Shown here one piece after another: positions 1 through 64,000 of a stretch of DNA of 64,000 nt. The DNA is taken from assembly GCF_022829285.1 (NCBI RefSeq), contig NZ_JAKSYI010000069.1, forward strand, positions 186,001 through 250,000. Reading direction: 5' to 3'. The position numbers and the translations under genes are program-made. Each line of letters begins with the position of its first letter. The first letter of the stretch is position 1. The notes below the pieces were generated by a model. That model was not told the DNA's origin. It saw nothing but the letters and a program-made list of their open reading frames with translations, and did no database searches. This DNA is from Methylobacterium sp. J-078 (GTDB lineage Bacteria; Pseudomonadota; Alphaproteobacteria; Rhizobiales; Beijerinckiaceae).

Positions 1-793
1 CGCCCGCGATGGACGCGACCGCCTCCTCCAGGGCCGCCATGAAGGCGGCGTGGACGGTCGGATTGGCCTCCACGAAGGCGGCGGAAGCCCAGACCACGTT
101 GAAGGTCGAGGGACCGCCGAGCACGTCGAAGGTGTTCAGGATCGTCCGGATGCCGGGCCGGCGCAGCTCCAGTTCCTGGATCGGCGCGGCGGTGAAATGC
201 GCGCTCACCTCCTGGCCCGCCAGGAGGGCCGCCATGCCGTCCGGATGCGACAGGGTCACGGTCAGGCGGTCGAGATCGTTCCGCCGGGCCTCCCCGAGTT
301 CCTTCTCGGCCGCCATCTGCAGGAACATGGCCTGGACCGAGACCTTCACGGCGGGCAGGGCGATCTTATCCCGGTCGGTGAAATCGGCGAGCGACCGAAT
401 GCGGTCCACGTTCGTGTTCATGAGGAGCGGCATGGCGTTCATCGCCGCCACACCCTTCACCGCCATGCCGGTCCCATCGGTCTTCGACCAGAGCAGGACG
501 AGGGGCGGCACGCCACCGGCCACGAACTGGACCGAGCCGGACAGGAGCGCGTCGTTCATCGCAGCCCCGCCCGCGAGAGTGACGAAGCGGGCGCCGAGGC
601 CGGGCAGGCCCTTCGCCGCCGCGTGCTTCCGGAGCAGACCCTGTTCTTCCATGATCATCAACGGCAAGTGCCCCAGGCTCGGCTGGCGCGCGACGACGAC
701 CTCCTGCACCTCGGCGCGTGCGGGCCGCAGGCCGCCGAGGAGGGGCAGGCCCGCGCCGAGCAGCCCCCCGGCCAGAACGTCGCGTCGGCGCAT
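1..793 (-). CDS. NitT/TauT-type ABC transporter substrate-binding protein (3' end off window)
   Basis: Periplasmic binding protein of the sulfonate/nitrate/taurine (SsuA/TauA-like) family, cut by the left window edge after about 264 codons. I read it on the minus strand from the ATG at 793. The N-terminus starts MRRRDVLAGG, a twin-arginine-like signal followed by a hydrophobic stretch and a possible ARA cleavage site near residue 27. The body follows the second binding protein at 7293-8312 closely (shared LLSG, VKGVAAMNAMPL, DKIALP, LQMAAEK, FDVLGGP and VWAS blocks), so the two are paralogues. It is the last visible gene of the minus-strand operon, 40 nt after the ThDP enzyme. The ATPase and permease would have to lie further left. 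The ligand cannot be told from sequence. Confidence 0.8.
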   Translation of the reverse strand, partial: MRRRDVLAGGLLGAGLPLLGGLRPARAEVQEVVVARQPSLGHLPLMIMEEQGLLRKHAAAKGLPGLGARFVTLAGGAAMNDALLSGSVQFVAGGVPPLVLLWSKTDGTGMAVKGVAAMNAMPLLMNTNVDRIRSLADFTDRDKIALPAVKVSVQAMFLQMAAEKELGEARRNDLDRLTVTLSHPDGMAALLAGQEVSAHFTAAPIQELELRRPGIRTILNTFDVLGGPSTFNVVWASAAFVEANPTVHAAFMAALEEAVASIAG

Positions 794-833
794 GTGAACC
801 TCCCTGGGTCGAAACCGTGGTGGGGATGTGCAG

Positions 834-2462
834 TCAGCCCGCTTTCGGCCGGCGGATGACGGGGGCCGGCACGCTCTCGATCAGCACGTTGAGGCAGGCC
901 GGGAGGCCGCTGGCATGGGCCTCCTCCAGGGCCTGCGGCAGATCCTCGGCCCGGGTGACGAGGGCGCCGTGGCCGCCGAGCGCCGTCACGACACGATCGT
1001 AGCGCGAACTCAGCAGGTCGCAGTGGCGCGCCCGCTCCGGCCCGTAGTTGCGGAGCTGGATCTGGTACTCGGCGTTCCAGCGGGCGTCGTTGCCCACCAC
1101 CGCGATGAAGGGCAGGCCGTAGCGCACGGCGGTGTCGAACTCGGCCATGTGGAAGCCGAAGGTGCCGTCCCCCAGGATCGCCACGATGGGTACCGCTGGG
1201 TCGTGGAGCCGGGCCGCCAGGGCGAAGGGCAGCGACGCGCCGATGGTGCCCGAGACACCGTTGATGAGACGTCGGGACGCCTGCACCAGGGCCTGGGGCC
1301 ATTGTCCGATCTCGCCGCCGTCACAGATCAGGGTGCCACCGGGATGCTGGTCGAGGAAGGCGGCGACGCCGCGGCACAGCTCGACCGGGTGGAGGCGGCC
1401 CTCCGCGCCGCGCCGATCATCCCAGTCCGGGGGGCGGTATGCCACCGCCGCCCGCACGGCGGCGTGCCAGTCGGTCCGGTCGCCAGGGCGGCGGGTGTCG
1501 AAGTATCGGGCGAGGGCCGCGAGTGTCGGCAGTGCATCGGCCGTGCCCGAGACCGAGAGGCGGGCCGGATCGACCCGCGCGGCAAGCGCGGGATCGGGGT
1601 CGACGATGACGAAGCGGCAGTCCGGCGCCACCGCAGGCGCCTCGCCGAACTTCAGGGTGAAGTCGAGGGGCTTGCCGACGAGCACGAGGCAGTCGGCCTG
1701 GGCCAGCACCTCGGCGAAGGCGCCGAGGCTCGGATCGTTGAGGCCGCGCGGGCTCTCCATGCCGAGGACGGGCACGCCCGAGGCCGCCTCCAGCGCAGGC
1801 ATCCGGGCGCGGCCCTCGGTGCCGCAGGCGACCGGGCCGCACAGGATCAGAGGGCGCCGCGCCCGGCCGAGCTCCACCGCCACGGCCTCGACGAGGTTGG
1901 CGCCGGGCTCTTCGATCCGCGGCGTGGCGTCGGGAGGAGGCGACGGTACGGCCGAAGCGGGCGCCTCCAGGAGATCGACCGGGAGGCTCAAGTGGACGGG
2001 CCCCGGCCGGCCCTCCCGGGCGAGGCGCATGGCCCGGGCGACGTCGTCGGCGAGCGTCTCGACGGAGGCGGCTGTCCACGAGGCTTTGGTCATCGGGCGG
2101 GCGATGTCGGCCTGGGCGAGTTCCTGGAACGCGCCGCGCCCGATTTCGGACAGGCCGGCATGGCCGGAGAGGAGGAGGACCGGGCTTTCGGCGGCGAGCG
2201 CCGTGAACAGGGCGGCGGCGCCGTTCGTCTGCCCCTGGCCGCCGGTGACCAGGGCGACTCCGACCTCGCCGGTCAGGCGCCCCCAGGCATCGGCCATGTG
2301 CACGCAGGCGGCCTCCTGGCGGACATGCACCACCGCGATGTTCGTGCCCAGCAGGGCATCGAAGATCGGCATGATGTGGTTGCCCGACAGGGTGAAGATG
2401 CGGCGGACGCCGAGGCGCTCCAGGGTCTCGACGACGATGTCGGCTCCGCGCGGCTGGCCCAT
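834..2462 (-). CDS. ThDP-dependent enzyme, acetolactate synthase/decarboxylase family
   Basis: 542-aa thiamine diphosphate enzyme of the IlvB/oxalyl-CoA decarboxylase/sulfopyruvate decarboxylase superfamily. The N-terminal PYR domain carries the activating Glu at about residue 50 (HVRQEAA). The central domain is the FAD/CoA-like fold. The C-terminal PP domain has the Mg-ThDP motif GDGTF near residue 431 and the matching Asn at about 458. It differs from the genuine IlvB at 38600: it lacks the AHAS-type C-terminus and has no small subunit beside it, so branched-chain synthesis is unlikely. It is in the same operon as the Sdh/Frd-like and fumarase genes, which suggests a role on a 2-oxo acid or CoA ester made from the imported substrate. 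The exact reaction is unknown. Confidence 0.8.
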   Translation of the reverse strand: MGQPRGADIVVETLERLGVRRIFTLSGNHIMPIFDALLGTNIAVVHVRQEAACVHMADAWGRLTGEVGVALVTGGQGQTNGAAALFTALAAESPVLLLSGHAGLSEIGRGAFQELAQADIARPMTKASWTAASVETLADDVARAMRLAREGRPGPVHLSLPVDLLEAPASAVPSPPPDATPRIEEPGANLVEAVAVELGRARRPLILCGPVACGTEGRARMPALEAASGVPVLGMESPRGLNDPSLGAFAEVLAQADCLVLVGKPLDFTLKFGEAPAVAPDCRFVIVDPDPALAARVDPARLSVSGTADALPTLAALARYFDTRRPGDRTDWHAAVRAAVAYRPPDWDDRRGAEGRLHPVELCRGVAAFLDQHPGGTLICDGGEIGQWPQALVQASRRLINGVSGTIGASLPFALAARLHDPAVPIVAILGDGTFGFHMAEFDTAVRYGLPFIAVVGNDARWNAEYQIQLRNYGPERARHCDLLSSRYDRVVTALGGHGALVTRAEDLPQALEEAHASGLPACLNVLIESVPAPVIRRPKAG

Positions 2463-2503
2463 GGCGTTCGTCCCTCAAGATCCGGCGTAGGGGGAAAGCG
2501 GCC

Positions 2504-4234
2504 TCAGGCCGCCGCGTCGAGGAGGGATTCGCCGGGCCGCACATGCGTGAAGGCGACGGGCTCCAGGGAGACGTCGAGGCCGTCCGCTCCCTGGCGCACC
2601 ACGGTGTAGTGCGAGGTGGCGAGATCCGAAGCGTCGGGGAAGTCCTCGCGGAAATGCGCTCCGCGGCTGTCGGTGCGGGCCAGCGCCGCGGCCTGGATCG
2701 ACCGGCTGACGAGGACGAGGTTCTCGAGGTTGAGCCGGTCCATCCAGGTGAGGTTGTAGCGGCGGTCGCCGTCGGGGATGCCCGCCTCCGTCACCGCAGC
2801 CGCGAGGGCGTCGAGGCGCTCGCCGGCCCGCGCCAGCCCGGCCGCGTCGCGCAGGATGCCGACATCGTCCCACATGCTCGCGTAGAGGGCCTCCCGGATC
2901 GCTCCGAGGTCCCCGGCCGGGCGCCCCAGGGGGCCGTAGGCGCGGGCGAGCCCCGCCTCCACCGCGTGAGGATCGGGCTCGGCCAGATGCCTCACACCCC
3001 GAATGTCGCGGGCCATGGCGGCGCCGGCGAGCCCTCCGAACACCGTCGAGTTGGCGACGCCGTTGCCGCCGAGGCGGTTGGCCCCGTGCACCCCGCCGGT
3101 ATCCTCCCCGGCCGCGTAGAGGCGCGGCAGCTCGGTGCCGCATCCGGGGCGGAAGGCGACGCCGCCCATCATGTAATGGGCGGTGGGGATGACCTCGACC
3201 CGGCCCCCGGCGAGGTCGAAGCCGCAATCGGCGCAGCGCTCGACCATGCCCTTGAACTTGCGCCGCACGTCCTCGGGTCCGAGATGGCTCATCTGGATGT
3301 AGACCCCGCCATGCGGGGTGGCGTGGCCCTCGCGGATGCGCCGCATGATCGAGCGGCTCACCACGTCGCGCGTCGCCCGCTCCGCGCGCGGGTCGTAGTG
3401 GTGCATGAAGCGCTCGCCCGAGGCATCGAGCAGGTAGCCGCCCGCGCCCCGCAGGCCCTCCTCCAGTACCGTGCCGGTCATCCGGGTGCCGGCCCCCGCC
3501 AGCAGGCCGGTGGGATGGAACTGGACCATCTCCATGTCGCGCAAGGGGAGCCCGACGCGGAGCGCCATGGCGAGCCCGTCGCAGGTCTTATCGCCCGAGG
3601 GCGTGTGGAACTTGTACATCGTCGGGCCGCCGCCCGTGGCGAGCAGGGTCGCCCTGGCGCGGACCAGGACCGGGATCCCGGTCCGCATGTCGACCATCAG
3701 CACGCCGGCGAGGCCGCTTCCGTCGGCGGCCGGAATCAATTCGAGGGCGCGGTGATCCTCCAGGCGCCGGACGTCGCGGCGCCAGACCTGCTCGGACAGG
3801 CGGTTGACGATCTCGATACCGGTGAGGTCGCCCTTGTGCACGGTGCGGTCGAAGGTCTGGCCGGCGAAGGCCTTCTGGTGGACGCTGCCGTCGGGGTTGC
3901 GGTCGAAGAAACAGCCGAGCTCTGTTTCCAGCTCGCGGATGCGGACCTGCGCCTCCGTGACCAGGGTCCAGGCCAGCTCCTGGTTGTTGAGCCACTTGCC
4001 GCCCTCGATCGTGTCCATGAAGTGGCGCTCGACCGAATCGCCCGGGGCGAGGGCAACGTTGTAGCCGCCCTGGACCATGCGGGTGCAGCCGCACTTGCCG
4101 AGCAATCCCTTGACCGCGATGGTGACCTCGAGCTCGGGCGCGGTCTTCTTGGCGTGGAGGGCCGCGAACAGGCCCGCCCCGCCGGAGCCGAGGATCAGGA
4201 TGTCCGTCTCGACCATCGTCAGGCTGGCGTGCAT
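2504..4234 (-). CDS. Succinate dehydrogenase/fumarate reductase-like flavoprotein subunit, non-covalent FAD type
   Basis: 576-aa FAD subunit of the SdhA/FrdA family. Visible are the Rossmann motif GSGGAG (residues 16-21), QFHPTG, the active-site block EEGLRGAGGYLLD with the catalytic Arg, PTAHYMMGG, and GANRLGGNG near the C-terminal FAD/substrate site. In classical SdhA/FrdA an SHTVAAQGG-type segment carries the His that covalently binds FAD. Here the aligned segment is CGCTRMVQGG and the His position is Cys50, so FAD is probably bound non-covalently. Known His mutants of this family keep fumarate reduction but largely lose succinate oxidation, so a reductase role is possible (inference). The ATG overlaps the fumarase beta stop in a TGATG junction, which supports translational coupling. 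Confidence 0.85.
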   Translation of the reverse strand: MHASLTMVETDILILGSGGAGLFAALHAKKTAPELEVTIAVKGLLGKCGCTRMVQGGYNVALAPGDSVERHFMDTIEGGKWLNNQELAWTLVTEAQVRIRELETELGCFFDRNPDGSVHQKAFAGQTFDRTVHKGDLTGIEIVNRLSEQVWRRDVRRLEDHRALELIPAADGSGLAGVLMVDMRTGIPVLVRARATLLATGGGPTMYKFHTPSGDKTCDGLAMALRVGLPLRDMEMVQFHPTGLLAGAGTRMTGTVLEEGLRGAGGYLLDASGERFMHHYDPRAERATRDVVSRSIMRRIREGHATPHGGVYIQMSHLGPEDVRRKFKGMVERCADCGFDLAGGRVEVIPTAHYMMGGVAFRPGCGTELPRLYAAGEDTGGVHGANRLGGNGVANSTVFGGLAGAAMARDIRGVRHLAEPDPHAVEAGLARAYGPLGRPAGDLGAIREALYASMWDDVGILRDAAGLARAGERLDALAAAVTEAGIPDGDRRYNLTWMDRLNLENLVLVSRSIQAAALARTDSRGAHFREDFPDASDLATSHYTVVRQGADGLDVSLEPVAFTHVRPGESLLDAAA

Positions 4235-4839
4235 CAGACGGCTCCCAGGCTCTCGATGATGGCGTCGCGCCGGCTGGCGACGTCGCGCTGGACGTCGGCG
4301 AAGAGCGAACCGCCGTGAGAATCCATGCCGACGAGGAGCGGGCCGAAATCGTGGATCGCGAACTTCCACAGGCTCTCGGGGTGGAGGTCGTCGAGGTCGA
4401 TGTCCTCGATCCGCTCGATCCAGGTGGTCTCCAGGGCAGCGGCGCCGCCGACGATGGCGAGGTAGGCGCCGCCGTGCTCGGCGAAGGCCGCGAGGGTGAG
4501 GGGGCCCATGCCGCCCTTGCCGACGATGAGGCGCACGCCCTCGCGGCGCATCAGCGCGTCGGTGAAGCGCTCCATCCGCATGGAGGTGGTGGTGCCGATG
4601 CAGAACGGCGCGTAGCCGACGGGGGCGTCCGCCGAGACCGGCACCCGGTGGACGTTGGGCGCGGTGTGGATCACGGCGTGGCCGGTCAGATCGAGATGCG
4701 TCCGGCGCTCCCGGTCAAACATGTGGATCAGGGTGGCGTCGCGGATGCCGAACAGGGTTTTCCGCAGGGTGACGGTGTCGCCGACCTTCAGGGCGCGGAC
4801 CTGCGCCGCGTCGATCGGCATGTCGAGAACGTGGTGCAT
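4234..4839 (-). CDS. Class I fumarate hydratase-like, beta (C-terminal) subunit
   Basis: 201-aa beta subunit of two-subunit class I hydro-lyases (FumA/B C-terminal domain, TtdB-like). It starts MHHVLDMPID at 4839, preceded by GGGAGG. It contains the family blocks GDTVTLRKTLFGIRDAT, HAVIHTAPNV, GYAPFCIGTTTSMRM and GKGGMGPLTL. Together with the alpha subunit just upstream it should form a [4Fe-4S] dehydratase for fumarate/malate, L-tartrate or mesaconate; the family is broad and sequence alone does not pick one. Length matches TtdB-type subunits of about 200 aa. Its stop overlaps the flavoprotein start by one base. The flavoprotein beside it could interconvert fumarate and succinate. Confidence 0.85.
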   Translation of the reverse strand: MHHVLDMPIDAAQVRALKVGDTVTLRKTLFGIRDATLIHMFDRERRTHLDLTGHAVIHTAPNVHRVPVSADAPVGYAPFCIGTTTSMRMERFTDALMRREGVRLIVGKGGMGPLTLAAFAEHGGAYLAIVGGAAALETTWIERIEDIDLDDLHPESLWKFAIHDFGPLLVGMDSHGGSLFADVQRDVASRRDAIIESLGAV

Positions 4840-4880
4840 GGCGCGGCCCTCCCGGCGGTGGCGTCGATACGGCGTTCGGA

Positions 4881-5753
4881 TCAGTCGAAGGCGATACCGC
4901 CGGGGGTGAAGGTCGCCTTGGCCCGGCGGGCCGAGTGGCACTGGATGTTCACCGCCACCGGGTTCTGGGTGATGTGCGTCGCGGCGATCTCCACATGGAC
5001 GGCGAAGCTGGTGGAGCGCCCGCCGAGTCCCTGGGGGCCGATGCCGAGCTCGTTGACGGCGCGCGACAGCTCCGCCTCGATCCGGGCGCCCTCCGGGTCG
5101 GAGCAGGCCGAGCGCAGCTTGCGCGTGGCCGCCACCTTGGCGAGGTGCATGCACAGGTCCGAGGTGCCGCCGATGCCGACGCCCACGATGGTCGGCGGGC
5201 AGACGCGGCCGCCGAGTTCGATCACCCGGTCGATGACGAAGCGCTTGACCGCGTTGATGCCGTCGGAGGGCAGGAGCATCTGAAGAAACGAGCCGTTCTC
5301 CGAGCCCGAGCCCTTCGGAATCATCTCGACCGACACGGTCTCGGGCCGATCGTCGAAATCCACGTGGATGATCGGCACGCGGATGCCGCAGGAGGTCTGC
5401 TCGTTCACACGCGTGATCGGGTGGACCACCGAGGAGCGCAGGGAGTGCTCGGTGGTGGCGCGGGCGCAGCCGCACCGGATGGCGGCCTTGAGGTCGGCGC
5501 CGTCGAAGCGCACGTCGCGCCCGATCGTCACGTTGTAGATCGGGATGCCGGTGTCCTGGCACAGGATGTTCTTGGTGCGCTCGGCCACCGCGATGTTCTC
5601 GACCATGGTGCCGAGGATCGCCCGGCCGGTGGCGCTGGTCTCCTCCCGCGCGAGATCGGCAAAGCCCGCCTTGATGTCCGGGGGCAGCAGCTTCAGGGCG
5701 CGGACGTAGAGGTCCCTGCACACCACTTCGACTTCGGTGAGGTCGAGGTCCAT
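4881..5753 (-). CDS. Class I fumarate hydratase-like, alpha (N-terminal) subunit
   Basis: 290-aa alpha subunit of a class I iron-sulfur hydro-lyase (FumA N-terminal domain, TtdA-like). The three Cys expected to hold the [4Fe-4S] cluster are present: C65 in LCQDTG, C185 in GRVCPP and C272 in NIQCHSARR, matching C105, C224 and C318 of E. coli FumA by motif. The start is the ATG at 5753, preceded by AAGGAG at good spacing; a longer open frame upstream is low-complexity and lacks homology. The gene lies 47 nt after the membrane-anchor gene and 41 nt before the beta subunit. Oxygen-sensitive, cytoplasmic enzyme by family. Confidence 0.87.
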   Translation of the reverse strand: MDLDLTEVEVVCRDLYVRALKLLPPDIKAGFADLAREETSATGRAILGTMVENIAVAERTKNILCQDTGIPIYNVTIGRDVRFDGADLKAAIRCGCARATTEHSLRSSVVHPITRVNEQTSCGIRVPIIHVDFDDRPETVSVEMIPKGSGSENGSFLQMLLPSDGINAVKRFVIDRVIELGGRVCPPTIVGVGIGGTSDLCMHLAKVAATRKLRSACSDPEGARIEAELSRAVNELGIGPQGLGGRSTSFAVHVEIAATHITQNPVAVNIQCHSARRAKATFTPGGIAFD

Positions 5754-5800
5754 GCCGGTCTCCTTGAATGAGGGTTGGAGGGCGTTGCGTCCGGGCGGAG

Positions 5801-6181
5801 TCAGGCGCCGCCGAGGAGGAACAGGAGCCCCACAGCCAGGCTGACCGCCACGCAGACCGAGACGATGAGTGCCGTATGCTCGTGGGTGGCGAACCACTCG
5901 AGGGCGAGCACGCGCAACCCGAGGACGAGGTGCAGGGCGAGCGCGCTGACGAGGCCCCATTCGGCCATGCGCACGAAGCCGTTATGGGTCAGCCCGAGGA
6001 AGCTCTCGAAACGATCTGCTCCCTGAAGCGCAGTCCCGAGGGCGATGAAGTGCATCGGCAGGAACAGGGCCAGGGCGACCCCCGAGAGGCGATGCAGCAA
6101 AGCGGCGGCGAAGCCCGCGCGCAGACGGGCCGCCTGGAGGGCGCCACGCCGGGGGAGGGCGGTCTGCGTCCCGGCGCTCAT
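5801..6181 (-). CDS. Succinate dehydrogenase/fumarate reductase cytochrome b (SdhC-like) anchor
   Basis: 126-aa integral membrane subunit with three predicted hydrophobic helices. It carries the SdhC signature HRLSGVALA near residue 30 and a second block HLVLGLRVLALEW around residue 100, where a His can ligate heme b. It anchors the flavoprotein/Fe-S dimer to the cytoplasmic membrane and passes electrons to or from quinone. Its ATG (6181) overlaps the stop of the other anchor gene by 4 nt. The companion protein 6178-6507 has the same H-x3-GLR-x2-L-x-EW pattern, so the two anchors look like an old duplication. Confidence 0.8.
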   Translation of the reverse strand: MSAGTQTALPRRGALQAARLRAGFAAALLHRLSGVALALFLPMHFIALGTALQGADRFESFLGLTHNGFVRMAEWGLVSALALHLVLGLRVLALEWFATHEHTALIVSVCVAVSLAVGLLFLLGGA

Positions 6182-6507
6182 GCGACGTACACCGCGAGGG
6201 CGGCGTGCAGGCCGAGGACGAGGAGGAGGGCCGCGACGGCGAGCATCGCCCCGTCGAGGGAGCGTCCGCGCCAGGGCGTCCACTCGCGCAGGATGCTGCG
6301 CAGACCGATGGGCGCGTGGATCGCCGCCGCCACGACGAAGACGTTGTAGAACACGAAGAAGGCCAGGTTGCCCTGCGTCCGGCCCAGGATCTCGCCGGCG
6401 GTCAGGCCGCCGCGCACGGCGTACAGGATCGTGCCGAGATGCACCGCCACCGCCACCGCGAGGATCACCGCGGTGCCGCGCTGGGCCACGTAGAGGAGCG
6501 GGCTCAT
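6178..6507 (-). CDS. Succinate dehydrogenase/fumarate reductase membrane anchor (second SdhC/D-like subunit)
   Basis: 109-aa three-helix membrane protein, start MSPLLYVAQRG at 6507. It contains HAPIGLRSILREW, matching the helix II heme/quinone motif of SdhC/SdhD-type subunits. It overlaps the Fe-S subunit stop by 4 nt (ATGA) upstream and the SdhC-like gene by 4 nt downstream, so it belongs to the same complex. Length and three-helix topology fit the small anchors of two-anchor (type A/C-like) complexes. Whether heme is actually bound cannot be seen. Confidence 0.75.
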   Translation of the reverse strand: MSPLLYVAQRGTAVILAVAVAVHLGTILYAVRGGLTAGEILGRTQGNLAFFVFYNVFVVAAAIHAPIGLRSILREWTPWRGRSLDGAMLAVAALLLVLGLHAALAVYVA

Positions 6508-7289
6508 GCCGACCTCCGGAAGTGCCGCGCGCCGAAGCGCTTCAGGGCGGACCGGGAGGTGGCGCGCTTCAGGCCCGCGATGGCGAAGGTCGGCGCCAGA
6601 GCCTTCGGACAATGTTCCGTGCAGCTCATGTGGGTGTGGCAGGACTGGCAGCCCCCATCCCCGGACACGGCCTCCAGCCGCGCGTCCTGCCCTCGGTCGC
6701 GGACGTCGTTGACCAGGGTCCAGGCCCGGTTGAGGGCGGCCGGCCCGAGATAGTCGGGGTTCCAGGTGACCACGTCGCAGGCGGCGTAGCAGACGCCGCA
6801 ATTGATGCACTCGATGCCGGCATCCACCGCGCGACGCTCGGGCGAATCCGGGGCAACCACCGCGAAGTCGTCGAGCGGCGCGGCGCCCGGCTCGAAGGCG
6901 CCGTGGGCGGCCGTCCATTTCTGGAAGAACGGCTCCATGTCGACGGCCAGATCCTTGACCACCGGTAGGTTGCGCAGGGGTTCCAGGGTCAGGCCGTCGT
7001 TCTCCGCCACCGCCGCGACCCGGGTGCGGCAGGTCCAGCGCGGGCGGCCGTTCACCGTCATGGCGCAGGAGCCGCACATGCCGACCCGGCAGGCGAAGCG
7101 GTAGGCCAGGGTCGGGTCCTGCTCGCGCTGGATCTCGGTGACCACGTCGAGGACGGTCTGGGCCGGGCGCCGCGCCACGGTGAAGGCCTGGAATCCATCG
7201 TCCCGCCGGATGCGCACCGTCAGTGTCGCGTACGGCGCGGCTTCGATCGTGGGATCGGCCAGGGACGCGGTGGGAACCGGGGCGTTCAT
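6504..7289 (-). CDS. Succinate dehydrogenase/fumarate reductase-like iron-sulfur subunit
   Basis: 261-aa SdhB/FrdB-type protein. The N-terminal ferredoxin fold has the [2Fe-2S] ligands C67, C72, C75 and C87 (CRVGMCGSC then C). The C-terminal domain has C161-x2-C164-x2-C167-x3-C171 and CHTHMSCTEHCPKALAP (C217, C223, C227) for the [4Fe-4S] and [3Fe-4S] clusters. It relays electrons between the flavoprotein at 2504-4234 and the two membrane anchors that follow. Unusually, the flavoprotein gene is separated from it by the anchors and the fumarase genes. It starts 3 nt after the stop of the upstream binding-protein gene. Confidence 0.88.
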   Translation of the reverse strand: MNAPVPTASLADPTIEAAPYATLTVRIRRDDGFQAFTVARRPAQTVLDVVTEIQREQDPTLAYRFACRVGMCGSCAMTVNGRPRWTCRTRVAAVAENDGLTLEPLRNLPVVKDLAVDMEPFFQKWTAAHGAFEPGAAPLDDFAVVAPDSPERRAVDAGIECINCGVCYAACDVVTWNPDYLGPAALNRAWTLVNDVRDRGQDARLEAVSGDGGCQSCHTHMSCTEHCPKALAPTFAIAGLKRATSRSALKRFGARHFRRSA

Positions 7290-7292
7290 GCC

Positions 7293-8312
7293 TCAGCGCT
7301 CCGCCTTGGCGGCGGCGCCGGGAAAGAACAGCTCGCCCTGATCCGTGGCCTTGGCAGGCACGAGGCCGGCGCGGTTCATGTAGTCGAGATAGGCCAGCAT
7401 GTTCAAGGGCGCGCTGGTCCACTGGGTCTGCGGCGCGCGGATGATCTCGATCGCCTCTGCCTCGGTCAGCCGGGCATTCTCCGCCTTGATCCACAGGGCC
7501 GCCACCTTGGCGGGCTCCGCCTTGATCAGCGCCAAGCTCTCATCGAGGGCGCCCCGGAAAGCCGCGACGATCTTCGGGTTGGCCGTGACGAAGCGGTTGC
7601 TCGCCCAGACGAGGTTGAAGGTGTGGGGGCCGCCCAGCACGTCGTAGCTGTCGAGCACCTTGCGGGCGCGCGAGTCCTTCAGCTCCATTTCCTGGAACGG
7701 CGGCGAGCCGAAATGCGCGGTGATCTCCGAGCGACCGCCGAGCATCGCCGTCTGCGCGTCGGGATGGCCCATCGAGACCGTCAGCGGATCGAGCTTTCCT
7801 TGCTGGCCGGGGCCGAAGGCCTTCTCGGCGGCCATCTGCAGGGTGATGGCCTGGATCGAACTCTTCACCGTCGGCAGGGCGATCTTGTCCTTCTCGGTGA
7901 AGTCCTTGATCGACTTGACTGCCGGATTCACGCTCACCAGCCAGAGCGGCATGGCGTTCAGGGCCGCCACGCCCTTGACCTGCAGGTTGCCCCGGGTGCG
8001 CCCCCAGATCGTCAGCATCGGTCCGACCCCACCGGCGGCGAAATCGAGGTTTCCCGACAACAGGGCCTCGTTCATGCCGGAGCCGCCGGTGAAGCGCAGC
8101 CACTCGGTCTTCAGTTCAAGGCCCTGCTGGCGGGCGTGTTTCTCGAGGAGCTTCTCCTCCTCCATCACGGTGAGCGGCAGGTAGGAGATGCCGAACTGCT
8201 TGGCGAGGCGCACCATCGAGGCCTCCGCCTGGGCGGCGCCCGAGGCAGTCAGTAGGGTCGCCGAGACCAGGGCCGCGGCTCCGCAGAGCCGGATGAGACG
8301 CCCGAGCGCCAT
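7293..8312 (-). CDS. NitT/TauT-type ABC transporter substrate-binding protein
   Basis: 339-aa periplasmic binding protein of the SsuA/TauA/NrtA-like family and first gene of the minus-strand operon. It has a Sec signal peptide with AQA near residue 29, then YLPLTVMEEEKLLEKHA, typical of the first lobe of these proteins. It is a paralogue of the protein at 1-793 (about half of aligned positions look identical by eye). The start ATG at 8312 has GGAGGA just upstream. Two similar binding proteins in one operon could bind related ligands or serve one permease off the window. The ligand is unknown; family members bind sulfonates, nitrate, pyrimidine precursors or aromatic acids. Confidence 0.85.
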   Translation of the reverse strand: MALGRLIRLCGAAALVSATLLTASGAAQAEASMVRLAKQFGISYLPLTVMEEEKLLEKHARQQGLELKTEWLRFTGGSGMNEALLSGNLDFAAGGVGPMLTIWGRTRGNLQVKGVAALNAMPLWLVSVNPAVKSIKDFTEKDKIALPTVKSSIQAITLQMAAEKAFGPGQQGKLDPLTVSMGHPDAQTAMLGGRSEITAHFGSPPFQEMELKDSRARKVLDSYDVLGGPHTFNLVWASNRFVTANPKIVAAFRGALDESLALIKAEPAKVAALWIKAENARLTEAEAIEIIRAPQTQWTSAPLNMLAYLDYMNRAGLVPAKATDQGELFFPGAAAKAER

Positions 8313-8393
8313 GTGTTCCTCCTGCGTAGGCCCGAATTCTCTGGTCCGGTGCCGAGGGCCACGATAGCCTCGTCGCGACCGCTGTCAACGGTC

Positions 8394-8404
8394 ATATGTC
8401 ATAT
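8394..8404. promoter_or_regulatory. Possible operator palindrome upstream of the binding-protein/Frd-like operon
   Basis: ATATG-T-CATAT, a perfect 5-bp inverted repeat around one base, in an AT-rich island (about 8389-8406) within GC-rich DNA. It lies about 80 bp upstream of the first gene of the minus-strand operon. Size and position suit a GntR- or LysR-type regulator, but no regulator gene is visible beside it. Confidence 0.35.
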
Positions 8405-8587
8405 ACATGAGTTGCCGATGGCGAACCGTACCAGCACCTTCCCTGGCCCCCCGGCACACCCCGAGAGGACGGGGCCGGCCGAACCCCTGGCGAGCCGCCC
8501 ACTCTATCTGCAGGCGCGCGACCCGGCGTCGTCGCCGCCATCAACGAGTAATCGTCCGTCCAAACGGTCAATCTGCAGGGAACGATT

Positions 8588-8615
8588 GAGGGGCGGGTCC
8601 TCGCGCCCGCCCCTC
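8588..8615 (+). promoter_or_regulatory. S10 operon leader hairpin
   Basis: GAGGGGCGGG (8588-8597) pairs perfectly with CCCGCCCCTC (8606-8615) around an 8-nt loop. No T-tract follows, and no plus-strand gene lies upstream, so it is unlikely to be a terminator for another gene. It may be a leader structure for ribosomal-protein feedback (L4 does this in E. coli by a different structure); that role is inference. Confidence 0.45.
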
Positions 8616-8640
8616 CCTCGCCCCGCCAAGGTTTCAGGTC

Positions 8641-8949
8641 ATGAACGGTCAGAATATTCGCATCCGCCTCAAGGCGTTCGACCATCGCATCCTCGATGCG
8701 TCGACCCGCGAGATCGTCTCGACGGCCAAGCGCACCGGCGCCACCATCCGTGGCCCGATCCCGCTGCCGACGCATATCGAGAAGTTCACCGTCAACCGCT
8801 CGCCGCACATCGACAAGAAGTCGCGTGAGCAGTTCGAGATGCGCACCCACAAGCGCGTCCTCGATATCGTCGATCCGACGCCGCAGACCGTGGACGCGCT
8901 GATGAAGCTCGACCTCGCCGCCGGCGTGGACGTGGAGATCAAGCTCTGA
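8641..8949 (+). CDS. rpsJ: 30S ribosomal protein S10
   Basis: 102 aa, full length for S10. It starts [19 protein letters not shown] and ends in the usual VDVEIKL. S10 sits in the 30S head and in its NusE role joins antitermination complexes. First gene of the S10 operon, after a leader containing a stable hairpin. A Shine-Dalgarno is not obvious (AAGG about 10 nt upstream). Confidence 0.98.
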
Positions 8950-8999
8950 GTCCCGCCGGGATTTAGAGCTTACCGTAGAATCGCGCGAGGGAGACACCT

Positions 9000-9740
9000 A
9001 TGCGCTCAGGCGTCATCGCACAGAAGGTCGGCATGACCCGCATCTTTACGGATGCAGGCGAACATGTCCCCGTCACCGTGCTCAAAATCGATCAATGTCA
9101 GGTGGTTGCCCACCGTACCGTCGAGAAGAACGGCTACGTCGCCCTTCAGGTCGGCGTCGGCAAGGCCAAGGTGAAGAACGTGTCGGCTGCCGAGCGCGGC
9201 CGGTTCGCGGTCGCCAAGGTCGAGCCCAAGCAGAAGCTCGCCGAGTTCCGCGTGTCGGAAGACAAGCTGATCCCGGTCGGCGCGGAAATCACCGCCGATC
9301 ACTTCATCCCGGGCCAGTTCGTCGACGTGACGGGCACCACCACGGGTAAGGGCTTCGCCGGCGGCATGAAGCGCTGGAACTTCGGCGGTCTTCGCGCCAC
9401 CCACGGCGTGTCCATCTCGCACCGCTCGATCGGTTCGACCGGTGGCCGCCAGGACCCGGGCAAGACCTTCAAGAACAAGAAGATGCCCGGTCACATGGGC
9501 GTCGACCGGGTCACCACCCAGAACCTGCGCGTCGTGCGCACGGATCCTGAGCGTGGCCTCATCCTCGTCGAGGGCGCCGTTCCGGGCGTTGCCGGCGGCT
9601 GGATCCAGATCCGCGACGCGGTGAAGCGCAAGCTCCCCGCGGACGTTCCGCAGCCTGGCAAGTTCCGTGAGCAGGGCGCTTCCGCCCCGGCTACCGAAGC
9701 GCCGGCTCCCGAGGCTCCCGCTTCCGAGGAGAACGCGTGA
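9000..9740 (+). CDS. rplC: 50S ribosomal protein L3
   Basis: 246 aa. Starts [20 protein letters not shown] after GGGAGA. L3 is an early 23S-binding assembly protein near the peptidyl transferase centre. The core ends near residue 215; an Ala/Pro/Glu-rich tail follows ([16 protein letters not shown]-like), a low-complexity extension common in alphaproteobacteria and absent from E. coli L3. The stop overlaps the rplD start by one base (TGATG). Confidence 0.98.
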
Positions 9741-10360
9741 TGAAGCTCGATATCACCACCCTCGACGGCGAGGGCGCCGGTTCGGTCGACCTCAACGAGA
9801 CCATCTTCGGTCTCGAGCCCCGCGTCGACCTCCTTCAGCGCATGGTGCGCTGGCAGCTGGCCAAGCGCCAGGCCGGCACCCACGCGGTGAAGAACCGCTC
9901 GGACGTGAACCGCACCCGCAAGAAGCTCTACAAGCAGAAGGGCACGGGTAACGCCCGTCACGGCGCCGCCTCCGCTCCGCAGTTCCGCGGCGGTGGACGT
10001 GCCTTCGGTCCGGTCGTGCGCAGCCATGCCCACGACCTGCCCAAGAAGGTTCGCGCGCTCGCCCTGAAGCACGCCCTGTCCGCGAAGGTGAAGGATTCCA
10101 CCCTCATCATCGTCGACGACGTGAAGCTCGCCGAGGGCAAGACCAAGGCGCTCGTCGAGCGCTTCGAGAAGATGGGCCTGTCCAGCGCCCTGATCATCGG
10201 CGGTGCCGAGGTGGACGTGAACTTCGCACGCGCCGCCCGCAACATCCCGCAGATCGACGTGCTGCCGATCCAGGGCATCAACGTGTACGACATCCTGCGT
10301 CGCGAGAAGCTCGTGCTGACCCGCGCAGCGATCGATGCGCTGGAGGCGCGTTTCCAATGA
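9740..10360 (+). CDS. rplD: 50S ribosomal protein L4
   Basis: 206 aa. I chose the ATG at 9740 ([12 protein letters not shown]), which overlaps the rplC stop, over the GTG one codon earlier. It has the extended loop with [23 protein letters not shown] that lines the exit tunnel. L4 is the autogenous regulator of the S10 operon in E. coli; whether this holds here is unknown. Its stop overlaps rplW by 4 nt. Confidence 0.97.
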
Positions 10361-10653
10361 GTGCCGATCCGCGCCACTACGACATCATCGTCTCCCCGGT
10401 CATCACCGAGAAGGCGACGAACCTCACCGAACAGAACAAGGTCGTGTTCCGGGTTTCCCCGAAGGCGACCAAGCCGCAGATCAAGGAAGCGGTGGAGAAG
10501 CTGTTCGACGTCAAGGTCACGGGCGTGAACACGCTCGTCACCAAGGGCAAGAAGAAGATTTTCCGCGGGCTTCGCGGACAGCGCTCGGACGTGAAGAAAG
10601 CGATCGTGACCCTCGCCGAGGGTGAGACGATCGACGTCACGACCGGCCTCTGA
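10357..10653 (+). CDS. rplW: 50S ribosomal protein L23
   Basis: 98 aa, normal length. Contains [14 protein letters not shown] near the N-terminus and the basic loop [10 protein letters not shown]23 sits at the tunnel exit and docks trigger factor and SRP. The ATG overlaps the end of rplD (ATGA), indicating coupled translation. Confidence 0.97.
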
Positions 10654-10680
10654 GACAAGTCGGGTTAAGGATTACCACCG

Positions 10681-11517
10681 ATGGCCTTGAAGACATTCAA
10701 ACCGGTCACGCCGAGCCTTCGCCAGCTCGTGCTCGTCGACCGCCGTGAGCTCTACAAGGGCAAGCCGGTCAAGAAGCTCACCGAGGGCAAGTCGTCGTCC
10801 GGCGGCCGCAACAACCTCGGCCGCATCACGGTCCGTTTCCGGGGCGGCGGTCACAAGCGCACGCTCCGCAACGTCGACTTCAAGCGTCGCGAGCAGATGG
10901 GCGTGTCCGCCACCGTCGAGCGGATCGAATACGATCCGAACCGCACCGCGTTCATCGCGCTGATCGCCTTCCCCGACGGCACGCAGAGCTACATCCTGGC
11001 TCCGCAGCGCCTGTCGCCCGGCGACAAGGTGATCGCGGCCGAGCAGGTCGACATCAAGCCCGGCAATGCCGGTCCGGTCGGCAACATGCCGGTGGGCACG
11101 ATCGTCCACAACGTCGAGCTCAAGATCGGCAAGGGTGGCGCGATCGCCCGCTCCGCCGGCAACTACGCCCAGATCGTCGGGCGCGATCAGGGCTACGTCA
11201 CGCTCCGCCTGAACTCGGGCGAGCAGCGCCTGGTCCACGGTCAGTGCTTCGCCAGCGTCGGCGCGGTCTCCAACCCGGACCACATGAACATCTCGCTCGG
11301 CAAGGCCGGCCGCAACCGCTGGCTCGGCAAGCGCCCGCACGTGCGCGGCGTTGCCATGAACCCGGTCGACCACCCGCACGGCGGCGGCGAGGGACGTACG
11401 TCAGGCGGCCGTAACCCGGTCACGCCCTGGGGCGTTCCCACGAAGGGGAAGAAGACCCGCTCGAACAAGCGGACCGACGTCTTCATCCTGTCCAGCCGTC
11501 ACAACCGTAAGAAGTAA
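10681..11517 (+). CDS. rplB: 50S ribosomal protein L2
   Basis: 278 aa, full length. Starts [21 protein letters not shown]. It includes the conserved C-terminal [16 protein letters not shown] with the His near the peptidyl transferase centre. L2 is a primary 23S-binding protein needed for subunit joining. It sits 27 nt after rplW and 5 nt before rpsS. Confidence 0.98.
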
Positions 11518-11522
11518 CGCCC

Positions 11523-11801
11523 ATGGCACGCTCGCTCTGGAAGGGGCCGTTCATCGACGGCTACCTCCTCAAGAAGGCCGAAGCCGCTCGCGGTTCCAGC
11601 CGTAACGAAGTCATCAAGATCTGGAGCCGCCGCTCCACGATCCTGCCGCAGTTCGTCGGGCTCACCTTCGGTGTGCACAACGGACAGAAGCACATCCCGG
11701 TCTACGTCTCCGAGGAAATGGTCGGCCACAAGTTCGGCGAGTTCTCGCCGACCCGCACCTTCCACGGTCACGCAGCCGACAAGAAGTCGAAGAGGCGCTG
11801 A
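11523..11801 (+). CDS. rpsS: 30S ribosomal protein S19
   Basis: 92 aa. Starts [20 protein letters not shown] and contains the family signature around [16 protein letters not shown]. It binds the 30S head next to S13. A typical short S19 in the standard S10-operon slot between rplB and rplV. Confidence 0.98.
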
Positions 11802-11803
11802 TC

Positions 11804-12190
11804 ATGGGCAAGCCCGCCACTCCCCGCGCGCTCCCCGAGAACGAGGCTCAGGCCGTCGCGCGCATGCTGCGCGTCAGCCCCCAGAAGCTCAATCTCGTCG
11901 CGCAGCTCATTCGCGGCAAGAAGGTCGACTCGGCGCTCGCCGATCTCGAATTCTCCCGCAAGCGGATCGCCCGCGAGGTCAAGAAGTGCCTCGAGAGCGC
12001 GATCGCCAACGCCGAGAACAACCACAACCTGGATGTCGACGACCTCGTCGTCACCCAGGCGTTCGTCGGCAAGGCGCTCGTGCTGAAGCGGTTCCACGCC
12101 CGTGCGCGTGGCCGCGGCGCCCGTATCCTGAAGCCCTTCGCGAACCTCACCATCGTGGTGCGCGAAGTCCCGACCGCCGAAGCGGCGTGA
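11804..12190 (+). CDS. rplV: 50S ribosomal protein L22
   Basis: 128 aa. Core region [21 protein letters not shown], then the long beta-hairpin segment with [13 protein letters not shown] that reaches into the exit tunnel, the macrolide-resistance loop in other bacteria. Starts 2 nt after rpsS; ends 10 nt before rpsC. Confidence 0.98.
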
Positions 12191-12200
12191 GGAGGACCTG

Positions 12201-12941
12201 ATGGGCCAGAAAGTCAATCCGATCGGTCTGCGGCTCGGTATCAACCGGACCTGGGACTCCCGCTGGTTCGCCCAGAAGGGTGAATACGCCAAGCTCATGC
12301 ACGAGGACGTCGCGATCCGCGCCGCCCTCATGAAGCAGCTCAAGCAGGCTGCCGTCTCGAAGATCGTCATCGAGCGTCCGCACCGGAAGTGCCGCGTCAC
12401 CATCCACTCGGGTCGTCCGGGCGTGGTGATCGGCAAGAAGGGCGCGGACATCGAGAAGCTTCGCAAGCTGGTCGGCACGCTGACCAAGGCCGAAGTGACG
12501 ATCAACATCGTCGAGGTGCGCAAGCCCGAGATCGACGCCACCTTGGTGGCCGACTCGATCGCCCAGCAGCTCGAGCGCCGCGTCGCCTTCCGTCGCGCCA
12601 TGAAGCGCGCCGTGCAGTCGGCCATGCGTCTCGGTGCCGAGGGCATCCGCATCAACTGCTCGGGCCGCCTCGGCGGCGCCGAGATCGCCCGCCAGGAATG
12701 GTACCGCGAGGGCCGCGTTCCCCTGCATACCCTCCGCGCCGACGTCGATTACGGCGTCGCCACCGCCTTCACGACCTACGGGACGTGCGGCATCAAGGTG
12801 TGGGTGTTCAAGGGCGAGATCCTCGAGCACGACCCGATGGCACAGGACAAGAAGGCGCAGGAAGAGGGTGGCCGTTCGGGCGGCCGTCGCGAGCGCGATG
12901 GTGAGGGTGGCCGCGAGCGCGGCCGGCGCGAGCACGCCTGA
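12201..12941 (+). CDS. rpsC: 30S ribosomal protein S3
   Basis: 246 aa. Starts [20 protein letters not shown]. Has the KH type-2 domain ([18 protein letters not shown], about residues 70-87) and the S3 C-terminal domain. The last 30 residues are an Arg/Gly/Glu-rich tail ([15 protein letters not shown]-like) typical of alphaproteobacteria. S3 lies at the mRNA entry channel and contributes to helicase activity. Confidence 0.98.
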
Positions 12942-12988
12942 CGGCGCGCTCGTGACCCCGTCACCCAGAAAGGTGTTGAGAGGCTGCC

Positions 12989-13402
12989 ATGTTGCAACCC
13001 AAGAAGACCAGGTTCCGTAAGCAGTTCAAGGGCCGCATCCACGGTGCGGCCAAGGGCGGCTTCGACCTCAACTTCGGGACGTTCGGCCTGAAGGCCATCG
13101 AGCCTGAGCGCATCACCGCGCGGCAGATCGAGGCGGCCCGCCGCGCGATCACCCGCGAGATGAAGCGCCAGGGCCGCGTCTGGATCCGGATCTTCCCGGA
13201 CGTTCCGGTCACCGCCAAGCCCACCGAAGTCCGCATGGGCTCCGGTAAGGGTGCACCCGAGTTCTGGGCTGCCCGCGTGCATCCCGGACGTATCATGTTC
13301 GAAGTCGACGGCGTGGCCGAGGACGTTGCGAAGGAGGCCCTGCGCCTCGGCGCGGCGAAGCTCCCGATCCGCACGCGCGTCGTTCAGCGCATCGCTGACT
13401 AA
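12989..13402 (+). CDS. rplP: 50S ribosomal protein L16
   Basis: 137 aa, full length. Starts [19 protein letters not shown], with the conserved [15 protein letters not shown] segment in its second half. It binds near the A-site tRNA elbow and 5S rRNA. It follows rpsC by 47 nt and is followed by rpmC, the standard order. Confidence 0.98.
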
Positions 13403-13416
13403 GGGAGGAGGGGATC

Positions 13417-13632
13417 ATGAAGTCGTCGCAGAGACAGTCGGATCTGGCCGCCCTGTCGCCCGATCAGCTGAACGATGAGCTGTTGAACCTGAAGAAGGAG
13501 CAGTTCAACCTGCGCTTCCAGGGCGCCACCGGCCAGCTCGAGAACGTCGCGCGCGTCCGCGAAGTCCGCCGCGATATCGCCCGCGTCCGTACGCTCCAGC
13601 GTCAGAAGACGCTGAAGTCGGCGCAGGCCTGA
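13417..13632 (+). CDS. rpmC: 50S ribosomal protein L29
   Basis: 71 aa. Contains [21 protein letters not shown] and a C-terminal helix [15 protein letters not shown], the usual two-helix L29. GGAGG lies before the ATG. L29 is at the tunnel exit beside L23. Confidence 0.97.
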
Positions 13633-13642
13633 GGAGTACACC

Positions 13643-13903
13643 ATGCCGAAGCGCGTATTGCAGGGCGTCGTCGTCAGCGACAAGGGCGAGAAGACCATCG
13701 TCGTCAAGGTGGAGCGTCGCTTCACCCACCCGGTGATGAAGAAGACCGTCCGTCGCTCGAAGAACTACCACGCCCACGACGAGTCCAACGTCGCCAAGGT
13801 CGGTCAGACCGTGTCGATCGAGGAGTGCCGTCCGTTCTCGAAGACCAAGACCTGGCAGCTCGTGACGGGCGCCGGGTCGGAAGCTCCCGCCGCTGAGGCG
13901 TGA
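13643..13903 (+). CDS. rpsQ: 30S ribosomal protein S17
   Basis: 86 aa. [21 protein letters not shown] at the N-terminus and [25 protein letters not shown] in the OB-fold core; a short Ala/Glu-rich tail follows. It is the last gene of the S10 block here. A strong terminator (13929-13957) follows at once, so the usual run-through into rplN is broken. Confidence 0.98.
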
Positions 13904-13928
13904 GCCAACACACGGGACGCGGCAAACA

Positions 13929-13957
13929 CGGGCGCAGGTTTCTGCGCCCGTTTTTTT
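13929..13957 (+). terminator. Intrinsic terminator after rpsQ
   Basis: CGGGCGCAG (13929-13937) pairs with CTGCGCCCG (13942-13950), loop of 4, followed directly by seven T. A perfect 9-bp GC-rich stem plus T-tract reading in the plus direction. It lies 26 nt after rpsQ and should end S10-operon transcription, which implies a separate promoter for rplN and the genes after it. Confidence 0.85.
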
Positions 13958-13963
13958 ATTCGC

Positions 13964-15532
13964 TCATGCGCTGCGCAGAGCTTGACGGACCCGTGGTCCC
14001 GATCCGATCGCGTGGAGGGCGCAGGCGAGGCAGGTAGGATCAGGGGGCCTCGACTGGGATCCGGGCAGACGCCCCTTCTTCCGCCAGGACGCCTCCGCAG
14101 CCCAGTCGCCGGCCATGATGCTGCCATAGGGCTCGACCGAATCGACGATGTCAGCGAGATCGTACTTCGTGATCTGCGCGCGAACTGACGTCGCGTCCTT
14201 GTAGGCACCTGGCAGTTCAGAGAGGTCCGGCTTACCGCAGAAGAACCGCGCGTCGATTCCCTCCGGCCATTCAGGTGTGTGTCCGCGCAGGTAGGCGGTT
14301 CGGCTCATGTTGCGACCGGCGCCGTGCGGGGCGAACCCCAGGGTTTCCGTGCGATTGCGATGACGGGCGATGAGGATCGGCGCGCCCATGTTCAGGGGGA
14401 TCAGAGTCCGGCCGTCATCGTCCGGGGAGAACCCCGACCACGAGGGTGTCGCACCCTTGCCATGGTAGTAGAGCCCGTCGTCTCGCCGGAAGACGAAGTT
14501 GTGCTCGTTTCAGAAGCGATCGGCGACGCAGGCCCCCAGGCGACCCAAGGCGAGATCATGGATCGCGTAGTGGCTCGCCCGTGTCCATTGCCGCACGATC
14601 TGGAGCGCCTCCCAGTAGATGCGTCCGTTTTCACTGTCGGCCTTGATCCAGGCGTTGTGCGGCGGAACCGTGGGTGCGACCTTCGCCGTGTGGCGCTTCG
14701 CCAGCGCCATGCCTTTGGTGTAGAGTTGTGCTCCGAGGCCCCGCGAGCCGTGGTGGGTGACGAGAGCAGTCTGGCCCGACGAAGCCAGGCGGCCGACATA
14801 GGCGAAATGGTTGCCGTCGCCTTGGGTCGCGAAATCCCTTGCGGCCCGGCTGGCGAAACTTGCGAGAAACAGGTTCGCGTCGATGCGCGCGCCGATCTCC
14901 GCCGGCATCTCCACGGGGTCCGGGCGGCCGCCCGGTCCGAAATGGCAGACCGCCTGCACGGCATCGAGCACAGCGCGCGGGTCCGGCTCGACGGCGAGGA
15001 CCGTGATGGCGACGGAACAGCAGATGTCGGCCGAATGGAAGCCGGGATGGATCGCATCCTCGCAAGCCACCGCCCCACCCACGGGGATCGTACCGGGCTC
15101 CCGACCGGACGGGCAGGCATCTGGCATGATCACGCCCGCGCGAATCGTCGGGACGCGCATCAGTTCGTCCATATGCGCGAACACCTTCGCGGCGTTGTCG
15201 CGTTCGACAGCGTCGTTCGCATCGAGGAAGATCCCATAGGGGAGGGGGACCGTGCGCATCGGAATCGTGGCGGGCACCATCTCGGCGACGGCATCGATGA
15301 TCTCCCGGTCCGTCGCACCCGCGCTTCGCAGCCTGTTGGCCTCACGGATCGCGTCCGGGAAGTAATCCCCCGGCGTGAAGCCCCAACCAATCAACGCCGC
15401 CCCACCGATCGTCACAGTGCTGTTCCCCGTCTCCGCCCACGGCACCAGCGCAGCCCCGAACCGCCTAGGCCATGCGCTGCGGCGGGACGGGATGTCTCCG
15501 AGGATGCGGACGAACTGCCGCCCCGGCCTCAA
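13964..15532 (-). pseudogene. rtcB: RtcB-family RNA ligase, split by an in-frame TGA
   Basis: RtcB-type (GTP/Mn-dependent RNA 3'-phosphate to 5'-OH ligase) gene of 523 codons on the strand opposite to the ribosomal operon. The N-terminal part (15532-14513) has CPSGREPGTIPVGG, AIHPGFHSADICCS and HHGSRGLGAQLY. After the TGA at 14512-14510 the same frame continues with NEHNFVFRRDDGLYYHGKGATPSW and FAPHGAGRNMSR, which holds the His that is guanylylated. There is no other lesion: one stop codon sits where the flanking sequence suggests Trp (DRF-stop-NEHNF). It may be a fresh nonsense mutation, a sequencing error, or readthrough. The start is a TTG at 15532 with GGAG 10 nt upstream; an in-frame stop lies just before it. 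It sits between rpsQ and rplN. Confidence 0.85.
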
Positions 15533-15864
15533 CCGATGGTAGCTCCGGATCGGATCGGTTGCACCGGATTTCTTGCGATATCAATGACGGTCGCGAACGC
15601 GGGATCCGCAGCCGGCGAGGTTTCTCCGACCGTTCCCGCAACGGGCCTTGCACCGGCAAGCCCCGTGATGTAATGGGCATGCCTTCGCGACAGTTGAGAA
15701 GGGTGCTCGCATCCTTCGAACGCGGTGACCGCGCCGGTGTGAGAGCACCGTTTGCGCGGTTCGTCATATGAGCCGGGGACATCAGATCCCCATCAGGCGT
15801 CGTCCGCCGGACAATACCGTCCGCGTGCGGAAACCCGCCTGAAACAATGGAAAGGTCACTGCCC
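15533..15864. other. Gap between the rtcB-like gene and rplN; must hold the spc-operon promoter
   Basis: 332 nt without a supported gene. Since the S10 operon ends at 13957 and rtcB runs away to the left, transcription of rplN onwards must begin in this gap. I see no clear -35/-10 pair. The sequence is less GC-rich than the ribosomal genes, and the in-frame stop at the far end limits the rtcB start to 15532 or later. Confidence 0.4.
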
Positions 15865-16233
15865 GTGATCCAGATGCAGACGAATCTGGACGTCGCCGAC
15901 AACTCTGGTGCGCGCCGCGTGATGTGCATCAAGGTTCTGGGCGGGTCGAAGCGTAAGTACGCCGGTGTCGGCGACATCATCGTGGTCTCCGTCAAGGAAG
16001 CGATTCCCCGGGGCCGCGTGAAGAAGGGCGACGTCATGAAGGCGGTCGTCGTTCGCACGGCGAAGGAAGTGAAGCGTCCCGATGGTTCGGTGATCCGCTT
16101 CGACAAGAACGCCGCCGTTCTGATCAACAATCAGAAGGAGCCGATCGGCACCCGCATCTTCGGACCGGTTCCGCGCGAGCTGCGCGCCCGCAACCACATG
16201 AAGATCATCTCGCTCGCGCCGGAGGTGCTGTAA
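15865..16233 (+). CDS. rplN: 50S ribosomal protein L14
   Basis: 122 aa from the GTG at 15865 ([19 protein letters not shown]), exactly the usual L14 length, with GGAAAGG about 10 nt upstream. An ATG six codons earlier (15847) would add an unconserved MERSLP. Contains the signature block with [15 protein letters not shown] and [13 protein letters not shown]. First gene of the spc block, now uncoupled from rpsQ. The stop overlaps rplX by one base. Confidence 0.96.
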
Positions 16234-16550
16234 TGGCCGCCAAGGTCAAGAAAGGCGACAAGGTCGTCGTCCTCACCGGTCGCGACAAGGGTCGCTCGGG
16301 TGAGGTCATCCAGGTGCTCCCCAAGGAAGACCGGGCCTTCGTGCGCGGCATCAACCTAGTAAAGAAGCACCAGAAGCAGACGCAGAACCAGGAAGGCGGC
16401 ATCGTCTCCAAGGAAGCTGCGATTCACCTGTCCAACATCGCCGTCGCCGACCCTAAGGATGGTCAGCCCACGCGCGTTGGTTTCCGCATTCTCGACGACG
16501 GCCGCAAAGTCCGGTTCGCCAAACGCTCGGGGGATCTGATCGATGGCTGA
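16233..16550 (+). CDS. rplX: 50S ribosomal protein L24
   Basis: 105 aa, KOW-domain protein: [21 protein letters not shown] near the N-terminus, with [17 protein letters not shown] after it. One of the two assembly-initiating 50S proteins. The ATG overlaps the rplN stop (TAATG); the 3' end overlaps rplE by 8 nt. Confidence 0.97.
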
Positions 16551-17109
16551 GAAGAACAACGACGGGTACGTCCCGCGCCTGCGCAAGCACTACGACGAAG
16601 TGGTGCGCCAGAAGCTGATCGAAGAGTTCGGCTATAAGAACCCCATGCAGGTTCCGGTCATCGAGAAGATCGTGATCAACATGGGTGTCGGCGAGTCCAC
16701 CGCCGATTCGAAGAAGGCCTCCGTCGCCGCCGGCGATCTGGCCCTCATCGCCGGCCAGAAGCCGGTCATCACCAAGGCCCGCAAGGCCATCGCGACCTTC
16801 AAGGTGCGCGAGGGCATGCCGATCGGCTGCAAGGTGACCCTGCGCAAGCAGCGCATGTACGAGTTCATGGACCGCCTCATCACGATCGCGCTCCCGCGCG
16901 TCCGCGATTTCCGTGGCCTGAACCCGCGTTCGTTCGACGGCAACGGCAACTACGCCCTGGGCCTCAAGGAGCACCTCGTGTTCCCGGAGATCTCCTACGA
17001 CAAGGCCGAGGCTACCTGGGGCATGGACATCGTCATCCAGACGACGGCCCGCACCGATGCTGAGGCGCGCGCGCTCCTCACGCAGTTCCGATTCCCGTTC
17101 CGGCAGTGA
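16543..17109 (+). CDS. rplE: 50S ribosomal protein L5
   Basis: 188 aa. Contains [20 protein letters not shown] and the C-terminal [19 protein letters not shown], both family hallmarks. It binds 5S rRNA and contacts P-site tRNA. A short acidic N-terminal addition (MAEKNNDGY) precedes the core, as in related alphaproteobacteria. Confidence 0.97.
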
Positions 17110-17149
17110 GCCCCGCTTAGGGTCTCAGACGCGGACACCGGAGAGAGAA

Positions 17150-17455
17150 ATGGCAAAGAAAAGCTCGATTGAGAAGAACAAGCATCGCGAAGCGCTGGTG
17201 AAGCTCTATGCTCCCAAGCGCAAGGCGCTGCTTGCTACAGCGAACGACGAGTCCCTCGAGATGGAGGAGCGCTTCGAGGCGCGCCTCAAGCTCGCGGAAC
17301 TGCCCCGCAACTCGTCCCCCACCCGCATCCGCAACCGCTGCGGCATGACCGGCCGTCCGCGCGCCTTCTATCGCAAGATGGGCATCTCGCGCATCGCGCT
17401 GCGCGAACTCGGCAACCAGGGTCTGATCCCCGGTCTCGTCAAGTCGAGCTGGTAA
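17150..17455 (+). CDS. rpsN: 30S ribosomal protein S14 (zinc-independent form)
   Basis: 101 aa from the ATG at 17150 ([14 protein letters not shown]), preceded by GGAGAG. The longer open frame starting at 17057 runs inside rplE and is rejected. Only one Cys ([13 protein letters not shown]) is present, so this is the long, zinc-free S14. It ends [11 protein letters not shown]. Confidence 0.97.
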
Positions 17456-17467
17456 GGAGCAACCACC

Positions 17468-17863
17468 ATGGTCAACGATCCCGTGGGTGATATGCTCACC
17501 CGCATCCGCAACGGTCAGCAGCGCCGCCGCAACGTCGTCCAGACGCCCGGTTCCCGCCTGCGCGCCAGCGTGCTCGACGTCCTCAAGTCCGAGGGCTACA
17601 TCCGCGACTACGCGACCACGGATTACGGCAACGGCCGCACCGAGTTCGCGATCGAGCTGAAGTACTACGACGGCCAGCCCGTCATCCGCTCGATCCAGCG
17701 CGTGTCGAAGCCCGGCCGCCGCGTCTACTCGTCGGTGGGCGAGCTGCCGCGCGTCGCCGACGGTCTCGGCGTCACCATCGTGTCCACCCCGCAGGGCGTC
17801 ATGGCCGACCACGAGGCGCGCGAGCGCAACGTCGGCGGCGAAGTGCTCTGCAAGGTGTTCTGA
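17468..17863 (+). CDS. rpsH: 30S ribosomal protein S8
   Basis: 131 aa. [17 protein letters not shown] at the N-terminus and [21 protein letters not shown] at the C-terminus. In E. coli, S8 represses the spc operon by binding near rplE; no matching site was sought in detail here. It starts 12 nt after rpsN. Confidence 0.97.
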
Positions 17864-17887
17864 TCTCGGACTTGGAGGAATAAGGCG

Positions 17888-18421
17888 ATGTCTCGCGTAG
17901 GCAAGAAGCCCGTTCCCGTCCCGTCCGGCGTGACGGCCACGGTGACCGGTCAAACGGTGAAGATGAAGGGCTCCAAGGGCGAGCTCCAGTACGTCGTTCC
18001 CAACGTGGTCGACGTGAAGTTCGAGGACGGCGCCGTCTCGGTGCAGCCCCGGAACCAGACCAAGGAGGCCCGCTCGCTCTGGGGCACCTCCCGCGCTCAG
18101 GTGGCGAACCTCGTCGAGGGCGTCTCCAAGGGCTTCGAGAAGAAGCTCGAGATCACCGGCGTGGGTTACCGCGCCGCGATGGCCGGCAAGGCTCTGAAGC
18201 TCTCGCTCGGCTACAGCCACGACATCGAGTACGAGATCCCCGCGGGTATCTCGATCGCGGTGCCGAAGCCCACCGAGATCGTCATCTCCGGCATCGACCG
18301 GCAGGTGGTCGGCCAGGTGGCCGCCGAGATCCGCGACTATCGCGGCCCGGAGCCCTATAAGGGCAAGGGCGTGAAGTACGCGGGCGAGTTCATCTTCCGC
18401 AAGGAAGGCAAGAAGAAGTAA
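17888..18421 (+). CDS. rplF: 50S ribosomal protein L6
   Basis: 177 aa. [19 protein letters not shown] start and the C-terminal [14 protein letters not shown] signature. Two homologous L6 folds. It lies near the sarcin-ricin loop and L7/L12 base. TTGGAGGA precedes the ATG. Confidence 0.98.
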
Positions 18422-18433
18422 GGGCCGCCGAAC

Positions 18434-18796
18434 ATGTCACGCAAAATCGATGCACTCGACCGCCGCAAGGCGCGTGTGCGCCGCGCGCTGCGGGCGGCGG
18501 CCAACGGACGGCCCCGGCTCTCGGTGTTCCGTTCGTCCAAGCAGATCTACGTCCAGGTCATCGACGACGCTGCGGGCAAGACCCTCGCTGCGGCCTCGAG
18601 CCTCGACAAGGACCTGCGCACGGGTCTGAAGACCGGTGCCGACGTCTCGGCTGCTCAGGCGGTGGGCAAGCTCGTCGCCGAGCGCGCCAAGGCCGCCGGC
18701 GTCACCCAGGTGATCTTCGATCGCTCGGGCTACCTCTATCACGGGCGCGTCAAGGCGCTCGCCGATGCCGCCCGCGAGGGTGGCCTCGAGTTCTAA
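18434..18796 (+). CDS. rplR: 50S ribosomal protein L18
   Basis: 120 aa. N-terminal basic stretch, [20 protein letters not shown], and C-terminal [26 protein letters not shown]. Binds 5S rRNA. Followed by a 93-nt gap with a stable hairpin (18807-18830), larger than the other gaps inside this block. Confidence 0.97.
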
Positions 18797-18806
18797 GTTT
18801 GGCGGA

Positions 18807-18830
18807 GGCGGGCGACTTCGGGCGCCCGCC
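18807..18830 (+). other. GC-rich hairpin between rplR and rpsE
   Basis: GGCGGGCG (18807-18814) pairs with CGCCCGCC (18823-18830), loop of 8, no T-tract. It is one of several hairpins in the wider gaps of the spc and alpha blocks. It may be an RNA processing or stability element. Confidence 0.4.
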
Positions 18831-18889
18831 GTTCCACACGATTCAAGCGAGCGGGTCCGCCACCCGCGCCAGTGAGATGGATAGTCAGT

Positions 18890-19477
18890 ATGGCACGTGA
18901 ACGTGAAGGCGGGGGCCGCGGCCGCCGCGAAGACCGCGAGGAGCGCGACAGCGAGTTCGTGGACAAGCTCGTCCACATCAACCGCGTCGCCAAGGTGGTG
19001 AAGGGCGGCCGTCGCTTCGGCTTCGCCGCGCTCGTCGTCGTCGGCGACCAGAAGGGCCGCGTCGGCTTCGGCCACGGCAAGGCACGCGAAGTGCCTGAGG
19101 CAATCCGCAAGGCGACGGAAGCGGCCAAGCGCGGTCTCGTCCGCGTTGCGCTCCGCGAGGGCCGCACCCTGCACCACGACGTCTACGGGCGTCACGGCGC
19201 CGGCAAGGTCATCCTGCGCGCCGCTCCCCAGGGCACCGGCATCATCGCGGGCGGCCCGATGCGCGCCGTCTTCGAGACGCTGGGCATGCAGGACGTGGTG
19301 GCCAAGAGCCTCGGCTCCTCGAACCCCTACAACCTCGTGCGCGCCACCTTCGAGGCGCTCAAGAACGAAGACAGCCCGCGCGCCGTCGCGGCCCGTCGCG
19401 GTCTCAAGGTGTCGGCCCTCCAGGCCCGTCGCCGTGACGCCGATCCGTCCGACATGTCCGAAGCCGCAGTCGCGTAA
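18890..19477 (+). CDS. rpsE: 30S ribosomal protein S5
   Basis: 195 aa from the ATG at 18890 ([18 protein letters not shown]); a start 6 codons earlier would add nothing conserved. The N-terminal Arg/Glu-rich tail is typical of alphaproteobacteria. The dsRBD-like core has [20 protein letters not shown] and the C-terminal domain has [21 protein letters not shown]. Decoding-fidelity protein. Confidence 0.97.
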
Positions 19478-19489
19478 GGGGAGGGTCCG

Positions 19490-19681
19490 ATGGCACAGAA
19501 GACTCTCCGGGTCGAGCAGATCGGCTCGCCCATCCGCCGCGAAGGCGACCAGCGCGCGACGCTGATCGGCCTGAAGCTCAACAAGCTGCACCGGGTTTCC
19601 GAGCTGGAGGATACCCCCTCCGTGCGCGGCATGATCCGCAAGGTGCAGCACCTCGTGCGCGTTCTCAGCGACGCGGCCTGA
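19490..19681 (+). CDS. rpmD: 50S ribosomal protein L30
   Basis: 63 aa. Short L30: [27 protein letters not shown]-type block ([11 protein letters not shown]) and [10 protein letters not shown]. Located between rpsE and rplO as usual, 12 nt from each. Confidence 0.97.
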
Positions 19682-19692
19682 GGGAGGGCATC

Positions 19693-20196
19693 ATGAAACT
19701 CAACGAACTCCGCGATAACGACGGCGCCACCAAGAACCGGATGCGCGTCGGTCGGGGCATCGGCTCCGGCAAGGGCAAGACCGCGGGACGCGGCGTGAAG
19801 GGTCAGAAGGCCCGCACCGGCGTCTCCATCAAGGGCTTCGAGGGCGGTCAGATGCCGCTGCATCGTCGCCTTCCGAAGCGCGGCTTCAACAACCTGTACT
19901 CCACGGACCTGAACGAGGTGAACCTCGGCCGCGTCCAGCAGGCTGTCGACGCCGGTCGCATCGAGGCGGGCGCCACCGTCACCGTCGAGACCCTGATCGC
20001 CGCCGGCATCTGCGCCCGCGCCCGTGACGGCGTGAAGCTCCTCGGCGTCGGCGAGCTCACCACCAAGTTGACCTTCGAGGTCACCCGCGCGTCGAAGTCG
20101 GCGATCGAGGGTGTCGAGAAGGCCGGCGGTACGGTGACCGTGACCTACGGCGACGGCGTCTCCACCCGGGGCAAGCCCGCCCGCGTGGTTGCGTAG
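19693..20196 (+). CDS. rplO: 50S ribosomal protein L15
   Basis: 167 aa. [22 protein letters not shown] start and the Gly-rich [14 protein letters not shown] segment, then [20 protein letters not shown] late-assembly 50S protein. GGAGGG before the ATG. A 144-nt gap with a hairpin (20229-20261) separates it from secY. Confidence 0.98.
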
Positions 20197-20228
20197 CCCA
20201 CCGTCAGACTTTAAGTCGAAGCTCTGAG

Positions 20229-20261
20229 CGGCGGCCCGTGCGACCTCGCGCGTGGCCGCCG
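20229..20261 (+). other. Hairpin between rplO and secY
   Basis: CGGCGGCC (20229-20236) pairs with GGCCGCCG (20254-20261) across a 17-nt loop; TTCCCGTTTTAT follows. A weak attenuator-like structure; it could lower secY expression relative to the ribosomal genes (inference). Confidence 0.4.
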
Positions 20262-20340
20262 TTCCCGTTTTATCAGGGACCATCCTCTTCTCGCCCGAGA
20301 CGACGATGCCCCGTATGACCCCTCTCCAGGAACCGGTGTC

Positions 20341-21678
20341 ATGGCCTCAGCCGCCGAGCAGCTTGCCGCGAACCTCAATTTCGGGGCTATCGCCAAGGCC
20401 GACGAGCTCAAGAAGCGCATCTGGTTCACGCTGGGCGCGCTCATCGTGTTCCGGCTGGGGACCTACATCCCGATCCCGGGCATCGACCCCGATCAGTTCG
20501 CGCGAAACTTCCAGCAGCAGGCGGGCGGCGTCCTCGGGTTGTTCAACATGTTCTCCGGCGGTGCCGTCGAGCGCATGGCGATCTTCGCTCTGAACATCAT
20601 GCCGTACATCTCGGCCTCCATCATCATCCAGCTGCTCACCTCGGTGATCCCGAGCCTCGAGGCGCTGAAGAAGGAGGGCGAGTCCGGCCGCAAGGTCATC
20701 AACCAGTACACCCGCTACCTCACGGTGGTGCTGGCGCTGGTCCAATCCTGGGGCATCGCCTTCGGCCTGCAGAGTTCGAGCGCGGCGATCGAGCCCGGCC
20801 CGTTCTTCATCCTCTCCACGGTGATCACGCTCACCGGCGGCACCCTGTTCCTGATGTGGATCGGCGAGCAGATCACCTCGCGCGGCATCGGCAACGGCTC
20901 GTCGCTGATCATCTTCGCCGGCATCGTCGCCCACTTGCCCGTGGCCATCGTGGGCGCCCTGGAGCTGAGCCGCACCGGCGCACTCTCCTCGGCCGTCATC
21001 CTGGGCATGGGTGTCGCGGCGATCGCGCTCGTCTACTTCATCGTGTTCATGGAGCGCGCCCAGCGCCGGCTCCTCATCAACTACCCCAAGCGCCAGGTTG
21101 GCAACCGCATGTACGAGGGCCAGACCTCGTTCCTGCCGCTCAAGCTCAACACGGCCGGCGTGATCCCGCCGATCTTCGCCTCGTCGCTGCTGCTCCTGCC
21201 CGCCACCGTGGCGAGCTTCTCGGCCAATAACGGCGGCACCGGGATTCTCGCGACGATCACCACCTATATCGGCCACGGGCGCCCGCTCTACATGGTGCTC
21301 TACGCCGCCCTGATCATCTTCTTCGCGTTCTTCTACACCGCCGTGGTGTTCAACCCGCAGGAGACGGCGGACAACCTGAAGAAGCATGGTGGCTTCATCC
21401 CCGGCATCCGCCCGGGCGAGCGCACCGCTGCCTTCATCGACAAGGTGCTGACCCGCATCACCCTGATCGGCGCCCTCTACCTGACTTTCGTCTGCCTGGT
21501 GCCCGAGATCCTGGCGTCGTATTCCTCGGCCAGCATCGGGTTCGGCGGCACCTCGCTCCTCATCGTCGTCTCGGTGACGATGGACACGGTGGCGCAGATC
21601 CACGGGCACCTGATGGCGCACCAGTACGAGGGCCTCGTGAAGAAGGCCAAGCTGCGCGGGGCTACCCGCCGGCGCTGA
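20341..21678 (+). CDS. secY: Protein translocase subunit SecY
   Basis: 445 aa, ten predicted membrane helices, the channel of the Sec translocon with SecE/G. It begins MASAAEQLAANLNFGAIAKA; the family segments GTYIPIPGID, NIMPYISASIIIQLLT and RNRMYEGQTSF-like (GNRMYEGQTSFLPLKLNTAGVIP) are all present. Normal spc-operon location after rplO. Start supported by position and length. Confidence 0.98.
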   Translation: MASAAEQLAANLNFGAIAKADELKKRIWFTLGALIVFRLGTYIPIPGIDPDQFARNFQQQAGGVLGLFNMFSGGAVERMAIFALNIMPYISASIIIQLLTSVIPSLEALKKEGESGRKVINQYTRYLTVVLALVQSWGIAFGLQSSSAAIEPGPFFILSTVITLTGGTLFLMWIGEQITSRGIGNGSSLIIFAGIVAHLPVAIVGALELSRTGALSSAVILGMGVAAIALVYFIVFMERAQRRLLINYPKRQVGNRMYEGQTSFLPLKLNTAGVIPPIFASSLLLLPATVASFSANNGGTGILATITTYIGHGRPLYMVLYAALIIFFAFFYTAVVFNPQETADNLKKHGGFIPGIRPGERTAAFIDKVLTRITLIGALYLTFVCLVPEILASYSSASIGFGGTSLLIVVSVTMDTVAQIHGHLMAHQYEGLVKKAKLRGATRRR

Positions 21679-21793
21679 TCGCTGCCCCCGCGGCCGCTTT
21701 CGCAGGCCGTGGGCATCGCCTAGACCGTCTCGCGTGCCGTCGTCGCAAGGGGGCGCCGGCCTTCGACAAAATCGGACCTGAGGAAACGACACC

Positions 21794-22393
21794 ATGCGCA
21801 TCATCCTGCTTGGGCCGCCCGGCGCGGGGAAGGGGACGCAGTCCGAGCGGATCGTGGCGCGCTATGGCATCCCGCAGCTCTCCACCGGCGACATGCTCCG
21901 GGCCGCGGTGGCGGCCGGCACGCCGGTCGGTCTCCAGGCCAAGGCCGTGATGGAATCCGGTGGCCTCGTCTCGGACGCCATCGTGGTGGGCATCGTCGCC
22001 GACCGCATCGAGGAGGCCGACGCCAAGAACGGCTTCATCCTCGACGGCTTCCCTCGTACCGTGGAGCAGGCCAAGGCCCTCGACGCCATGCTGTCCGAGA
22101 AGGGCATCGCCCTCGACACGGTCGTGGAGTTCGTGGTCGACGAGAACGCCCTCGTCGGGCGCATCGCCAAGCGGGCCGAGGAGACGGCGGCCCGGGGCCA
22201 GCCCGTGCGCAAGGACGACACGCCGGACGTCTTCAAGACGCGCCTGGACGCCTATCGCCGCCAGACCGCGCCGCTGTCCGACTACTACGCCGGAACCGGC
22301 CTCCTGCAGACCATCGACGGCATGAAACCCGTGGATGCCGTGTCGCAGGATCTCGTCGCCCTTCTCGACCGGAACACGGCCGCTGCCTCCTGA
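21794..22393 (+). CDS. adk: Adenylate kinase, short (LID-less) form
   Basis: 199 aa; interconverts ATP + AMP and 2 ADP. P-loop [10 protein letters not shown] at residues 8-17, [10 protein letters not shown] for AMP binding, and [13 protein letters not shown]. The LID is the short form ([16 protein letters not shown]) with no zinc Cys, as in most alphaproteobacteria. TGAGGAAACGACACC precedes the ATG. It sits between secY and rpsM, the usual place. Confidence 0.97.
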
Positions 22394-22454
22394 GATGAGG
22401 CGCGTTCGCACCGCTGCGACGCTCCGCAGTCTCGACACCTGGCATTGACACAGG

Positions 22455-22480
22455 GACCGGTCCGCGCTAGTGGGCCGGTC
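22455..22480 (+). other. Hairpin between adk and rpsM
   Basis: GACCGGTCC (22455-22463) pairs with GGGCCGGTC (22472-22480) with one G-T pair and an 8-nt loop; TTCGTTC follows. It sits in the 235-nt adk-rpsM gap. Possible attenuator or processing site at the start of the alpha block. Confidence 0.4.
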
Positions 22481-22628
22481 TTCGTTCAGAGGAAATGGGT
22501 CCGGGTCGCCTCTCAGGAGGTCGATGCGGGCCGATTTGTCGTTTTGCACGGCGTGCAGGGGCCGGTCTCCACCGGACGCGCGTCACACCCCGGCACCGAT
22601 GGATTTCGGCGCCCCATGGAGAGACACC

Positions 22629-22997
22629 TTGGCTCGTATCGCTGGCGTTAACATCCCGACCAACAAGCGCGTCGTCATCGCGCTGCAGTACATTCACGGC
22701 ATCGGCCCCAAGAAGGCCGAAGAGATCACCGGCAAGGTCGGCATTCCGGCCGAGCGCCGCGTGAACCAGCTCACCGACGCCGAAGTGCTGTCGATCCGTG
22801 AGACCATCGACCGGGATTACCTCGTCGAGGGCGATCTGCGCCGCGAAGTCTCGATGAACATCAAGCGCCTGATGGATCTGGGCTGCTACCGTGGCCTGCG
22901 CCACCGCCGCAACCTGCCGGTCCGCGGCCAGCGCACGCACACCAACGCGCGCACCCGCAAGGGCAAGTCCAAGCCGATCGCCGGCAAGAAGAAGTAA
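22629..22997 (+). CDS. rpsM: 30S ribosomal protein S13
   Basis: 122 aa from a TTG start at 22629 ([25 protein letters not shown] follows), with GGAGAG 6 nt upstream. An open frame extends further up but lacks S13 homology. The C-terminal tail [20 protein letters not shown] contacts P-site tRNA. TTG initiation in a highly expressed ribosomal gene is unusual. The start is fixed by homology. Confidence 0.95.
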
Positions 22998-23010
22998 CGT
23001 TTTGAGATTG

Positions 23011-23035
23011 GGAGGCCGTGCTTCGCTCGGCCTCC
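23011..23035 (+). other. Hairpin between rpsM and rpsK
   Basis: GGAGGCCG (23011-23018) pairs with CGGCCTCC (23028-23035), loop of 9, followed by TTCCC rather than a T-tract. It lies 14 nt after the rpsM stop in a 172-nt gap. Confidence 0.4.
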
Positions 23036-23169
23036 TTCCCGTCGCGCTGTGTGCCCCGCATCGGGGGTCCCGCGTGGCGGCACGGTGGTCCGAAACCGCG
23101 CCGCCAACATCGCAAAAGAATCCCGAGCGCCTGGAATGACGGGCGCGCTTGAAGGACGAGAAGGTACAG

Positions 23170-23559
23170 ATGGCCAAGGAAACCACCCGCGTTCGTCGCC
23201 GCGAACGCAAGAACATCGTCTCGGGCGTGGCGCACGTGAACGCCTCGTTCAACAACACGATGGTCACCATCACGGACGCCCAGGGCAACACGATCTCCTG
23301 GTCGTCCGCCGGCGCCATGGGCTTCAAGGGTTCGCGCAAGTCGACGCCCTACGCTGCTCAGGTCGCTGCCGAGGACGCCGCCCGCAAGGCCGCCGAGCAT
23401 GGCATGCGCACCCTCGAGGTCGAGGTCTCCGGTCCCGGCTCCGGCCGTGAATCGGCGCTGCGCGCCCTTCAGGCTGCCGGTTTCACCGTGACGTCGATCC
23501 GCGACGTGACCTCGATCCCGCACAACGGCTGCCGTCCGCGCAAGCGCCGCCGCGTCTGA
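23170..23559 (+). CDS. rpsK: 30S ribosomal protein S11
   Basis: 129 aa from the ATG at 23170 ([19 protein letters not shown]), AGAAGG upstream. Family hallmarks [18 protein letters not shown] and [15 protein letters not shown]. Platform protein of 30S. Normally rpoA or rpsD follows; here an MBL-fold gene comes next, 43 nt downstream. Confidence 0.97.
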
Positions 23560-23602
23560 TCGGACGCCGTCGCGATTCCCTGGATCAGTCACGGAGACAC
23601 GT

Positions 23603-24478
23603 GTGTCGAATGCTCGGAATCCGCTCGCCGGTGTGCTGCGGTGGAGCTTGGGTGATCTGACGATCACGGTGATGAACGACGGCTACCTGCAAGGGTCGCT
23701 CGACCTCGTCACCGGGATTCCCCGCGACGAGGCCGGCGCCCTCCAGGCCGCCGGCTTTCGCGCGCAGGATCCCCGGATCACGCTGAACGCGTTTCTGATC
23801 ACCGGTCCGGGGCGCAAGCCGCTGCTGATCGATTCGGGGATGGGCAGCTTCGGCGGCCCCACCCTCGGCCGCGTCCCGGCCGCCCTCCAGGCGGCGGGCG
23901 TCGCGCCCGAATCCATCGAGACCGTCCTGCTGACGCACCTGCACCCCGACCATGCCGGCGGCCTGCTCGCCGGCGACGGGATCGCGGCCTACCCGAACGC
24001 CGAACTCGTGGTGCATGCCGACGAGGCGGCGCACTGGCTCGACGACGGTGCCCTCGCGCGGGCGCCGGACGGGGCCAAGCCCTATTTCGACATGGCCCGC
24101 AAGGCGACCGCTCCCTATGCCGGGCGCCTGCGGACGATGACCGGCGGCACCGTGGCGCCGGGTATCGAGGCCGTGCCGCTGCCCGGGCATACGCCGGGGC
24201 ATACCGGCTACCGGATCACCTCGGGCGACGCGTCGCTTTTGATGTGGGCGGACATCGTTCACCTGCCGGCGATCCAGTTCAAGCAGCCGGAAGCCGGTAT
24301 GGTGTTCGACACCGACGGCGACCAGGCACGGGCCGTGCGTCGGCGCATGCTCGACGTAGTGGCCAGCGACCGCACCTTCGTGGCGGGCGCGCATCTCGAA
24401 TTCCCCGCCCTGGGCTACGTCGCCCGGGACGGTGCCGCCTACAGTTTCGTTCCGGAACTCTGGGTCGCGGCACAGTAA
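23603..24478 (+). CDS. Metallo-beta-lactamase-fold hydrolase inserted between rpsK and rpoA
   Basis: 291-aa MBL-fold hydrolase. The metal motif HLHPDHAGG (H112, H114, D116, H117) is followed by [12 protein letters not shown] and a bridging Asp in MWADIVHLP, so a dinuclear site is intact. No signal peptide is seen. It resembles AHL lactonase/quinolinase-like MBL proteins of about 290 aa, but the substrate is unknown. It starts at a GTG (23603) with GGAG 7 nt upstream. It lies between rpsK and rpoA in the same direction and must be co-transcribed with them or hold its own promoter; it is not part of the standard alpha operon. Confidence 0.85.
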
Positions 24479-24571
24479 CCCTGAGCCCGACCGGCGCCGG
24501 AGGCGCGGTGTCGACGGGCAATTGCGTGGGCCGCCCTCGTGGCCCGCGCCGATCTTGCGAGAGGTAGCATC

Positions 24572-25591
24572 GTGGTCATTCAGAAGAACTGGCAAGAGCT
24601 CATCAAGCCGAACAAGCTTCAGGTCTCGACCGGACACGACCCCAAGCGGGTCGCCACCGTCGTCGCCGAGCCCCTGGAGCGCGGCTTCGGCACCACCCTC
24701 GGCAACTCCCTGCGCCGGGTGCTGCTCTCCTCGCTCCAGGGCGCGGCCGTGACCTCGGTGCAGATCGACGGCGTGCTGCACGAATTCTCGTCGATCCCGG
24801 GCGTGCGCGAGGACGTCACCGACATCGTCCTCAACATCAAGACCATCGCCATCCGCTCGCAGACCGAGGCACCGAAGCGCCTCACCCTGCGCAAGACCGG
24901 CCCGGGCACCGTCACCGCCGGTGACATCGGCACCGTGGGCGACGTCCAGATCCTCAACCCCGACCTCGTCATCTGCACCCTCGACGACGGTGCCGAGATC
25001 CGGATGGAATTCACCGTCGCCACCGGCAAGGGCTACGTCCCGGCCGAGCGCAACCGCCCCGAGGACGCCCCCATCGGCCTGATCCCGGTGGACGCCCTGT
25101 TCTCGCCCGTCACCAAGGTCAGCTACCGCATCGAGACCACCCGCGAGGGCCAGGATCTCGACAAGGACAAGCTGACGATGACCATCGAGACCAACGGCGC
25201 GGTCACGCCGGAGGACGCGCTCGCCTACGCCGCGCGCATCATCCAGGACCAGCTCCAGGTGTTCGTGAACTTCGAGGAGCCCCGCAAGGAGGAGGCGCAG
25301 CCGCTCGCGCCGCAGCTCCCCTTCAACCCGGCCCTGCTCAAGAAGGTCGACGAGCTCGAGCTCTCGGTGCGTTCGGCGAACTGCCTGAAGAACGACAACA
25401 TCGTCTACATCGGCGACCTCATCCAGAAGTCGGAGGGCGAGATGCTGCGCACCCCGAACTTCGGTCGCAAGTCGCTCAACGAGATCAAGGAAGTGCTCGC
25501 CGCCATGGGCCTGCACCTCGGCATGGACATCCCCGGCTGGCCGCCGGAGAACATCGAAGACCTCGCCAAGCGCTTCGAAGAGCACTACTAA
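24572..25591 (+). CDS. rpoA: DNA-directed RNA polymerase subunit alpha
   Basis: 339 aa from a GTG at 24572 ([17 protein letters not shown]), GAGAGGT upstream; the 11 codons before it are not conserved. N-terminal assembly domain with [17 protein letters not shown], and C-terminal domain with [16 protein letters not shown] and [17 protein letters not shown] that binds UP elements and activators. Essential. Followed by a 188-nt gap with two hairpins before rplQ. Confidence 0.97.
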
Positions 25592-25618
25592 GCCGAAGCC
25601 GGCTTGGGCTGAACTTTT

Positions 25619-25680
25619 CGGCGCGTCTCGGCGCCGTTTGTTTGGCCGATCCATCGGGAGTTCGCGGAGCGCGGACTCCC
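25619..25680 (+). other. Two hairpins between rpoA and rplQ
   Basis: First: CGGCGC (25619-25624) with GCGCCG (25631-25636) followed by TTTGTTT, a weak terminator-like form. Second: GGGAGTTCGC (25656-25665) with GCGGACTCCC (25671-25680), ten pairs with one G-T and a 5-nt loop. Together they could tune or process the rpoA-rplQ message. Confidence 0.45.
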
Positions 25681-25779
25681 AAAAGAATCCCGCCGCGGGG
25701 TCATGCGGAATGAACAGCCCCGATCCGGGGCGCTTGGCCGTACCGTGGCACGGCGGCCATCAGATAAGGACCAGCCATC

Positions 25780-26187
25780 ATGCGTCATGGATTTCGCGGT
25801 CGTCGCTTCAACCGCACCACCGAGCACCGCAAGGCGATGTTCGCCAACATGTCGGCCGCGCTGATCAAGCACGAGCAGATCGTCACGACCCTGCCGAAGG
25901 CCAAGGATCTGCGCCCGGTCATCGAGAAGCTGATCACGCTGGGCAAGACCGACACCCTGCACGCCCGCCGCCTCGCCATGTCGCAGATCCGCGACGCGGA
26001 CATGGTCCGCAAGCTCTTCGCCGTGATCGGCCCGCGCTACAACACCCGTCCGGGCGGCTACTGCCGCATCATGAAGGCGGGCTTCCGCTACGGCGACAAC
26101 GCTCCCCTCGCCGTGATCGAGTTCGTCGATCGCGACGTTGATGCCCGCGGCAAGGATTCCGGTCAGATCGTGGACGAGGCCGCCTGA
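25780..26187 (+). CDS. rplQ: 50S ribosomal protein L17
   Basis: 135 aa. [20 protein letters not shown] start, then [26 protein letters not shown]. Located at the tunnel exit. Last gene of the ribosomal block; a terminator follows at 26217-26241. AAGGA lies about 9 nt before the ATG. Confidence 0.98.
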
Positions 26188-26216
26188 GCGGTTCGCCCGG
26201 CAAAGGAGTTGAGACA

Positions 26217-26241
26217 GGCGGCCTCCGGGCCGCCTTTTTTT
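26217..26241 (+). terminator. Intrinsic terminator after rplQ
   Basis: GGCGGCC (26217-26223) pairs with GGCCGCC (26228-26234), 4-nt loop, followed by seven T. It ends the alpha block, facing the convergent chemosensory operon whose last stop is at 26373. Confidence 0.85.
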
Positions 26242-26372
26242 ATGTCTGGACCGGATGGCCGGTCATACCGTCGATCGCTTCGGTCGGCACGGTCTGAAAA
26301 GGCTCCCCCTCCCGGGTGCGAGAGGGGGCCCGCGCGCCTGCACGAAGCCTGATGGATCGACCGGAGAGGGCT

Positions 26373-28229
26373 TCAGGCCGCCCGGTCGAGGAGGCGCGAG
26401 ACCTCCGCCGCGAGATCAACGGATTCGAAGGGCTTGCGCAGGACGGGCAAGTCGGCCGGGATCGGGATCGCCTCGGCATGTCCGGTGACGATGAGGACCG
26501 GCATCGTGGCCCAGCGCGCGCGCGCGATCTCGGCGAGTTCCACCCCGGTCATGCCCGGCATGGCAAGGTCGGCCACCATGAGGTCGAAGCCCTCGCGCTC
26601 CAAGAGCAACAGGGCGGAGGCGCCGTCGGCGGCCTCGCTCTCGGTATAGCCGAAGCTCGACAGGAACGAGGCGGTCACGTGCCGGACCTCGGCGTCGTCG
26701 TCGACGACGAGGATGCGGGCGGCGCGGGTGGCGGGGCGGGCGGCCGGGGCACGCGCGGCCTCGGCCGGGCTCGCGGCATCGGCCCGCGGCAGCACGATCT
26801 CGACGCGGGTGCCGGCGCCGGGCGCGCTCGCGATGCGCAGGCGCCCGGCGGATTGCTGGGCGAGACCGAAAACCATGGCGAGGCCGAGCCCGGTGCCCTG
26901 GCCCACCGACTTGGTGGTGAAGAAGGGCTCGCAGACCCGGGCCAGGATCTCGGGGGCGATGCCACTCCCCGAATCGGCGATCTCGACGCCCATGTAGTCG
27001 CCCGGCACCAGGTCCGGGTCGTCGTCGATCCGCAGGATGCGGGTCGCGATGCGGATCGTGCCGCCCTCCGGCATCGCATCGCGGGCGTTGATGCAGAGGT
27101 TGAGGATCGCGAGTTCGAGCTGGTCCGGGTCGACGCAGGCGGCCGGCGCCTCCGGGGCGAGGCGAGTCTCCACGGCGACGAGGCCGCCGAGGCTTCCCCC
27201 CAGCAGATCGTGCATACCCACGATCAGGCCGTTCACGTCCACCGCCCGGGGCCGCAGATCCCGTGAGCGGCTGAAGCTGAGGAGGCGGCGGGTCAGGGTG
27301 GCGCCCCGCTGGGCCGCCTGCGTGGCGTTGGTGACGAGGCGCTGGACGCGGGGCTGGTCGGCGATTTTGGGGCCCACGAGTTCGAGGCTGCCGAGGATCG
27401 CCGTCAGCAGATTGTTGAAGTCGTGCGCGATGCCGCCCGCGAGGGTCCCGAGGGCCTGCATCTTGTCGGACTGGCGCAGGCGCGCCTCGAGGGACTTCTG
27501 CTCGGTGACGTCCCGCTCGATCGTGGCGAGGTGGGTGATCGCTCCCGCGCCGTTGCGGATCGGAACGCGGGTGACGTGGCGCCAGCGCTCGGCGCCGATC
27601 GCGCCCTGGGCCAACAGGGTGTCGGCCGGCTCGCCGCGCGCCATCACGGCCGCGTCCGCCGCCCACAGGGCCGCGCCGTCGCCGGCGAGGGAATCCTCCG
27701 TCCGGCCGAGGCAGGCGGAAACGCTCTGCCCGAGGGCGTCCGCCTTGCGGGCGTTGAGGCGCACGAAGCGCCCCTCCGCGTCCTTGAAGGAGATGGCGTC
27801 CTCGGCATTGTCGAGGAGGCCGCGCAGCAGGGCGCGCTCGGTGGCCAGTTCGCGGGCGAGCGCGTGGCGCTCGTAGGCCTGGCGCACGGTGTTGCGCAGC
27901 AGGGCCGCGTCCCAGGGCTTGGTGGCGTAGCCGGTGATGCCGCCCTGATTGAGGGCCGCCACCACGGCGCTCATGTCGGCGTAGCCGGTGAGCAGGATCG
28001 CCTGGGCGTCGTGGATCTTGCGGGCCTCGGCCAGCATGGCGTCGCCGGTCATCCCGGGCATGCGCTGGTCGGAGAGGATGACGGCGATCTCGGGCGTGGC
28101 CGCCAGGATCGCCAGGGCCTCGGCGGGCTTCGTCGTGGTGAGGACGCGGTACTCGTCCTCGAACAGGTCCTCGAGGGCGATCAGGATGTCCGGCTCGTCG
28201 TCGACGGCCAGGATCGTGCCTTGTGACAT
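26373..28229 (-). CDS. Hybrid sensor histidine kinase: REC-PAS-HisKA-HATPase-REC
   Basis: 618 aa. N-terminal receiver with phospho-acceptor D54 (LSDQRMPGMTG) and Lys in YATKPWD; a PAS domain (about 130-245) ending in the IERDVTEQ linker; HisKA with H269 (GGIAHDFNNLL); HATPase with N-box NLCINARDAM and G boxes DSGSGI and GTGLGLAM; then a second receiver (VADLAMPGMTG). No membrane segment, so cytoplasmic. ATG at 28229, 2 nt after the stop of the upstream kinase gene. It is the last gene of the che operon, a likely output or feedback kinase. Confidence 0.9.
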   Translation of the reverse strand: MSQGTILAVDDEPDILIALEDLFEDEYRVLTTTKPAEALAILAATPEIAVILSDQRMPGMTGDAMLAEARKIHDAQAILLTGYADMSAVVAALNQGGITGYATKPWDAALLRNTVRQAYERHALARELATERALLRGLLDNAEDAISFKDAEGRFVRLNARKADALGQSVSACLGRTEDSLAGDGAALWAADAAVMARGEPADTLLAQGAIGAERWRHVTRVPIRNGAGAITHLATIERDVTEQKSLEARLRQSDKMQALGTLAGGIAHDFNNLLTAILGSLELVGPKIADQPRVQRLVTNATQAAQRGATLTRRLLSFSRSRDLRPRAVDVNGLIVGMHDLLGGSLGGLVAVETRLAPEAPAACVDPDQLELAILNLCINARDAMPEGGTIRIATRILRIDDDPDLVPGDYMGVEIADSGSGIAPEILARVCEPFFTTKSVGQGTGLGLAMVFGLAQQSAGRLRIASAPGAGTRVEIVLPRADAASPAEAARAPAARPATRAARILVVDDDAEVRHVTASFLSSFGYTESEAADGASALLLLEREGFDLMVADLAMPGMTGVELAEIARARWATMPVLIVTGHAEAIPIPADLPVLRKPFESVDLAAEVSRLLDRAA

Positions 28230-28231
28230 GC

Positions 28232-29944
28232 TCAATCCGTCTGCCGTGGAATACCGATCACGAAACAGGCTCCGCCCCCGGCCGCAGCCTCGACGCTGAG
28301 CGAGCCGCTATGCGCCTGTACCACACTGTAGGCAATCGCGAGGCCGAGGCCGGTTCCGGACCCCACGGGCTTCGTCGTGAAGAAGGGCTCGAAGATCTTC
28401 TCGCGCAGCGCCTCGGGGATGCCCGGCCCGGTGTCGCTGATGCGGATGACGTCGGTCTCGGGCGCGGCGCGGGTCTCGATCCGGATCGTCCCGCCCTCCG
28501 GCATGGCGTCGGCGGCGTTGCCCAGGATGTTCATCACCACCTGATTGAGCAGGGCGGGGGTGCAGTGGATCTCGGCCCGGCCGGTGAGATCGCGCTCCAC
28601 GGCGATCCGGTCACCGAGCTTGTGCTGGATCAGCGCCAGCACGGTCTCGATCGCCTCCGGCACGTGGACGCGGGTGCGTTCCCCCTCGTCGAGGCGGGAG
28701 AACTTGCGCAGGTTGAGTACGAGGTCCTGGATGCGGGTCAGGCCCATCCGCATCGCCCCGACCCGGTCGCCGCACTTCTGCAGGCGGCGGGCGCTATCGG
28801 GCGAGGCGGGATCGGCGGCGACCTCGCCGAGAATGCGCTCCACCGTGCCCTGATGCGCCAGGATGAAGGCCAGGGGATTGTTGATCTCGTGGGCGATGCC
28901 CGCCACGAGTTCGCCGAGGGACGCCATCTTGGCCGCCTGGACGAGCTTGGCCTGCGCGTCGGTGAGCTTGCGGTTGGCGGTGGCGAGATCGGCGTTGGCC
29001 TGTTCGAGGGCGCCGGCCAGAGCCGCGCGCGCCTCGGCCGCCTCCGCCTCGGCACGGGCGCGCTCCAGGGCGCGCTCCCGGTCGCCGAACTCCCCGGCGA
29101 TGCGGCGGTCGTCCTCCTCCAGGAGCTTACGCCGCACGAGGCTGCGCACGCGCATGACGAGGATCTCGCCGTCGGATTTCGAGACGACGTCGTCGGCGCC
29201 GGCCGCGAAGGCCTCCACCAGGAAGTCCTTGGCCGGCTGCGTCCCCGCGATGCCGACCACCTGGAAGGTCGGCGCCCCCGCCTCCCGCCCGGCGAGGCCC
29301 GCGACCCGGCGCGCGTCGATGGCCCGGCACAGGGCGAGGCCGTCGTAGCCGGTGCCGAGGAGGTCGATGGTCACGCAGTCGAAGGCGGCCCCGTCCGCGT
29401 CGAGGGCGGCGAGCGCCGCGTCGTGGCCCTCGGCGGTGGCGACCTCGTGGCCCTCATGCGCCAGGAGGCCGGTGAGGTAAGTGCGGTAGGTGGCGCTGGC
29501 ATCCACCACGAGGACGCGCCCGCGCCGGAAGGCCGAGCTTCCGGGCCCGTCGCCACTGCCCCGGCGCTCCCGCAGGAGCGCGCGGATGCGCAGGACGAGG
29601 AGGTCGCGATCGGCGGATTTCGCCACGTAGGCGTCGGCCCCGCTCTCCAGGCCCTGGCGCTCGCCGTCGCGGGCGCCGGTGAGCATGAGCAGGGGCAGGG
29701 CGCGGGTGCGCAGGGAGAGACGGAGCTGGCGGGCGAACTCGTCGCCGTTCATGCCAGGCAGGTGGTGGTCGGCCACTACGAGGTCGGGCAGGCGGGTGTT
29801 GAGGTGGTCGAGCGCCGCCTCGGCGGTCGCGCAGCGCTCCACCGAAAAGCCCTTCGATTCGAGGAGGAGGCGCAGTTCGAGGGCCTGGGTCTCGGAATCC
29901 TCGACCAGGAGCAGGCGGGGCAGGGTCTCGGCGGTCTCGCTCAT
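28232..29944 (-). CDS. Response regulator/histidine kinase fusion: REC-REC-coiled coil-HisKA-HATPase
   Basis: 570 aa. First receiver is intact (D59 in [11 protein letters not shown]). The second (about 142-270) has a candidate acceptor D194 ([11 protein letters not shown]), but its first acidic patch is reduced to VVDAS, so it may be partly degenerate. An Ala/Glu-rich coiled coil (about 275-335) leads to HisKA with H352 ([13 protein letters not shown]) and an HATPase with [14 protein letters not shown] and [11 protein letters not shown]. Soluble. ATG overlaps the cheB stop (ATGA). Probably receives phosphate from the CheA above and signals on. Confidence 0.9.
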
Positions 29945-31032
29945 GGGCCGCCCTCCGCGAGGCGCGCGAGGTGGGCGGCGATCCGGTCGAGGGGCAGCAC
30001 GGTGCCGGCGGCCGACAGGCGGATCGCGGCCGCCGGCATGCCGAACACCACGGCCGTGCTCTCGTCCTCCGCGATGGTCAGCGCGCCGGCCTGGCGCATG
30101 TCGAGGAGGCCGGTGGCGCCGTCCTCCCCCATCCCGGTCAGGAGGACGCCGACGCCGCGCCCACCCGCGTGCCGGGCCACCGAGCGGAACAGCGCGGTGG
30201 CCGCCGGGCGCTGGCCGCCCACCGGGGCGGCGTCGGTGATGCGCAGGTGGCCGGCCGGGCCGAGTTCGAGGTGACGGTCACCCGGCGCCACGTAGACGTG
30301 CCCGGCCTCGGCCCGCTCGCCGTCACGGGCGACGGACACGGCGAGGCCGACGACGCCGTTCAGCCAGGCAGCGAAGCCCTCCATGAAGGCGCCGCCCATG
30401 TGCTGGACCACGAGGACGGGCAGGGGATAGCTTGCCGGGAGGCCTCCGATGACCCGGGCCAGCGCCGGGGGGCCGCCGGTTGAGGCGGCGAGCGCGAGCA
30501 CGCTCGCGGCCTCAGGCACCCGGAGGGCCGCCGCGACCGGCGCCGGGGCGGCGCTCCGCCCGGCCCATTCCGAGCCGATCGGCCGGCGCCGGATGACCGG
30601 CACCGCCGCCATGATGCGCAGCTGCGTGCAGATCTCGGTGGCGACCGCGTCGTAGCCCGCATGCGTCGTCGCCACCGGCTTCTCGACCACCGAGAGCGCC
30701 CCGGCCCGCAGGGCGTTCATCGAAATGCGCAGGGAGGAATCCTCGATCGAATCGGCGATGACCACGATCGGCGTCGGCCGCTCGGCCATGATCCGCCGCG
30801 TCGTCTCCAGGCCGTCGATGCCGGGGAGCCGGATGTCCATGGAGACGACGTCCGGCCGGGTCTGGCCGATGGTGGCCAGGGCCTCCTCGCCGGAGGCGAC
30901 CGCCGCCACCACCTCCAGGCGCGGATCGCGGCCGACGATGTGGATGAGGAGCTGGCGCACCACGAGGGAATCCTCGACCAGCATCACCCGGACCCGCGCG
31001 GGCGCGGGCTTGTCCTGCTCGTGTGCGGTCAC
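29941..31032 (-). CDS. cheB: Chemotaxis methylesterase/glutamine deamidase CheB
   Basis: 363 aa from a GTG at 31032 that overlaps the cheA stop (GTGA). N-terminal receiver with D66 (SMDIRLPGIDG). C-terminal methylesterase with the triad S184 (AASTGGPPAL), H211 (VVQHMGG) and D304 (GMGEDGATG). It removes methyl groups from the MCP in this operon and is switched on by phosphorylation from CheA. A longer reading frame runs into cheA but has no homology. Confidence 0.93.
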   Translation of the reverse strand: MTAHEQDKPAPARVRVMLVEDSLVVRQLLIHIVGRDPRLEVVAAVASGEEALATIGQTRPDVVSMDIRLPGIDGLETTRRIMAERPTPIVVIADSIEDSSLRISMNALRAGALSVVEKPVATTHAGYDAVATEICTQLRIMAAVPVIRRRPIGSEWAGRSAAPAPVAAALRVPEAASVLALAASTGGPPALARVIGGLPASYPLPVLVVQHMGGAFMEGFAAWLNGVVGLAVSVARDGERAEAGHVYVAPGDRHLELGPAGHLRITDAAPVGGQRPAATALFRSVARHAGGRGVGVLLTGMGEDGATGLLDMRQAGALTIAEDESTAVVFGMPAAAIRLSAAGTVLPLDRIAAHLARLAEGGP

Positions 31033-33389
31033 AGCAACTGCCTGATGGTGTCGAGGAGCTGGCGCTGGTCGAAGGTCTGCTTGGTCAGGTAGGCGTCGGC
31101 CCCGAGTTCGAGGCCGCGCGCCACGTCCTCGGCGTCGCCCCGCGAGGTCATCAGGATGATGGGCAGGCGGGCGAAGGCCTCGTCGGCCCGCAGGGCCTTC
31201 ACCAGGCCGAAGCCGTCGAGGCGCGGCATCTCCACGTCGGCGACCACGAGGTCCACGGGCTCGATACCCGCCCGCAGGCGGTCGAGCGCATCCTGGCCGT
31301 CGACGCAGACGACGACGCGGTACCCGGCCGCTTCCAAGATGCCCTTCTCCAACGTCCGCGTCGTAATGGAATCGTCGACCACGAGGATCGTCGAACGTGG
31401 CGCCTGGGCGATCGTTCCGCGCGGGCCTGTGGGTTCCGGCGCCGCACCGCGCCCCGTTTCCCCGGCCCGCGCCACGAGGCCGTCGGCATCGAGCACCAAG
31501 GCCGGCCGGTCCCCCGCCAGGATCACGGTTCCGGAGACGAGGCGCGGATCGGCGCCGATGGGCGGGGCCGGCAGCACCCGCAGGGTGCGCACGTCCGAGA
31601 GCCCGTCCACCGTCAGGACGCAGCGGCGCCCGGCGCCCCGCAGCAGGATGGCGGGGCGCGTGCCGCCCAACTCCGGCTCGGTTGCCCCGGCGAGGCCGAG
31701 CAGGCTGCGCAGGTCGAGGACCGGCAGGGTCGCGTCCGCCCCCTCGATCCTCAGCCGGGTGACGAGGCGGCCCATGGCCGGGGTCAGGTCGCCGGGGGAC
31801 AGGCTCAGAAGGCGCTCGGCGGCCGCGCTCGGCAGGGCGTAGGTGACGCCGCCCGCCTCCACCAGCAGCATCGCCCTTTGGGCCGCCGAGAGCGGCAGGC
31901 TCATGGCGAGTTCGGTGCCGAAGGGCGCGCGGGCCGCAAGCCGGACGCTGCCGCCGAGGCGGCGGGCGGCATCGGCCACCACCGAGAGGCCCATGCCCCG
32001 GCCCGACAGGGTGTCGACGGCGGCGGCCGTGGAGAAACCGGGCTCGAAGACCAGGGCGAGGAGCGCCTCGCGCTCCGGCTCGGCCCCGGGGGCGAGCAGG
32101 CCCCGGCGCCGGGCGGTCTCGGCGATGGCGGCGAGGTCCGGGCCGCGCCCGTCGTCGTGGATCCGGATCAGAAGGCGCGCGCCCTGCACGCTCACGTCGA
32201 GGCCGATGGCGAGCGCGCTCGGCTTGCCCTGGTCCCGGCGCGCCTCGGGCGCGTCGGCCCCGTGGCTGAGGGCGTTGCGCAGGGCGTGCAGCACCGGGTC
32301 CTTCAGGACCTGGAGCATGGCCCGGTCGACCGGCAGTTCGAGGCCGCGCGCCGTGACGGCGATCTCGCGGCCGGCCTCGCGGGCCAGATCCCGCAGGGCC
32401 CGGGGGAAGCCGCCGAAGGCCGTCTCGGCGGGCACGAGGGCGAGGCGCTCGGCCTCCCCGGAGACCCGCGCCATCGCGCCCTCTACGGATGCGGCAACGG
32501 CGCCGCGCAGCCGCGACACCTCGGCGGCGTCCCGCGACAGGGCGAGGAGGCCGGCCTCGAGGCTGCGCCACTCCGCGTCGGACCGGGTCTCCGTCCGCTC
32601 GGTCGATGCTGGCGTCGATACTGGCGTCGATGCCTTGGCCGAACCCGACCGGCGGCGCGCGGCCGCGCCACCCCGCAGGCCCTCTGCGAGGCGGGCGAGG
32701 TCGGCCGCGCGGCGCGCGAGGCGGCCGAGGCCCTCCGCCACCTGGGTCTCGCCGCCGAGCGCGCTGGCGAGGTCGTGCGTGGCGCGCGTCAGGGCCTCGA
32801 TCGCCTCCGCCGGCACGCGCAGGAGCCCCTGCGGGCCCTCGGCGGGACCGGCCTGGGGTATTTCTACAGCACCGGCCTGCGGCGCTTGGGCGGCACTGGC
32901 CTGCGGCGCTTCGGCGGGTTGGTCCACCGGGACGGGCCGGGCTAGCGAGGGTTTCTCGGGGAGAACCGGTTCGGGCGGGGCAGGGGTGGGGGCCGCGGGG
33001 GGCTCGGGCGCGGCGGCCGGGTCGAGGGTCCGGTCCAGGGCCGCCAGCGCATCCCCCGGCATGTCCGGCCCGGCCCCGTCGGTGAGCCCGGCGACGTAAG
33101 CCTCGATCCGGTCGAGGGCGAGGTGGACGGCGGCCGTGTCGGTCCGCGACAGGCCCGCGTCCTGAGCGGCCACGCGCTCGAACAAGGCCTCCAGGCGGTG
33201 GGCCACGGCCTCCACCGCCGGCAGGTCGACGGCGCGCGAGGCGCCCTTCAGGCTGTGGGCGCGCCGGAAGACGTCGTTCCAGTCCGGCCCGGATTCGGCC
33301 GTACCGCCGGCCAGGGCGTCGCGGATCGCGTCGATGTGCTCGCGATGCTCGACCTCGAAGGCCGCGAGGAGCAGCTGGCGGATGTCCAT
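31029..33389 (-). CDS. cheA: CheA-type histidine kinase with C-terminal receiver (WspE-like)
   Basis: 786 aa. Hpt domain with H45 (RRAHSLKGASRAV); a long Pro/Ala-rich linker with repeated QAPQAGA-type units (about 130-205); dimerisation helices; HATPase with LHALRNALSHGAD and DTLSGRGMGLSVV; CheW-like domain (about 520-650); receiver with D718 (VVADVEMPRLDG) and Lys in LTKQTF. CheA fused to a receiver is typical of Wsp, Frz and other alternative chemosensory systems rather than flagellar ones. The stop overlaps cheB by 4 nt. Confidence 0.93.
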   Translation of the reverse strand: MDIRQLLLAAFEVEHREHIDAIRDALAGGTAESGPDWNDVFRRAHSLKGASRAVDLPAVEAVAHRLEALFERVAAQDAGLSRTDTAAVHLALDRIEAYVAGLTDGAGPDMPGDALAALDRTLDPAAAPEPPAAPTPAPPEPVLPEKPSLARPVPVDQPAEAPQASAAQAPQAGAVEIPQAGPAEGPQGLLRVPAEAIEALTRATHDLASALGGETQVAEGLGRLARRAADLARLAEGLRGGAAARRRSGSAKASTPVSTPASTERTETRSDAEWRSLEAGLLALSRDAAEVSRLRGAVAASVEGAMARVSGEAERLALVPAETAFGGFPRALRDLAREAGREIAVTARGLELPVDRAMLQVLKDPVLHALRNALSHGADAPEARRDQGKPSALAIGLDVSVQGARLLIRIHDDGRGPDLAAIAETARRRGLLAPGAEPEREALLALVFEPGFSTAAAVDTLSGRGMGLSVVADAARRLGGSVRLAARAPFGTELAMSLPLSAAQRAMLLVEAGGVTYALPSAAAERLLSLSPGDLTPAMGRLVTRLRIEGADATLPVLDLRSLLGLAGATEPELGGTRPAILLRGAGRRCVLTVDGLSDVRTLRVLPAPPIGADPRLVSGTVILAGDRPALVLDADGLVARAGETGRGAAPEPTGPRGTIAQAPRSTILVVDDSITTRTLEKGILEAAGYRVVVCVDGQDALDRLRAGIEPVDLVVADVEMPRLDGFGLVKALRADEAFARLPIILMTSRGDAEDVARGLELGADAYLTKQTFDQRQLLDTIRQLL

Positions 33390-33410
33390 TTGGCGGATGT
33401 CCTTGCCGCC

Positions 33411-35081
33411 TCAGTGCCGGTAGCGCTCGGCCAGCGTCATCAGGGCCTGGGCCAGCTCGGTGAGGTTGGCGGAGGCCGCCTCGACCTCGCGGGTGCCGGC
33501 CGCCGTCTGCTGGCTCGCCTGCCGGATGTTCTGGAGGGCACCCATCACCTGCTCGATGCCGAGCTGCTGCTGGTTGGTCGAGGCCACGATCTGCTGGAAG
33601 GTCTGCACGCTCTCCTCGACCCGGGCGGTGATCTCCTCGATCGTGCGCTGCGTGGTGTCGGAGCGGGCCTTGCCGGTGGCCGCGCGCTTGACCGCCTCCT
33701 CGGTGAGCATGACCGAGGTGTTGATGCCCCGCTGGATCTCGCCCAGGATCGTGCGCACCTGGCCCGTGGCGGCCTTGGCCTGGTCGGCGAGCAGCTTCAT
33801 CTCGGAGGCCACCACCGCGAAGCTGCGTCCGCTCTCGCCGGCCGCCGCCGCCTCGATGGCGGCGTTCAGCGCCAGGAGGTGGGTGCGCTCCGAGATGTCG
33901 TTGACGGTGGTGATGATGTCGCCGATCGCCTGGGTCTTCTCAGAGAGGGCGACGATGTTGCCGGCCACCGCCTCGGCCTGCTCGCGGATCGAGTCCATGG
34001 CGCGGGCCGTGTCGGCCACCGCACGCAGGCCGGCGCGGGAGGTCTGGGCAGTGGATTGCGCCGTGGCGATGACCTCGCCGGCCCGCTTGCCGATCTGGGC
34101 GCCCGAATGGGTGATCTCGTCGACGGTGGCGGCCGTCTCCTGCACGGCAGCGAACTGCTCCTCGACGCTGGCCGCCTGCTCCTGGGCGGAGGCGCGGATC
34201 TCGGCCGCCGCCGCATTGAGATCGGCGGTCGCCGCCCGGTTGGTGCGGGCGAGGTCGGCGAGGCCCGCGACCATCCGGTTGAGGGTGCGGCCGAGGCGGC
34301 CGATCTCGTCCTTGCCCCGGGCGTCGAGGGTGCCCGAGAGGTCGCCCTCGCCGACGCGCTCGGCGAAGGCCATCACCGCCTCGAGGGGCCGCACCACGGC
34401 CCGGCTGATCAGGATTGTGACGAGGATGCTGAGGAGGACGCAGGCGGCCAGGGTCCCCAGGATGGAGAGGCGGCTGCGCTCGTAGAGGTCGGCGACGCTG
34501 CGCTGGCCCGCCGCGATCCCCTCGTCGAGGGCGCTGCGCGTGCGCTCGATGTCGGCCAGGAACATGTCCTGGCTGCGGTTGAGCGCGTCGTTGCGGGCCT
34601 CGACGGCGTCGATGTCCTTGGCGGCGATGGCGGCGAACTGGGCTTCGCTGGCGGTGCGCAGCTCGCGGAACTCGGCCAGGGCCTCGATCGCGACGCCGTT
34701 CAGCTTGCGCCAGGTCTGGCTGCGCTCCTCGGATGCGGAGCGCGCGCGGTAGCCGTCGCTGGCCCGGATCAGCTCCGCCAGAATCGCGTCGGCCTCGGTG
34801 GCGGTCCGGCGCCAGGCGCCGGAGGCGTCGTCGCGCTCGGGGCCGCCCCGGGCGCGGGCCAGCAGGGCGATGATCGCGTTGCGCCGCTGGAGCCCCATGT
34901 CGCGGGCCTTGTTGGCGAGGTCGTCGAGCTGGCGCGCCACGGTGAGGTCGCGGCTGACGATGGCGTCCGTGGTGTCGCGCACCACGCCGATCTGCCCGAG
35001 GGCGTAGAAGCCCAGCGCCACCACCACGAGGGTGATCGCCACGAAGCCGAGGAGGATGCGTTTTCCGATCGAGATCGACAC
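33411..35081 (-). CDS. Methyl-accepting chemotaxis protein
   Basis: About 556 aa. One N-terminal membrane helix ([19 protein letters not shown]), a periplasmic four-helix-bundle sensor (about 30-190), a second helix ([17 protein letters not shown]), HAMP, and a signalling domain with the hairpin tip [19 protein letters not shown]. No CheB/R-docking pentapeptide at the end (it finishes LAERYRH). I chose the GTG at 35081 ([11 protein letters not shown]); a TTG at 35102 would add 7 residues. Ligand unknown. Separated from cheW by a hairpin-repeat array. Confidence 0.88.
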
Positions 35082-35150
35082 AGCTGGCTCAACGCTCCGC
35101 AAACCGGCCGGACCCCGCGGCGCGCATCGCCCCGCAAGTCGGCCTCATGG

Positions 35151-35272
35151 CAGGTTTCACCGCCATAGGGGCGGCCTCATCGCAGGTTTCGCCGCCATAG
35201 GGGCGGCTTCGGCAGGTTTCGCCGCCATAGGGGCGGCGTCGGCAGGTCTCGCCGCCGGAGGGGCGGCGTCAG
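35151..35272. repeat. Four tandem ~30-bp repeats, each a small hairpin
   Basis: Copies at 35151-35182 (32 bp), 35183-35212, 35213-35242 and 35243-35272. Each begins CAGGTTTC or CAGGTCTC and contains GCCGCCATAGGGGCGGC (GCCGCCGGAGGGGCGGC in copy 4; CCGCCATAGGGGCGG core in copy 1). GCCGCC pairs with GGCGGC to make a 6-bp hairpin. Copy 4 contains the cheW stop codon. The array fills most of the cheW-mcp gap. It may be a slippage-made expansion that acts on mRNA stability or mcp expression. Confidence 0.85.
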
Positions 35273-35826
35273 GCATGGTATCGCCGTACGAGGCGGGGCA
35301 GGTCGATGATGACGAACGCGGATTCGGCGCCGGGCCCGGCGCCGGCCGGGGCATAGCCCGAAACCGCCTCGGCGCTCAAACCGGCCTCCGCATAGGCCGT
35401 GTCGATCGCCGCCTCGGGGATCTCGGCGACGCCGAGGACCCGGCCGACAGCCACGGCCACCGGGATGGCGGTTCCGCTCACCACCACCACGTGCCCGGCC
35501 TCCTGCCCATCCTCCCTCGCCGGGTCCACCCCCCGCCCCAGGGCGGGCGCCAGGGCCAGGAGGCTGACGACGCGTCCCCCCAGGGCGATGAGGCCGAGAA
35601 CCGCCGGCGGTGCGCCGGGCAGGGCGGTCACGGGCCGGGCCGGCAGGACCTGCGCCACCTGGGCCAGCGGCAGGCCGAAGCGGTCGGCCCCGCAGGCGCA
35701 GACGAGGTAGGACCGGGTCGCGACCGCCGCCTGCGCCTGCCCGCGCCGGGCGAGCACCCGCGCGCGCTCCGCCCGCAGGGCGTCGAGCCGCACGGTCTGC
35801 CCGGTGCCGGCACGGGTCTGGGTCAC
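35269..35826 (-). CDS. cheW: CheW-like coupling protein
   Basis: 185 aa from a GTG at 35826 (VTQTRAGTGQTVRLDALRA) with AGGAG 8 nt upstream; the GTG overlaps the cheR stop (GTGA). After a charged helical N-terminus the CheW fold runs from RSYLVCACGADRFGLPL to the end, with LPGAPPAVLGLIALGGRVVSLL as the hallmark. It links the MCP to CheA. Second of two CheW genes in the operon. The last codons lie inside the tandem repeat array. Confidence 0.88.
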   Translation of the reverse strand: MTQTRAGTGQTVRLDALRAERARVLARRGQAQAAVATRSYLVCACGADRFGLPLAQVAQVLPARPVTALPGAPPAVLGLIALGGRVVSLLALAPALGRGVDPAREDGQEAGHVVVVSGTAIPVAVAVGRVLGVAEIPEAAIDTAYAEAGLSAEAVSGYAPAGAGPGAESAFVIIDLPRLVRRYHA

Positions 35827-37271
35827 GGAACATCTCCTGTCAGGCCGGCGCGGGCCAGGGCGGCGCTTCGGGCCAGCACGGCGCTTCGCGCGAGGTCGCC
35901 CGGCGCGATCCCGTCGCCCTCCGCCACCACCGCGTCCGGGGCCAGGGCTTGGGCGAGACGGACCGCATTGTCCAGCGCCCGGTCCGCTTCCCCGGCGCGG
36001 CCGAGGCCGAGCATCAGCAGGCCGAGCTGGTAATGGGCCATCACGAAGTCCCGGTCGAGGTAGAGGGCGCCGCGCAGGGCCCGCTCCGCCTCGGCATCCC
36101 GCCCGAGGGCGCGGGCCAGCAGGCCGTCGTAATAGTGCAGGGCGGGGTCGGTGGGCGCGGCCCGGATCGCGATCCGCAGCGCCCGCCAGGCCGCGCCGGT
36201 CTCGCCGGCATCCGCCAGGGCCCGGATGCGCGCGAGGTCCGGCATTGCCTCGGCCACGTCCTCGGGCGGCGGGGCGGGCCGCGCCACGCGCGCGTCCGGT
36301 GCCGGCATGGGAATGGGAACAGGGATGGGTGCGGGGTCGGGGAGCACGGCCGGGCTCCAGGCCGGCGGCGCCGGTGCGGGCCCGACCGCGCCCGGCGGCC
36401 GGTAGGCGACGGTCCCGGGCAGGTTGACCGACTCGAACAGGGCGGCGATGGCCGGGTTCGGCTCGGCGTGACCGAGGAGCAGCCAGCCCTCCGGGCGCAG
36501 GCGCCGGCCGAGCCCGCGCACGATGCCGAGGACCGCGTCCGCCTCGAAGTAGATGAGCACGTTGCGGCACAGGATCAGGTCGAATTCCGCCTGAGGCAGG
36601 GTGCCCCGGCCGTCGAGGAGGTCCACGAGGTTGCGCCGCTCGAACCGGACCATCCGGCGGAATTCCGGCCGCAGGGCGTAGGTGCCGTCGCGCCCCGCCC
36701 CCGCCACCGGGGGGCCCGGCACGAAATGGCGCAGGCGCTCGCCCGGCGGCAGGGTGCGCAGGGCCCAGCGGCCGTAGATCCCCGCCCGCGCGGTCTCCAG
36801 CGCCGTGACGCTGATGTCGGTGCCGAGGATCGAGACCCGCCAGTCGGGAAGCGCCGGGCCGAGAAGCTCGTGCAGCAGAATGGCGATGGAGTAGGGCTCC
36901 GCCCCCGTGGAGCAGCCCGCGCTCCAGACCCGCAAGCTGCGCTCCGCCACGCGCGCGGCGATCAGGGCGGGCAGGATCGTGGCGCGCAGGGCCGTGAACT
37001 GCTCGGCGTAGCGGAAGAAAAACGTCTCCCCGATGGTGATTTCGGCCTCCAGGGCCGCCCATTCGGGCCCGCCCGCCGCGCGGTCGTCGAGGAGGGCCCC
37101 GTAGGCGGTGGCGTCCGCGAGGCCCTGCGCCCGGAAGCGCTTGCGCAGCCGGTCGAACAGCAGGTCGTCCTTGTCGGCATAGTAATGGTGGCCGGTGCGG
37201 GCGATGATCCGCGCCTTGAGGGACGCGAAACCCGGATCGGCTTCCGGTCCGGAACGCGGCGGACGGCTCAA
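35823..37271 (-). CDS. cheR: Chemotaxis methyltransferase CheR with C-terminal TPR-like region (WspC-like)
   Basis: 482 aa from a TTG at 37271 (SRPPRSGPEADPGFASLKARI follows). CheR all-alpha N-domain with YYADKDDLLFDRLRKRF; SAM-binding VWSAGCSTGAEPYSIA and NVLIYFE; then a Pro-rich linker (about 325-355) and a C-terminal helical repeat region with DPALHYYDGLLARALGRDAEAERAL that looks like TPRs. CheR-TPR fusions occur in Wsp-type systems. It methylates Glu on the MCP. No clear Shine-Dalgarno before the TTG; 11 nt lie between it and the upstream cheW stop. Confidence 0.88.
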   Translation of the reverse strand: MSRPPRSGPEADPGFASLKARIIARTGHHYYADKDDLLFDRLRKRFRAQGLADATAYGALLDDRAAGGPEWAALEAEITIGETFFFRYAEQFTALRATILPALIAARVAERSLRVWSAGCSTGAEPYSIAILLHELLGPALPDWRVSILGTDISVTALETARAGIYGRWALRTLPPGERLRHFVPGPPVAGAGRDGTYALRPEFRRMVRFERRNLVDLLDGRGTLPQAEFDLILCRNVLIYFEADAVLGIVRGLGRRLRPEGWLLLGHAEPNPAIAALFESVNLPGTVAYRPPGAVGPAPAPPAWSPAVLPDPAPIPVPIPMPAPDARVARPAPPPEDVAEAMPDLARIRALADAGETGAAWRALRIAIRAAPTDPALHYYDGLLARALGRDAEAERALRGALYLDRDFVMAHYQLGLLMLGLGRAGEADRALDNAVRLAQALAPDAVVAEGDGIAPGDLARSAVLARSAALARAGLTGDVP

Positions 37272-37282
37272 CGGCGGCGCGC

Positions 37283-37792
37283 TCAGGCCGCGGGCAGGGC
37301 GGCGAGGCGGCGGGCCGCCGCGTCGGAGAGCGCCGAGAGGCGGTCCCGCTCCTCTGCCGAGAGGAGCGATCCCAAGCCCAGCACATGGACCAGGGCATCG
37401 CCGCGGGCGATCTCCGCGACGACGCAGCCGTTCAGGGTCCGCTCGGCCGGGACCGGGCGGATCGCGGCGGCCGCGACGGTGACGAGGTCCTGGACCCGGT
37501 CGACCAGGAAGCCGGTGTCGCCCGGCGCGTCGAGCAGGATGTGCCGGTAGAGCCCGTCGGCTTCCGGCGCGCCCGCGCGCAGGCCGAGGAGCCGGGCGAG
37601 GTCGAGGACCGGGACCGGCCTGCCGCCGAGGTTGAGGAACCCCGCGAGGGGACCGCCGCCAGCCGGCGGCGCGTGCAGGTCCGGCAGCGGCAGCACCTCG
37701 CTCACCGAGGCCCGCGCCAGGGCGCAGGCGACCCCCGCCACATCGAGGAGGAGGAAGGATTCGGGGGGAAGAACGGCATCGGTCTCGGACAG
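37283..37792 (-). CDS. CheW-like coupling protein, first gene of the chemosensory operon
   Basis: About 169 aa if read from a CTG at 37792 (SETDAVLPPESFLLLDVAGVACALA), which has GAGGA 10 nt upstream. No ATG, GTG or TTG gives a full CheW fold nearby; the only conventional in-frame start is a GTG at 37942, which adds 50 residues of Arg/Pro-rich sequence with no homology. CheW hallmarks: ASVSEVLPLPDLHAP and LAGFLNLGGRPVPVLDLARLLG. Its end is 11 nt before cheR. The operon promoter should lie between here and 38042, shared with the divergent PepSY-like gene. Confidence 0.75.
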   Translation of the reverse strand: MSETDAVLPPESFLLLDVAGVACALARASVSEVLPLPDLHAPPAGGGPLAGFLNLGGRPVPVLDLARLLGLRAGAPEADGLYRHILLDAPGDTGFLVDRVQDLVTVAAAAIRPVPAERTLNGCVVAEIARGDALVHVLGLGSLLSAEERDRLSALSDAAARRLAALPAA

Positions 37793-38041
37793 GGCCGGGG
37801 GTCCTCGCTGGCGGGATCGCGCTGGCGGGATGCAGGCCGGGAACGCGATCCCCGTCCGGCATCCCCGGCGTGAACCTAGATAGGACGGCGGCGCGCGGGC
37901 AGGCAAACCCGAATCCGGGCGCGCGACCCGCCGCCGTGACACGGCGCACCGGACCCGCCTCGCGGGCCGGGGATTTCTCGGCTAAGCCTCGCTCCCGCCC
38001 GCCGTGCATCCCGCTCGCTTCCCGCCCACAGGATCAACCCC

Positions 38042-38317
38042 ATGTCCCGGTTCGCCCGTTCCGCGATCGTCGCCCTCGCGACCCTGCCCCTGGCCCTCGC
38101 GTTGGCGCCGGCGGCCCGGGCCGAGACGCCCGGCCCCGACTGGCTGACGCCGGCCCAGGTGACGCAGGCGCTGAAGGGCGCGGGCTATTCCGAGATCACC
38201 AAGCTGGAGGCCGATGACGGCCACTGGGACGGGGAGGGCCTCAAGGACGGGCGCAGGATGAAGTTCGATGCCGATCCGAAGACCGGCGCGATCCTGGGCG
38301 AGGTTCCGATCGAGTAG
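38042..38317 (+). CDS. Small secreted PepSY-like protein
   Basis: 91 aa. Signal peptide with hydrophobic IVALATLPLALALAP and ARA cleavage near residue 27. The mature part (TPAQVTQALKGAGYSEITKLE, then MKFDADPKTGAILGE) fits a single PepSY-type domain, a periplasmic module of unclear function. Weak AGGAT before the ATG. It is divergent from the che operon and upstream of the ilvB leader; no functional link to either is visible. Confidence 0.75.
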   Translation: MSRFARSAIVALATLPLALALAPAARAETPGPDWLTPAQVTQALKGAGYSEITKLEADDGHWDGEGLKDGRRMKFDADPKTGAILGEVPIE

Positions 38318-38341
38318 ATCGGCGATATCGTGCCTTCGGCG

Positions 38342-38370
38342 TTGACCGCTTCCCATCTCTTCGGTAAGAC
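38342..38370 (+). promoter_or_regulatory. Likely sigma70-type promoter of the ilvB leader
   Basis: TTGACC (38342-38347), a 17-nt spacer, then TAAGAC (38365-38370). It predicts a start near 38377, about 60 nt before the leader peptide. Position relative to the attenuator supports it; the -10 box is imperfect. Confidence 0.5.
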
Positions 38371-38436
38371 ACGCGTCACGATTTTCGATTCGTCCGACGC
38401 TTCCCGCGCCGGCCGAACAGGACAAGATCTCTACCG

Positions 38437-38487
38437 ATGCGTGCCATCCTTATCGTAACGGAAGCGCCACTGACGGGGCGGGCCTGA
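38437..38487 (+). CDS. ilvB leader peptide (attenuation)
   Basis: Sixteen codons: [16 protein letters not shown]. It has Ile-Leu-Ile-Val in a row at residues 4-7 and another Leu, the very amino acids whose synthesis ilvBN starts. It is followed by a terminator just before ilvB, the classical layout of leader-peptide attenuation: a ribosome stalled on the Ile/Leu/Val codons would let an antiterminator form. Shine-Dalgarno is weak (AGGA about 17 nt upstream). It is too short for ordinary gene finding. Confidence 0.8.
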
Positions 38488-38521
38488 CACCAGGGTCCGC
38501 GATCCGGATGGTGGCGCATGC

Positions 38522-38544
38522 AGGGTCCCTCGGGGCCCTTTTTT
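38522..38544 (+). terminator. Attenuator terminator upstream of ilvB
   Basis: AGGGTCC (38522-38528) pairs with GGGCCCT (38533-38539) with one T-G pair and a 4-nt loop, followed by a run of T to 38544. The 5' arm is part of CAGGGTCC, which also occurs at 38491-38498; the two copies could compete for the same partner strand and so switch between terminator and antiterminator. It lies 56 nt before the ilvB ATG. Confidence 0.8.
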
Positions 38545-38599
38545 ATTGCCGCGACGAGCCGACGACACGAACACGCACACAGTTTTAAGGAGCAGGACG

Positions 38600-40375
38600 A
38601 TGGGCGGCGAGGTCATGACCGGGGCCGAAATGGTCATCCGGGCGTTTCAGGATCAGGGTGTCGATACGCTGTTCGGGTATCCCGGCGGCGCGGTGCTGCC
38701 GATCTACGACGCGCTCTTCCACCAGGAGACCCTGAAGCACATCCTCGTGCGCCACGAGCAGGGCGCCGTCCACGCCGCGGAGGGCTACGCGCGCTCGTCC
38801 GGCAAGGTCGGCTGCGTCCTCGTCACCTCGGGGCCCGGCGCCACCAACATCATCACGGGTCTCACCGACGCACTGCTCGATTCGATCCCGCTGGTCTGCA
38901 TCACCGGCCAGGTCCCGACGCACCTGATCGGCACGGACGCGTTCCAGGAATGCGATACGGTCGGCATCACGCGCCACTGCACGAAGCACAACTACCTCGT
39001 CAAATCGATCGACGACCTGCCGCGCATCCTGCACGAGGCGTTCTACGTCGCGTCCCATGGCCGCCCCGGCCCGGTCGTCATCGACCTGCCGAAGGACGTC
39101 CAGTTCGCGTCCGGCGTCTACGAGCGCCCGACGCAGAACGGCCACAAGACCTACAAGCCGGCCTTCAAGGGCGACGCGGCCCAGATCCAGGCGGCGGTCG
39201 AGCTGATGGCCTCCGCGCGCCGGCCGATCCTCTACACCGGCGGCGGCGTCATCAATGCCGGCCCGCACGCCTCGGCCCTGCTGCGCAGGCTCGCCGCCGA
39301 GACCGGCTTTCCCGTCACCTCGACCCTGATGGGTCTCGGCGCCTTCCCGGCCTCGGACGACCAGTTCCTCGGCATGCTCGGCATGCACGGGACCTACGAG
39401 GCCAACCTGGCGATGCATGATTGCGACGTCATGGTCTGCATCGGTGCGCGCTTCGACGACCGCATCACCGGCCGCCTCGACGCCTTCGCGCCGTTCTCGA
39501 AGAAGATCCACGTCGACATCGACGCCTCCTCGATCAACAAGGTCGTCAAGGTCGATGTCGGAATCGTCGGCGATTGCGGCTCGGTGCTCGAGGACATGCT
39601 GGCCGCCTGGAAGGCGCAGCCGCGCCAGCCGGACAAGGCGCGCCTGGAGGATTGGTGGACCAAGATCCAGGCCTGGAAGGCGCGCGACTGCCTCGCCTAC
39701 TGGCCGTCGGGCACGATCATCAAGCCGCAATACGCGGTGCAGCGCCTCTACGAGGCCTGCAAAGGCCGGGAGACCTACGTCACCACCGAGGTCGGCCAGC
39801 ACCAGATGTGGGCGGCCCAGTACTTCAAGTTCGATGAGCCGAACCGCTGGATGACCTCCGGGGGCCTCGGCACCATGGGCTACGGCCTGCCGGCGGCCAT
39901 CGGCACGCAGCTCGCCCACCCGGAGGGCCTCGTCATCGACATCGCCGGCGAGGCCTCGATCCTGATGAACATGCAGGAGCTGTCCACGGCGGTGCAGTAT
40001 CGCTTGCCGGTCAAGATCTTCATCCTGAACAACGAGTACATGGGCATGGTGCGCCAGTGGCAGGAGCTGCTGCACGGCTCGCGCTACTCGCAGAGCTACT
40101 CCGAGAGCCTGCCGGACTTCGTGAAGCTGGCGGAAGCCTACGGCGCCAAGGGCATCCGCTGCGAGAAGCCGGGCGACCTCGACGCGGCGATCGCCGAGAT
40201 GCTCGACTACGACGGCCCCGTCGTCTTCGACTGCGTCGTCGACAAGAAGGAGAACTGCTTCCCGATGATCCCGTCGGGCAAGGCGCACAACGAGATGCTG
40301 CTGTCCGACTACCTCGGCGAGACCGGGGTCGAGCTCGGCGACGTCATCTCGGAAGAAGGCAAGATGCTGGTCTGA
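38600..40375 (+). CDS. ilvB: Acetolactate synthase, large (catalytic) subunit
   Basis: 591 aa from the ATG at 38600 with AAGGAG 6-7 nt upstream. First step of Ile/Val/Leu synthesis: condenses pyruvate with pyruvate or 2-oxobutyrate, ThDP- and FAD-dependent. Activating Glu in [20 protein letters not shown]-specific [19 protein letters not shown] and [11 protein letters not shown]. The Mg-ThDP motif reads GEASILMN where GDAS is usual, a conservative but odd Asp to Glu change. Followed by ilvN 112 nt downstream; controlled by the leader attenuator. Confidence 0.96.
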
Positions 40376-40487
40376 GCCTCCGGACCCATCCCACCGCATC
40401 CGGACCGGGCTCCCGCCCGGTCCCATTCGATCGGCCCGGCCGGGCCTCACACGACACGCCATCGCAGACGCAGATCCGGGGCAGCCC

Positions 40488-41030
40488 ATGAACGCCATGA
40501 ACACGCACTATCCCGATGCCGGCCGGGTCGAGCCGATCAACCGGCACACCCTGGCGGTCATCGTCGACAACGAGCCCGGCGTGCTCGCCCGCATCTCGGG
40601 CATGTTCTCGGGGCGCGGCTACAACATCGAGAGCCTGACGGTCTCGGAGACCGAGGTGGCGCGCCACCTCTCCCGCATCACCATCGTCACCGCCGGGACC
40701 GACGCGGTGATCCAGCAGATCAAGGCCCAGCTCGACCGCCTCGTGCCCGTGCACCGGGTCGTCGACCTGACCCTCCAGGGCAAGGCCCTCGAGCGCGAGC
40801 TCTGCCTCGTCAAGGTGGCGGGCACCGGCGAACACCGGACCGAGTCGCTGACCCTCGCGGCGGCCTTCGGCGCCAAGACCCTCGACGCGACCCTAAACTC
40901 CTTCGTGTTCGAGGTGACCGGCACCACCGAGGAGATCGACCGCTTCATCGGCCTGATGACGGTGATCGGCCTCGTGGAGATCTCCCGCACGGGCATCGCC
41001 GCCATGGGGCGCGGCGCCGAGGCGATGTAG
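40488..41030 (+). CDS. ilvN: Acetolactate synthase, small (regulatory) subunit
   Basis: 180 aa, also called ilvH. N-terminal ACT domain from HTLAVIVDNEPGVLARISGMFSGRGYNIESL, which binds valine for feedback inhibition; the C-terminal half has TLQGKALERELCLVKV and ends near GIAAMGRGAEAM. Activates IlvB. The gap to ilvB is 112 nt with no terminator seen, so co-transcription is likely. ilvC normally follows; here it lies 1.8 kb downstream behind unrelated genes. Confidence 0.96.
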   Translation: MNAMNTHYPDAGRVEPINRHTLAVIVDNEPGVLARISGMFSGRGYNIESLTVSETEVARHLSRITIVTAGTDAVIQQIKAQLDRLVPVHRVVDLTLQGKALERELCLVKVAGTGEHRTESLTLAAAFGAKTLDATLNSFVFEVTGTTEEIDRFIGLMTVIGLVEISRTGIAAMGRGAEAM

Positions 41031-41234
41031 GTCCTGGCGGCGAGACCGCGCTATGATGTGATGGCGCCGGTCTGCGACGGAGGCGAGCGAAGCCGGAGCG
41101 GGAGGGGTCGGACTACGCGGTCCGTCTGTTGGCCGATGAGGTCCGGCGCCTTGGTCGGTCCGAAGGCCAGACCGTGGAGGTCCTTCCGAAGGCACCGCGC
41201 GAGGACGCCGCTATCTCGGCGCTCTGGCCAGGCC

Positions 41235-41399
41235 GGCGCGGTTCTCGTCGATCAGGTCCGCTCCATCGATCGCCGTGCGCGAACGCTCCGATGGCTGGGA
41301 ACGGTCCCAGCCCAGACCCTCGCGGAAGCCCGCTCCAAACTGGCGGCCCTCATCGGCATACCGGTGGGCGACCCGCCGAAGGAAAACGAACCGCCATGA
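41235..41399 (+). pseudogene. MazF/PemK-like toxin remnant (C-terminal part only)
   Basis: The frame encodes AVLVDQVRSIDRRARTLRWL, then GTVPAQTLAEARSKLAALIGI, which matches the last third of MazF/PemK mRNA interferases (VLVDQ...R..D, then LAE...L). The open frame reaches back to 41058 but codes Arg/Pro/Ser-rich sequence with no homology, so the N-terminal half is missing or frame-shifted. No antitoxin gene is recognisable in front of it. Its TGA overlaps the ATG of the GST gene. It marks a past insertion between ilvN and ilvC. Confidence 0.55.
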
Positions 41400-42034
41400 C
41401 CACCCTCTACTACGCCCCCGGCGCCTGCTCGCTCGCCTCCCACATCGCCCTGGAGGAGACAGGCGCGCCCTACGAGACCGTACGGCTCGACCTCGCCAAG
41501 GGCGACCAGCGCGCGCCCGAATACCTCGCCGTCAACGAACGCGGCCGCGTGCCGGCGCTGGTGGAGGGCGACTGGGTGCTCACCGAGAACACCGCGATCC
41601 TGCGCCACATCGCCCGCACGCACCCGCAGGCCGGTCTCTGGCCGGAGGCCCCGCGCGACCAGGCCCGGGTGGACGAGTGGCTGGGCTGGCTCTCGATCAA
41701 CCACCACCCGGCCTACGCGCATATCCGCCGGGCCGGGCGCTACACCAGCGACGAATCGGCCTTTCCCGGCATCCAGGCCAAGGGGGCCGAGACCTGCGGC
41801 GACCTGTTCACGATGACCGAGGTCAAGCTCTCCAACGGCGGCTGGGCGCTGGGCGAGCGCTATAGCGTCGTCGACCCCTATCTGCTGCTGTTCTGGACCT
41901 GGGGGCGGGGCCCGACGCTGGGCTTCGACATGGCCGAGCGCTTTCCCGCCTGGACGCGCCACGCCCGCGCCATGGCCGCGCGCCCAGCCGTGAAGACAGT
42001 GTTCGCCCGGGAAGGCTTGACGCTGCCCGAATAA
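41396..42034 (+). CDS. Glutathione S-transferase, beta-class-like
   Basis: 212 aa from the ATG at 41396. Thioredoxin-like N-terminal domain begins MTTLYYAPGACSLASHIALEE with Cys near residue 10, as in bacterial beta-class GSTs. NERGRVPALVEGDWVLTENTAIL is the cis-Pro/GSH-binding block (Glu-Asn). Helical C-terminal domain with YSVVDPYLLLFWTWG. Likely conjugates or reduces electrophiles with glutathione in the cytoplasm. The neighbouring TetR gene may control it or only itself. A longer open frame upstream overlaps the toxin remnant and is rejected. Confidence 0.88.
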   Translation: MTTLYYAPGACSLASHIALEETGAPYETVRLDLAKGDQRAPEYLAVNERGRVPALVEGDWVLTENTAILRHIARTHPQAGLWPEAPRDQARVDEWLGWLSINHHPAYAHIRRAGRYTSDESAFPGIQAKGAETCGDLFTMTEVKLSNGGWALGERYSVVDPYLLLFWTWGRGPTLGFDMAERFPAWTRHARAMAARPAVKTVFAREGLTLPE

Positions 42035-43816
<1,782 letters not shown>

Positions 43817-43827
43817 TTCTTGCCCGT

Positions 43828-43896
43828 TGCAGCCGGGCTTCGCTCGGCTGCACGTCGCGGAGGAAGCCGGCGTCGCGCGAGCGGCGCCGGCTTTTT
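43828..43896 (+). terminator. Hairpin plus intrinsic terminator after ilvC
   Basis: First hairpin TGCAGCCG (43828-43835) with CGGCTGCA (43845-43852). Then AGCCGGCG (43865-43872) with CGCCGGCT (43885-43892), loop of 12, followed by T to 43896. The second is the likely terminator of ilvC. Confidence 0.7.
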
Positions 43897-44034
43897 CGTG
43901 CGCGGACGACAGGTCGCCTCGCCCTCGCCATGGCGAGAGATGAAGGGATCGAATGTTGTGCTCGGAGAGGTTTCCCGCGATCATCGCCGCCAACGGCTGC
44001 CCGGTTGAGAGCGGCCGAAACGCAGAGGACCCCC

Positions 44035-44688
44035 ATGGCATCGCTCTATTACGACGAGCATCGCGCGCTTCAGGAAGAGTTCAACACCGTCAAGCTCGCG
44101 GAGCGCCTGGACACCGGATGGGTTCAGGAGCAGATCGGCGAGACCGAGGCCGCCTTCATCGGCAGCCGGGACATGTTCTTCCTGTCCACCGTCGACCCCG
44201 ACGGCATGCCGACCGTCTCCTACAAGGGCGGCAGCCCCGGCTTCGTGAAGGTGCTCGACGGCAACACGCTGGTGTTCCCCGGCTTCGACGGCAACGGCAT
44301 GTGGTACTCGATGGGCAACATCGAGGGGCAGTCCAAGGTCGGCCTGCTGTTCATCGACTTCGAGACCCCGCACCGGGTCCGCGTCCAGGGCCATGCCCGG
44401 ATGCTGCGCGACGATCCCCTGATGGCCGAGTACACGGAGGCCAAGTATCTCGTCCGGGTCGAGGTCACGAAAGCCTGGGTCAACTGCCCGCGCTACATCC
44501 ACAAGTATCAGAAGGTGGCGCAGAACCGATACGTGCCGACCCCCGAGAAGGAGACGCCGCTCGCCCTCTGGAAGCGCCTCGACATGGTCGCCGACGTCAT
44601 CCCCGAGGAGGACAAGGCCCGCGTCGCGAAGGAGGGCCGGATCGAGCTGCCGGAGTACGAGGCCCGGGTCGCCCGCGGCGAGAGCTGA
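44035..44688 (+). CDS. Pyridoxamine 5'-phosphate oxidase-family (FMN-binding split-barrel) protein
   Basis: 217 aa from the ATG at 44035 with AGAGGA upstream. The split-barrel has FLSTVDPDGMPTVSYKGGSPGFV and TLVFPGFDGNGMWYSMGNIEGQ, then VGLLFIDFETPHRVRVQGHA, typical of PNPOx-like flavoproteins that bind FMN or F420-like cofactors. The C-terminal PRYIHKYQ extension fits the subgroup often labelled pyridoxamine 5'-phosphate oxidase-related. Not a true PdxH. Function unknown. Convergent with the tam gene 10 nt away. Confidence 0.8.
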   Translation: MASLYYDEHRALQEEFNTVKLAERLDTGWVQEQIGETEAAFIGSRDMFFLSTVDPDGMPTVSYKGGSPGFVKVLDGNTLVFPGFDGNGMWYSMGNIEGQSKVGLLFIDFETPHRVRVQGHARMLRDDPLMAEYTEAKYLVRVEVTKAWVNCPRYIHKYQKVAQNRYVPTPEKETPLALWKRLDMVADVIPEEDKARVAKEGRIELPEYEARVARGES

Positions 44689-44698
44689 GCCGCGATCC

Positions 44699-45481
44699 TT
44701 ACGGCGCCCGGCGCGCGACGATGAAGACCCGCGGAAAGGCGAGCAGACGGCGTCCGTCGCTCCGTGGGGGATACGCTTCGTCGATCGCGGCCGCGTAGGC
44801 TTCGAGGAAGCCGGCCGCCGCGTCGGGTGCCAACGGGTCCAAGAAGGGGCGCAGCCCGGTCGCGCTCACCCAGGCGAGGATGGCGCCCGCATCCGCCATC
44901 CGGTGGTAATAGGCGGTGCGCCAGACATCCACGTCGGCGGCGAGCGGCGCCAGGAGATCGTAGTAGCCGGCCGGCTCCAGCATGCGTCCGACCCGGCCGG
45001 CCACGACCGGGTCGCCGATGGCCTCGGCCCAGGCGCCGGCCGCCGCGATCTCGCGCATGAGGCGGTGCGAGGGCTCCGCGAGGTTGTCGGGCATCTGCAC
45101 CGCGAGCACCCCGCCCGGCGCGAGGAGGCCGAACAGGCGGGGCAGCAGCACCCGGTGGTCGGGCAGCCATTGCAGCACGGCGTTGGCATAGATCAGGTCC
45201 GGCGCCCGTTCCGGCCGCCAGGTCGCGGCGTCGCCCTGCGCGAAGGCGAGGCCGGGCAGGCGGGTCCGGGCGCTCTCCAGCATCGCCGGAGAGGTGTCGA
45301 GGCCGATCACCTCCGCGTCGGAGTAGCGCGCCGCGATCAGGGCCGTGGAATTGCCGGGCCCGCAGCCGAGATCGTAGACGAGGCGCGGCGCGTCGAGGGG
45401 GATGCGGGCCAGAAGCTCGGCCGCCGGGCGAGTGCGCTCGTCCTCGAAGCGAACGTAGAGAGCGGGATTCCAGTCGGTCAT
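44699..45481 (-). CDS. tam: Trans-aconitate 2-methyltransferase
   Basis: 260 aa. SAM-dependent methyltransferase that esterifies trans-aconitate, an inhibitor of aconitase. MTDWNPALYVRFEDERTRPA at the start is characteristic of Tam; SAM-binding LVYDLGCGPGNSTALIAARY; later DLIYANAVLQWLPDH and MPDNLAEPSHRLMRE. Start ATG at 45481; a longer frame upstream is rejected. Likely in one unit with the HAD gene 25 nt upstream. Confidence 0.9.
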   Translation of the reverse strand: MTDWNPALYVRFEDERTRPAAELLARIPLDAPRLVYDLGCGPGNSTALIAARYSDAEVIGLDTSPAMLESARTRLPGLAFAQGDAATWRPERAPDLIYANAVLQWLPDHRVLLPRLFGLLAPGGVLAVQMPDNLAEPSHRLMREIAAAGAWAEAIGDPVVAGRVGRMLEPAGYYDLLAPLAADVDVWRTAYYHRMADAGAILAWVSATGLRPFLDPLAPDAAAGFLEAYAAAIDEAYPPRSDGRRLLAFPRVFIVARRAP

Positions 45482-45506
45482 GCGCGCCCTCGCTCCCGTT
45501 CCGCCC

Positions 45507-46202
45507 TCAGCACCCGAGTTGGTCGGCCAGATCGGCCAGATCCCGCGCCGCGTAGGTGACCGACCCGGCGGGCGCGGTCTCGCCACCGCCCGGCCCGTGC
45601 TCGCGGGGGCGAGCGATGTGGGCGGTGGACAGGCCGTGATGCGCCGCCGCCGCGAGATCGGCCGAGTGGGCGGCGACCATCAGGGTCTCCGCCGGGGCGA
45701 AGCCGAGGGCCGTTACCGCGTCGCGGTAGAGGGCCGGCTTCGGCTTGTAGTCGCGGGAATGGCCGGCGCCCAGGATCGCGTCGAAGATCAGCCCGTTGCG
45801 GCGGGCGAGGTCGATCATCAGCCGAACATGGCCGTTCGAATTCGGCGCCAGGAGGTGACGCGTCCGCAGGCGCCGCAGGGCGTCCGGCACGTCGGGCCAG
45901 GCGTCGAGCTGGTGCCACGCCTGGACAAGCTCCCGCCGCACGGCATCCGGAACGTCGGCGATGCCGAATTCCGCCAGCACCCGGGGCAGGGATTCCGCCT
46001 GGAGCGTATCGAGGTCCACGAAGGGACGGACACCGGAGCGCACGGTCTCCATCGCGGGCTCGTAGCGCCGTCGCCACGCATCCGCGAAGGCACCGGTATC
46101 CAGGGACGGGTCGGGGCCGAGCAGGCGCGCGGCCTCGCGGGCGATTCCGGAGCGCCAATCGACGAGCGTCCCGAAGACGTCGAAGACGAGCGCCCGGATC
46201 AT
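45507..46202 (-). CDS. Haloacid dehalogenase type II-like HAD hydrolase
   Basis: 231 aa. HAD motif I with nucleophile D8 (ALVFDVFGTLVDW), motif II Asn in APNSNGH, Lys in SRDYKPKPALYRDA, and a final acidic motif degraded around VAAHSADLAAAA, where Asp is retained. The overall pattern is that of (S)-2-haloacid dehalogenases, but many relatives have other substrates. Its ATG overlaps the trpS stop (TGATG), so the two are coupled. Confidence 0.85.
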   Translation of the reverse strand: MIRALVFDVFGTLVDWRSGIAREAARLLGPDPSLDTGAFADAWRRRYEPAMETVRSGVRPFVDLDTLQAESLPRVLAEFGIADVPDAVRRELVQAWHQLDAWPDVPDALRRLRTRHLLAPNSNGHVRLMIDLARRNGLIFDAILGAGHSRDYKPKPALYRDAVTALGFAPAETLMVAAHSADLAAAAHHGLSTAHIARPREHGPGGGETAPAGSVTYAARDLADLADQLGC

Positions 46203-47269
46203 CACCGCACCGCGTGCAGCCGCGTCCGCCGGACGAAGCCGACGATGTCCTTGACGGCGTCCAGGGTCGGGGCCGCGATGGCCTCTGCGCGCTCGGCTCC
46301 GTCGGCCAGCACCGCGTCGATCTCGGCCGGATCGGCCACGAGGCGCTTCATCTCGGCCCCCAGCGGCGCCAGGGTCTCGACGGCGAGTTCGACGAGCGCG
46401 CCTTTGAACGCGGAGAACTGGGCGCCGCCGAAATCGCGCAGCACATCTTCCCGCGAGACGTCCTTCAGCGCCGCGAAGATGCCCACGAGATTGTCGGCCT
46501 CGGGGCGGCCAGAGAGACCCGCGACCTCGGAGGGGAGGGCGTCCGGATCGGTCTTGGCTTTCCGCACCTTGGCCGCGATAGAATCGGCGTCGTCCGTGAG
46601 GTTGATCCGCGAATTGTCGGAGACGTCCGACTTCGACATCTTCTTGGTGCCGTCGCGCAAGCTCATGACGCGCGCCGCCGGCCCACCGATCAGCGGCTCG
46701 GTGACGGGGAAGAAGCCGGCCCCTTCATCGTGCCCATGGGCGGCGATCGACTGCGAAAAATCGTTGTTGAACTTCTGCGCGATGTCGCGGGTCAGTTCGA
46801 GGTGCTGCTTCTGGTCCTCGCCCACGGGCACGTGGGTGGCGCGGTAGGCCAGGATGTCGGCCGCCATCAGCACCGGATAGGCGTAGAGCCCGACGCTTGC
46901 GTTCTCCCGGTCCTTGCCGGCCTTGTCCTTGAACTGGGTCATGCGGTTGAGCCAGCCCAGCCGCGCGACGCAGTTGAAGATCCAGGCGAGTTCGGCGTGC
47001 TGGGGCACCTGGCTCTGGTTGAAGACGATCGAGCGCTTCGGGTCGATCCCGGCGGCCAGGAACGCGGCGGTGACCTCACGGATCTGGCCTTTCAGCGCGG
47101 CCGGGTCCTGCCACAGGGTGATCGCGTGCATATCGACGACGCAGTACAGGCACTGCGCATCGCGCGCCTGCATCTCGACGAAGCGCTTGATGGCGCCGAG
47201 ATAGTTGCCGAGATGCAGGTTGCCCGTAGGCTGTACGCCCGAGAACACCAGTTCCTTGAACGCGCTCAT
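46202..47269 (-). CDS. trpS: Tryptophan-tRNA ligase
   Basis: 355 aa from the ATG at 47269 ([25 protein letters not shown]). Class I aminoacyl-tRNA synthetase with the HIGH-like TGNLHLGN and the KMSKS loop ([14 protein letters not shown]). Charges tRNA-Trp. The longer frame to 47380 adds no homology. Followed without a gap by the HAD gene. Confidence 0.96.
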
Positions 47270-47443
47270 CGTGGCGGGGTCCTTCCTGGAAGGGCCGAGG
47301 CGACCTCGCATCCCTGGAAAACCCGGCTTCTGGCATCGCGGCTCGGGCGGGGTCAAGAACCCGCGCCCGTCCGACACCATCGGCCGTTTTTCAACGCCGA
47401 GGCGCGCGCCCCGACAATAACTATAAGTTGTTTTCTATCTGGA

Positions 47444-47478
47444 ATCCCGATACCAGAATCCATGTCGCGAATCGGGAT
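47444..47478. promoter_or_regulatory. Inverted repeat upstream of the di-heme protein gene
   Basis: ATCCCGAT (47444-47451) and ATCGGGAT (47471-47478) form a perfect 8-bp inverted repeat with 19-nt spacing, in a 244-nt divergent gap between trpS and the di-heme gene. It also includes an AT-rich tract (about 47417-47440). It could be an operator with half-sites two helical turns apart, or a 5'UTR hairpin. Confidence 0.4.
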
Positions 47479-47513
47479 GATTCGAAACGACGACAGTATT
47501 CCCGGAGGGCAGC

Positions 47514-49301
47514 ATGCCATCACGTCTTGTCCGCGCCGGGCGCCGGGCCGCCCTTGGCGTCGTCGTCCTGCTGCCTCTACTACCCGACACTGTCCCGGCG
47601 CAGTCCCAGCCGCAACCGGTACTGGTCGACCAGGGTGCGAACTGGGCCGGGGCGGAGAAACGCCGGGCGTTCTACAGCCAGGACCAGGGCTCGCAGCTGA
47701 TGCCCCTGACGTGGCTTCAGGCACTTCGGAAGCCGGACGGCGCGCCCTTCCTGGCCGACAGCCTCTCACGCTACGGTTATCTGCCGAACCCGGACAGCCC
47801 GACCGGCCTGCCCGTCGGCTTCACCGCCGCCGGCTCGCCCGGCGGCGAGTTCGCGGGCATGACCTGTGCCGCCTGCCACACCCGGCAGATCGACGTGGGC
47901 GGAACCGCCTACCGGATCGACGGCGGCCCGGCGATCGTCGATTTCCAGAGCTTTCTGGCCGATCTCGACAAGGCCGTGGGCGGGGTCGTCGCGAGCCCTG
48001 AGGCCTTCGCGCCCTTCGCGCGGTCCGTCCTCGGCGCCGAGGCCTCGGAGCCGAACACGGTGCGCGCCCTCTTCGTGGCGGTCGACAACTGGTACTATCG
48101 CTACCACACGCTGATCTCGCGGGCCCTGCCCGCCAAGCCCTGGGGTCCGGCCCGCCTCGACGCCGTCGGGATGATCTTCAACCGCCTCACCGGCCTCGAT
48201 ATCGGCACGCCCCCCAACACCGTGATCCCCGAGAACATCCACGTGGCGGACGCGCCGGCGCGCTATCCCTTCCTGTGGAACGCGCCGATCCAGGACAAGA
48301 CGCAGTGGCCGGGCTTCGCCGACAACGGCGACGACGTCCTGGCGCTGTCGCGCAACCTGGGCGAGGTCTTCGGCGTCTTCGGAACGTTCGAGCCCAAGGC
48401 CGAGTGGTGGCGCGTCCTCGGCTACGATTACCTGAGCAACAATTCGGCGAACTTCGACGGGCTGCGCAAGCTGGAGAATCTCGTCAAGCAGATCGGGCCG
48501 CCGAAATGGCCCTGGGCGCTCGATGTCGGCCTCATCCGACAGGGCAAGGCCATCTTCGCGAGCACGGACCCGGCCGTGAACTGCAAGGGCTGCCACTGGC
48601 CGCGACCCGGCACGCCGCGCTTCTTCAACGACCAGACCTGGGCGACGCCGATCCAGGACGTCGGTACCGATTCGCGCGAGCACGCGGTCATGAAGTGGAC
48701 GGCCAAGAGCGGCGTTCTCACCGGGGCGCACGTCCCCTTCCTCCAGGCGCCGCTCAAGGCAGAGGGCGAACTGGCCTTCAACATCCTGGCCAACGCCGTG
48801 CTCGGCTCGATCATCCAGAGCTACGTGCCGCCGCTCTTTGCGTCCCTGCGCACCCGCGCGGAGAAGGGCGCCGCGGTCGCCGACATGGCGAAGGACTTCG
48901 TGCTTCCGCCTAAGCTGCGTGAGCTGAAGGGTGCGTTCCCGACGCGGCCCGACGGCACGCGGCCGGAGATCCTGCGCACCGAAAGCGAGAGCTTTCCCTA
49001 CGAGTCGCGCGTTCTCGAAGGCATCTGGGCTGCCGCGCCCTACCTCCACAACGGCTCGGTGCCGACCCTGGCCGAGCTTCTGAAGAAACCGGCGGACCGC
49101 AAGGCGCGGTTCAAGGTCGGTCCGAACTACGACACCACGGAGGTCGGCCTCGCGGCGGACCAGACCAAGTTCGACTTCGTCCTCGAGACGACGGATTGCA
49201 GCGCCCGGGATTCCGGCAACAGCCGCTGCGGCCACGATTACGGCACGAACCTCTCACCCCAGGAAAAGGCGGCCCTGATCGAGTACCTGAAGACCCTGTA
49301 G
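47514..49301 (+). CDS. Periplasmic di-heme cytochrome c peroxidase/RoxA-like protein
   Basis: 595 aa with a Sec signal (RRAALGVVVLLPLLPDTVPAQ). Two covalent heme c sites: C118-x2-C121-H122 (CAACH) and C357-x2-C360-H361 (CKGCH). The C-terminal APYLHNGSVPTLAELL is shared with di-heme cytochrome c peroxidases and rubber oxygenases RoxA/RoxB. The size (about 65 kDa) and wide heme spacing are nearer RoxA-type proteins than the 35-kDa CcpA type, so it may be an oxygenase or a peroxidase; which is unknown. GGAGGG precedes the ATG. Divergent from trpS. Confidence 0.85.
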   Translation: MPSRLVRAGRRAALGVVVLLPLLPDTVPAQSQPQPVLVDQGANWAGAEKRRAFYSQDQGSQLMPLTWLQALRKPDGAPFLADSLSRYGYLPNPDSPTGLPVGFTAAGSPGGEFAGMTCAACHTRQIDVGGTAYRIDGGPAIVDFQSFLADLDKAVGGVVASPEAFAPFARSVLGAEASEPNTVRALFVAVDNWYYRYHTLISRALPAKPWGPARLDAVGMIFNRLTGLDIGTPPNTVIPENIHVADAPARYPFLWNAPIQDKTQWPGFADNGDDVLALSRNLGEVFGVFGTFEPKAEWWRVLGYDYLSNNSANFDGLRKLENLVKQIGPPKWPWALDVGLIRQGKAIFASTDPAVNCKGCHWPRPGTPRFFNDQTWATPIQDVGTDSREHAVMKWTAKSGVLTGAHVPFLQAPLKAEGELAFNILANAVLGSIIQSYVPPLFASLRTRAEKGAAVADMAKDFVLPPKLRELKGAFPTRPDGTRPEILRTESESFPYESRVLEGIWAAAPYLHNGSVPTLAELLKKPADRKARFKVGPNYDTTEVGLAADQTKFDFVLETTDCSARDSGNSRCGHDYGTNLSPQEKAALIEYLKTL

Positions 49302-49309
49302 GTCTTCGC

Positions 49310-50101
49310 TCACGGCTCGCGGACCGCGCCCCCGGCGCCGGTGCGGGCCTGCCCCTCCGGGCAGAGGTCGAGGAGGACGCAGCGCCCGCAGGCGGGGTTG
49401 CGGTGGTGGCAGACGTGCTGCCCGTGTAGCATCAGCACCTCGTGGTTGTCGTAGAGGGCCTGCGCGCTCCAGTCGGCGGGCAATTGCGCCCGCAGGATCG
49501 GGTGCGACGGCCCGACATCGACGCGGGGGCCGATGAGGCCGGTGCGCTGGGCCACGCGATGGTGGTGGCTGTCCACCGGCAGGGCCGGCATCCGCAGGAG
49601 GCTGAAGGAGAGCACCGCCGCGCTGGTCTTCGGCCCCACCCCGGGGATCGCCTCGAGCCAGGCCCGGGCCTCCTCCACCGCCATGTCCTTGAGGAAATCG
49701 AGGGTGAGGGCGCCCTGACGTGCCTTCACGGCGGAGAGGATCGCCTGGAGGCGCGGCGCCTTTAGTTCCGGCCAGGTCACCCCCGCGATGGTCGCCTCGA
49801 TCTCGGCGACGGGGGCCGCCAGCATCGCCTCCCAGTCGGGATAGCGGGCCCGCAGCGCCTTGAAGGCGCGGCCGGATTCGGCATTGCGCGTCCGGTGGGA
49901 GAGGAGCGAGGAAACGAGTTCACTTAAGGGATCGAGACTGTGGAAGTACGGGATCGGGCAGCCATAGACCGGGCAGAGGCGCGCGTGGATCGCCAGGGCC
50001 TTGTCGCTGAGGGCAGGGTCGACCGCGGTCGCTGTAGATTTCGCGGGTCGGGTCCGGCGGGGGCGGGGGCCGGCGAGGTCGTGCCCTGATGCGATCGGCA
50101 T
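49310..50101 (-). CDS. Endonuclease III-like DNA glycosylase with [4Fe-4S] cluster
   Basis: 263 aa from the ATG at 50101. HhH-GPD superfamily: helix-hairpin-helix IPGVGPKTSAAVL carries the catalytic Lys, and LPVDSHHHRVAQR holds the catalytic Asp. The C-terminal cluster loop is C-x6-C-x2-C-x5-C, exactly the EndoIII/MutY spacing. It removes oxidised pyrimidines or related lesions. The N-terminal 50 residues are basic and Pro-rich. A longer frame to 50224 is possible but unlikely. Many genomes also carry a separate nth, so this may be a second, divergent copy. Convergent with the di-heme gene. Confidence 0.87.
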   Translation of the reverse strand: MPIASGHDLAGPRPRRTRPAKSTATAVDPALSDKALAIHARLCPVYGCPIPYFHSLDPLSELVSSLLSHRTRNAESGRAFKALRARYPDWEAMLAAPVAEIEATIAGVTWPELKAPRLQAILSAVKARQGALTLDFLKDMAVEEARAWLEAIPGVGPKTSAAVLSFSLLRMPALPVDSHHHRVAQRTGLIGPRVDVGPSHPILRAQLPADWSAQALYDNHEVLMLHGQHVCHHRNPACGRCVLLDLCPEGQARTGAGGAVREP

Positions 50102-50253
50102 GCTGGGTGAATCCGCGTGCGTCGGCGCGGTTCCCCGACGCGGCACCGGTTCACCCCCGGGCTGACGGATTTGGCAAAGCGTAACGCGCTGCCCCGGCGG
50201 GGTGCCTTGCATGACGCAGTGCACTGTGAAACCCTGGACCGGTCATCAAAGAT

Positions 50254-50458
50254 GGTACGGGAGAGCCCAGGTCGAGCGTTTCACCAAGCGAAGCCTTCGA
50301 ACCATGGCGCCGACGGAGCAACCACCCCCGGAAACTCTCAGGCACAATCACCGTACCGTTGGACAATCTGGAGAGAGGCGCCTGACGGCGTCCACCGAAG
50401 GAGAAATCCCGGGCCGCATCCGCGGTCGGGGAGAAGCTCTCAGGTAACCGCGACAGAT
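50254..50458 (+). ncRNA. Tandem glycine riboswitch upstream of gcvT
   Basis: First aptamer 50254-50357: P1 closes between GGTACGG (50254-50260) and CCGTACC (50351-50357), with GGGAGAG, GCGCCGACGGAGCAA and AACTCTCAGGC inside. Second aptamer about 50366-50458: ATCTG with CAGAT closes it, with GGAGAGAGGCGCC, CCGAAGGAGAAAT and GAAGCTCTCAGGTA. These are the conserved elements of the glycine riboswitch. The layout upstream of the glycine cleavage operon predicts activation by glycine. A short palindrome (50484-50497) before the gcvT ribosome site may be the expression platform. Confidence 0.93.
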
Positions 50459-50517
50459 GGGGGCAACCGGAAACGCTCAGCCGAGCTTCCGGAAGCTGCT
50501 TGTCGTGGAGTGATCCG

Positions 50518-51648
50518 ATGTCCCCCGATGTTGCCCGCACGCCCCTGCATGCCTTCCACCTGCGCCACGGCGGCCGGATGGTCCCGTTCGCCGGCTACGC
50601 CATGCCGGTGCAGTATCCGGCGGGCCTGCTCAAGGAGCACTTGCACACGCGGAGCGGCGCCGGCCTGTTCGACGTGTCGCATATGGGCCAGATCCGGCTC
50701 ACCCCGCGCTCTGGCGACCTCGACGACGCGGCGCGCGCCCTCGAAACCCTGCTGCCCATCGACGTGCTCGGCCTGACGCCGGGCCGCCAGCGCTACGGGC
50801 TCCTCCTCGACGCGTCGGGCGGCATCCGCGACGACCTCATGGTCGCCCATTGCGGCGACAGCCTCTTCCTCGTGGTCAACGCCGCCAACAAGGCCGCCGA
50901 CGAGGCCTATCTGCGGGCGCATCTCTCCGACGTCTGCACCGTCACCGTGCTGGCCCGGGCCCTCGTCGCCCTGCAGGGGCCGGGCGCGGAGGCGGCGCTC
51001 GCGCGCCTCGCGCCGGAGGTGGTTGAGATGCGCTTCATGGACGTGCGCATGCTCGGGCTCATCGGCGCCTCTGCCCTCATCACCCGCTCCGGCTATACCG
51101 GCGAGGACGGCTTCGAGATCTCCGTGCCCGAGGACCGGGCCGAGGCCCTGGCCGAAGCGCTGCTGGCCGATCCCACGGTGCTGCCGATCGGGCTCGGCGC
51201 CCGCGATTCCCTTCGCCTCGAAGCGGGCTTGTGCCTGCACGGCAACGACATCGATCCCGGCACCGACCCGGTGGAGGCCGGCCTGTCCTGGGCGATTCCC
51301 AAGGTGCGCCGGCGCGGCGGCGCCCGGGCCGGCGGCTTTCCCGGGGCGGCGCGCATCCTCGACGCCCTGGAGACCGGCCCGGCCCGCAGGCGCGTCGGCC
51401 TTCGTCCGGAGGGTCCCACGCCCGTGCGGGCGGGGGCGCCGCTCTTCGCCGACGAGACCGGCGCGGCCATCGGGCAGGTCACCTCCGGCGGCTTCGGGCC
51501 GAGCCTGCAGGCGCCGCTCGCCATGGGCTACCTGCCGGCCGCGCTCGGCGCCCCCGGCACCCGCGTCTTCGCCGAGGTGCGCGGCAAGCGCCTGCCCCTG
51601 GTGGTGTCGGGACTGCCCTTCGTTCCGGCGGGCTTCAAGCGCGCCTGA
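50518..51648 (+). CDS. gcvT: Glycine cleavage system T protein (aminomethyltransferase)
   Basis: 376 aa from the ATG at 50518 with TGGAG 8 nt upstream. Transfers the methylene group from the aminomethyl-lipoyl arm of GcvH to tetrahydrofolate, releasing ammonia. Motifs: [25 protein letters not shown] split, [24 protein letters not shown] and [20 protein letters not shown]. First gene of gcvT-gcvH-gcvP, under the glycine riboswitch. In a methylotroph this would feed C1 units from glycine (inference). Confidence 0.96.
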
Positions 51649-51679
51649 CCCCCTTCCATCCAACACCCAGGAGAGAGCG

Positions 51680-52042
51680 ATGCGGAAGTTCACGGACGAG
51701 CACGAGTGGCTGGACTGCGCCGGCGACGTCGCCACGGTGGGCATCACCACCCATGCGGCCGAGCAGCTCGGGGACCTCGTCTTCATCGAGCTGCCGAAGG
51801 TCGGCGCCAAGCTGACCAAGGGCGAGGCCGCGGCCGTGGTCGAGTCGGTGAAGGCGGCCTCCGACGTCTACGCGCCGGTCTCCGGCGAGGTGACCGAGAT
51901 CAACGACGCGGCTGTGGCCGACCCGTCCAGCGTCGGCGCCGATCCGCAGGGCGCCGGCTGGCTCTACCGCATCCGCCTCGACGATCCGGCCAGCCTCGAC
52001 GGCCTGATGGACGAGGCGGCGTACGCCGAGTTCGCGAAGTAG
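51680..52042 (+). CDS. gcvH: Glycine cleavage system H protein
   Basis: 120 aa from the ATG at 51680 with GGAGAG upstream. Lipoyl carrier: lipoyl-Lys K58 in [32 protein letters not shown] is the usual N-terminus. It shuttles the aminomethyl group between GcvP and GcvT. 31 nt after gcvT; followed by a 178-nt gap with a three-hairpin repeat. Confidence 0.97.
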
Positions 52043-52053
52043 CGCCGCCGCTT

Positions 52054-52177
52054 ACCCTCCCCCTATGCGGGGGAGGGTGCCCACGGAGTGGGCGGGAGAG
52101 GGGACGACCTCTCCGGATACGGCGCTCCCTCATCCGCCCCGCTGCGCGGGCCACCTTCTCCCGCAAAGGGGAGAAGG
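52054..52177. repeat. Palindromic intergenic repeat element (three hairpins) between gcvH and gcvP
   Basis: Hairpin 1: ACCCTCCCCC (52054-52063) with GGGGGAGGGT (52069-52078). Hairpin 2: GGAGAGG (52095-52101) with CCTCTCC (52108-52114). Hairpin 3: CCTTCTCCC (52154-52162) with GGGAGAAGG (52169-52177). This layout is the common REP-like intergenic palindrome of Rhizobiales and relatives, spread in many copies. Here it lies inside an operon. Confidence 0.75.
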
Positions 52178-52220
52178 GATGCGACGGCATCGTCCAGATC
52201 ATTCACAATCCGAGGCCCCC

Positions 52221-55067
52221 ATGCCCCACGACCGCTACGACCCCTACGACTTCGCCAACCGCCGGCACATCGGCCCGACGACGCAGGAAATCGAGGCGAT
52301 GCTCGGCGTCGTGGGCGCTCAGAGCCTGCACGCCCTGATGGACGAGACCCTGCCGGCCGACATCCGCCAGGAGGAGCGCCTCGACTTCGGGGTCGCGATG
52401 ACCGAGCGCCGGGTGATCGAGCACATGCGGGGCATCGCCGACAAGAATCGGCTCCTCGTCTCGCTGATCGGGCAGGGCTACCACGGCACCACCATGCCGC
52501 CGGTGATCCAGCGCAACATCTTCGAGAACCCGGCCTGGTACACGGCCTACTCGCCCTACCAGCCCGAGATCAGCCAGGGCCGCCTCGAGGCGCTCCTGAA
52601 CTTCCAGACCCTGGTCTGCGACCTGACCGGCCTCGACATCGCCAACGCCTCGCTGCTGGACGAGGCTACCGCCGCGGCGGAGGCCATGGGCATGGCCCAG
52701 CGGATCGGCGCGAATGGGAAGACCGCCTTCTTCGTGGATGCCGAATGCCTGCCCCAGACCATCGCGGTGCTGCGCACCCGCGCCGCGCCGCTGGGCTGGA
52801 CCATCGTGGTCGGAGATCCGGCCACCGACCTCGATCCGGCCCAGGTCTTCGGCGCGATCTTCCAGTATCCCGGCGTCTGCGGCGGCATCCGCGACCTGAC
52901 CGGCGCAATCGCCGACCTGCACGCGGCCGGCGCGGTTGCGGTGGTGGCGGCCGACCCCCTGGCGCTCACGCTCCTGACCTCGCCGGGCGAGATGGGCGCC
53001 GACATCGCCATCGGGTCGATGCAGCGCTACGGTGTGCCGATGGGCTATGGCGGCCCGCACGCGGCCTACATGGCGACCCGCGACGCCCACAAGCGCACCC
53101 TGCCGGGCCGCCTCGTCGGGGTCTCGGTGGATGCCCGCGGCAACCGCGCCTACCGCCTCGCGCTCCAGACCCGCGAGCAGCACATCCGCCGCGAGAAAGC
53201 GACCTCGAACATCTGCACCGCGCAGGTGCTGCTCGCCGTCATCGCCGGCATGTACGCGGTGTTCCACGGCCCGCGCGGGCTCAAAGCCATCGCAGCCCGG
53301 GTCCATCGCGACGCCGTGCGCCTCGCCGGTGGCCTGGAGGCGCTGGGCTTCACGGTGGAGCCGGAGCACTTCTTCGACACGATCACCGTGCGGGTCGGCG
53401 CCTTCCAGGGCCTGATCCTCGGGCAGGCGGTCGCCAACGGCGTCAACCTGCGGAAAGTTGGCGCGGAACGCATCGGCATCACGGTGGACGAGCGCACCCG
53501 CCCCGACATCCTCCAGGCGGTGTGGCGCGCCTTCGGGGCGACGGACCCGGTCTACGATGACGCCTGGCCGGAGAGCCGCCTGCCGCAGGCGCTGATGCGG
53601 ACCTCCCCCTACCTGACGCATCCGATCTTCCACATGAACCGGGCCGAGAGCGAGATGACGCGCTACATGCGCCGCCTCGCCGACCGGGACCTGGCGCTCG
53701 ACCGGGCGATGATCCCGCTGGGCTCCTGCACCATGAAGCTCAACGCCACCGCCGAGATGCTGCCTATCTCCTGGCCGGAATTCGCCGAGATCCACCCCTT
53801 CGTGCCGGCGGACCAGGCGTTGGGCTACCGGGCGCTCATCGACGACCTGTCCGAAAAGCTCTGCGCCATCACCGGCTACGACGCGATCTCGATGCAGCCG
53901 AATTCCGGCGCGCAGGGGGAATATGCCGGGCTGCTCGCCATCCGCGCCTATCACCTGTCGCGGGGGGACGCGCACCGGACCGTCTGCCTGATCCCGTCCT
54001 CGGCCCACGGCACCAACCCGGCCTCGGCGCAGATGTGCGGGATGAGCGTGGTGGTGGTGGGCGCGGATGCGCAGGGGAACGTCGACCTCGACGATTTCCG
54101 CAAGAAGGCGGAGCTGCATTCCGAAAAGCTCGCCGCCTGCATGATCACCTACCCGTCGACCCACGGGGTCTTCGAGGTCCAGGTCCGCGCGATCTGCGAC
54201 ATCGTCCACGGCCATGGAGGACAGGTCTATCTCGACGGGGCCAACCTCAACGCCCTGGTGGGTCTCGCCCGCCCCGGCGACATCGGCGCGGACGTCAGCC
54301 ACCTCAACCTGCACAAGACCTTCTGCATTCCCCACGGCGGCGGCGGCCCCGGCATGGGCCCGATCGGCGTCAAGGCGCACCTGATCCCGTTCCTGCCCTC
54401 CGACCCCCGCACGGGCGAGGAGGGGGCGGTCTCGGCCGCGCCCTACGGTTCGGCCTCGATCCTGCCGATCTCCTGGAGCTACTGCCTGCTCATGGGCGGG
54501 CGCGGCCTGACCCAGGCGACCCGCATCGCCATCCTCAACGCCAACTACATCGCGGCCCGCCTGAGCGGCGCCTACCCGGTCCTGTATTCCGGCGCCCAGG
54601 GGCGGGTGGCGCACGAGTGCATCATCGACGTGCGGCCATTCCAGAAGAGCGCGGGCGTCAGCGTCGACGACATCGCCAAGCGCTTGATCGATTGCGGCTT
54701 CCACCCGCCGACCATGTCCTGGCCAGTGGCCGGCACCCTGATGATCGAACCCACCGAATCCGAGACCAAGGGCGAGATCGACCGCTTCTGCGACGCCATG
54801 CTGGCGATCCGCGAGGAGATCCGCGCCATCGAGGAGGGGCGGATCGACCGGGCGAACAACCCGTTGAAGCACGCCCCCCACACGGTGCGCGACCTCGTGG
54901 GGACCTGGGAGCGCCCCTATTCCCGCGAGGCGGCCTGCTTCCCCTCCGGAAGCCTCGGGATGGACAAGTACTGGCCCCCGATCAACCGGGTCGACAACGC
55001 CTACGGCGACCGCAACCTCGTCTGCGCCTGCCCGCCGGTGGACGCCTATAGCGAGGCGGCGGAGTAG
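52221..55067 (+). CDS. gcvP: Glycine dehydrogenase (decarboxylating), P protein
   Basis: 948 aa from the ATG at 52221 ([19 protein letters not shown]); the frame upstream runs through the repeat and is rejected. PLP enzyme that decarboxylates glycine and loads the aminomethyl group on GcvH. Single-chain P protein (fused P1 and P2 halves): N-half with [13 protein letters not shown]-half with the PLP Lys in [20 protein letters not shown]. Slight N-terminal difference from E. coli; full length. Last gene of the operon; inverted repeat at 55074-55121 follows. Confidence 0.97.
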
Positions 55068-55073
55068 GGGCGT

Positions 55074-55121
55074 CGCGCCGGCCGCTTATCGCCCCCATTC
55101 GGGGTGGGAGCGGCCGGCGCG
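55074..55121. terminator. Long inverted repeat after gcvP
   Basis: CGCGCCGGCCGCT (55074-55086) and AGCGGCCGGCGCG (55109-55121) are perfect 13-bp complements; inside the loop CCCC and GGGG can pair as well. No T-tract follows (GGTCTCTATACC), so it may be a Rho-assisted or protective 3' structure of the gcv message rather than a classical terminator. Confidence 0.5.
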
Positions 55122-55196
55122 GGTCTCTATACCCAGCTCAACCCCCGATCCGGATCGGCCGCAGAGCCACACGGGGGAAGTCGCGAGAGGCGCTTT

Positions 55197-55631
55197 ATGG
55201 GACAGATCACATCGTCCTGGCTGTTCTGGGCCGTGCTCTCGGCCGTGTCCGCGGCCCTCACGGCGATCTTCGCCAAGGTCGGCGTCGAGAACGTCGGTTC
55301 CGACTACGCCACGTTCGTGCGGACCCTCGTCATTCTGGTGGTGATCGCCGGCATCCTCGCGTGCACCGGCGGCTGGCAGGCGCCCACCTCGGTGTCGGGG
55401 CGAACCTACCTCTTCCTGGTGTTGTCCGGCATCGCGACCGGGGCATCCTGGCTCTGCTACTTTCGGGCGCTCAAGCTCGGCGAAGCGGCCCGCGTCGCAC
55501 CCATCGACAAGCTCAGCGTCGTGCTGGTGGCCGTGTTCGGCGTGCTGTTCTTGGGCGAGCGGCTCTCGGCCCTGAACTGGGCCGGCGTCACCCTGATCGC
55601 GGCCGGCGCCGTTCTGGTCGCGTTCCGGTGA
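55197..55631 (+). CDS. Small EamA/DMT-family transporter
   Basis: 144 aa with a single EamA domain and about five membrane helices, half the length of usual ten-helix DMT proteins; such short ones are thought to act as dimers. MGQITSSWLFWAVLSAVSAALTA start, then FRALKLGEAARVAPIDKLSVVLVAVFGVLFLGERLS, the DMT signature. GAGAGG before the ATG at 55197. Substrate unknown. Followed by ogt 107 nt downstream. Confidence 0.88.
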   Translation: MGQITSSWLFWAVLSAVSAALTAIFAKVGVENVGSDYATFVRTLVILVVIAGILACTGGWQAPTSVSGRTYLFLVLSGIATGASWLCYFRALKLGEAARVAPIDKLSVVLVAVFGVLFLGERLSALNWAGVTLIAAGAVLVAFR

Positions 55632-55738
55632 TGAGCGACGGCCGCCACAACGCTTCGGCCATCTTCGCGTCGGAGAATCGCCCATCCACCCGACAGGGGC
55701 CTGCGCGGTCGATCGCGACCGCCACACCGGAGCATGCC

Positions 55739-56251
55739 ATGCCGGAGACGCGCTACACGATCCTGCCCAGCCCTATCGGGCCCCTCGTTCTGGCGGGCAT
55801 CGACGCGCGGCTGGCCTGCATCGGCTTCCCCGCCGGCAAGGGCGCGGTGACGCTCAAATCCGACTGGCTGCGGGACGACACAGCCTTCGGACAGGCGCGG
55901 GCGCAGCTCGATGCGTATTTCGCCGGGCGCCTGAACCGGTTCGACCTCGAACTCGCCCCGCGCGGCACGCCGTTCCAGCTGGCGGTCTGGCAGGCGCTCA
56001 CCGAGATCCCGCCGGGCGAAACGATCAGCTACGGCGAACTCGCCCGGCGCATCGGGCGCCCCAGCGCCAGCCGGGCGGTGGGGGCGGCCAACGGGGCCAA
56101 CCCGCTGCCCATCGTGGTGCCCTGCCACCGGGTGATCGGCGCGGGCGGGGCGCTGACGGGCTTTGCCGGCGGGCTCGAGACGAAGCGCTTCCTGCTGGCC
56201 CTGGAGCGCGGGCAGGGCGCCGCGGCCCAGGCACAAATGAGCCTGCTCTGA
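55739..56251 (+). CDS. ogt: Methylated-DNA-[protein]-cysteine S-methyltransferase
   Basis: 170 aa from the ATG at 55739, GGAG 7 nt upstream. Repairs O6-alkylguanine by suicide transfer to C129 in VVPCHRVIG. Helix-turn-helix region ISYGELARRIGRPSASRAVG and the Asn hinge GAANGANPLPIV are intact. Ogt-type length without an Ada domain. Convergent with the GyrI-like gene. Confidence 0.93.
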   Translation: MPETRYTILPSPIGPLVLAGIDARLACIGFPAGKGAVTLKSDWLRDDTAFGQARAQLDAYFAGRLNRFDLELAPRGTPFQLAVWQALTEIPPGETISYGELARRIGRPSASRAVGAANGANPLPIVVPCHRVIGAGGALTGFAGGLETKRFLLALERGQGAAAQAQMSLL

Positions 56252-56273
56252 CCCGAGCGGCTCAGGCCCGAAC

Positions 56274-56984
56274 CTATTTCGGCAGGGCGTAGATGTTCAC
56301 GTCGAGCTTCTCGTCGGCCTTGTCGTTGAGGTCGGTGACGTATTCCTCGATGAACCGGTCCTGCACCACGACGTCCTTGGCGTCGAGATAGGCGGTCAGG
56401 GTCTCGTAGGTGCCGTCGATCTCGTCGTAGGAGCCCTTGTGCGGGAAGCGCAGGGCGCGCCCGCTCGGCGTGGTGCCGAAGCGCAGGCCGTCCGCCTCGG
56501 CGGGTTTGGGGTCCGGCATCGCGGCGATCGGGATCATGGCGTCGTACTGGAAGCCGTCGTCGTCCGTCTTGGCGAAGACCGCGAGGGGGCGGCCCACCGC
56601 CTGGATGCCGGCCTTGGCCAGATCCGCCTCGATGCGCTGGAACGCGGCCTTGAGGCTCGGCACCGCCTCCTCCCACTTCGCGCGGCCCGCCAGGATGGCG
56701 GCGGGCTTGGCCGGCAGCGAGACCTCGTCGACGTCGTTGGCGTCGCCGGGCGTGGCCACCAGGGTCTGCCGCGGGCCGGTCGTCGGCGTGGCCGAGGGCG
56801 CCGCACCGGCCTGGGCCGGCACCGGAATGTCGGCCGTGCCGGGATTCTTCGGGTCGGGATTGGTGGTGGTCGGCAGCGGGTTGGCCGCGGCCGGCGGGGT
56901 CGCGGGCGCCGGCTGGGCGAGGGTGGCGGCTGGGAGCGCGAGGCACCCGGCGAGCAGGACGACGAGCGACTGGGAACGGATCAA
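56274..56984 (-). CDS. Secreted GyrI-like (effector-binding) domain protein
   Basis: 236 aa. Signal peptide (SLVVLLAGCLALPAATLAQ), a Pro/Ala/Thr-rich linker (about 24-85), then a GyrI/AraC-effector-binding-like fold: GRPLAVFAKTDDDGFQYDAMIPI, GRALRFPHKGSYDEIDGTYETL and QDRFIEEYVTD. Such domains usually bind small molecules in the cytoplasm, so export and the disordered linker are unusual. It may be a periplasmic binding or detoxifying protein. No operon partner. Confidence 0.78.
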   Translation of the reverse strand: MIRSQSLVVLLAGCLALPAATLAQPAPATPPAAANPLPTTTNPDPKNPGTADIPVPAQAGAAPSATPTTGPRQTLVATPGDANDVDEVSLPAKPAAILAGRAKWEEAVPSLKAAFQRIEADLAKAGIQAVGRPLAVFAKTDDDGFQYDAMIPIAAMPDPKPAEADGLRFGTTPSGRALRFPHKGSYDEIDGTYETLTAYLDAKDVVVQDRFIEEYVTDLNDKADEKLDVNIYALPK

Positions 56985-57274
56985 GGCGGTGGCTCCGGAG
57001 CGTCGCTGAGGCGCGGGTGACGTCGAATCGCATGACCCGGACCCAGAACCGGGAACCTAGGCGCGATGGGGCCGCCCGGCGAGAGCGCATGCGTGCCGCG
57101 ACGCACGAAGCGCGCGCAGCGCGGCGCTTCTGCAACGCAGCCGCGCCCCGAGCGCGCTGTCTGCCCCCGTGCGTGCGCCGGCGCTTTGCCCTATAGCCCC
57201 ACCGGATCGAACACCCGTCACGCGGGGCACGCAGACGAGGCGGCAATGGACATGACGGCAACGGACACGGCGAC

Positions 57275-58168
57275 ATGAGCGAGCTGGCCCATCGGCGGTT
57301 CCTGAAGATGCACGGGGCCGGCAACCGGATCGTGGTCCTGGACCTGCGCGGCACGTCCGTGCAGGTCACGGCCGGGGAGGCGCGCGCGATCGCGGCCGAT
57401 CCGCGCTCGGCCTTCGACCAGCTCATGGTCATCCACGATGCCCGGAACCCCGGCACCGACGCGTCCCTGCGCATCTACAACACGGACGGCTCGGAATCCG
57501 GCGCCTGCGGCAACGGCACCCGCTGCGTCGCCTACGCGATGTTCGACGACCCCGCCATGGCGCGCCCCGCCGAGAGTGGTCGGCTCACCCTGGAGACCCG
57601 GGGCGGCCTGGTCAGCGTCAAGCGGGTGGCCGAGCGCTCCTTCACCGTCGACATGGGGCGGCCACGATTCGCCTGGGCCGAGATCCCGCTCGCCGAGCCG
57701 TTCCAGGACACGCGGCGGATCGAGCTCCAGATCGGGCCCATCGACGATCCCGTCCTGCACTCGCCCGGCGTCGTGAACATGGGGAACCCGCACGCGGTCT
57801 TCTTCGTGGACCGCGATCCCGAGACCTACGACCTCGCTCGCATCGGCCCCATGCTGGAGAACCATCCCGTCTTTCCCGAGCGTGCCAACATCTCGGTGGC
57901 GCAGGTGCTGGGGCCGGACCGGATCAAGCTCCGGGTCTGGGAGCGCGGGGCCGGGCTGACGCTCGCCTGCGGCACCGCCGCCTGCGCCACCCTGGTGGCG
58001 GCCGCGCGCCTGCGCATGATCGGCCGGGGCGCCACGGTGAGCCTGCCCGGCGGCGACCTCGTCATCGAGTGGCGCGCCGACGACCACGTGCTGATGACGG
58101 GCCCGGTGGCGCTGGAATGGGACGGCACCTTCCCGCCCGAGATGTTCGCGGACGACGGCGCGGCCTGA
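57275..58168 (+). CDS. dapF: Diaminopimelate epimerase
   Basis: 297 aa. Converts LL- to meso-diaminopimelate for lysine and peptidoglycan, PLP-independent. The two catalytic Cys are in [11 protein letters not shown] and in [24 protein letters not shown] start block; family usually has GxGNDF, here GAGNRIV, a mild change. Starts a cluster with mtaB (2-nt gap). Confidence 0.95.
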
Positions 58169-58170
58169 CG

Positions 58171-59415
58171 ATGGCGGTCGAGACCCTGACCTTCGGCTGC
58201 CGCCTCAACACCGTCGAGTCCGAGGTGATGCGCGGGCACGCGGAGGCCGGGGCCGCATCCGCCGACCTCGTCATCGTCAACACCTGCGCGGTGACGGCGG
58301 AGGCCGGGCGCCAGGCCCGCAAGGCGATCCGCCGCCTCGCCCGTGAACGGCCCGGCGCCGAGATCGTGGTCACGGGCTGCGGCGCGCAGGTCGAGACCGA
58401 GGCCTACGCGGCGATGCCGGAGGTGGCACGCCTCGTCGGCAACGACGCGAAGGGCCGGGCCGAGACCTGGGCGGGGCCGGCGCGCCCGGAGGCGCGGGCC
58501 GCCATCGACGACATCATGGCGGTGCGAACGGCCACCCCGACCCGGATCGCCGGCATCGCCGGGCAGACCCGCGCCTTCGTGCCCGTGCAGAACGGCTGCG
58601 ACCACCGCTGCACGTTCTGCGTCATCCCGTTCGGGCGCGGCAATTCCCGCTCCGTCCCACTGGCCGACGTGGTCGCGCAGGTCGCCAGGATCGTGGAGGC
58701 GGGCGGGCGCGAGGTGGTGCTCACCGGCGTCGACCTCACCGCGTATGGCCGCGACCTTTATGCCGCCTCGAGCCTCGGGCGCCTCGTCCAGGCGATCCTC
58801 GCGCAGGTGCCGGAGCTCGCCCGCCTGCGCCTCTCCTCCATCGATTCCATCGAGGCCGACGACGCCCTGATGGCGGCGATCGCCGGCGAACCGCGGCTGA
58901 TGCCGCATTTCCACCTCTCCCTCCAGGCCGGTGACGACCTCGTCCTGAAGCGGATGAAGCGGCGCCACACGCGCGCCGACGCGGTCCGGTTCTGCGACGC
59001 GGTCCGGGCCCTGCGCCCCGGTGCGGTGTTCGGGGCCGACCTCATCGCGGGCTTTCCCACCGAGACCGAGGCCCAGTTCGCCCGCTCCCTCGACCTCGTG
59101 GCCGAATGCGGGCTGACGCACCTGCACGTCTTCCCCTACTCGCCGCGCCCCGGCACCCCCGCCGCACGGATGCCGCCGGTGCCGGGCGATATCGTGCGGG
59201 AGCGCGCGGCCCGCCTGCGCGCGGCGGGCGCCGTCGCCCTGGCCGCGCACCTCGCCGGGGAGGTCGGCCGCACGCACCGGGTGCTCACCGAGCGCGGCGG
59301 CCTCGGGCGCACGGAGGGCTTCACCCCGGTGCGGCTGGCGCCGGAGCCTCCGCCGGGGATCTTTCGCGAGGTGACGATCGCCGGGCATGACGGCCGCGTG
59401 CTCATCGCGGGTTGA
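58171..59415 (+). CDS. mtaB: tRNA t6A37 methylthiotransferase MtaB
   Basis: 414 aa from the ATG at 58171, 2 nt after dapF. Converts t6A37 to ms2t6A37 in tRNA. N-terminal UPF0004 domain with C10, C39 and C70 for one [4Fe-4S] cluster; radical-SAM motif C143-x3-C147-x2-C150 (NGCDHRCTFCVIPFGRG) for the second; C-terminal TRAM-like region. dapF-mtaB-ftsY order is common in alphaproteobacteria. Convergent with the pseudouridine synthase gene. Confidence 0.95.
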   Translation: MAVETLTFGCRLNTVESEVMRGHAEAGAASADLVIVNTCAVTAEAGRQARKAIRRLARERPGAEIVVTGCGAQVETEAYAAMPEVARLVGNDAKGRAETWAGPARPEARAAIDDIMAVRTATPTRIAGIAGQTRAFVPVQNGCDHRCTFCVIPFGRGNSRSVPLADVVAQVARIVEAGGREVVLTGVDLTAYGRDLYAASSLGRLVQAILAQVPELARLRLSSIDSIEADDALMAAIAGEPRLMPHFHLSLQAGDDLVLKRMKRRHTRADAVRFCDAVRALRPGAVFGADLIAGFPTETEAQFARSLDLVAECGLTHLHVFPYSPRPGTPAARMPPVPGDIVRERAARLRAAGAVALAAHLAGEVGRTHRVLTERGGLGRTEGFTPVRLAPEPPPGIFREVTIAGHDGRVLIAG

Positions 59416-59445
59416 GGCGCCGGCGTGGTCCCGATCGCGATGTCC

Positions 59446-60147
59446 TCAGCCGCCGAAGCCGCAGGCCTCCAGGCCCGTGCGCATATGCGCGGGGGCCGGC
59501 GCCTCGACGTGGATCGGCGGCTTCTTCGGATAGAGCGGCAGGGCGAGGGCGCGGGCGTGCAGTTGCAGGCCGGGCCCGCCGCTGCGGGGGGCGGTGCCGT
59601 AGATCGGGTCGCCCAGGATCGGAAAGCCCAGCGTGGCGCAGTGGACGCGCAGTTGGTGCGTGCGTCCGGTGACCGGCGAGAGGGCGAGCCAAGTCAGGCC
59701 GCCGCCGCGCCCGAGGACCGTGAAGCGGGTCAGCGCGGGGTCGCCGGCCGGGTCGGCCTTCATCCACCAGGAGCGGGGATCGTCGGAGCGCCGCGCCAGC
59801 GCCAGGTCGATTTCGCCGGCCTCTGCCTCGGGGCCGCCCTCGACCAGGGCCCAGTAGGTCTTCTCCACCGTGCCGCTGGCGGCGAAGAGCTTGTTCAGGC
59901 GGGCGAGCGCCTTGGCGTGGCGCCCCAGGGCGAGGCAGCCGGAGGTGTCGCGGTCGAGGCGGTGCGCGGCCTCCGGCCGGCGCGGCAGGCCGAAGCGTAA
60001 GCGCTCGAGATGGTCCGTAAGGGTCTCGCCGCCCTTCGGGCCGGGATGGACCGGCAAACCGGCCGGCTTGTCGATGACGAGCACGAGGGCATCGCGGTAG
60101 AGGAGGCGCGCGCCTATGTCTGTTACGAGGGCATCGGCTGTGGGCAT
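59446..60147 (-). CDS. RluA-family pseudouridine synthase
   Basis: 233 aa. Catalytic Asp D65 in the RluA signature AHRLDRDTSGC; further motifs LSPVTGRTHQLRVHCATLGFPILGDPIYG. No S4 domain, so a short RluA-like enzyme acting on rRNA or tRNA; the target is unknown. It lies on the opposite strand between mtaB and ftsY and is divergent from ftsY by 41 nt. Confidence 0.9.
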   Translation of the reverse strand: MPTADALVTDIGARLLYRDALVLVIDKPAGLPVHPGPKGGETLTDHLERLRFGLPRRPEAAHRLDRDTSGCLALGRHAKALARLNKLFAASGTVEKTYWALVEGGPEAEAGEIDLALARRSDDPRSWWMKADPAGDPALTRFTVLGRGGGLTWLALSPVTGRTHQLRVHCATLGFPILGDPIYGTAPRSGGPGLQLHARALALPLYPKKPPIHVEAPAPAHMRTGLEACGFGG

Positions 60148-60188
60148 ACCGACGCGCTAACCATGCCGGGTCCGGGGAGCAAGCGGGA

Positions 60189-61640
60189 ATGAGCGAAGAC
60201 AAGAGGCCGGGCTGGCTGCTGCGCAAGATGTTCGGCACCAAGGAGGAGCCACGTCCCGCGCCGGTGCCGGTGCAGCCGCCGGACCCGAAGCCGGACCAGA
60301 CGCGGGCGCCCGCTCCGGAGCCCGAACCGGTCGTAGCGCCGATCGCGCCCCCACCCGAATCCCCGGCCTCGTTCTCCGAGGGCCAGCCGGACTTCGCCAC
60401 CGCCGCGACGGACGTCGCCCACGTGCCGCCCCCGCCGGGGGAGCCGGCCACCGGCACGCCCGACAAGAACGCGGTGCCGGACGAGCTCGAAGGCGCCGAC
60501 CTGCAGCCGGTGGAGGGGGCCGAGGAGCGCCCACCCGCCGGCACGGCCGGCGACGACCCGGGCCGGGGCGCCGAGGCCGCCGACACTGCGGCCAGGGCCT
60601 TCGCGCCCGAGCCCGTCCTGGTGCCTGAGCCGGCCCCCGAGCCCGTGCCGGAACCCGAGCCCGAGGTCTCGACACAGATCTTCCTGCCCGAACCCGACCT
60701 GGGCTCCGAGGAGCCGAAGCGCGGCTGGTGGAGCCGCCTCACGGGGGGCATGAAGCGCACCTCCACGGCGCTGACCGAGCGGGTCACGGGTCTCTTCACC
60801 AAGCGCAAGCTCGACGCCGACACCCTGGAGGAACTCGAGGACGCCCTGATCCAGGCCGATTTCGGCATCGAGACCGCGACGCGGATCTCGGAAGCCGTCG
60901 GCAAGGGCCGCTACGAGAAGGGCATCTCGCCGGATGCGGTCCGCGAGATCCTGGCGGCGGAGGTGGAGCGCGCGCTCACCCCCGTGGCGATCCCGTTCCG
61001 CATCGACACCTCGAAGAAGCCCTTCGTGATCCTGATGATCGGGGTCAACGGGGCCGGCAAGACCACGACCATCGGCAAGCTCGCCCTGAAGCTGAAGGCC
61101 GAGGGGCACTCCCTGATGCTGGCCGCCGGCGACACCTTCCGGGCGGCGGCGATCGAGCAGCTCAAGGTCTGGGGCCAGCGCACGCAGACCCCGGTGATCG
61201 CGCGGGCGCAGGGGGCGGACGCGGCGGGCCTGGCCTACGATGCCTACGAGGCGGCCAAGGCCCAGGGCACCGACGTCCTCCTCATCGACACCGCCGGCCG
61301 GCTCCAGAACAAGGCCGGGCTGATGGCGGAACTGGAGAAGATCCTGCGGGTGATCCGAAAGATCGACCCGCAGGCCCCCCACGCCGTCCTCCTCGTCCTC
61401 GACGCCACGGTGGGCCAGAACGCGCTCAGCCAGGTCGAGCTGTTCTCGAAGGCGGCCAACGTCACCGGTCTCGTCATGACCAAGCTCGACGGCACGGCGC
61501 GCGGCGGCATCCTGGTGGCGCTGGCGGCCAAGTTCGGTCTGCCCGTGCACTTCATCGGTGTGGGCGAGGGGGTGGAGGACCTGGAGCCCTTCGAGGCCCG
61601 CGACTTCGCCCGCGCCATCGCGGGCCTGGACGCCGGCTGA
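60189..61640 (+). CDS. ftsY: Signal recognition particle receptor FtsY
   Basis: 483 aa. SRP receptor GTPase at the inner membrane. The A-domain (about 1-175) is very Pro/Glu-rich ([12 protein letters not shown]-like) and long; then the N domain ([17 protein letters not shown]) and G domain with [33 protein letters not shown] and [10 protein letters not shown]. The GTPase is complete. Upstream of ispZ by 59 nt. Confidence 0.96.
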
Positions 61641-61699
61641 GGCGTGGCCCTCGCCCCCTGAAGCGCCGTGTCGCGGCGGGCCGCCGCCCGGAACCCTCT

Positions 61700-62329
61700 A
61701 TGATGGACCCCATGCAGATCGAAGCCGTCCCCCCGCACCGCCACCTGCCGCCCCTCGTGAAGCTCGCCCTCGAGCTTGGGCCGCTGATGATCTTCTTCTT
61801 CGGCAACGCCTATGCCGAGCGCCTCGGGGTGCACCCCGACCAGAAGCTGTTCGTGGCCACCGGCGTGTTCGTCGTCGCCACGGTGGTGGCGCTCGGCATC
61901 CACTACGCGCTGATGCGGCGTCTGCCCATCATGCCGCTCGTGTCGGGCGTGGTGGTGGTGGTGTTCGGCGGTCTCACCCTGGCGCTCCAGGACAAGACCT
62001 TCATCATGATGAAGCCCACCATCGTGAACACGCTGTTCGGTCTCGTGCTCCTGGGCGGGCTCGCCTTCGGCAAATCGCTCCTCTCGGTGGTGCTCGATTC
62101 GATGTTCACCCTGACCGAGGACGGCTGGCGCAAGCTCACCTTCCGCTGGGGCGTGTTCTTCCTCGTGCTGGCGGCCATCAACGAGGTGGTGTGGCGCACC
62201 CAGACGGAGGATTTCTGGGTCAGCTTCAAGGTGTTCGGCATCATGCCGCTGACCATCGCCTTCGCGCTGGCGCAGACGCCCCTGCTGATGCGCCACGAAC
62301 GCAAGGAACCGGGGGCGGGCTCGGCCTGA
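61700..62329 (+). CDS. ispZ: Inner membrane septation protein A (YciB/IspZ)
   Basis: 209 aa from the ATG at 61700; ATGs at 61703 and 61712 are also possible starts. Five or so membrane helices; family blocks [22 protein letters not shown] and [38 protein letters not shown] and [13 protein letters not shown]. Involved in cell envelope and division. It follows ftsY as in related genomes. Confidence 0.93.
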
Positions 62330-62338
62330 GCGGGACCC

Positions 62339-63055
62339 TCAGGGGGCGCCGAGGATGCGGGCATACTCGGCTTCCGGCACTCCGTAGGACGCCCCCGCGA
62401 TCGTCCTGAGAACGGCGCGGTCGCGGATGCTGATGCCGCCGCGCCGGGTCTTCAGGGCGCCGGAGAGTTCGAGGACGCGCAGACCCGTGGTTACGCCTGC
62501 GCGGCGCACGCCGAGCATCTGCGACAGCAATTCGTGCGTGAGCGGCAGGTCCTCGCGGTCGGCCCGGTCGTGACACATGAGGAGCCAGCGGGCCAGGCGC
62601 TGCTCGATGGTGAACTGCGCGTTGCACAGGGCCCCCTGGGCCAGCTGAACGGAAAACACCTGGGCGTAGCGCAGCAGGTGTTCGCTCAAGGTCCGGCTGG
62701 CGGCCAGCGCCTGGCGAAAGGGGCCGGCCTCGATGCGCAGGGTTCGACAGGGCACCTGCACCAGGATGGTGTGCGGCGAGGCATCCACTCCGTTGAGAAG
62801 GGCGAGGCCGGTCATACCCTCGGGGCCGATGATGCCCGCCTCGGCGCGGGTCCCGTCGCCCGCATGGGCCACCAGAGACAGCATGCCGGGCTCGGGGAAG
62901 TGGACCGCCGCCACGGATTCCCCCGGCCCTTCCAGGACCGCGCCCTGCTCGAACGAGCAGCGAACGAGATGCCCTCGCAGACGGTCGAAATCGGCCGCGC
63001 AGAGGGTGCGCAGCAGGTGGTTGCGGATTTCAGTCTGGATGGGGAACGACGTCAC
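62339..63055 (-). CDS. Crp/Fnr-family transcriptional regulator
   Basis: 238 aa from a GTG at 63055 (VTSFPIQTEIRNHLLRTL). N-terminal cyclic-nucleotide-binding-like beta roll with GIIGPEGMTGLALL; no FNR-type Cys cluster. C-terminal winged HTH with THELLSQMLGVRRAGVTTGLRVL. The sensed signal is unknown; relatives in Methylobacterium are numerous. Convergent with ispZ (9-nt gap). Confidence 0.88.
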   Translation of the reverse strand: MTSFPIQTEIRNHLLRTLCAADFDRLRGHLVRCSFEQGAVLEGPGESVAAVHFPEPGMLSLVAHAGDGTRAEAGIIGPEGMTGLALLNGVDASPHTILVQVPCRTLRIEAGPFRQALAASRTLSEHLLRYAQVFSVQLAQGALCNAQFTIEQRLARWLLMCHDRADREDLPLTHELLSQMLGVRRAGVTTGLRVLELSGALKTRRGGISIRDRAVLRTIAGASYGVPEAEYARILGAP

Positions 63056-63472
63056 GACTCCGCAGATCTCACGGGCGGGACTCCGAACGCATCATCACCC
63101 GCGGCCCGATCCGTCTCGGGCGACGCAGCGGACATGACACATCGACCGAACGTTGTGAAGAGAATGCTTCAGTACACTTCAGTCCGCTAACGTACGAATT
63201 AAAGTTTCCAGCGAAATCTATCACAACCCTAAGATTTAATACTGCGGTAGTCCGGGAGAATACCTGCGGCGGCGACGCCGGAACCAGTCCCCCACAACCA
63301 CCCCATCGGTCCAGGGAGCGGACCCGGGGAGCGGGCCGGGCGCTTGAGCCCGTGGGTCTTGCGGCTTATGGTCGGCGCGGGGACGATGGAGGGCGGCGCC
63401 TGCCGCTCGAGCGATGCCGTTCGGCCCGCGCGCGAGGCGGCATCGGCCTGGGACGCGCCGGACGAGACGCCC
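63056..63472. other. AT-rich gap between the Crp/Fnr gene and the DUF6894 gene
   Basis: 417 nt with no supported gene. Part (about 63160-63240) is clearly AT-rich for this genome and includes the direct repeat CTTCAGT at 63167-63173 and 63177-63183, ten bases apart. It should contain the promoter of the Crp/Fnr gene and perhaps of the DUF6894 gene. No clear boxes named. Confidence 0.4.
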
Positions 63473-63703
63473 ATGCCTCGGTACTTCCTCAACATCCGGG
63501 ACAACGACGCCCTGATCGCCGACCCCGACGGAGACGACATCCCGGACCTCGACGAGGCCCGGACCCTCGCCCTGGAGATCATCCACGACATCCTGGGACG
63601 CCCCAACGTCTACGGTGCGCCCGGACCCTGGCAGGCGCGCAGCTTCGAGATCACGGACGAGGCCGGCACGGTCCTGCTCACGATCCCGTTCGCGAGCGGC
63701 TGA
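63473..63703 (+). CDS. Small DUF6894-type protein
   Basis: 76 aa from the ATG at 63473 (MPRYFLNIRDNDALIADPDG), a family that is very common in Methylobacterium and related Rhizobiales and always begins MPRYFFxIxDG-like. Followed by DLDEARTLALEIIHDILG. Function unknown. Longer upstream frames are not conserved. No good Shine-Dalgarno. Confidence 0.75.
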   Translation: MPRYFLNIRDNDALIADPDGDDIPDLDEARTLALEIIHDILGRPNVYGAPGPWQARSFEITDEAGTVLLTIPFASG

Positions 63704-63847
63704 TCGGGGCGGGCTGCTCGCAAGATCGAGGTCCTCGACCACGAGACGCTGAAGGCCGTCGCCGGCGCAGCGACGTGATGCCCGAGCGTGCGTACCGGCG
63801 CCCGATCGGCGTCGCCCCCCGAGGCAAGGTTGCCCCCAGGAATGCGC

Positions 63848-64000
63848 TCAGCGCGCGGCCGGGGTCCCGGCGGCGCGGATCTTGTCGAGGACGCCGGCGT
63901 AGTTCTCCGGCGTGACGATGCCGACGAGCTTGTCGCGGATGGTGCCGTCCGGTCCGATGATGAAGGTCTCGGGCACGCCATAGACCCCGAAATCGATGCC
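63848..64000 (-). CDS. DsbE/CcmG-like thiol:disulfide interchange protein (C-terminal part, 5' end off window)
   Basis: Last 50 codons and stop of a gene entering from the right edge. It reads GIDFGVYGVPETFIIGPDGTIRDKL then VGIVTPENYAGVLDKIRAAG. The GVYGVPETFIIGPDG block with cis-Pro is diagnostic of the thioredoxin-fold protein CcmG/DsbE that reduces apocytochrome c in the periplasm. The CxxC active site would lie outside. ccm genes commonly follow ispZ in this group. Confidence 0.85.
   Translation of the reverse strand, partial: GIDFGVYGVPETFIIGPDGTIRDKLVGIVTPENYAGVLDKIRAAGTPAAR

Follow-up and report, generated by a model that had tools for sequence, protein, structure and literature searches.

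A complex II-like operon of Methylobacterium sp. J-078 as a candidate for the conversion of 3-sulfopropionate to sulfolactate

Introduction

What is the function of a complex II-like gene set that is interleaved with class I fumarase genes and enclosed by two substrate-binding proteins? Such a set lies at the edge of the window, the stretch of 64,000 nucleotides of Methylobacterium sp. J-078 analysed here (contig NZ_JAKSYI010000069.1, positions 186,001 to 250,000). The available excerpts of PMC11489063 (2024) state that gut fermenters produce 3-sulfopropionate from dihydroxypropanesulfonate and homotaurine, and give its degradation by bacteria as unreported, one thesis (J. Mayer) aside. That thesis is cited there for a route in Roseovarius nubinhibens from 3-sulfopropionate via sulfoacrylate to sulfolactate. 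A 2026 review, also available in part, calls the route in Bilophila unclear (PMC12890257). In the literature that we searched, no genes were found described for bacterial 3-sulfopropionate breakdown. We propose that the operon is probably the sulfonate counterpart of the span from succinate via fumarate to malate, acting on a C3 sulfonate, most likely 3-sulfopropionate.

Results

Gene content, clade-specific residues, linkage, co-occurrence and a shared DNA site were computed. Nine genes follow each other on the minus strand, from position 8312 leftward past the start of the window (Table 1). Three pairs of neighbours share 4, 4 and 1 nt, and gaps of 3-47 nt separate the others, a spacing that is compatible with a single operon. 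A previous sequence-only reading had described nine closely spaced minus-strand genes, as the coordinates confirm, and had named their protein families, with which Pfam and NCBIfam agree for eight of the nine; anchor 1 is named from its M. radiotolerans match. It had also placed FrdA after FumA and FumB, apart from FrdB. This holds here and in relatives: among the 64 of 80 loci where FrdB, FrdA and a FumA could all be placed, the order was B..Fum..A in 62 and B..A..Fum in 2. SBP2, which is 45% identical to SBP1, is cut by the window edge; the full ORF has 338 aa and ends at contig position 185777 (L002:13777), 224 nt outside. In part of the neighbourhood surveys the gene finder was a simple scorer that uses only GC by codon position and misses genes, so some of the gene surveys are incomplete.

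Table 1. Positions of the operon genes and of upstream features in the window
Feature	Position	Strand	Evidence
SBP1, NMT1/SsuA-like substrate-binding protein	7293..8312	-	PF09084 just above cut-off; SsuA family model E 2.7e-22, under curated cut-off
FrdB, Sdh/Frd-type iron-sulfur subunit	6504..7289	-	TIGR00384 190.8 bits (cut-off 88)
Membrane anchor 1	6178..6507	-	86% match to annotated M. radiotolerans succinate dehydrogenase membrane anchor
Membrane anchor 2, Sdh cytochrome type	5801..6181	-	PF01127; TIGR02970 55.6 bits (cut-off 52.3)
FumA, alpha subunit of class I (Fe-S) hydro-lyase and candidate sulfoacrylate hydratase	4881..5753	-	NF004885 fumarate hydratase 293.8 bits (cut-off 276), longer frame reading
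FumB, beta subunit of the FumA hydro-lyase	4234..4839	-	PF05683 104.7 bits (cut-off 22.2); aligns with E. coli TtdB and FumA
FrdA, flavoprotein (C50, E258) and candidate 3-sulfopropionate dehydrogenase	2504..4234	-	PF00890, PF02910; clade residues; tree
ThDP-dependent enzyme, accessory	834..2462	-	Three TPP enzyme domains
SBP2, NMT1-like substrate-binding protein (part in window)	2..793	-	PF13379 27.3 bits (cut-off 24.7)
Candidate operator palindrome TCWTRTAYAWGAC	8398..8410	-	About 86 nt ahead of SBP1 start
GntR-family gene remnant, about 35 codons, divergent from operon	8418..8523	+	Matches start of contig C82

According to the earlier reading, the operon would simply be the TCA cycle set if the genome held no other sdh and fum genes. 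A separate canonical SdhA, 36% identical to the operon FrdA, was found on contig C128 and a FumC above its curated cut-off on contig C82; the operon is therefore not the TCA set. It is also very unlikely that it forms an auxiliary set for the TCA cycle or C4-dicarboxylates (fumarate, tartrate, mesaconate) whose association with sulfonate genes is incidental. Such a role would suit the families, which are those of Sdh/Frd and of fumarase/tartrate dehydratase, the DctA-type carrier within the cluster, and the Krebs cycle link that the authors of PMC12421959 suggest for a cluster of theirs in the part available. It is opposed by the canonical SdhA and FumC already present and by three results described below, namely the two active-site changes found in every clade row, the missing sulfolactate linkage of canonical sdhA controls and the palindrome common to the operon and suyAB.

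FrdA and FrdB belong to the Sdh/Frd family by their PF00890, PF02910 and TIGR00384 matches, the last above its cut-off. The complex resembles complex II in its flavoprotein, iron-sulfur and two anchor subunits and in keeping the catalytic His, Arg and Glu, whereas the operon FrdA differs by a Cys for the FAD-His, a Glu for Thr254, a Gly for Ser404 and a separate clade. In the tree, the FrdA homologues formed a single clade with a support of 0.999 and 128 rows, including some duplicates (L034/L049 and L038/L055 on the same contigs). For the residue alignment, 169 of the 170 loci given yielded a row, the exception being L125, which is without FrdA, and the clade label (at least 45% identity to the window FrdA) was assigned before residues were counted. 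In E. coli SdhA numbers, the FAD-binding His45 was replaced by Cys (C50 in the window) and the substrate-pocket Thr254 by Glu (E258) in 128/128 clade rows. In the non-clade rows (n=42), position 45 was His in 38 and position 254 was Thr in 39. His242, Glu255, Arg286, His354 and Arg399 were retained in all 128 clade rows. From E. coli SdhA, we take His45 to be the covalent FAD site, Thr254 a substrate residue and the five retained residues the catalytic ones.

In the E. coli enzymes, loss of the FAD-His impairs succinate oxidation and spares fumarate reduction. Since this His is lost in the FrdA clade, the reductive direction could be favoured, and sulfolactate would be converted via sulfoacrylate to 3-sulfopropionate with quinol; the reactions would act as an electron sink, and the product would be exported. 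TauE-family genes could serve this export, one of them being a proposed 3-sulfopropionate exporter in E. gilvus (PMC11489063, in part), and a cluster that we take as equivalent rises with sulfolactate as intermediate (PMC12421959, in part). We nevertheless regard the reverse direction as unlikely, as SuyAB, SlcC and ComC with the adjoining SorA point to sulfolactate as a carbon source for oxidation, and several importer types (ABC, tripartite, TRAP and DctA) occur in the FrdA clusters.

For the forward direction, we tentatively suggest a complex II member re-tooled for sulfonates, which might oxidise 3-sulfopropionate to sulfoacrylate with its FAD bound through the invariant Cys (8-alpha-S-cysteinyl FAD) rather than the usual His. 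Together with a dedicated hydratase, it might reproduce the succinate-to-malate arc for sulfonates, in organisms that range from proteobacteria to Rhodococcus and haloarchaea. We know of no cysteinyl FAD linkage in complex II, and our literature search found no paper joining 'cysteinyl FAD' with 'fumarate reductase'.

The hydratase subunits carry the Fumerase and Fumerase_C domains (PF05681, 290.7 bits in FumA; PF05683 in FumB). Three conserved Cys of FumA, presumably the Fe-S cluster ligands, line up with those of E. coli FumA. By these cysteines, and by passing the NCBIfam fumarate hydratase cut-off, FumA resembles the two-subunit class I fumarases and L(+)-tartrate dehydratases; the operon enzyme differs in that FumB stays under the NCBIfam cut-offs among the matches listed and in keeping company with sulfolactate genes. 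The partner of the FrdA clade varied between the window-type hydratase, a second type (G049, 32% identity) and an ArgH-like protein in two haloarchaea, and in two long loci (L059 and L076) no Fe-S hydratase was found. XcbC of bacterial coenzyme M synthesis makes sulfoacrylate. With the XcbC model, the ArgH-like partner from haloarchaea gives a match of 257 bits, below the cut-off of 575, and with ArgH it scores 323 bits, above the cut-off of 279.5; it was not accepted as a true XcbC and is kept as suggestive only. XcbC is absent from the window.

Next to FrdA, genes of sulfolactate degradation recur. At least one of SuyB, SlcC, ComC and HpsN was present in 51/80 FrdA loci versus 0/20 canonical sdhA neighbourhoods, as counted by tblastn with identity thresholds set by the analyst, the controls coming from one family and the cases from several classes. 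None of SuyA, SuyB, SlcC and ComC was found in 13/45 long loci. In M. radiotolerans (JCM 2831) the operon and the sulfolactate genes lie within one stretch, on pMRAD01. In the genome of the window, the sulfolactate genes are on contig C76, in the order tauE-suyAB-dctA-slcC-comC-gntR-sorA. SuyB and SuyA of C76 share 66.8% and 47% identity, respectively, with their counterparts from the C. pinatubonensis hpsN-hpsO operon; for the other GD_AH_C protein of the genome the identity is about 30%. SorA scored above its cut-off. The best NCBIfam match of ComC was sulfolactate dehydrogenase (164.9 bits, cut-off 500), and SlcC, which showed D-isomer 2-hydroxyacid dehydrogenase domains only, is so named because its gene adjoins ComC and SuyAB. 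Aldehyde dehydrogenases near FrdA were single cases in the annotated stretches (MPC6 and NT-26), and no recognised homotaurine or aldehyde feeder cluster, as a source of 3-sulfopropionate, recurred in at least five loci.

Across genomes, FrdA and SuyB occurred together in 20/385 genomes of the class, with 2.8 expected (Fisher p 1.6e-16, on gene sets carried by hand from the genome searches into the test). SuyB was missing from 12/32 FrdA genomes, 6 of which were also without Xsc.

Within the genome (5.54 Mb), the palindrome TCWTRTAYAWGAC was found at four separate positions (one before the operon, two before suyAB and one before a gntR-ABC set) and its reversed control pattern at none, the pattern being derived from the same sites on which it was counted. 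The shuffle expectation in the window was 0.00. An exact copy was present in only 15/80 relative loci, and 201/224 loci had no exact match. Contig C82 begins with 332 nt that match positions 8192-8523 of the window at 96.7% identity; next on C82 comes an intact GntR/UTRA gene, and the contig also holds ABC transporter genes (ATPase and permease). We infer that GntR/UTRA regulators would bind the shared palindrome and jointly control the three loci. Sulfonates were among the compounds that the sequence-only reading had proposed for testing. The linkage to SuyAB, SlcC, ComC and TauE, the shared palindrome and the clade-specific active-site changes are the decisive items and lay beyond the view of that reading.

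The ThDP enzyme reached no curated cut-off among the 25 NCBIfam families listed, including those for 2-hydroxyacyl-CoA lyase and sulfoacetaldehyde acetyltransferase (HdaclCoAlyACT 289, cut-off 600; Xsc 149, cut-off 676). Its gene was present in 19/80 relative loci and 6/32 FrdA-bearing genomes of the class sample. Of the idea that an imported acid is handled apart from the TCA cycle by the Frd-like complex, class I fumarase and ThDP enzyme, the analysis supports all but a central role for the ThDP enzyme, which is accessory. It was rejected as a stand-in for SuyAB, with SuyB in 8/15 long loci with the ThDP gene and 20/30 without (p=0.52, n=45, no anti-correlation) and both in M. radiotolerans. 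It was likewise rejected as a sulfopyruvate decarboxylase supplying Xsc, with no Xsc match in the genome at E<=1e-100. Beyond SBP2 lie larC- and larB-like genes (PF01969 and PF00731), with a larE-like gene without Pfam match between them. A LarA racemase was therefore considered for the pathway and dismissed, as the genome gave no match to Lar_N (E<=0.001).

Discussion

From these results we infer a substrate, a direction and a series of reactions. A C3 sulfonate, most likely 3-sulfopropionate, would be taken up through SBP1 and SBP2 and the ABC transporter subunits (ATPase and permease) encoded on contig C82. The FrdA-FrdB-anchor complex would oxidise this sulfonate to 3-sulfoacrylate and pass the electrons to quinone, and the two-subunit Fe-S fumarase-like enzyme would add water to give 3-sulfolactate. 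SlcC and ComC would interconvert the sulfolactate enantiomers through sulfopyruvate, SuyAB would cleave sulfolactate to pyruvate and sulfite, and the sulfite would be exported by TauE and oxidised by SorA. The SuyAB/SlcC/ComC module, which this genome has and which in relatives is linked to the FrdA clade, is known from sulfolactate onward; the Frd-like complex and the fumarase-like enzyme would sit upstream of it. The R. nubinhibens route, as cited in the excerpts of PMC11489063 and compared by intermediates alone, has the same 3-sulfopropionate, sulfoacrylate and sulfolactate.

The pocket changes of FrdA name no substrate, and another succinate-like C3/C4 sulfur acid, such as 3-sulfinopropionate or sulfosuccinate, might be used instead; a 3-sulfinopropanoyl-CoA desulfinase gene is indeed annotated in a Sulfitobacter stretch. 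We consider this quite unlikely, as that gene was seen in one stretch only, close to its edge, whereas SuyAB, SlcC and ComC act on sulfolactate and sulfopyruvate (PMC12421959, in the part available), a direct fit to sulfoacrylate hydration.

With 3-sulfopropionate as the probable substrate, the operon provides candidate genes for both missing steps of its breakdown. The excerpts of PMC12421959 describe a cluster, termed 'fumarate and tartrate', that includes a TauE homologue and increases on sulfofucose, and for this proteomics cluster, linked by its authors to the Krebs cycle, our results offer a new reading. C50 and E258 are diagnostic residues by which such FrdA proteins can be found elsewhere. 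If Cys50 carries the flavin, this linkage would, to our knowledge, be new to complex II.

Organization of the operon and its place in the genome

The window lies in a draft genome of 5.54 Mb. All nine genes that the sequence-only reading had described were found (SBP1-FrdB-anchor 1-anchor 2-FumA-FumB-FrdA-ThDP-SBP2), with overlaps or gaps of 3-47 nt, and SBP2 extends 224 nt beyond the window edge. Pfam and NCBIfam confirmed the family assignment of eight genes, and the first anchor was named by its 86% match to an annotated anchor of M. radiotolerans. Among the matches listed, the nearest named relatives are Methylobacterium. Right of the operon, a ribosomal-protein gene cluster, identified by eye, begins on the opposite strand. 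No match to LarA (Lar_N domain) was found anywhere in the genome; lar-like genes beyond SBP2 are included in the table.

The same reading had held that the operon would simply be the TCA cycle set if it were the only sdh/fum set in the genome. It is not the only one: a second SdhA, 36% identical to the window FrdA and adjoined by an FrdB-like gene, is encoded on contig C128, and contig C82 carries a FumC that scores above the curated cut-off. The FrdA orthologue belongs to the accessory genes. Within the family, 8 of 99 genomes encode it at 68% identity or higher, this one counted; within the class, 32 of 385 do so (E<=1e-120). It also occurs in 18 plasmid records (E<=1e-100), whose hosts are proteobacteria, Rhodococcus and two haloarchaea. 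The copy on pPAN3 (L220) may be truncated or frameshifted.

Coordinates of the features discussed
Stretch	Position	Strand	Feature
Window	C9:186001-250000	forward	whole stretch
Window	8312 leftward	minus	nine-gene operon
Window	8192-8523		332-nt duplicate (96.7% identity) spanning SBP1 start, palindrome and GntR start; GntR truncated
L225 (on C82)	1-332		other copy of the duplicate; GntR intact
L002 (own genome, past SBP2)	9774-12525		larC- and larB-like genes; larE-like gene between, on opposite strand
L059	5682-6782		enolase-superfamily protein (mandelate racemase/muconate lactonizing) beside FrdA set, by eye
L076	5679-6782		as for L059, by eye
L126 (Sulfitobacter plasmid)	15320-16459		as for L059, by Pfam
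L126	24415-25587		gene annotated 3-sulfinopropanoyl-CoA desulfinase, same stretch as FrdA set
L211	7458-8561		sulfite-oxidase-family gene between FumB and ThDP; best model SorA, 167 bits, under cut-off of 600
L220 (Paracoccus pantotrophus DSM 11072 pPAN3)			match to FrdA query residues 194-572 only (59%); no gene listed there

Sulfolactate genes accompany FrdA in relatives

The neighbourhoods of the best 80 FrdA loci, a sample from a scan of named genomes, were searched with M. radiotolerans proteins and with HpsN from C. pinatubonensis. FrdB was found in 68, FumA in 66, FumB in 70, SuyA in 41, SuyB in 39, ComC in 40, SlcC in 35, ThDP in 19 and HpsN in 8 of these loci, and each of them in 0 of 20 stretches around canonical sdhA genes. 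One or more of SuyB, SlcC, ComC and HpsN occurred in 51 of the 80 loci. The same holds for 32 of the 45 loci that span at least 19 kb; of these 45, 18 held the full set of SuyA, SuyB, SlcC and ComC, and 13 held none of the four. TauE/SafE-family genes were confirmed in 4 of the first 7 loci. On pMRAD01 of M. radiotolerans, a single stretch carries SBP-FrdB-anchor-anchor-FumA-FumB-FrdA-ThDP-SBP, followed by TauE, SuyA, SuyB, DctA, SlcC, ComC and GntR; its annotations include UxaA family hydrolases, an NAD(P)-dependent oxidoreductase and an Ldh family oxidoreductase. The SuyAB pair was so named because SuyB is 66-68% identical to that of the C. pinatubonensis pair, which shares an operon with genes annotated hpsN and hpsO. 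For the genome's own SuyB, the PDB gave a single match, to a galactarate dehydratase (129.6 bits), and the HpsN-like protein of locus L037 matched a solved sulfopropanediol 3-dehydrogenase (E 8.8e-202).

Across the 385 genomes of the class, FrdA was present in 32, SuyB in 34 and both in 20, compared to 2.8 expected (Fisher p=1.6e-16, shared ancestry ignored). Besides SuyAB, the other known desulfonating enzyme is Xsc, which was found in 6 of the 12 FrdA genomes without SuyB; the other 6 of these 12 had neither enzyme.

A palindrome shared with the sulfolactate genes

In the genome under study, the remaining genes are on contig C76, with identities to M. radiotolerans of 78% (TauE), 85% (SuyA), 92% (SuyB), 87% (DctA), 80% (SlcC), 78% (ComC) and 72% (GntR). 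The same contig encodes a SorA sulfite dehydrogenase (656 bits; cut-off 600), and on C82 an intact GntR/UTRA gene is accompanied by genes for an ABC permease and ATPase.

Comparison of the upstream regions revealed a common palindrome, TCWTRTAYAWGAC, at four distinct sites in the genome: one upstream of the window operon, two in the interval from tauE to suyA on C76, and one upstream of gntR on C82. No site in the genome matched the reversed pattern used as a control, and shuffles gave an expectation of 0.00 for the window as well as for the C76 stretch. Since the pattern was derived from the same sites that were then counted, the count is no independent proof; the argument for the palindrome lies in its rarity and its position in relatives. 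Its 12-base core precedes SBP and suyA in M. radiotolerans, and suyA in locus L034 and in C. pinatubonensis, and the palindrome occurs in 15 of the 80 best relative loci. It is a candidate operator, by which the window operon and the C76 and C82 genes would form one regulon. The 332-nt stretch exists in two copies, and the genome search yielded a single FrdA of this clade; the operon thus seems to have been relocated to its present site beside the ribosomal genes.

Proposed substrate and order of the reactions

The FrdA rows form one clade (n=128, support 0.999). Compared to E. coli SdhA, all 128 carry His45 to Cys, Gly120 to Ala, Thr254 to Glu and Ser404 to Gly, and all retain His242, Glu255, Arg286, His354 and Arg399 (E. 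coli numbers); the other complex-II rows (n=42) kept His45 in 38 and Thr254 in 39. We take the roles of these residues to be those known from E. coli work. Because the catalytic residues are retained and others are substituted in every row, FrdA should still act on a dianion resembling succinate, by dehydrogenation or reduction, with an altered pocket and an altered flavin attachment; a cysteinyl FAD is a testable speculation. FumAB retains three cysteines, an Arg motif and a Lys motif common to E. coli FumA and TtdB.

Sulfolactate is the sulfonate counterpart of malate, and sulfopyruvate that of oxaloacetate. Both are given as the substrates of SuyAB, SlcC and ComC in PMC12421959. A fumarase acting ahead of sulfolactate would be expected to take sulfoacrylate, and a complex-II enzyme one step earlier 3-sulfopropionate. 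The complex-II-like FrdA enzyme would thus convert 3-sulfopropionate to sulfoacrylate, which FumAB would hydrate to sulfolactate ahead of SuyAB, SlcC and ComC. This order is the same as that reported for R. nubinhibens (3-sulfopropionate to sulfoacrylate to sulfolactate), in a thesis cited by PMC11489063.

The hydratases paired with the FrdA clade differ, being of the window type, of a second type (G049, 32% identity) or, in Haloarcula and Natribaculum, ArgH-like. This pairing of one FrdA clade with different hydratases argues for a hydration step following the dehydrogenase. The one ArgH-like protein scanned, from Haloarcula, matched the XcbC family at 257 bits, under the cut-off; the product of XcbC is sulfoacrylate. 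The haloarchaeal plasmid stretches L129 and L152 carry FrdA-FrdB, an ArgH-like gene, TauE and a UxaA (SuyAB-like) pair, and list neither anchor subunits nor a class I fumarase. In the long loci L059 and L076, an Fe-S hydratase was absent, and an enolase-superfamily-like protein, identified by eye, was present instead. Taken as a role, C3-sulfonate catabolism through the sulfolactate branch is very likely for the operon; that the exact substrate is 3-sulfopropionate and the direction oxidation is probable, with appreciably less assurance.

In the partial texts of the open-licence PMC articles PMC11489063, PMC12421959, PMC11659671, PMC5320631, PMC12890257 and PMC12330013, no genes are named for 3-sulfopropionate dehydrogenation or sulfoacrylate hydration. 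SuyAB and fumarate hydratase occur together in another listed article, PMC4334477. The gene order FrdB-anchor-anchor-FrdA-FumA-FumB is found on two Paracoccus plasmids that have a TauE gene close by, and a third has the same six genes, with no TauE listed in the stretch. PMC12421959 describes a 'fumarate and tartrate' cluster of P. wurundjeri that includes a TauE homologue and increases on sulfofucose; its authors suggest a connection to the Krebs cycle. We expect this cluster to be the FrdA/FumAB set. If it is, then, with the direction left unfixed, it would link the set to sulfolactate metabolism.
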